Shown: positions 1 to 21,708 of the stretch, piece after piece
Position numbering within the stretch: position 1 is the stretch's first letter
Layout: the number at the start of each line of letters is the position of its first letter
IMG/VR virus record: IMGVR_UViG_3300009184_000247
Span: 1-21,708 of that record
From: a virus
DNA: 21,708 nt
Direction: 5' to 3' (one strand)
Program-made: the position numbers and the translations under genes
Notes under the pieces: generated by a model
The model's database searches: none
What the model was told of the DNA's origin: nothing
What the model saw: the letters and a program-made list of their open reading frames with translations, nothing else

Positions 1-154
1 AGATGGTAATACATCTGGCGTTATTACTTTGACAACAAACACTGGTTGGACTTTGGTTGGTCTGATGACTGTTGTTGCTACTGCTGGTACAGCACAAGCT
101 TTCCGCGCTCGTAAAACAGGCGATGGTACTTGGACTCTTTACCGTTTAGCTTAA
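1..154 (+). CDS. C-terminal end of a phage structural protein (partial)
   Basis: An open frame enters from the left edge (codons in phase with position 2) and stops with TAA at 152-154, giving about 50 residues. The tail is rich in Thr, Gly, Val and Ala and ends in a GTWTLYRLA-like stretch, which suggests a beta-structured virion component such as a decoration, coat-associated or fibre protein. It is followed at once by a strong terminator, so it closes a transcription unit. The next gene ends in a similar Trp-containing beta strand. The start and most of the protein are outside the window, so the exact product cannot be named. Confidence 0.65.
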   Translation, partial: DGNTSGVITLTTNTGWTLVGLMTVVATAGTAQAFRARKTGDGTWTLYRLA

Positions 155-162
155 TGTAATAT

Positions 163-186
163 CCCGCCCTTCGGGGCGGGTTTTTT
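163..186 (+). terminator. Rho-independent terminator
   Basis: A perfect 7-bp GC stem (CCCGCCC at 163-169 and GGGCGGG at 174-180) closes a stable TTCG tetraloop and is followed directly by six T residues (181-186). This is a textbook intrinsic terminator for the plus strand, 8 bases after the upstream stop codon. The Shine-Dalgarno of the next gene (AAGGA, 187-191) begins right after the T tract. Confidence 0.93.
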
Positions 187-197
187 AAGGAAAAATC

Positions 198-557
198 ATG
201 GCAAATAATCAACCCGTTGGTGTTGCGTATTCTGACCCAGCCCTTACAGCATTTTATTTGAACGCGCCTGTAACTAAAACTGCAAGTTTTACACTCGGCG
301 ATTCAGAGAACTATGTTGTAGCTAACGGTTCGGCAGCTAACGTAACAGTAACGCTACCTAGCGGTTCAAGCTATATCGGCCGTACGATTACTATTAAAAA
401 CTTATCAGGTACATATACAGTTATCTCAGCTTCATCTAACGTAAAACCTTTGACTTCAGCTACCGCTGGAACAGCTATTTTGGCTGCTACTGCTGGTAAA
501 TGGGCTACTTTGGTTTGCGAAGATGGTACAAACTGGGTAATTATTGCTGCTGCATAA
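198..557 (+). CDS. Beta-rich phage structural protein (head decoration/fibre-like)
   Basis: A 119-aa protein with ATG preceded by AAGGA at 6 nt spacing. Residues 40-119 are dominated by alternating Thr/Val/Ser/Ala/Gly with phrases such as TVTLPSG and IGRTITIKNLSGTYTVI, typical of trimeric beta-structured decoration or head-fibre domains of phage virions. There is no signal peptide or membrane segment. It sits between a terminator and the gp4/gp10-like tail genes, in the capsid-to-tail part of the morphogenesis operon, so a virion role is likely. The precise family is not recognised, and a tail-fibre fragment is the alternative. Confidence 0.75.
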   Translation: MANNQPVGVAYSDPALTAFYLNAPVTKTASFTLGDSENYVVANGSAANVTVTLPSGSSYIGRTITIKNLSGTYTVISASSNVKPLTSATAGTAILAATAGKWATLVCEDGTNWVIIAAA

Positions 558-581
558 AAATAGGGGGCTTAGGCTCCCTAT
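556..581 (-). terminator. Hairpin with A-tract: minus-strand terminator or mRNA 3' hairpin
   Basis: Arms at 560-568 and 573-581 pair over 9 bp (one G-T wobble) around a TTAG loop, directly after the stop of the structural gene. On the plus strand no T tract follows (CTAACTG). On the minus strand the hairpin is followed by five Ts (complement of 556-560), so it is better shaped to stop antisense transcription. It may instead protect or process the plus-strand mRNA end. Confidence 0.45.
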
Positions 582-596
582 CTAACTGAAAAAATC

Positions 597-809
597 ATGC
601 CAATAATTTACATGAAACACCCCATTCATGGGACTAAAGTCGCTACAATGGAAGCCGAAGCGGAGTATGATGAGTCAAACGGCTGGAAACGCTACGAACT
701 GGATACGCAACCAGCGCCCGTAGTTGAAGAAATTAAAGCAATAGAAGAAGTGATTGCGGCTCCTGTTAATACACTGGAAAAAAGAACACGTCGTAAAACT
801 ACAGAGTAA
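597..809 (+). CDS. Small conserved-type phage protein
   Basis: A 70-aa protein. The N-terminal half (IIYMKHPIHGTKVATMEAEAEYDESNGWKRYEL, residues 3-36, has key residues KHP, HGTKVA and NGW) resembles small proteins often found next to capsid and head-completion genes in phages. The C-terminal half is acidic and then basic (EKRTRRKTTE) and looks unstructured. The Shine-Dalgarno is weak and A-rich. It lies 10 bp ahead of the gp4-like gene, so it is probably co-expressed with the tail genes. No function is known to me. It could be a minor virion or assembly factor. Confidence 0.7.
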   Translation: MPIIYMKHPIHGTKVATMEAEAEYDESNGWKRYELDTQPAPVVEEIKAIEEVIAAPVNTLEKRTRRKTTE

Positions 810-819
810 GGGATAAGCT

Positions 820-1536
820 ATGGCGATTTATACAGCCAACGATCAAATTAACGGCGCATTACGCGTATTAGGTATTTTGGCTGAAGGTGAAACGCCTTCC
901 GCTGCTACTTCTCAAGACGCTTTGACTGCGCTCAATCAAATGATTGATTCGTGGAATACCGAGCGTCTATCTGTATTTAATACGCAAGATCAGACTTATC
1001 TATGGACACCCGGTTTAAAGACCCAAACGCTTGGGCCTAGCGGTGACTTTGTAGGTAATCGTCCAATTATGATTGACGACTCTACTTATTTCCGTGACCC
1101 TGCTAATGGTATTTCATTTGGTATCAAACTAATTAATCAACAGCAATATGATGGTATTGCGGTTAAAACAGTGACCTCCACTTATCCACAGGTTATGTGG
1201 ATTAACATGGAATACCCAAATATCACTATGACCATCTATCCTGTACCTACTAAGGTATTGGAATGGCATTTTATTTCTGTAGACGAGCTAATGAGTGTTC
1301 CTAGTTTATCTACCAATATTTTGATGCCTCCTGGCTATTTACGTGCTTTCAAGTACAACTTGGCGTGTGAAATTGCCAATGAATTCGGTATTGAGCCACC
1401 ACCTAATGTAGCCCGTATTGCGATGACTTCTAAGCGCAATCTTAAGCGTATTAATAACCCTGACGACATTATGTCTTTGCCTTACAGCATTGTTGGCACT
1501 CGTCAGCGCTTTAACATTTTTGCTGGTAATTATTAA
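820..1536 (+). CDS. P22 gp4-like tail accessory / head completion protein
   Basis: A 238-aa protein matching the P22 tail accessory factor (gp4) family in length and layout. The N-terminal part (about residues 5-50) reads INGALRVLGI, then ALTALNQMIDSWNTERL, the usual helical start. The middle carries the TMTIYPVP strand (136-143), and the C-terminal third (NILMPPGYLRAFKYNLACEIANEFG, 166-190) is the typical helix. In P22 this protein extends the portal ring and helps close the head after packaging. The start is supported by AGGGA upstream. The stop overlaps the next start (TAATG), so it is coupled to the gp10-like gene as in P22-type clusters. Confidence 0.88.
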   Translation: MAIYTANDQINGALRVLGILAEGETPSAATSQDALTALNQMIDSWNTERLSVFNTQDQTYLWTPGLKTQTLGPSGDFVGNRPIMIDDSTYFRDPANGISFGIKLINQQQYDGIAVKTVTSTYPQVMWINMEYPNITMTIYPVPTKVLEWHFISVDELMSVPSLSTNILMPPGYLRAFKYNLACEIANEFGIEPPPNVARIAMTSKRNLKRINNPDDIMSLPYSIVGTRQRFNIFAGNY

Positions 1537-2975
1537 TGCTAACGCCGATTTTAGGGCAAGCGTACGTTGCTCGTAGCGTTAACGCTGCGGATAACCGTAT
1601 GATTAACCTATTTCCAGAAGCCACGCCTGAAGGTGGCTACACAGGGGGTTTTCTTAATCGTACGCCCGGCTTGCGATTACTTACTACGGTTGGTACTGGC
1701 CCTATTCGTGGGCTTTGGACGCATTTAACTAATGGTGAAGATGCTTATGTAGCGTCTGGCAATGAGTTTTATAAGATTTTGCCTGACTTTACTGCTACTA
1801 AATTAGGTAATATTAGCGGTACAGGCCCAGTATCTATTGCTGACAATGGTACGCAACTATTCATTGCTTGCGGCGCCGATGCGTACGTTTACACCGAAAC
1901 AACTAATACTTTTGTTCAAATTACTGATCCTGACTTTTATGGGGCGGAAACAGTCTGTTACATTGATGGTTACTTTTGCTTTAACCAACCAGGCACACAA
2001 ATTCTTTGGGTTACAGGCATTTTTGATGGCACATCAATTGACCCATTAGCGTTTGCGGCTGCTGAAAGTACACCGGATAATGTGGTAGCCGTAGTATCAA
2101 ACAATCGTGAAGTATGGGTATTTGGTACAGGCACAACTGAAGTTTGGTATGACGCAGCCACAACACCGTTTCCATTAGCGCCAATTCAAGGCGCGTATAA
2201 CGAGATCGGTTGTATTGCCAAATCGTCTATTGCGAAATTAGATAACAGCTTGTTTTGGCTTGGCGCTGATCCACGGGGCTATGGCATCGTTTATCGCAAC
2301 CAAGGTTACACAGGCAAACGCATTTCTACCCATGCCATTGAGTTCGCTATTCAAAGCTATGGCGATGTTTCTGACGCTGTTGCTTACACTTATCAGCAAG
2401 AAGGTCATGCGTTCTATGTGTTAGCGTTTCCGACTGCTGGCAAGACTTGGGCGTATGACGTATCTACAGGTGCTTGGCATGAACGTGCAGGTTGGGACAA
2501 CGGTGCATTTACCCGCCATCGCGCCCAATGCCAAATGAGTTTTGATAGCGAAACTATTGTTGGTGACTATGAGAATGGCAACTTATACGCATTTGACTTA
2601 GAACTATACGAAGATAATGGCGTTATTCAGAAGTGGTTACGTTCATGGCGTCCTATTCCTGAAAATCAAAACACTACTATGCGTACGGCTCAACATGGCT
2701 TGCAATTGCTTTGCGAGTCAGGCCCAGGACTTAATTTAGGTCAAGGTAGCGACCCTGAAGCAATGCTTCGTTGGTCTGATGATGGCGGCCATACGTGGTC
2801 TAACGAACATTGGACAAAAATGGGTAAGATTGGTCAATATGGTTTCCGTGCCTTTTGGCGTCGTCTTGGCATGACGCTTAAGTTGCGTGATCGTGTCTAT
2901 GAAGTGTCTGGTACTGACCCTGTAAAAATCGTTATTACAGGCGCTAATTTAATAGTAACGCCGACTAGCAGATAA
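1536..2975 (+). CDS. P22 gp10-like packaged DNA stabilisation / tail hub protein
   Basis: A 479-aa protein of the P22 gp10 (Phage_stabilise) type. It opens with LGQAYVARSVNAADNRMINLFPE (6-28), the family signature region, then shows repeated beta-propeller-like blades with G-x-W and Y-x-Y patterns, and ends with a beta-rich C-terminus. In P22, gp10 forms the hub that joins the gp4 ring to tailspikes and needle and keeps DNA in the head. Length matches the P22 protein. TAATG overlaps at both ends tie it to the neighbours, indicating tight co-translation of the tail genes. Confidence 0.9.
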   Translation: MLTPILGQAYVARSVNAADNRMINLFPEATPEGGYTGGFLNRTPGLRLLTTVGTGPIRGLWTHLTNGEDAYVASGNEFYKILPDFTATKLGNISGTGPVSIADNGTQLFIACGADAYVYTETTNTFVQITDPDFYGAETVCYIDGYFCFNQPGTQILWVTGIFDGTSIDPLAFAAAESTPDNVVAVVSNNREVWVFGTGTTEVWYDAATTPFPLAPIQGAYNEIGCIAKSSIAKLDNSLFWLGADPRGYGIVYRNQGYTGKRISTHAIEFAIQSYGDVSDAVAYTYQQEGHAFYVLAFPTAGKTWAYDVSTGAWHERAGWDNGAFTRHRAQCQMSFDSETIVGDYENGNLYAFDLELYEDNGVIQKWLRSWRPIPENQNTTMRTAQHGLQLLCESGPGLNLGQGSDPEAMLRWSDDGGHTWSNEHWTKMGKIGQYGFRAFWRRLGMTLKLRDRVYEVSGTDPVKIVITGANLIVTPTSR

Positions 2976-3622
2976 TGGCAAATCCAGATATTACTAAAAT
3001 CCCTGCGCCTAGGACACCGTTTCTAGACCCAGAAACAAACGATATTACGCCTGCTTGGTATCGTTTCCTATACAACCTATTTATTTTTACCGGCAGCGGT
3101 GGGGACGGCGGTCTTGCTGTTAACCGTGGTGGTACAGGTCAAACAAGCTATACCAATGGGCAATTGCTGATTGGTAACAGCTTAGGGAATACCCTTAGCA
3201 AAAATACATTAACACCAGGTACTGGTATTGGCGTTACCAATGGTAATGGCACAATTGCTATTGCTAACACAGGCGTTACTTCGGTAACTGCGGGCGCGGG
3301 TGTATCAGTCAGCGCGGCTACAGGCGCAGTAACCATAGCCAATACAGGCGTTACTTCTTTTAGTGGTGGGACTACAGGATTAGCTCCATCTAGCGCAACA
3401 ACTGGGGCTGTAGTGCTTTCAGGTACTTTAGCTTTAGCTAATGGTGGCACAGGCGCAACTACTGCCGCAGGAGCTAGAACTAATCTAGGTTTAGGTACGA
3501 TGGCTACGCAAAACGTAGGTATTACTGCTACGATTACAACTGCTAAATTAACCGCTTTAGGCGCTAATGGCAGTATGACTTTTGTTAATGGCATCTTAAC
3601 TGCACAAACGCAAGCTACGTAA
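2975..3622 (+). CDS. Gly/Thr-rich tail fibre or needle-like protein
   Basis: A 215-aa protein. Residues 1-40 (PAPRTPFLDPE, then ITPAWYRFLYNLF) form a compact conserved-looking head that probably docks on the tail. Residues 48-215 are low-complexity beta repeats: GGTGQTSYTNGQLL (52-65), two copies of an IANTGVTS phrase (96-103, 121-128) and GGTGATTAAGARTNLGLGTMATQ (157-179), a phrase common in trimeric phage fibres. It follows the gp10-like gene, where P22 has its needle gene, so it is a needle or fibre candidate. It is short for a receptor-binding fibre and has no obvious enzymatic tip. TAATG junctions occur on both sides. Confidence 0.8.
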   Translation: MANPDITKIPAPRTPFLDPETNDITPAWYRFLYNLFIFTGSGGDGGLAVNRGGTGQTSYTNGQLLIGNSLGNTLSKNTLTPGTGIGVTNGNGTIAIANTGVTSVTAGAGVSVSAATGAVTIANTGVTSFSGGTTGLAPSSATTGAVVLSGTLALANGGTGATTAAGARTNLGLGTMATQNVGITATITTAKLTALGANGSMTFVNGILTAQTQAT

Positions 3623-4455
3623 TGACCCAATTAACCGCTATCACCGAACAAAAGATTCAGGTTTTAGAAGCTGAATTTTTAAAACAACCACAGGCAGACT
3701 GCCCCGTGGTGCATCGGTTTGGCCCAAGCATTTATATCCGTGAAGTAACAATCCCCGCTGATACATTCTCAATTGGTCATCGTCAAACTACAACGCACCT
3801 AAATATCATGCTTGCTGGGCGCGTAACAATGGTTAACGAGGATGGCTCACATACTGAGCTAGTAGCGCCTCAGACGTTTGTGGCAGGCCCAGGGCGTAAG
3901 ATTGGTTATATCCATGAAACGATGATTTGGCAAAACGTCTACGCAACAGACGAAACCGACATAGAAAAGCTAGAAACGATGTTTTTAGATAAAAGCGCTA
4001 CTTGGCAAGAGAATCAAAAAAATCAACAGTTATTGCTGTCTTTTGATCATTCTAAAGATATTGCAGATTATTACGCGGCAATTGCTGAATACGGCTTTGA
4101 CCAAGAAACAGTACAAGCGCAAGTACAGAATTTAGATGACCAAATTGATATGCCGTATGGTAACTACAAGATGATGGTATCTCCTTCAAATATTGAAGGC
4201 AAAGGCGTTTTTGCCACAGGAAACATTGAAGCAGGCGAAGTGATTGCGCCTGCTAGAATTGCTGGTAAACGTACGCCAGCAGGAAGATTTACAAATCATG
4301 CAAAAAATCCCAACGCCAAGATGATTTTGTTAGATAATGGTGATGTAAACTTGGTAGCAGTTGTGCCTATCGTCGGTTGTAAAGGCGGTAATTTGGGTGA
4401 AGAAATCACAATTGATTACCGTCAGGCGTTGAGCCTAGCAATAAGGAGAAATTAA
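3622..4455 (+). CDS. Cupin-SET domain fusion protein
   Basis: A 277-aa two-domain protein. Residues about 30-110 form a cupin-like barrel (GHRQTTTHLNIMLAGRVTM, 52-70, with His53 and His59 as possible metal ligands, and a second motif around GYIHETMIW, 95-103), a type seen in phage tail-region proteins. Residues about 181-267 carry SET-domain signatures: IEGKGVFATGNIEAGEVI (191-208), RFTNHAKNPNA (222-232, the NH motif that shapes the S-adenosylmethionine site) and GEEITIDYR (259-267, with the catalytic-type Tyr266). SET proteins methylate lysines, so a lysine methyltransferase acting on a virion or host protein is plausible but unproven. It lies between fibre-like and ejection-protein genes in the virion operon. 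Confidence 0.82.
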   Translation: MTQLTAITEQKIQVLEAEFLKQPQADCPVVHRFGPSIYIREVTIPADTFSIGHRQTTTHLNIMLAGRVTMVNEDGSHTELVAPQTFVAGPGRKIGYIHETMIWQNVYATDETDIEKLETMFLDKSATWQENQKNQQLLLSFDHSKDIADYYAAIAEYGFDQETVQAQVQNLDDQIDMPYGNYKMMVSPSNIEGKGVFATGNIEAGEVIAPARIAGKRTPAGRFTNHAKNPNAKMILLDNGDVNLVAVVPIVGCKGGNLGEEITIDYRQALSLAIRRN

Positions 4456-4456
4456 T

Positions 4457-5215
4457 ATGTCTGGAGTCGCAACAGCCATCGTAGGAGGCGCCGTAATTGG
4501 CGGCGTTTTATCGTCCCAAGCTTCTAAAAGCGCTGCACAAACACAAGCCGATGCAGCCAATCAAGCTACCGCAGCGCAACAACAAGCGCTAGATCGACAA
4601 TTAGCTTTACAACAACCGTTTACAACTGCGGGTACAACCGCCGTAAATCAATTGTCTGCTATGACTCAACCTGGTGGCGTAGCCACACAAGACTTTACTT
4701 TTGGCCCCGGCGCGTATCAAGCTGACCCTGGCTATGCTTTTAGACTTAAAGAAGGCATGAACGCCATGAACGCTACTGCGGCTGCCCGTGGTGGTTTGAT
4801 CTCTGGTAACGCTCTTAGAGCAGGTCAAGCATTTGGACAAGAATTAGGTTCGCAAGAATATAGCAACGCATTTAACCGCGCACAAAATATGTTTCAAATG
4901 AATCGTAATAACTTGTTAGACCCATTGAAATTTTTAACTAACATCGGTCAAGCAGGCGCAAGTAATCAAGCAGCCAATGTAGGCTCTTTTGGTAGTTCAC
5001 AAGCTGCTAACATTACTGGTGCAGGTAATGCTACTGCCGCAGGTCAAGTTGGCGCGGCTAATGCCTATACCAACGCTATTGGTCAAGGTATTGGCGGGTA
5101 TCAAATGAATCAATTGATCAACCGTTCTGCGTATAATCAACCAACTAGCTACTATGGTGGATATGGCTCTGGTACAGAAGGCTCTAGTAACTTTATTGGC
5201 CCAGTTCAAAGTTAA
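4457..5215 (+). CDS. DNA ejection / internal virion protein (P22 gp7 position)
   Basis: A 252-aa protein with a Gly/Ala-rich hydrophobic N-terminus (VATAIVGGAVIGGVLSS, 4-20), then an Ala/Gln-rich helical part (21-60), a conserved-looking DPGYAFRLKEGMNAMNATAAARGGLISGNALR stretch (key DPGYAFRLKEG at 91-101 and ARGGLISG at 109-116) and a Gly/Asn/Gln-rich tail. This is the usual look of phage DNA-transfer proteins that leave the head with the DNA. The strong AAGGAG site lies 7 nt before the ATG. Position after the fibre-like and cupin-SET genes and before two more ejection-type genes matches the gp7-gp20-gp16 order of P22. Confidence 0.8.
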   Translation: MSGVATAIVGGAVIGGVLSSQASKSAAQTQADAANQATAAQQQALDRQLALQQPFTTAGTTAVNQLSAMTQPGGVATQDFTFGPGAYQADPGYAFRLKEGMNAMNATAAARGGLISGNALRAGQAFGQELGSQEYSNAFNRAQNMFQMNRNNLLDPLKFLTNIGQAGASNQAANVGSFGSSQAANITGAGNATAAGQVGAANAYTNAIGQGIGGYQMNQLINRSAYNQPTSYYGGYGSGTEGSSNFIGPVQS

Positions 5216-5224
5216 GGAATAAAT

Positions 5225-6388
5225 ATGCCAATTGATCCAAATATCCCCCTTCAAGTTAAACCTTTTAACATTGATTTACCTGTTAATCAGTTAGCTGCGG
5301 TTGGTGAAGCCATGAAAATTGGCGAGATGAACCGCGGTATTGAAGAACAAAATCGTTTAAATGAATACCTTAGAAGTGCTGACCTAACTAAACCTGAAGC
5401 ACGTTCTGAATTAATTAAATACGGTAAAACAGGTTTGGCGTATGGTAAAGCGCTTGGTGAACAAGAAAAGCTTGGCCTAGAAGCTAAAAAGCTTGGTTTA
5501 GACGCTAAAGCTAAACAATTAGATATTCAACGTGAACAGTTTGGTAATCTAGTATTTAACCCATCTAATGAGAACGTAACTGCTCATTTGCAAGATAGCG
5601 TATTAAAAGGCGAGCTTCCACAAGCACAAGCGCAAGCATTACTTCAACAAGTAATGCCAATGAACGCGGCGCAACGTAAGCAATTCTTTACCGATATGGG
5701 TATGAAAGTCCAAGAACGCGCTCAACTAGAAACTACACGCCGTGGTCAAGACATTTCTGCAACTACAACTATGCGTGGTCAAGATATTTCTGCGTCCACC
5801 ACACGCCGTGGTCAAGATATGCAATACGCCCCGGACGTTGTAGCCAATACTCTTACTGACGCGGCAGGTAACGTGACCCAATTTAATCGCTTTGGTGAAG
5901 TTATTGGCAAACCAGGTCAAGTTGGTAAACCAAGCGCTACATTTGAAAAGACTGCTGCGTTGCAAAAACAACAAAGTAAAGACCTTGGTTTGGCTATTAC
6001 TGAACTTGAACGCGTCACTAAAGATGGCGGTTTGATTGACCAATCTACTGGTAGCGGCGCTGGTCGTGCAATTGATATTGGCGTTGGAATTATTGGTAAA
6101 GCCACACCAGGCGCAATTGCTATTGCTAAATTGAAACCGATTGCTGATATGGCGCTTAAGATGGTACCGCGCTTTGAAGGCCCACAGTCTGATAAAGATA
6201 CTGCGTCTTACAAAGAAGCGGCAGGTCAATTGGCAGACGCATCCTTACCAAACGAAATTCGTAAAGAAGCTGGTAAAGAAGTATTGCGTTTAATGAAGGC
6301 TCGTAAAGGTCAGTTTGTTAATGAAGTAATGGCAAACGAAGGAATGAGCGCTGGTGGTGTAGATACAAGCAATCCTTTACTTAAGTAA
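5225..6388 (+). CDS. Internal virion / ejection-type protein with RGQD repeats (P22 gp20 position)
   Basis: A 387-aa soluble protein. Residues 25-105 are charged helical sequence likely to form coiled coils. Residues 170-202 hold three 11-residue repeats around RGQD (173-176, 184-187, 195-198). Residues 240-370 form a distinct C-terminal domain with ITELERVTKDGGLIDQSTGSG (258-278), LKPIADMALKMVPRFEGPQSDKDT (303-326) and VLRLMKARKGQF (353-364), a module I associate with phage internal proteins. The gene is 9 bp after the previous ejection gene and starts behind AAGGA. It probably travels in the head and takes part in DNA delivery, but the biochemical role is unknown. Confidence 0.78.
   Translation: MPIDPNIPLQVKPFNIDLPVNQLAAVGEAMKIGEMNRGIEEQNRLNEYLRSADLTKPEARSELIKYGKTGLAYGKALGEQEKLGLEAKKLGLDAKAKQLDIQREQFGNLVFNPSNENVTAHLQDSVLKGELPQAQAQALLQQVMPMNAAQRKQFFTDMGMKVQERAQLETTRRGQDISATTTMRGQDISASTTRRGQDMQYAPDVVANTLTDAAGNVTQFNRFGEVIGKPGQVGKPSATFEKTAALQKQQSKDLGLAITELERVTKDGGLIDQSTGSGAGRAIDIGVGIIGKATPGAIAIAKLKPIADMALKMVPRFEGPQSDKDTASYKEAAGQLADASLPNEIRKEAGKEVLRLMKARKGQFVNEVMANEGMSAGGVDTSNPLLK
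5732..5830 (+). repeat. Three in-frame 33-bp tandem repeats
   Basis: Three 33-bp units encode TTRRGQDISAT, TTMRGQDISAS and TTRRGQDMQYA. They differ at a few codon positions, so they are not an assembly artefact of identical copies, and sit between the helical N-part and the C-terminal domain of the ejection-type protein. An 11-residue period fits a helical coiled-coil or solenoid linker. Confidence 0.85.
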
Positions 6389-6401
6389 TTAGGAACCTAA
6401 T

Positions 6402-8378
6402 ATGGCAGGCTTACAAGACATCCTTTCGGATCCAAATTACGTTAATGCTAATCCTGCTACAAAAGCAGCTATTTTTGACAAATTTGCGCCTTTAGATCCT
6501 AATTTTGCTAACGCTAACCTTGAAACGCAAAGTGCTATCCGCGCTAAATTTGGTCTATCAGCGCCCGTAGCTGCTGAACCTGAAACCCGCGCTAATGTTG
6601 GTGCTGAATTACCAGCGTTTGCTAAAACTAGTCCTAACTTGTACGCTGGTTTAGTAAAAACCCGTCAAATGCTTGGCCCAACTGCCGAAATGCTTGGTGG
6701 TGTTGCTGGTGGTGTGCTTGGCGCTGGTGCTGGTGCTATTGCTTCACCAACTGTAGTTATTAACCCTGTAACAGGCGGTGTGGCTGGTTCAGCCCTTGGA
6801 TATGCTACTGCTAAAGAATTGCTTAACAAAGCTGACGTAGCTCTTGGATTGGCTAAACCTGAAACAGGTGGTCAAGCTATGAACCGTGCGGTAGGCAACG
6901 TAGCTGAAGGCGCTGCTTTTGAAGTTGGCGGTCAAGTAGCTGGCAAAGCTATTAATAAGTTAGTAGACGCTGGCACAGCCGTCATGGGTAAAGTTGCTGA
7001 CATTAACCAGTTACCTAAGCAATTGGCAGCTAAGATTGCTCGTAAATCATTTGAAACACCCGAAAACGTCGCTGCTGGGCGTAATGCGCTACAAGAAGCT
7101 ATTAAAGCTGGTGATAACGTAACTGCTCAACAAGCCCTTGCACAAGGTAAAGTTGTAGCCCCAGGCGCTCAAGCAGTGCTTCAAAAAACTATTTCTAGAA
7201 CATCGCCTGCCGTACAAGAATCTAAAGCTTTGGCTGATGAAGCTGCGCGTATGTCTACTATCAAAGAAATAACACCGGATCTTAACGCGGCTGTTGTTGC
7301 GCGTAGAGATGCGTCTAAGCCATTCTACGAAGCGGCGGATAAAGCAATTGTGCCGCTAGATAAAGACGTATCTGCTGTATTAGCTCGTATGCCAGAAGGC
7401 ACTTTGGCTGCGGCGGCTAATATTGCTAAGATGGAAGGCCGTCCTTTTGTCATGGGTCAAAAAACGGCTGGGCAAATGATGGAAATGCCAGGTCAATTCG
7501 ACCAATTTGGCAAACCAATCATGGTTCCTGTAGAAAGCAAACTACCACAATTAACTGGTGAGTCTATGCACTACATTAGACGTGCTTTATCTGACGTTGC
7601 TTATGGCCCTACTGCATCTACAGGCGCAGGTCGTGATACACAAATGGCTGCGCGTACGTTATTAGACGACTACATCAAGGTATTTGAAACTAAAGTACCT
7701 GAATATAAAGAAGCTAGAACTATATTCTCTGATTTATCTGCGCCAGTTAACCAAGCGCAAGTGCTTAAAGAAATGGCGTCTGTGTTGGAGAAGCCAGGCG
7801 GCGGTGAGCGTATTGGCCCATTCCTTAATGTATTAGGCCGCGGCGAAACTGCTATGCTTAAACGTGCTGGCGGTAAAGGTGCGCCTCGCTATGAATCTTT
7901 GGCTGAAGTATTGACGCCTGAGCAGTTGCAAACAGTTCGCGGTGTAGCAGATCAATTGGCTACGGATGCGTCTGTTGGTAAACAAATTTCTGCTGGTCAA
8001 CAATTAGCAACTAAATTGCTTAAAGACGAATTGCCAAACTATCGTTTGCCTAACATTTTTAACGTCATTGCTACTACAGCCAATAAGATGCTTGACGTAT
8101 TAGGTCTTAAAGTTGGTGAAAAAACTATCAAAGAAATTGCCAAAGCTGGCGAAAGCGCTAAATCTTTTGACGAATTGCTTGCATTGTTACCTGGACAAGA
8201 CCGCGTTAAAGTTCTAAAAGCTATAAGCGATCCTGATACTTGGGCTAAAATCAACACCGTAGCTAAGAACCCTGCGGTTGGAAAAGCCCTTATGGGTGTT
8301 TCAGCAGAAGTACCTGAAATGCCTGCAAATGCTTTAGCACCCCAGCAATCACAAAACGTAAATGCACTTGCGAGGTAA
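6402..8378 (+). CDS. Large internal virion / ejection protein (P22 gp16 position)
   Basis: A 658-aa protein and the longest virion gene in this part. The N-terminus carries two 20-residue repeats beginning DPNYVNANPATKAAI (10-24) and DPNFANANLETQSAI (32-46). Residues 94-135 are a Gly/Ala-rich zipper-like hydrophobic region (GGVAGGVLGAGAGAIA) that could insert in or cross a membrane. The rest is long alpha-helical sequence rich in Ala, Lys and Glu. Its size, membrane-active region and place as the third ejection-type gene, just before lysis, match the gp16 role in P22, which helps DNA cross the host membrane. No peptidoglycan hydrolase motif was recognised. Confidence 0.8.
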   Translation: MAGLQDILSDPNYVNANPATKAAIFDKFAPLDPNFANANLETQSAIRAKFGLSAPVAAEPETRANVGAELPAFAKTSPNLYAGLVKTRQMLGPTAEMLGGVAGGVLGAGAGAIASPTVVINPVTGGVAGSALGYATAKELLNKADVALGLAKPETGGQAMNRAVGNVAEGAAFEVGGQVAGKAINKLVDAGTAVMGKVADINQLPKQLAAKIARKSFETPENVAAGRNALQEAIKAGDNVTAQQALAQGKVVAPGAQAVLQKTISRTSPAVQESKALADEAARMSTIKEITPDLNAAVVARRDASKPFYEAADKAIVPLDKDVSAVLARMPEGTLAAAANIAKMEGRPFVMGQKTAGQMMEMPGQFDQFGKPIMVPVESKLPQLTGESMHYIRRALSDVAYGPTASTGAGRDTQMAARTLLDDYIKVFETKVPEYKEARTIFSDLSAPVNQAQVLKEMASVLEKPGGGERIGPFLNVLGRGETAMLKRAGGKGAPRYESLAEVLTPEQLQTVRGVADQLATDASVGKQISAGQQLATKLLKDELPNYRLPNIFNVIATTANKMLDVLGLKVGEKTIKEIAKAGESAKSFDELLALLPGQDRVKVLKAISDPDTWAKINTVAKNPAVGKALMGVSAEVPEMPANALAPQQSQNVNALAR

Positions 8379-8381
8379 ATC

Positions 8382-8615
8382 ATGGATTGGCAATATTTAT
8401 TTAACTTACTTGGTGCTGGCGCAGCTCTCGGCGTTGGTTGGTGGTGTCGCCAGATATGGGACTCGGTTCAGCAATTAAAGCAAGATGTTCAAGATATTGA
8501 AATTTCGTTACCAACAAATTATGTTCGCAAAGTAGATTTAGACGTTAAGTTTGATAAGTTAGAGGCTACTTTGCAACGTATTTTGGACAAATTAGACCAA
8601 AAGGCTGATAAATGA
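8382..8615 (+). CDS. Small membrane-anchored coiled-coil protein in the lysis cassette
   Basis: A 77-aa protein with one N-terminal membrane segment (about 4-22, YLFNLLGAGAALGVGWW) and charged heptad-like sequence after it (28-40 and 53-75). It starts behind GAGGT, 3 bp after the last ejection gene, and ends in an ATGA overlap with the holin candidate. It may be a holin partner, an antiholin or another lysis accessory. The family is not recognised. Confidence 0.7.
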   Translation: MDWQYLFNLLGAGAALGVGWWCRQIWDSVQQLKQDVQDIEISLPTNYVRKVDLDVKFDKLEATLQRILDKLDQKADK

Positions 8616-8815
8616 TGGCTAACATAATGGGCGCGTTAAAGTCCAAAACGATGTGGTTTTCTGTTTTATTGGTGCTTTTTGGGGCTTTGATGGATAACTC
8701 TATTTATCTTAAAGACCTAATCCCAGCGCAATACTTCAGCTTAATTATGATTATTATCGGCGTTATCGTAGCAACGCTAAGAATGGTCACTACGCAGCCT
8801 CTCGCCGCAAAATGA
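8612..8815 (+). CDS. Holin candidate (two membrane segments)
   Basis: A 67-aa protein with two predicted membrane helices (about 14-28, MWFSVLLVLFGALMD, and 41-57, YFSLIMIIIGVIVATLR) joined by a short polar loop, and a basic start. Size and topology fit small phage holins that open the inner membrane for the endolysin. It lies between the coiled-coil membrane protein and the i-spanin, with ATGA overlaps on both sides. A second ATG three bases downstream (8615) gives a Met-Met start, so two products differing by one residue are possible. The call rests on context and topology rather than on a motif. Confidence 0.72.
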   Translation: MMANIMGALKSKTMWFSVLLVLFGALMDNSIYLKDLIPAQYFSLIMIIIGVIVATLRMVTTQPLAAK

Positions 8816-9201
8816 TTTCGTATGTACGAATCGCAATTCTGGCAGGTATTTTTATGGCTGGTTTGCTTTTGGGCTGGGGTTATGAGCATCGGAATTTGGT
8901 GGCCTTCAAAGCAGAAGTTGAAGCGGTGGCTAAAGTTCAACAAGCCAAAAACGAATCCATTGCCAAGCAACAAACGCTAGTCAATAAAGGAATTGAAAAT
9001 GAGTACCAAGCTAAGTTGTCTGCTCTTAAGTCTGTTTATGGTGGGTTGCGCCAACCCAGTAGCGGTTCAATGTCCGCCGTTACCAAATCCACCATCGGTA
9101 TTGATGGAAAAGCCACCAACCTTGAACTTGCTTGCGCCTATACAACGCAGCAATTAGTATCGTTGCAAGATTGGTTACGACAGCAACTTGAAGTCAAATG
9201 A
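8812..9201 (+). CDS. Rz-like inner-membrane spanin (i-spanin)
   Basis: A 129-aa protein with an N-terminal signal-anchor (about 6-22, RIAILAGIFMAGLLLGWGY) and a long periplasmic, charged, helical domain (30-75) of coiled-coil type, as in lambda Rz. It would span the periplasm and, with the lipoprotein Rz1 encoded inside it, fuse inner and outer membranes in the last step of lysis. The start overlaps the holin stop by ATGA and its stop overlaps the endolysin start the same way. The embedded Rz1 frame (8999-9157) strongly supports the call, since i-spanins are otherwise poorly conserved. Confidence 0.85.
   Translation: MISYVRIAILAGIFMAGLLLGWGYEHRNLVAFKAEVEAVAKVQQAKNESIAKQQTLVNKGIENEYQAKLSALKSVYGGLRQPSSGSMSAVTKSTIGIDGKATNLELACAYTTQQLVSLQDWLRQQLEVK
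8999..9157 (+). CDS. Rz1-like outer-membrane lipoprotein spanin (o-spanin), nested in Rz in the +1 frame
   Basis: A 52-aa ORF wholly inside the i-spanin gene, one base out of frame, the same arrangement as lambda Rz/Rz1. It starts with ATG behind AAAGGA (8986-8991, 7 nt spacing) and stops with TAG. The start MSTKLSCLLLSLFMVGC is a lipoprotein signal ending in a lipobox (M-V-G-Cys17). The predicted mature part is proline-rich (CPPLPNPPSV, EKPPT), typical of Rz1, where it lies on the outer membrane and binds the Rz tip. Signal, lipobox, Pro-rich chain, Shine-Dalgarno and nesting all agree, so confidence is high despite the small size. Confidence 0.9.
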   Translation: MSTKLSCLLLSLFMVGCANPVAVQCPPLPNPPSVLMEKPPTLNLLAPIQRSN

Positions 9202-9641
9202 GTCCAAATTTACAGGCTTTTCTCGATATGATTGCGGTGTCTGAAGGCACTGCTGGAAAGGGTGACAATGGTTATAATGTCATTGTGGGTGGGGCTTTAT
9301 TTGAAAGCTATGACGACCATCCTAGAAAATTGGTATGGCTTCGTCCCGGCCTTGCGTCCACGGCGGCGGGGAGATACCAACTCTTAAGCCGTTATTACGA
9401 CGCTTATAAGAAACAACTCAACCTACCTAACTTTAGCCCTTTATCTCAAGACTTAATTGCTATACAGCAAATTAGAGAACGCGGTGCATTGGAATATATT
9501 GAAAAAGGCTACATCAATGTAGCAATTGATAAGGTCAAAAACATCTGGGCTTCATTGCCTGGCGCTGGTTATGGTCAGCATGAAAACAAACTAGATAAAT
9601 TAATTACAGCTTATAAAGACGCGGGTGGTACAGTAGCGTAA
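9198..9641 (+). CDS. Lambda R-type endolysin (lytic transglycosylase, GH104-like)
   Basis: A 147-aa protein that follows lambda endolysin R closely along its length: AFLDMIAVSEGT (7-18), YNVIVGGALF (26-35), DDHPRKLV (39-46), STAAGRYQLLSRYYDAYKKQL (54-74), then SPLSQDLIAIQQIRERGAL (80-98) and IWASLPGAGYGQHE (116-129). Glu16 matches the catalytic Glu19 of lambda R. The enzyme cleaves the glycan strands of peptidoglycan without water, forming anhydro-muramic ends. There is no signal peptide, so it needs the holin to reach the wall. ATGA overlap with the i-spanin places it last in the lysis cassette. Confidence 0.95.
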   Translation: MSPNLQAFLDMIAVSEGTAGKGDNGYNVIVGGALFESYDDHPRKLVWLRPGLASTAAGRYQLLSRYYDAYKKQLNLPNFSPLSQDLIAIQQIRERGALEYIEKGYINVAIDKVKNIWASLPGAGYGQHENKLDKLITAYKDAGGTVA

Positions 9642-9692
9642 CTAAGTTGTCATAATTGCCTGATTTAATTGGCAAAATTCTACTAGGCGTAT

Positions 9693-10670
9693 ATGCAAAT
9701 ATCTAAAAAAGAAGATAAAAAGTTTATAGAGTGCTGGAAACGATTAGGCTCTCCTACGCTAGTTGCTAAAGAGCTAGGTATAAACCCTAGAAGCGCTCTT
9801 AATAGACGGGCTACGCTACAAATACGCTACGGGATAACTTTAGATACGCATAGTTCTATGCGTGATCCAAAAAAAGAAAAAAAGAAAATAGATTTAGCAG
9901 CGCACAATGTCCGTAGGGGTATTGATGTTGATAAGGTCAAACGCGTCATAGTGTTCTCAGACGCCCATTTTACTGATACCACCACCACGGCGTTTAAAGC
10001 CCTCTTGGTGATGATTAAAGAGTTTAAGCCACAGGTGATCATCTGCAACGGCGACGCCTTCGATGGGCAGGTTTTAAGCCGTTTCCCAAGCATTAACTAC
10101 GATCAGAAGCCTAGTGTCTTAGACGAACTTAACGCCTGCCGTTATCATTTAGATGAAATTGAAAAAGTAAGACCTGCTGGTTGCCGATTAATATGGACAC
10201 TAGGTAACCACGATATGCGCTACGAGGCTTGGTTGGTTAATAAAGTGCCTGAGTACAGCGGCGTAGATGGTTTTAGCCTTAAATACCATTTTCCTAATTG
10301 GGAAACTTGTTGGAGTTTTTGGATTGGCGAAGATACGGTAATCAAGCATCGGCATAAAGGCGGTCGTTCTGCTGGGTATAGTAATTTGATAGCCGCAGGC
10401 AATACCAACATTATTACAGGTCATACGCACGTTCTCGCTTGCCAACCGATTTCAAATTATCAAGGTCACTGGTGGGGGGTTCAGACCGGATGTTTGGCTG
10501 ATCCTATGTCACCTACGTTTGAGTATTGCGAAGATGGCCCAAAAGACTGGCGTAGCGGGTTTGTAATGCTTTCGTTTGACCAGGGCAGGATGTTAATGCC
10601 AGAGATGATTATGGTCAGCGACGAGCAAAATGGTGAATTTGAGTTTAGAGGTTGTATAAACAACGTATAA
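9693..10670 (+). CDS. Calcineurin-like metallophosphoesterase with N-terminal HTH-like region
   Basis: A 325-aa protein. Residues 8-50 look like a helix-turn-helix of terminase-small-subunit or recombinase type (GSPTLVAKELGINPRSALNRRATL). Residues 83-270 form a metallophosphoesterase domain with the full ligand set: DAH (D90, H92), GDAFDG (D121), GNHD (N172, H173, D174), KHRH (H219/H221) and GHTH (H244, H246). Such enzymes hydrolyse phosphodiesters or phosphomonoesters using two metal ions; the substrate here is not known. The N-terminal HTH suggests DNA contact, which would favour a nucleic-acid substrate, but that is inference. It follows the endolysin after 51 bp and overlaps no gene upstream. 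Confidence 0.88.
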   Translation: MQISKKEDKKFIECWKRLGSPTLVAKELGINPRSALNRRATLQIRYGITLDTHSSMRDPKKEKKKIDLAAHNVRRGIDVDKVKRVIVFSDAHFTDTTTTAFKALLVMIKEFKPQVIICNGDAFDGQVLSRFPSINYDQKPSVLDELNACRYHLDEIEKVRPAGCRLIWTLGNHDMRYEAWLVNKVPEYSGVDGFSLKYHFPNWETCWSFWIGEDTVIKHRHKGGRSAGYSNLIAAGNTNIITGHTHVLACQPISNYQGHWWGVQTGCLADPMSPTFEYCEDGPKDWRSGFVMLSFDQGRMLMPEMIMVSDEQNGEFEFRGCINNV

Positions 10671-10672
10671 AC

Positions 10673-11026
10673 ATGAAGCTAACCTCAGAGGTTGTCAAAA
10701 ACCTATACGCTTCTCTGTATTGCTGCTATCCATTTACTAAGTGGAAGATGCCACTACCTGAAGAAATTGATTTTGTAGTTACATCTGACCCGGAGCTAAT
10801 GGGAACCTACCTATACGATACGGGCGAGGACTTTGAGCATACCATTACCATTTCATCTGGACGGTGCGGGCATTATTACACCGTTGTCACCACACTAGCT
10901 CACGAAATGATCCACATGAGTTTTCATCGCCAAGAAGGAGCTAAATGGGCGCAGCATGGCAAACCATTTAGAAACCGCTGCAAAATGGTGGCTGATGAAT
11001 TAGGGCTTGATCCGCTAGAATTATAG
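10673..11026 (+). CDS. SprT-like zinc metalloprotease
   Basis: A 117-aa protein with the zincin motif HEMIH (His77, Glu78, His81 counted from this ATG) followed by HGKPFRNRC (third ligand candidate His95), the layout of SprT/Spartan-type proteases. Host Spartan proteins remove proteins crosslinked to DNA; the phage role is unknown. I chose ATG 10673, 2 bp after the phosphoesterase stop. An in-frame TTG at 10652 would add seven residues, but its only purine-rich site (AGAGG, 10646-10650) ends one base before it, too close to serve. The chosen ATG also lacks a close Shine-Dalgarno, so coupling to the upstream gene is likely. This is the last plus-strand gene before the repeat-rich spacer. Confidence 0.85.
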   Translation: MKLTSEVVKNLYASLYCCYPFTKWKMPLPEEIDFVVTSDPELMGTYLYDTGEDFEHTITISSGRCGHYYTVVTTLAHEMIHMSFHRQEGAKWAQHGKPFRNRCKMVADELGLDPLEL

Positions 11027-11078
11027 GTAACCTTTATGTTACTAATTGTCGGTAATTGTGTAATTAGTTAAACATTTT

Positions 11079-11096
11079 GTTATACATTTGTATAAC
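11079..11096. promoter_or_regulatory. Perfect 18-bp palindrome (operator-like)
   Basis: GTTATACA (11079-11086), TT, TGTATAAC (11089-11096): 8-bp perfect arms with a 2-bp centre. This is the size and symmetry of a dimeric repressor or initiator site. The core TATACA/TGTATA also forms the next inverted repeat. Confidence 0.65.
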
Positions 11097-11122
11097 TTTG
11101 TAACCTATAAGTATTGATTGCG

Positions 11123-11148
11123 TATACATATTGATACCTATATGTATA
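11123..11148. repeat. Inverted repeat TATACATAT / ATATGTATA
   Basis: Nine-bp perfect arms (11123-11131 and 11140-11148) around TGATACCT. It shares the TATACA/TGTATA half-site with the palindrome 44 bp upstream, suggesting the same protein could bind both. Confidence 0.6.
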
Positions 11149-11181
11149 AAAATCAGCAAAAAATGTACATATTGTCGGTAT

Positions 11182-11232
11182 TTGTAAAGTTTTGCCAACG
11201 GATTGTAAAGGTATTGGTCATTGATTGTAAAG
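11182..11232 (+). repeat. Three phased TTGTAAAG iterons
   Basis: TTGTAAAG occurs at 11182-11189, 11203-11210 and 11225-11232, with periods of 21 and 22 bp, i.e. about two helical turns, so all copies lie on one DNA face. The last two share the longer GATTGTAAAG. Such phasing is typical of initiator-binding iterons, but three 8-mers in AT-rich DNA could also arise from drift. Confidence 0.65.
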
Positions 11233-11233
11233 T

Positions 11234-11300
11234 TTCCTTATCGGGAAATTTATACAATATATGCTACATTTTTAAGCAATTATTCCCTATCGGGAAATTT
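11234..11300 (+). repeat. 18-bp repeat pair TTCCYTATCGGGAAATTT
   Basis: Copies at 11234-11251 (T at position 5) and 11283-11300 (C at position 5) are otherwise identical and start 49 bp apart. Each holds a short dyad (TTCC...GGAA) that could form a small hairpin or a protein site. The first begins 2 bp after the last TTGTAAAG iteron. Confidence 0.75.
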
Positions 11301-11327
11301 CTAACCTATTTTGAAAACGCTTGTAAC

Positions 11328-11356
11328 TGCATGAAATTTTAATAAAAAGTCATGCA
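11328..11356. repeat. Dyad TGCATGA...TCATGCA near the minus operon end
   Basis: Seven-bp perfect arms (11328-11334 and 11350-11356) with an inner TTTT/AAAA pairing form a possible hairpin 12 bp beyond the last minus-strand stop. No T tract follows on either strand, so it is not a standard intrinsic terminator. It could be a 3' mRNA hairpin or a binding site. Confidence 0.5.
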
Positions 11357-11367
11357 AAAATAGGACA

Positions 11368-11487
11368 TTAGAAATTTCGGTGATAACTATCTTTGGGGTT
11401 ATTTAACATTGCTTTAATAAGTTCATCTATATTAAAGAACCATTGAATAACCTTCATGCCATCATGCGTATAGATGGTAAAGCTCAT
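11368..11487 (-). CDS. 39-aa small phage protein, last gene of the minus operon
   Basis: A 39-aa ORF beginning MSFTIYTHDGMKVIQWFFN, whose start overlaps the stop of the upstream gene by ATGA. Codon use resembles the neighbours and the ORF ends 12 bp before a dyad. It is soluble, mixed alpha/beta, with no motif I know. Support comes from coupling and from filling otherwise empty space at the end of a chain of coupled genes. Confidence 0.55.
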   Translation of the reverse strand: MSFTIYTHDGMKVIQWFFNIDELIKAMLNNPKDSYHRNF

Positions 11488-11630
11488 TTAGTAGCCATCA
11501 TATACAGGCCCACATTAGCGCCAGCATAGCAAGCGTAACAAATACACATAGGCAAGTTACCTTTGAATCCTTGCTCAACGGCAATATACGCATAAATTAT
11601 TCCTGTAACAATAATTAGCCAACTACTCAT
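11484..11630 (-). CDS. 48-aa small membrane protein
   Basis: The ORF encodes two hydrophobic segments, SWLIIVTGIIYAYIAV (3-18) and MCICYACYAGANVGLYMM (28-45), separated by EQGFKGN. This hairpin layout with Gly/Tyr-rich helices is a style of small phage inner-membrane protein. The start overlaps the upstream stop by 8 nt and its stop overlaps the next start by ATGA, so it is embedded in the coupled operon. No function is recognised. It might act in superinfection control or membrane takeover, but nothing in the sequence shows that. Confidence 0.68.
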   Translation of the reverse strand: MSSWLIIVTGIIYAYIAVEQGFKGNLPMCICYACYAGANVGLYMMATK

Positions 11631-11817
11631 TTGGCTCTATGTACTTCTCAAGACGTGTAATCCGTTGGCTATCAAACGAACATAGGTTTGAGTAATACTC
11701 CTGATGGGTCTTGTTCTCTAAATAACTGCGCCGGGCAGACTCAAGTTCTTTTTTAGCAAGAACCATCGCTGCTGGTGGGTTGACTAATACTAACCATAAT
11801 CTTTTTATTGAGTTCAT
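11623..11817 (-). CDS. 64-aa small helical phage protein
   Basis: Starts behind AAGGA. The sequence opens MNSIKRLWLVLVNPPAAMVLAKKELESARR, with a short hydrophobic/proline turn (8-20) followed by a charged helix to residue 60 (RITRLEKYIEP). I recall similar short proteins in accessory operons of phages of Proteobacteria, without known function. Its first 65 nt overlap the end of the Cys4 protein gene in another frame. The amphipathic C-terminal helix suggests oligomerisation. Confidence 0.7.
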   Translation of the reverse strand: MNSIKRLWLVLVNPPAAMVLAKKELESARRSYLENKTHQEYYSNLCSFDSQRITRLEKYIEPNE

Positions 11818-11944
11818 TTTGATTCCTTTTCGTGGTGCAGTCTTGGCAAAACCATTTGTAAGTTAGACCGCCTGGGTTATTTACTACGCTGCCAGTTGCA
11901 TTATTTTTACGTTGTTGGCAGTTATTGCAGGTTCTTAGGGTCAT
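11753..11944 (-). CDS. Small Cys4 zinc-ribbon-like protein
   Basis: A 63-aa protein with two CxxC knuckles, CNNC (6-9) and CQDC (33-36), separated by 23 residues containing NPGGLTYKWF. This matches a small treble-clef or zinc-ribbon fold. The start overlaps the stop of the secreted repeat protein gene by ATGA, supporting real translation. The last 20 or so residues (IMVSISQPTSSDGSC) are read over the start of the next gene in another frame and look like an unconstrained tail. Possible roles are nucleic-acid or protein binding; none is shown. Confidence 0.65.
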   Translation of the reverse strand: MTLRTCNNCQQRKNNATGSVVNNPGGLTYKWFCQDCTTKRNQNELNKKIMVSISQPTSSDGSC

Positions 11945-12252
11945 CGTCCAAATATCGAGTCATAAATAGGTGTCATGGATGATGGATTATAGAGGGGCGT
12001 GGTATATGGCATTGGTATATACGCAGGTGCCATTACGGTACCTACAGCTTGACCTTGTGCGCCGTATACATACGTTGTATTGCCAGACTGCATGGCGGTG
12101 CCACGGCTTTCACCTTGTGGGCCATAAAAGTATTGCGTATTGCCTGATTGCATGACAGTACCTAGGCTTTGCCCTTGAGCGCCGTATAGGTATGTTGTTT
12201 GGGCAATAGCACTGTTGCTAATTAACAACAACATCATTATCACTTTTTTCAT
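11941..12252 (-). CDS. Secreted protein with three 20-residue repeats
   Basis: A 103-aa protein. MKKVIMMLLLISNSAIA is a clear Sec signal peptide with a probable cut after Ala17. Residues 19-78 are three 20-residue repeats of the pattern T-x-Y-x-Y-G-x-Q-G-x-x-x-G-T-x-M, similar in style to secreted bacterial proteins whose repeats carry YGxxG turns. The tail (79-103) is rich in Pro, Tyr and Met (PMPYTTPLYNP). I chose ATG 12252 because AAGGAG lies 7 nt upstream; the longer frame from 12288 lacks a signal start. It would go to the periplasm or outside. ATGA couplings on both sides show it belongs to the phage operon. Function unknown. Confidence 0.78.
   Translation of the reverse strand: MKKVIMMLLLISNSAIAQTTYLYGAQGQSLGTVMQSGNTQYFYGPQGESRGTAMQSGNTTYVYGAQGQAVGTVMAPAYIPMPYTTPLYNPSSMTPIYDSIFGR
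12019..12198 (-). repeat. Three 60-bp tandem repeats inside the secreted protein gene
   Basis: Three in-frame 60-bp units encode YLYGAQGQSLGTVMQSGN-, YFYGPQGESRGTAMQSGN- and YVYGAQGQAVGTVM-type blocks. The units have diverged at several codons but keep length exactly, which points to selection on the 20-residue period. Confidence 0.85.
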
Positions 12253-12458
12253 TTCAATCTCCTTGCGATCTCTCGCTCTATGTACCACTTTGCTTTGCGT
12301 AAATCTTCGATGGCGTCATGCTTTTCGTCTGCTCGCCAAATGTACTTAACGGCGTTGCCAAGGCAAAAGCTCATGTGTTCGGTTATCTGGATACATTCCA
12401 CCCCACTTGGATGGCTTGTATAGTGTTTTGGATGGTTTACAGCGTCATGGTCGCTCAT
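12249..12458 (-). CDS. DUF3310 protein (T7 gp1.7-like)
   Basis: A 69-aa protein with the full DUF3310 signature: NHPKHYTSHPSGVECIQI (8-25), FCLGNAVKYIWRADEK (31-46) and DAIEDLRKAKWYIEREI (48-64). The family includes the domain in T7 gene 1.7 product, a nucleotide kinase that makes T7 sensitive to dideoxythymidine; short stand-alone versions like this one are widespread in phages and their activity is not established. No Walker A loop is present here. Both ends are ATGA overlaps, with the 66-aa class protein upstream and the secreted repeat protein downstream. Confidence 0.88.
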   Translation of the reverse strand: MSDHDAVNHPKHYTSHPSGVECIQITEHMSFCLGNAVKYIWRADEKHDAIEDLRKAKWYIEREIARRLK

Positions 12459-12649
12459 GGGTTCTTCGCTTCCTTTAAAAGTTCAATACGTTCGCGTGAT
12501 ACACGTAATACGTTATAGCGTTGATGTAGGCGTTGTAATACAGACGCCCGCTTCTCGCCAAAGCGTTCGGCCTCCAACATTGACCAAATATCGGCTTCGT
12601 TCATGTTACAAAGAACATCATTTAGTTGACGCCAACTTAGTTTGCTCAT
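12455..12649 (-). CDS. Small helical phage protein (LSWRQLND type)
   Basis: A 64-aa soluble, charged, all-helical protein: LSWRQLNDVLCNMNEADIW (4-22), then MLEAERFGEKRASVLQRLHQRYNVLRVSRERIELL (24-58 with key RASVLQRLHQRYNVLR). I recall similar short ORFs as common in phages of Beta- and Gammaproteobacteria, without function. ATG 12649 is chosen over an in-frame TTG two codons upstream because AAGGAG is 8 nt before the ATG. It is coupled to the DUF3310 gene by ATGA. Confidence 0.75.
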   Translation of the reverse strand: MSKLSWRQLNDVLCNMNEADIWSMLEAERFGEKRASVLQRLHQRYNVLRVSRERIELLKEAKNP

Positions 12650-12791
12650 GGTCAATTCTCCTTTCTAATTCAGTAATGGTTTTCCCTAACTTAATAACCG
12701 CACGTTCTGCGGCGTTGTAAGTCCTATGCCGGATAATGCTTTCAGCTTTTGCTGCTTTTAGTTTTGCTTTTAGAAGCTGTAATCGTTTCAT
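12618..12791 (-). CDS. 57-aa basic helical protein, overlapping both neighbours
   Basis: The ORF reads MKRLQLLKAKLKAAKAE, then IIRHRTYNAAERAVIKLGKTITELERRI, a basic amphipathic helix of the kind seen in small phage ORFs (repeated Ala/Lys heptads). It fills the space between two better supported genes, overlapping the upstream gene by 50 nt and the downstream gene by 32 nt in other frames. The start site is weak (GAGAAAG, 8 nt upstream). The good coiled-coil pattern in the non-overlapping middle supports it as real, but overlap limits confidence. Confidence 0.5.
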   Translation of the reverse strand: MKRLQLLKAKLKAAKAESIIRHRTYNAAERAVIKLGKTITELERRIDHEQTKLASTK

Positions 12792-12915
12792 TTATAACTT
12801 TCTCTTGTTGTACGATAACTTGTACAAGTTCTCGAATAATGGTGGCAATATTAGTATTTGGTGCGTATTCGTCAATATCGTTAGCTAGTTTTAATGCTTC
12901 TTCAATTAATTTCAT
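12742..12915 (-). CDS. 57-aa small acidic-to-basic protein
   Basis: The ORF starts MKLIEEALKLANDIDEYAPN with an ATGA overlap with the upstream stop, continues as a helix (TIIRELVQVIVQQEKVINETI, 25-45) and ends in a Lys/Ser-rich tail (KSKTKSSKS). The tail lies over the start of the next gene in another frame, which may explain its odd composition. No family is recognised. Coupling and fit in the operon are the main support. Confidence 0.6.
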   Translation of the reverse strand: MKLIEEALKLANDIDEYAPNTNIATIIRELVQVIVQQEKVINETITASKSKTKSSKS

Positions 12916-13106
12916 TTTGTTGTTCCCCCGTACACCTGCGCTTCTAAATATTTAACTTGGTCGTTCAAAGTCATAGCCCGTTCAAAAGCAGATTTCCAAT
13001 ACTCTATTTCTTCTGCTTGTTTGCGTAGCATGGCGGCTGCTTCTTTACGATACTGAATATAAGTAGGTGCTAGTTCCATCAAACCAGCTAGTTCATTTGC
13101 ACTCAT
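12912..13106 (-). CDS. 64-aa small helical phage protein
   Basis: The protein starts MSANELAGLMELAP and continues as two helices, YRKEAAAMLRKQAEEIEYWKSAFE (19-42) and MTLNDQVKYLEAQVYG (45-60), a pattern like leucine-zipper or coiled-coil pairs. Short proteins with a similar N-terminus followed by a coiled coil occur in phage accessory operons, again of unknown function. ATGA overlaps tie it to both neighbours. Confidence 0.7.
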   Translation of the reverse strand: MSANELAGLMELAPTYIQYRKEAAAMLRKQAEEIEYWKSAFERAMTLNDQVKYLEAQVYGGTTK

Positions 13107-13306
13107 TTCTCTTGCGCCTTTCTTAATATTGCTCTAGCAAAACCTTCCCAATTTTCGTAATGGCTGTATTGACCAATCAGTTCGCCTATTTCCTCATCTG
13201 TTAGTGTCTTTGTGCGTAACGGGCAAGTCCTACCCTGGTTGCAATCGCCGTTGCAACAGTAGTCATCCCGACCTTTTTCGTAGCCAGCGTTCCATTCATC
13301 TCTCAT
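13103..13306 (-). CDS. 67-aa Cys-rich small protein
   Basis: Residues 17-28 are CCNGDCNQGRTC, a compact Cys cluster (C17, C18, C22, C28) that could hold a metal or disulphides. The rest is LTDEEIGELIGQYSHYENWEGFARAILRKAQEK (key EEIGELI and FARAILRKA), an amphipathic pair of helices. The Cys cluster recurs in small phage proteins of similar size. The start sits behind GGAGGA, the best Shine-Dalgarno in the operon, inside the end of the helicase gene. Function unknown. Confidence 0.72.
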   Translation of the reverse strand: MRDEWNAGYEKGRDDYCCNGDCNQGRTCPLRTKTLTDEEIGELIGQYSHYENWEGFARAILRKAQEK

Positions 13307-14637
13307 TTCAATTCCTCCAATGCAATGTCAGATATTGCGCGTTTATCATTTAATGCAGCCCAAATACGCTCGTCAATAGTTTTATTGGTAAGCAAAAGGT
13401 AAACCCATACATCATGCTTCTGACCGCTGCGGTGCAGGCGGCCTACTGTCTGCTCGTACAACTCAAGGCTCCAAGGCAAAGATACAAAAACCATCTTGCT
13501 ACCGCCATGCTGAAGATTAAGACCATGCCCGGCTGACTTAGGATGAATCAATAGCAACTCAGTCTTGCCATCATTCCAACGCTCAATAGCCTTGGGGTCA
13601 TTGATTGTTTGTGCGTTAGGATACCGACGCTTAAGTTCAGCCAATTCTTCAATGTAGTTGTAAACAATGATGGTATTGGCGTGTTGGTTTTCCTCAATTA
13701 ATTCATCCAACATATCAAATTTGTGATGACTAAACCATATAGGCGTCTTGCTCACATTCATGCGACCAGGTGTGTCTGAGGCTGTTGTAACTGTTTCATA
13801 GACCCAACCGCCTGCCATCTGTTGCAATTTGCCTGTAACTACACCTGCGTTGACGGCGGTAATTTGCACGTCTTTAAACTCAATAACAAAATCCTTCTTC
13901 ATTTTCTCGTATGGGGCGCGGTCAACTAAATCACATTTCATTTCAACCACATGGCATGGCGGCAACTTGTCAGCGTATTCGCCAGCGTCTAACAAAAATG
14001 TTGCAGGCTTAATCCGAGCCATGACCTGAGCTAATGAGCCTACGCGTGGTTCCCATTCGCCAAAGTCTTTATTAACTAAAACAAAATACTGTTGCATAAA
14101 TGCGCCTTTGGCACGTCCTAATAGATTTTGATCAATTATCTTGCATTGACCAAAGACATCTTCTAAACCATTGCTAGTAAAGCTACCAGTTAAACCCCAA
14201 CGGGTCTTAATGTTATCAACTACCTTAGCCAATGATTTAAAGCGCTTGCCTGATGGGTTCTTAAGCTTGGTTAGTTCATCAAACACAATTCCATCAAAGT
14301 CTAAAAATTGCTCAGATAACCATTGGATGTTGTCATAGTTGACGACCACAACATTAGCTTTACTACGCAGCGCTTTAAGACGCTCGGCAGGTGTACCTAC
14401 TGCAATACTTAGGGTTAACCCTGTAGCCCATTTAAGTTGTTCTACAGGCCACACGTCAGTACAAACACGCTTAGGGGCAAGAACTAACCAACGCTTAACA
14501 TATTTGTTAACAGTCATAGATTGCATGGCAGTTAACGTTAACGCTGTCTTTCCTGCGCCAACTGGAGCAAGGATCATGGCGCGGTCGTTCTCGTACAAGA
14601 AGTCGGCTGCTTTTTCTTGGTAATCTCTTAGCTTCAT
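13303..14637 (-). CDS. SNF2-type DNA helicase/ATPase
   Basis: A 444-aa superfamily 2 protein. Walker A is APVGAGKTAL (24-33), motif Ia LVLAPKRV (51-58), motif II FDEL (119-122, DEAx-type variant), motif III GLTGSFTSN (148-156), motif V SAGHGLNLQ (368-376) and motif VI QTVGRLHRSGQKH (396-408, with Arg fingers R400 and R403). The RecA-like lobes are complete. SNF2 ATPases translocate on double-stranded DNA; in phages this type sits beside VRR-NUC nucleases, as here, suggesting a joint role in recombination, repair or replication restart. It overlaps the VRR-NUC stop by ATGA. Confidence 0.93.
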   Translation of the reverse strand: MKLRDYQEKAADFLYENDRAMILAPVGAGKTALTLTAMQSMTVNKYVKRWLVLAPKRVCTDVWPVEQLKWATGLTLSIAVGTPAERLKALRSKANVVVVNYDNIQWLSEQFLDFDGIVFDELTKLKNPSGKRFKSLAKVVDNIKTRWGLTGSFTSNGLEDVFGQCKIIDQNLLGRAKGAFMQQYFVLVNKDFGEWEPRVGSLAQVMARIKPATFLLDAGEYADKLPPCHVVEMKCDLVDRAPYEKMKKDFVIEFKDVQITAVNAGVVTGKLQQMAGGWVYETVTTASDTPGRMNVSKTPIWFSHHKFDMLDELIEENQHANTIIVYNYIEELAELKRRYPNAQTINDPKAIERWNDGKTELLLIHPKSAGHGLNLQHGGSKMVFVSLPWSLELYEQTVGRLHRSGQKHDVWVYLLLTNKTIDERIWAALNDKRAISDIALEELK

Positions 14638-14930
14638 AATTTACTTAACCATTCCATAACATCTTCTTTTGTCCATAAACAAGCGTAGTTTTGGCGCAAC
14701 AACTTCATTTCTTCCGCAAATACATCTTGCATAGGCGATAGGTAACCGCCTTTAGGGCGCTTGATCTCAACAAACCAAGTCTGTCCATTGGGCAAACAAG
14801 CTATACGATCAGCCACGCCGCGCTGAGTAACAGACTTGAACTTATAAGTCTTGCCACCAATTGAGGCAACCGCCCAAACAAAGTATTTCTCAATCTCTGC
14901 TTCTCTTTCAGGTTTAGTTTTCTTTTCCAT
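14634..14930 (-). CDS. VRR-NUC domain nuclease
   Basis: A 98-aa minimal VRR-NUC nuclease of the PD-(D/E)xK fold. Catalytic-type residues are in GVAD (38-41, Asp41) and VEIK (54-57, Glu55 and Lys57), followed by Gln68 in SPMQ, with an early Glu in EAEIEKYF (10-17). Such domains cut structured DNA such as junctions and flaps in related proteins; here the small size means it may need the helicase as partner. I chose ATG 14930; the in-frame TTG at 14951 lies inside the promoter. No Shine-Dalgarno precedes this ATG, and the -10 box is so close that the mRNA may be leaderless. First gene of the minus operon. Confidence 0.88.
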   Translation of the reverse strand: MEKKTKPEREAEIEKYFVWAVASIGGKTYKFKSVTQRGVADRIACLPNGQTWFVEIKRPKGGYLSPMQDVFAEEMKLLRQNYACLWTKEDVMEWLSKL

Positions 14931-14937
14931 GTAAAAA

Positions 14938-14968
14938 AGTTTAGCACACAAATAAATTCTGTGGTAAA
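14938..14968 (-). promoter_or_regulatory. Promoter of the minus-strand operon (extended -10)
   Basis: On the minus strand, TGC then TAAACT (complement of 14938-14946) forms an extended -10. A weak -35 (TTTACC, complement of 14963-14968) lies 19 bp upstream. The predicted start point falls at about 14930-14932, i.e. on the start codon of the VRR-NUC gene. No numbers on strength can be given from sequence alone. Confidence 0.5.
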
Positions 14969-14970
14969 GT
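14941..14970 (+). promoter_or_regulatory. Promoter of the plus-strand replication operon (extended -10)
   Basis: TTAGCA (14941-14946), 18 bp spacer, TGG then TAAAGT (14962-14970) makes an extended -10 promoter. It overlaps the divergent minus promoter almost fully, so RNA polymerase could probably not occupy both at once. A leader of about 27 nt would carry AAAGGA (14992-14997) 6 nt before the ATG. Confidence 0.5.
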
Positions 14971-15003
14971 TTAATCTCACTTAACTAAAGTAAAGGAAAC
15001 AAA

Positions 15004-16143
15004 ATGAACGCACCTGTCTTACATTCCCGTGTTGTTGGTGGCTCTACAGCCAAACGGGTTATTGCTTGTCCTGGTTCAGTAGCCCTATGCGCCAAGATGC
15101 CAGCAAAGCCATCTAGCAAATACGCTGACGAAGGCACCCTACTTCATAACGTCATGGACATTATTCTTTCAACAGGTCATACGCCTGAGTCCTGTATTGG
15201 CATGAAGTATGGCGATGTTAAATTAACCGATGAACTTATCAATGAGAAGGTTTATCCCGCCTTACGCGCTTTAGATGAAATTGACCCTAATAAGGAAATG
15301 GAATATGCAACAGAAACCCGTGTTGGCTTCGGTGATTTTCTTCCTGATGTGTTTGGTAGCACCGATCTGCTTGGCCGTATTGGTAGACGAGCTTTCATCC
15401 TTGACTGGAAGTTTGGTTCAGGAGTTGCAGTTGACGCCGAAGAAAACGATCAACTTATGTTTTACGCAGCCGCAGCTATGCGAACCCCTGAAGTCCAATG
15501 GGTATTTGATGATTGTGACGAAATTGAGTGCATCATTGTCCAACCACCAAGTGTAAAGCGTTGGGTTACAACAGCTAAACGTATCAAAGCGTTTGAACAA
15601 GAGTTAGCAACCGCAGTCAAGATTAGTTCTATGCCTGACGCACCCCTTAAAGTAGGTGATCATTGCCGTTGGTGCGCTGCCAAGCCTACTTGTCCTATGA
15701 TGACAGGCGCAGTAGAACGTACCCTACACGCCCAGATTGACATTCTTAATGTAGCGCAAATTGCTGACTATCTTAAGAAAGCTGATACCCTAGAACAATG
15801 GATCACAGACTTACGCGCTTTAGCGCATCAAGTCTTAGAAGTAGGTAAGCCTATTCCTGGCTACAAGTTAGTAGCTAAACGTGCTACACGCCAATGGGTT
15901 GACGAAGATCAAGCTTTGGTAGCTATGATGAACGAGGGTTTACCCGAAGATGAATTGCTTGTAAGTAAAGTAATATCTCCTGCTCAAGCAGAAAAAGTAT
16001 TGAAAAAGCACGGCAAGCAATTGCCTGCCAATCAAGTAGTAGCAGTAAGTAGTGGCAGTACGATGGTTGAGGATTCTGATCCAAGACCAGCGGTTTTACA
16101 AATCGGGCAGCAATTGACCGCAGCCCTTTCTAAACTTCAATAA
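15004..16143 (+). CDS. DUF2800 / Cas4-RecB-like nuclease
   Basis: A 379-aa PD-(D/E)xK nuclease of the DUF2800 type. Motifs: EGTLLH (43-48), GSTDLLG (118-124, Asp121), ILDWKFG (132-138, Asp134, Lys136) and the RecB-type NDQLMFYAAA (148-157, Gln150, Tyr154). Four Cys (Cys22 near the N-terminus, then Cys221, Cys224, Cys230 in HCRWCAAKPTCP) match the iron-sulphur cluster pattern of Cas4 and AddB. The C-terminal third (GYKLVAKRATRQWVDEDQA) is also family-typical. Such nucleases resect DNA ends; in this phage it precedes the replication genes and likely serves recombination or replication. AAAGGA 6 nt upstream fixes the start. Confidence 0.9.
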   Translation: MNAPVLHSRVVGGSTAKRVIACPGSVALCAKMPAKPSSKYADEGTLLHNVMDIILSTGHTPESCIGMKYGDVKLTDELINEKVYPALRALDEIDPNKEMEYATETRVGFGDFLPDVFGSTDLLGRIGRRAFILDWKFGSGVAVDAEENDQLMFYAAAAMRTPEVQWVFDDCDEIECIIVQPPSVKRWVTTAKRIKAFEQELATAVKISSMPDAPLKVGDHCRWCAAKPTCPMMTGAVERTLHAQIDILNVAQIADYLKKADTLEQWITDLRALAHQVLEVGKPIPGYKLVAKRATRQWVDEDQALVAMMNEGLPEDELLVSKVISPAQAEKVLKKHGKQLPANQVVAVSSGSTMVEDSDPRPAVLQIGQQLTAALSKLQ

Positions 16144-16154
16144 GGAATCAAATT

Positions 16155-16808
16155 ATGTCGAATATCACAACATTTTCCGGTGCAAACTTACCTTCAGTAA
16201 AGTCATTAGCAACAGCGTTGCGTACTATCGAAACTGATGTTGGCGGTGCAGGTACCGTTATCATCAAGATGGACAAAACAGGTCATTGGGTTTTCGGTGC
16301 AGATCAGACCGAGATCGAAGATGACTCTACTTGGGCAGTTAATCCTTTCTCATTCGTTCACGGTTATATTGCTTGGGGCGATGGTGAAGTGTTGGCTGAG
16401 AAGATGGGAAGCGTTAGCCAACCATTGCCTGAACTAGATGCAGCGCCTCCCGGTGCTAAAAAAGGTTGGGAAACTCAAGTAGGCTTTTCTATGAAGTGTC
16501 TTGATGGCGCTGATAAGGATATGGAAGTACGCTACACCACAACGTCAGTTGGCGGTAAAAAAGGCGTTCAAGCCTTAGCAGTTGCAATCGCTACGCAAGT
16601 AGAAAAAGATCAAGACAAGCCAGTACCAGTTGTTGAGCTTGGCAAAGAGCATTACACCCACAAGTCGTATGGTCGTATCTTTACCCCTGTTTTCAAAGTA
16701 TTGGAATGGGTTGGTATGGATGGCGAAGCCCCAGCAGAAGAAGCGCCTGCAATTGAAGCGCCTGTAGAAGCTGAAACGGCTGCGCCAGCACGTCGTCGTC
16801 GCGGGTAA
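16155..16808 (+). CDS. Conserved replication-module protein, candidate ssDNA-binding protein
   Basis: A 217-aa protein of a type I associate with the position between DUF2800 nucleases and phage DNA polymerases. The middle is beta-rich (GTVIIKMDKTGHWVFG, 33-48; NPFSFVHGYIAWGDGEVLAEKM, 63-84; GFSMKCLDGADKDMEVRYTTTSVGG, 109-133), compatible with an OB-like fold. The last 30 residues are an acidic Ala/Pro/Glu linker (EEAPAIEAPVEAETAAPA) ending in RRRRG, unlike classic SSB tails. ssDNA binding is inferred from context and fold feel only. The gene starts behind AAGGA, 11 bp after DUF2800. Confidence 0.75.
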   Translation: MSNITTFSGANLPSVKSLATALRTIETDVGGAGTVIIKMDKTGHWVFGADQTEIEDDSTWAVNPFSFVHGYIAWGDGEVLAEKMGSVSQPLPELDAAPPGAKKGWETQVGFSMKCLDGADKDMEVRYTTTSVGGKKGVQALAVAIATQVEKDQDKPVPVVELGKEHYTHKSYGRIFTPVFKVLEWVGMDGEAPAEEAPAIEAPVEAETAAPARRRRG

Positions 16809-16814
16809 TTAATA

Positions 16815-16880
16815 GGGGCGGTTGACATTATTCAGTTCTATGGCTCGCAGAGATTTCAGAACTAAGAAGGATACCGCCCC
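16815..16880 (+). promoter_or_regulatory. Two-stem RNA structure in the DNA polymerase leader
   Basis: An outer perfect 8-bp stem joins GGGGCGGT (16815-16822) to ACCGCCCC (16873-16880). Inside it AGTTCT (16834-16839) pairs with AGAACT (16858-16863), and a small CTC/GAG stem can top it. The start codon of a 22-codon ORF sits just inside the inner stem, and the only good ribosome site (AAGAAGGA, 16864-16871) lies between the two right arms. The polymerase ATG is 9 nt beyond the structure. It is placed like a translational operator. No T tract follows, so it is not a terminator. Confidence 0.65.
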
Positions 16881-16908
16881 ACCCTACCATGACAATACTT
16901 TGGCTTGA
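16840..16908 (+). CDS. Possible 22-aa leader peptide overlapping the DNA polymerase start
   Basis: An ATG ORF of 22 codons (MARRDFRTKKDTAPP..., basic start) ends with TGA inside the polymerase gene, overlapping it by 20 nt in another frame. It lacks its own Shine-Dalgarno and starts at the loop of a hairpin. It could couple translation to the polymerase, whose start also lacks a close ribosome site, or be chance. Confidence 0.35.
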   Translation: MARRDFRTKKDTAPPYHDNTLA

Positions 16909-18859
16909 TTACGAAACACGCTCACGATGCGATCTACGCACCCGTGGCTCTTATAACTACGCTCAGGATCCAAGCACCGAAATCATTTGCATGGCGTATG
17001 CCTTTGACGATGAAGAAGTAGCTTTATGGACGCCTGACCAACCTTTCCCTAAACGTGTAGGACAACATTTCTTTAACGATGGTCAGATCAGAGCGCACAA
17101 CGCAGGCTTTGATCGCCTCATTACTGAGTTTGTTCTATGCCAAGATTACAAAGTACCTACACCCCTACTAACGCAATGGTATTGCACGGCTGCACAAGCA
17201 CGGGCTAACTGCGCTCCAGGCTCACTTGAGGACGTTGGACGCTTTGCTAGTAGCAGTATGCGTAAAGACCACCGGGGCAATCAATTAATACGTTTGTTGT
17301 GTATTCCCAAGGCAGATGGTACATTTAATACAGACCCCACCTTGCTGGCAGAAATGGGTAATTACGCCTTACAAGATGTCAGAACCATGCGGGCTATCTC
17401 ACAAGCCATGCGTCAACTATCAGCAGATGAGCTTATCGACTATCATGTTAATGAGCGCATCAATGATCGCGGCGTGTTACTAGATAAGCCATTAGCTGAA
17501 TCGGCGATTCGTTATGCGAGCCACGAGCTTGCAGAAATCGAGAACCTAGTATCTGAGATAACCCAAGGCGAAATATCATCGGTGCGCTCACCTCGCATGA
17601 AAGAATGGGTACTTGCCCGTGTTGGCGACGATGCCAAAAAACTCATGGAAAACTATAAAGATGGCGACAAGAAATATTCGATCGACAAGTCAGTTCGAGC
17701 TAACCTACTTATTCTTGCTGAAGAAAACCCCGACCAAATACCGACGGAAGTTGCAGATGTTATCCAATGTGCGGACGACCTATGGGCGTCTAGTGTTGCG
17801 AAATTTAACCGATTAAAGGATTTAGCAGATGAAGAAGATCACCGAGTTCGTGGGGCATTTGTTTTTGCAGGTGGAAGCGCTACGGGCCGCGCTTCGTCCT
17901 ACGGCGCCCAAGTCCACAACTTTACCCGCAAGTGCGCTCAGGATCCTGATGCCGTTAGACAAGCTATGGTTAGAGGCCACTCAATTGTCCCTGCCTTTGG
18001 ACGACGAGTTACCGACGTCCTCAAAGGGATGCTTAGACCAGCGCTTATCCCCGGCGCAAATAGATCACTTGTTGTTGCAGATTGGTCAGGTATCGAAGCC
18101 CGTGTTAACCCTTGGTTGTCAAACTGCGACGCAGGGATCAAGAAGTTATCGCTCTTTGCACGGGGTGAGGATGTTTACAAAGTAAACGCTAGTGCAACTT
18201 TCCATGTCAGCGTTGAAGAAGTCACTAGCGACCAAAGACAGATTGGCAAAGTCCAAGAGTTAGCCTGTGGATTTGCAGGTGGCATAGGCGCGTTTGCTGC
18301 GATGGGTAGGGCGTATGGTATTCTCTTGCCCGAACCACAAGCCAAGCGCATGGTAGCAGGGTGGAGATTAGCTAACCCTTGGGCAGTTCCTTATTGGCAA
18401 AACCTAGAAGAAGCGTATACCAGGGCTATACGGAATCCTAAGCATGAATTTAGCGCAGGTAGGGTTACCTATATGTTCGATGGCTTACATCTTTGGTATG
18501 CTCTACCTTCGGGGCGCGTTCTTTGTTATCCATTTGCAAGATTAGAAGCGGACGGAATAACGTACGCTAAGTCAGCATGGAAACCTGCTGCGGATGCTAA
18601 AGAATGGCCTAGAGCTAGATTATGGAAAGGATTGGCGTGTGAAAATATTACTCAAGCTGTTGCTAATGACCTATTGCGTCATTCTTTACGCCAGTTGGAT
18701 GATGTTGTTCTCCACGTCCACGATGAAATTGTTGTAGAAACAGATAAACCCGAAATGATGATGAAACGAATGGAAGAAGTTATGTGTACGCCACCCAATT
18801 GGGCTAAGGGAATACCCCTAGGTGTTGAAATCCATTCCATGCAGCGTTACGGCAAATAA
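16889..18859 (+). CDS. Family A DNA polymerase with 3'-5' exonuclease
   Basis: A 656-aa replicative polymerase. Exonuclease: WLDYET (5-10, Asp7 and Glu9), HNAGFDR (70-76, Asp75), YALQDV (159-164, Tyr159 and Asp163). Polymerase: motif A VVADWSGIEAR (395-405, Asp398), motif B RQIGKVQELACGFAGG (450-465, Arg450, Lys454), motif C LHVHDEIV (608-615, His611, Asp612). Against E. coli Pol I motif B, Leu458 takes the place of Phe762 and Phe462 that of Tyr766. There is no 5'-3' exonuclease domain. The start is fixed by the exonuclease motif beginning at residue 5; there is no near Shine-Dalgarno, only AAGAAGGA 17 nt upstream, so leader structure probably sets its expression. Confidence 0.95.
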   Translation: MTILWLDYETRSRCDLRTRGSYNYAQDPSTEIICMAYAFDDEEVALWTPDQPFPKRVGQHFFNDGQIRAHNAGFDRLITEFVLCQDYKVPTPLLTQWYCTAAQARANCAPGSLEDVGRFASSSMRKDHRGNQLIRLLCIPKADGTFNTDPTLLAEMGNYALQDVRTMRAISQAMRQLSADELIDYHVNERINDRGVLLDKPLAESAIRYASHELAEIENLVSEITQGEISSVRSPRMKEWVLARVGDDAKKLMENYKDGDKKYSIDKSVRANLLILAEENPDQIPTEVADVIQCADDLWASSVAKFNRLKDLADEEDHRVRGAFVFAGGSATGRASSYGAQVHNFTRKCAQDPDAVRQAMVRGHSIVPAFGRRVTDVLKGMLRPALIPGANRSLVVADWSGIEARVNPWLSNCDAGIKKLSLFARGEDVYKVNASATFHVSVEEVTSDQRQIGKVQELACGFAGGIGAFAAMGRAYGILLPEPQAKRMVAGWRLANPWAVPYWQNLEEAYTRAIRNPKHEFSAGRVTYMFDGLHLWYALPSGRVLCYPFARLEADGITYAKSAWKPAADAKEWPRARLWKGLACENITQAVANDLLRHSLRQLDDVVLHVHDEIVVETDKPEMMMKRMEEVMCTPPNWAKGIPLGVEIHSMQRYGK

Positions 18860-18860
18860 A

Positions 18861-18892
18861 AAGAAAAACCCCCTAGTTTTTAGGCTAGGGGG
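18861..18892 (-). terminator. Hairpin with upstream A tract: minus-strand terminator
   Basis: Arms CCCCCTAG (18869-18876) and CTAGGGGG (18885-18892) pair perfectly around an 8-nt loop. On the minus strand the stem is followed by TTTTTCTTTTT (complement of 18858-18868), a good intrinsic terminator for antisense transcripts. On the plus strand only CAAACC follows, so read-through into the primase gene is expected, and the hairpin may mark or protect the polymerase mRNA end. Confidence 0.7.
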
Positions 18893-18916
18893 CAAACCTC
18901 ACGAAAGGTATTACAA

Positions 18917-21220
18917 ATGAACTTTTTAGAATATATCACAGGATTAGCACCCGAAGGTGAAACTGCTTTAATTGTTAGACAAAAGCCACAATTAGACGGC
19001 AACGGGCAATTTCAAACTCATGCTGATGGCACAATTAAATGCACTTGGCCTGCGTTCTTGCCTACTGCTAAGATCAAGAAAGATTGGGCAATCTACGGCA
19101 ATACAGGCTCGTTTATCCTTGACCGCTTTGCCGACGGCAAGATGTCTGCGTCTGCCGCCAACTGCGAATACGTCCTTGTAATGATGTTAGATGACATTGG
19201 CACTAAGTCCAAAGAACCACCTCTTGCACCTACATGGATTATGGAAACTTCGGAAGGATCATATCAATGGGGTTATGCATTTAAAGAACAACCAACCAAG
19301 GGTGACTTTACTGCAGCAATCAAAGCGATTGCCAAGGCAGGCTATACAGATCCAGGCGCAACTAATGCCGTTCGGAATTTCCGTCTGCCAGGATCAATTA
19401 ATCTTAAGCCAGGGCGCAATAACTTTGTATCAACATTGATACAATTTAATCCTGAACTTGAATACAATTTAGAAGATATTTGCATTGCACTTGATGTTGT
19501 GCCAGATGTTGCTGATACGGCTACAAATGTTGCCATAAGATTAGCTGATACTGGCAAAGATTCAGTTGTTACATGGCTTAACGATCAAGGACTAATCATG
19601 TCTGGCGTTAATGGTGAGGGTTGGATGGGCATCGTCTGTCCTAATAACGCGGAGCATACTGATGGCAACATTGAAGGGCGCTACAAGCCCCTTGATCGTT
19701 CATTCTGCTGTCTGCATGGTCATTGCGTGGACTTTAGTTCACAAATGTTTTTGGATTGGGTAGCCGATAATGGTGGCCCTGAAGTTGATCACGGCTTGCG
19801 TGATGAGTTACTAGCAGAGAAGATGAATACGGCCCTGTCAAAATTGACACCAAATGAAGTTTATAGAGATACGGCAGCCGAATTGATTGCTGAAGTAGAG
19901 CGTAAAGAGCTTGGTCGTATTGAGAAGGCCGATTGGTACAACCGCTTTGCTTATATCCAAGATGATGAATCCTATTTTGATATGCAAGATAGACGCGAAG
20001 TTAGTCGCCAGACGTTCAACGCATTGTTCCGTCATATCCCCTGCAAGAGTATTCATACTGGCCGTAAGGTAGAGGCATCAATCTGCTTTGATGAGAACAG
20101 ACAAGCCAATGGTGCTAAGGCGCTTGTTGGTGTGACTTATGCTGCTGGTGAAGATGTGATTGTTACGCGTGATGGTGATTTATTCGGTAATCGCTGGCGT
20201 GACGCTAGACCTGATCTATCCGGTGCAAACAACGGCGACATTTCTCTGTGGATGAATCATTGCCAAGAGCTAGTGCCTGAACAAGCCGAGCTAGATCATA
20301 TTCTTGATGTGATGGCGTTTAAGGTGCAGCACCCTAAGATCAAAGTAAATCATGCAATCCTTCACGCGGGCGATGAGGGTAGCGGTAAAGATACATTTTG
20401 GGCGCCATTCATTTGGGCCGTCTGTGGTGACCATCTAAAGAATCGCGGCATCATGGATAACAATTCAGTCAATAGCCAATGGGGTTATCAGTTAGAGTCC
20501 GAGATTTTGATCATCAACGAATTAAAAGAGCCTGACGCTGCAACGCGTAGACAATTAGCGAATCAGCTAAAGCCAATTATTGCTGCGCCTCCTGAGATGT
20601 TGCCTATTAATCGCAAGGGCCTGCATCCCTATCACATGGCTAATCGCCTGTTCGTTTTGGCGTTTAGTAATGACCCTGTGCCTATTAGCCTGGCGTCACA
20701 AGATCGCCGTTGGTTCTGTGTGTGGTCTACCGCACCAAGAATGAATAGTGATCAAGCTAAAAAGATTTGGGATTGGTATAGATCGGGAGGGTTTGCCTGC
20801 ATAGCAAAATGGCTTATGGCTAGAGATGTATCTAAATTTAATCCTAGCGCAGCACCCGCAACGACTGAGTTTAAACAGAATTTAATTGAGCATGGCATGA
20901 GTATGGCTGAGTCTTATTTGGTTGATATGTTGCGTGAGCGCAAAGGTGAGTTTGTCAAAGGTGTGATTGGTTCGCCATTTCATAGCCTGTGTGATCGCTT
21001 AGCAGGGTTGGCCCCGTCTGGTGTTAAGGTGCCACAGGCTGCATTACTACACGCTCTTAAAGAGGCGGGTTGGATTGATTGTGGTCGTTTAGCGTCCCAC
21101 GATTACCCAAGTAAAAAGCATATCTTTGCTGCGCCTGATGTTTATGAAACCTTTAAAAAATCAGAGCTTCGCCGTGCAGTAGAAGAAAATCCGCAGCCTC
21201 AGCTTGTGCGTGTGAAATAA
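18917..21220 (+). CDS. Bifunctional primase-helicase (AEP-like primase plus SF3-type helicase)
   Basis: A 767-aa protein. Residues 45-190 look like an archaeo-eukaryotic-type primase (VLVMMLDDIG with D92/D93, then GYAFKEQPT, then NFRLPGSINLKPGR at 154-167). A Cys/His site follows (CPNNAEH at 241-247 and CCLHGHC at 264-270), common in phage primase-helicases. Residues 470-620 hold a DUF5906/SF3 ATPase: Walker A GDEGSGKD (485-492, Lys491), Walker B ILIINEL (530-536, Glu535), sensor FSN (583-585) and DRRWF (596-600). It would unwind DNA and make primers for the family A polymerase. GAAAGGT lies 7 nt before the ATG. Confidence 0.9.
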   Translation: MNFLEYITGLAPEGETALIVRQKPQLDGNGQFQTHADGTIKCTWPAFLPTAKIKKDWAIYGNTGSFILDRFADGKMSASAANCEYVLVMMLDDIGTKSKEPPLAPTWIMETSEGSYQWGYAFKEQPTKGDFTAAIKAIAKAGYTDPGATNAVRNFRLPGSINLKPGRNNFVSTLIQFNPELEYNLEDICIALDVVPDVADTATNVAIRLADTGKDSVVTWLNDQGLIMSGVNGEGWMGIVCPNNAEHTDGNIEGRYKPLDRSFCCLHGHCVDFSSQMFLDWVADNGGPEVDHGLRDELLAEKMNTALSKLTPNEVYRDTAAELIAEVERKELGRIEKADWYNRFAYIQDDESYFDMQDRREVSRQTFNALFRHIPCKSIHTGRKVEASICFDENRQANGAKALVGVTYAAGEDVIVTRDGDLFGNRWRDARPDLSGANNGDISLWMNHCQELVPEQAELDHILDVMAFKVQHPKIKVNHAILHAGDEGSGKDTFWAPFIWAVCGDHLKNRGIMDNNSVNSQWGYQLESEILIINELKEPDAATRRQLANQLKPIIAAPPEMLPINRKGLHPYHMANRLFVLAFSNDPVPISLASQDRRWFCVWSTAPRMNSDQAKKIWDWYRSGGFACIAKWLMARDVSKFNPSAAPATTEFKQNLIEHGMSMAESYLVDMLRERKGEFVKGVIGSPFHSLCDRLAGLAPSGVKVPQAALLHALKEAGWIDCGRLASHDYPSKKHIFAAPDVYETFKKSELRRAVEENPQPQLVRVK

Positions 21221-21222
21221 GA

Positions 21223-21261
21223 GAGCGTTTGCCTGCAAAAAACGGGAGCGTTTGCCTGCAA
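21223..21261 (+). repeat. 16-bp direct repeat just after the primase-helicase stop
   Basis: GAGCGTTTGCCTGCAA occurs at 21223-21238 and 21246-21261, identical, with a 23-bp period. It begins 2 bases after the stop codon and precedes the GC-rich island. It contains the small dyad TTGCCTGCAA. Confidence 0.85.
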
Positions 21262-21282
21262 GAATTAAAACAAACTGGTAAT

Positions 21283-21430
21283 GGGCGGGTCATACGCGCA
21301 GGCGCGCGCGTACGCGGGCGGGCGCATGGGCGCGCAGGCGCGCGCGTAGGCCAGGGCGGGCAGGCAGGCGCGGCGGCGGCAGGGCGCCCAGAATGGCGCA
21401 GGGCGGGCGATTGTGGCCGAGGTAATACAT
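21283..21430. other. Very GC-rich, G-skewed non-coding island
   Basis: I count 99 G/C in the 120 bases 21301-21420 (about 82%), against a genome in the 40s. The plus strand is richer in G than C. GGGCGGG occurs at 21283, 21316, 21354 and 21401, and again at 21544 in the terminator. Long alternating purine-pyrimidine runs occur (21291-21300, 21302-21316, 21338-21348). The only open frame has a TTG start and a Gly/Arg/Ala low-complexity product, so I treat it as non-coding. It lies between convergent operons. Confidence 0.85.
21295..21348. repeat. 18-bp direct repeat in the GC-rich island
   Basis: CGCGCAGGCGCGCGCGTA occurs at 21295-21312 and 21331-21348, identical, with a 36-bp period. Both copies contain alternating GC runs prone to left-handed DNA and can form short hairpins. 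Confidence 0.85.
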
Positions 21431-21452
21431 AGGCAGCAGCGCAGGCGATCGC

Positions 21453-21480
21453 AGCGCCTAGGGCGCTTTAAATTGTTTTA
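21453..21480 (+). terminator. Probable terminator of the replication operon
   Basis: AGCGCC (21453-21458), loop TAG, GGCGCT (21462-21467) is a perfect 6-bp stem followed by TTAAATTGTTTT. The T tract is interrupted, so it is weaker than the one at 163-186, but it is the first such site after the primase-helicase. Confidence 0.5.
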
Positions 21481-21523
21481 CAGTTTGCCAGGCGCAGCAG
21501 CCGCCCGCCAATAAATAGGCAAT

Positions 21524-21546
21524 AAAAAACCCGGCACATGGCCGGG
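21524..21546 (-). terminator. Rho-independent terminator of the right-edge minus-strand genes
   Basis: On the minus strand CCCGGC (complement of 21541-21546), a 5-nt loop and GCCGGG (complement of 21530-21535) are followed by six Ts (complement of 21524-21529). It lies 20 bp after the stop of the small minus-strand ORF, which supports that ORF's operon. Confidence 0.8.
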
Positions 21547-21565
21547 CGGGTTAATTAAAGCGGGT

Positions 21566-21628
21566 TTATAGATCTAATATCTCGGCAATTAACAGGGCAA
21601 TCACAAGGCCGCAGGCGATTGCGATCAT
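21566..21628 (-). CDS. 20-aa hydrophobic peptide
   Basis: MIAIACGLVIALLIAEILDL is almost wholly one membrane helix. Its start overlaps the stop of the partial upstream gene by ATGA and its own stop is followed by a strong minus-strand terminator. Position and coupling make it look like a real tiny gene, but 20 residues are too few to judge by composition. Confidence 0.45.
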   Translation of the reverse strand: MIAIACGLVIALLIAEILDL

Positions 21629-21708
21629 AAGCGCCGCGCTTTTTCTACGGTGCCATTCACTAAGCGGGCAAAATTCTTAGCCTTGTACGCGTTACTAAAG
21701 CGGCGGCA
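21625..21708 (-). CDS. C-terminal end of a minus-strand gene (partial)
   Basis: An open frame of 27 codons enters from the right edge and ends in TGA at 21625-21627 with a basic tail (NAYKAKNFARLVNGTVEKARRL). No family can be named from so little. It is coupled by ATGA to the 20-aa peptide and shares its terminator. Confidence 0.5.
   Translation of the reverse strand, partial: CRRFSNAYKAKNFARLVNGTVEKARRL

Follow-up and report, generated by a model that had tools for sequence, protein, structure and literature searches.

SET enzymes are best known from chromatin, and their motifs bind S-adenosylmethionine (SAM) and place a catalytic tyrosine. The SET protein-lysine methyltransferases (PF00856), such as the minimal PBCV-1 vSET (PDB 3kma/1n3j), MLL1 and EZH2, share their fold with one half of the phage protein analyzed here, and GxG, R[FY]xNH..PN and GEExTxDY motifs are common to both. 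The phage SET differs from these enzymes in being about 21 residues shorter at the position of the I-SET insert, in having no post-SET, in carrying a KRTxxGR segment and, usually, a GCxGG insert, and in its fusion to a cupin within a phage virion operon.

The same two-domain protein is found in PHROG 34170, a family which carries no function and which is exemplified by Rhodoferax phage P26218 gp30 and by Pseudoalteromonas phage PH1. The protein under study is 53% identical to the former and 32% to the PH1 protein, and both it (2.9e-95) and the PH1 protein (2.9e-155) match the family over their full length. The SET domain of this family is already annotated in databases: GenBank entry UOF81456.1, one such protein, is named after the PBCV-1 methyltransferase structure, and BFVD lists A0A6J5PTS6 as a SET-domain protein. 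In the open literature we found no paper describing a phage cupin-SET fusion, and one paper mentions only a SET-domain ORF in a Stenotrophomonas phage. What is new here is the architecture and the context of a SET-domain protein, as well as its reduced form.

On the cupin side, the closest described proteins are those of PHROGs 12032 and 24280, annotated "short tail fiber" and "tail fiber adhesin", from Vibrio podoviruses, DSL-LC05 and BPP-1 (Bbp23). Their cupin is homologous to that of the fusion and, like the fusion, they are encoded directly upstream of a pore-like ejection gene, but they have no SET and are only about 140-190 aa long. P22 gene 14 (DUF2824) and T7 gene 13 are found at the equivalent position, immediately before the pore-type ejection gene, and belong to other Pfam families: P22 gp14 matches DUF2824 and phrog_651, neither of which is matched by the protein under study.

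Gene order and domain structure

The window, i.e. the whole stretch of DNA that was analyzed, corresponds to positions 1-21,708 (21,708 nt) of IMG/VR virus record IMGVR_UViG_3300009184_000247, and includes the following features:

820..1536, + strand: P22 gp4-like head-tail adaptor (phrog_12985, 2.8e-46; phrog_637, 2.8e-9)
1536..2975, + strand: P22 gp10-like head-closure / packaged-DNA stabilisation gene (phrog_578, 1.8e-126)
2975..3622, + strand: upstream tail-fibre-like gene (phrog_31660, tail fiber protein, 1.5e-16)
3620..3624, + strand: TAATG, in which the fibre-like gene stops and cupin-SET starts, as read in the sequence; not conserved in relatives
3622..4455, + strand: cupin-SET fusion ORF, 277 aa plus stop (PHROG 34170 over residues 5-271, 2.9e-95)
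4457..5215, + strand: downstream DNA ejection protein of the P22 gp7 family, beginning MSGVATAIVGGAVIGG (phrog_598, "DNA ejection", 2.9e-29)
5225..8378, + strand: two larger genes that correspond by position to the ejection-protein genes 20 and 16 of P22; the first has a weak PHROG virion match

This order (gp4-like, gp10-like, fibre-like, cupin-SET, gp7-like, then two larger genes) is of the P22 type and, along with the virion PHROG matches of the neighbours, bears out the virion operon which an earlier note on this DNA had proposed. The source is a short-tailed phage, in which the cupin-SET gene adjoins the DNA-injection genes. A protein 100% identical to the one in the window is present in a 42,750-base IMG/VR contig (L002), and at least 80 IMG/VR loci with a cupin-SET were found among the matches listed. 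Further along the window, downstream of the lysis genes, a metallophosphoesterase gene (PF00149) is followed by an ORF with a zinc-protease-like HEMIHMSFH motif (9693-11026), and a GC-rich low-complexity stretch lies near the window end (21290-21480; 57.6% GC in 21001-21500 vs about 44% elsewhere).

The fusion gene had been described in the earlier note as a 277-aa ORF at 3622-4455 joining a cupin barrel to a SET-like domain, with NH at residues 225-226 (nt 4294-4299) and GEEITIDYR at 259-267 (nt 4396-4422); ORF and motifs are exactly as claimed, and both domain calls held. An AlphaFold2 model, built on a 33-member alignment, is confident (mean pLDDT 89.6, pTM 0.85), and three regions can be recognized in the protein:

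3706..3942, + strand: cupin (RmlC-type) barrel, residues 29-107 (AlphaFold2 strands; Foldseek to solved cupins; PHROGs 12032 and 24280)
3961..4125, + strand: helical linker, residues 114-168 (helices in the AlphaFold2 model), inside the most variable region
4159..4422, + strand: short SET domain, residues 180-267 (PF00856; Foldseek to vSET, MLL1 and EZH2; hhalign)

For the cupin half, whose strands run in the model from residue 29 to 107, Foldseek against the PDB retrieves the RmlC-type cupins 3lag, 2fqp, 8awp and 5bxx with a probability of 1.00 or nearly, and PHROGs 12032 and 24280 match at 6.3e-31 and 2.5e-24. For the SET half, structure prediction and profile search, the checks suggested in the earlier note, both returned SET. 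PF00856 is the sole curated family above its cut-off in the window protein (26.8 bits vs a gathering cut-off of 22.4), and is matched in 33/33 diverse homologues (E<=0.01). Foldseek retrieves EZH2, MLL1 and vSET, again with a probability of 1.00 or nearly, and hhalign against six stand-alone SET proteins from bacterial and archaeal contigs gives a probability of 99.5% (E 1.2e-22, 43% identity over 77 columns), the match taking in both NH..PN and GEEITIDY.

Cupins with and without SET

The survey of phages for the same fusion, also suggested in the earlier note, which had overlooked its breadth, revealed a widespread family, represented by 95 distinct homologues, rather than a one-off. In Vibrio phages the slot of the fusion gene is taken by a cupin that has no SET, as it is in DSL-LC05, a phage that shares 63% identity with the window in its gp10; in BPP-1 the cupin without SET, Bbp23, is instead located between terminase and portal. 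The change can be seen at close range in L186, which has the SET, and in L187 and L188, which do not, their cupin DNA being 87-89% identical (89% for L186 vs L188). The SET is thus not essential, being absent from such close relatives. L186 and L187/L188 are a natural comparison pair for SET function. A tree of the cupins, which has few columns, requires three changes between presence and absence of SET, and well-supported branches make at least two of these unavoidable.

A separate SET gene was sought in 27 cupin-only records and none was found. When DNA was scanned for the SET motif alone, at least 61 SET ORFs were obtained; among the matches listed, 59 have the cupin in the same frame, and the two remaining are a contig-edge fragment and a frame-split copy. 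The short SET type thus seems, to judge from the matches listed, to exist only with the cupin, while the cupin exists without SET. In L046 / L380 (IMGVR_UViG_3300001605_000221) the two halves of the fusion are in different frames, reflecting either a sequencing error or a decaying gene. A reversed order, SET then cupin in one frame, was found at L389:4184-5290, where the stop codon and the start codon of a pore-like ejection gene share the letters ATGA.

The cupin had been proposed to be the docking or metal-binding half of the protein. A docking role fits, since the cupin is kept in every relative and at every location. Metal binding is not consistently supported: of the candidate ligands, H53 and H59 are kept in 85/95 and 89/95 homologues, the third, H98, in only 58/95.

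A reduced and conserved SET domain

Conservation was evaluated on the 95 distinct full-length cupin-SET homologues, and the relevant elements of the SET half are the following:

4198..4206, + strand: GxG motif (G193-K-G195), aligned to GRG of MLL1; G193 in 94/95, G195 in 95/95
4246..4287, + strand: APARIAGKRTPAGR (residues 209-222), a short segment in place of the I-SET insert; R217, T218 and R222 invariant
4294..4299, + strand: N225-H226; N in 95/95, H in 94/95, with a single H to Q, in L092
4375..4389, + strand: GCKGG insert (residues 252-256) preceding the last motif; the Pseudoalteromonas PH1-like clade lacks it
4396..4419, + strand: GEEITIDY (residues 259-266), with the expected catalytic tyrosine Y266; E261, T263 and Y266 each in 95/95

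We take GxG to be the SAM side of the SET fold, and N225-H226 to be the SAM-pocket motif of SET enzymes. Fusion and motifs are not due to chance: 95 distinct homologues keep the motifs. Loss of the SAM site in close homologues, which the earlier note would have held against a SET enzyme, did not occur, these residues being kept in 94-95 of the 95 proteins. Cupin and SET do not differ in mean column entropy (1.21 each), which reaches 1.82 over residues 122-178; dN/dS of the SET half, 0.06-0.23 over 13 pairs, indicates purifying selection.

This SET is nevertheless not of the canonical lysine-methyltransferase form, which has both an I-SET insert and a post-SET. The spacing from GxG to [YF]xNH is exactly 27 residues in 95/95 proteins, and in 58/58 further ones, vs 48 counted in the stand-alone SET of L098; the resulting deficit of about 21 residues at the I-SET position, overlooked in the earlier note, is visible as a gap in the hhalign alignment. 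In its place lies a family-specific segment, APAR..KRTxxGR, to which the GCxGG insert is added outside the PH1-like clade. A post-SET is lacking as well, since the chain of the window protein ends about 10 residues past the DY motif. In known SET enzymes I-SET (a helix and a two-stranded sheet) and post-SET form the peptide groove (PMC2797608); with both absent, the substrate must be held differently, and we infer that the cupin may take over this task.

As the docking platforms of known SET enzymes are absent, the SET might also be folded but inactive, i.e. a binding or structural module, without methyl transfer, of a virion protein such as a short tail fibre or adhesin. The missing groove, the annotation of the cupin relatives as short tail fibres or adhesins, and the dispensability of SET in close relatives would all suit such a module, but N225, H226, E261, Y266 and GxG are kept together family-wide, even in the PH1 protein with its identity of only about 32%, and structure alone would not require this. 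This co-conservation of catalytic motifs argues against a purely structural role, which we regard as unlikely. Such a conservation pattern would be expected of an active site that is maintained for SAM binding and carries a tyrosine, and catalytic activity of the SET half appears, from sequence and model, reasonably probable.

Linkage to the ejection pore gene and proposed function

At all fusion loci (91/91) and all cupin-only loci (55/55) with room for it, the next gene, a long ORF, starts between -28 and +2 bp from the stop, and in nearly all of them encodes a hydrophobic, Gly/Ala-rich N-terminus such as MSGVATAIVGGAVIGG. The same kind of next gene, starting at -16 to +24, follows 53 of 54 further fusion ORFs, the exception being L370. 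An N-terminus of this type is also encoded directly downstream in zth2-2, although the gene is placed there between terminase and portal. The general coupling is therefore to the downstream ejection gene and not to the upstream fibre, a point which the earlier note had overlooked. Being the same with or without SET, the linkage assigns the cupin, and SET only by association, to the ejection module. An LCQE-like C-terminal tail recurs in these proteins (L084:8715-8780, L178:6790-6860, L058:1740-1800); it was considered as a conserved feature and discarded, as it results from the end of the gene running into the Shine-Dalgarno and start codon of the one that follows.

The P22 gp7 family has been equated in a review with T7 gp14, which is ejected first, forms a pore in the outer membrane, and is water-insoluble alone, being solubilised by gp15 in the core (PMC8954989). 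A protein of this class would be a plausible client for a docking partner. In the partner proteins of fusion phages no conserved lysine column above 51% was found, which argues against one fixed target lysine there. In the cupin-only set two partner lysine columns exceed 90%, but one close group makes up the bulk of this set, which is therefore not comparable.

The slot itself was considered as a general site for protein-modifying enzymes, with a GNAT acetyltransferase in P22 gp14 and T7 gp13 and SET here. This idea was set aside, as the acetyltransferase likeness could not be demonstrated: sequence searches for it with P22 gp14 and T7 gp13 gave non-significant or unrelated matches only, and the predicted model of P22 gp14 has a pLDDT of 41. 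A GNAT (PF00583) is present in only 1 of 27 cupin-only records, BPP-1 included, and in 3 of 34 fusion records. In Bordetella phage BPP-1 (bbp24-bbp23, L357:7480-8399) and in zth2-2 (L085:7935-9584), where the cupin or cupin-SET gene is located between terminase and portal, its neighbour is a GNAT gene. Because of these two cases the idea stays a lead, and together with the P22 gp14/T7 gp13 slot they are hints of protein-modifying enzymes linked to ejection proteins. In the paper on the BPP-1 head, only the two most abundant virion proteins were identified.

Our preferred reading, which sequence and model support tentatively, is that the fusion protein is a cupin-docked, SAM-dependent protein-lysine methyltransferase acting in ejection-protein assembly. 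It would be a two-domain accessory protein of the ejection-protein module, with the cupin as the constant docking or assembly part and SET as a minimal SAM-dependent protein-lysine methyltransferase. With neither I-SET nor post-SET present, it is probably the cupin, or else a folded partner complex, that brings the substrate into place, instead of its being bound as a free peptide. The likeliest substrate would be a co-assembled phage protein, the first candidate being the co-expressed gp7-like pore protein encoded directly downstream, and the effect of methylation might be to adjust the ejectosome in its solubility, packaging or insertion into the membrane. A phage protein as target has, in our judgement, about an even chance, and the pore protein in particular is a somewhat unlikely one. 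Points against this reading are the H226Q change in one homologue (L092), the dispensability of SET and the missing docking platforms.

The main rivals are the non-catalytic SET module discussed above and an enzyme ejected with the pilot proteins, which would act early in infection by methylating a protein of the host envelope, transcription or defence. The location of the gene inside the ejection operon, and the behaviour of SET as a variable accessory enzyme absent from some close relatives, would fit a host interaction; no host target is suggested by any result, however, and the fixed architecture and spacing in distant clades fit a conserved phage target better, which makes a host target quite unlikely. 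Methylation of the upstream fibre or needle, or of another tail protein, with a change in adsorption, was suggested by the TAATG overlap with the fibre-like gene and by the name, short tail fibre, of the cupin family. The coupling claimed in the earlier note is real in the window, at 3620-3624, but not general: TAATG was found at only 27 of the fusion loci examined, and the upstream neighbour is inconstant, several loci having kilobases of other DNA between the fibre-like match and the fusion gene, so that this target is improbable. Finally, SAF and SET have related topologies, and a misassigned C-terminal half with SAF or some other beta-clip fold, which the earlier note would have counted as a refutation, is itself already refuted as far as sequence and model allow, there being no Pfam match to SAF or another beta-clip in the window protein (E<=1) or in 33 homologues (E<=0.01), where SET is instead found throughout, and Foldseek and hhalign returning SETs.

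The intact motifs, the missing substrate platform, the constant cupin and the tie to the pore gene point to post-translational modification in phage assembly or infection, and suggest chemical modification, by some phages, of a protein belonging either to their own infection machinery or to the host. The stronger statement, that a widespread group of podoviruses methylates lysines of its own ejection machinery by a cupin-guided SET without I-SET or post-SET, is one we hold as rather doubtful; if true, a phage protein-methylation step would be part of how the DNA-ejection apparatus is built or fired, and SET enzymes would have a new means of substrate selection. The minimal SET would also show what the fold needs for catalysis, and the question can be tested directly in two isolates, Rhodoferax phage P26218 and Pseudoalteromonas phage PH1.
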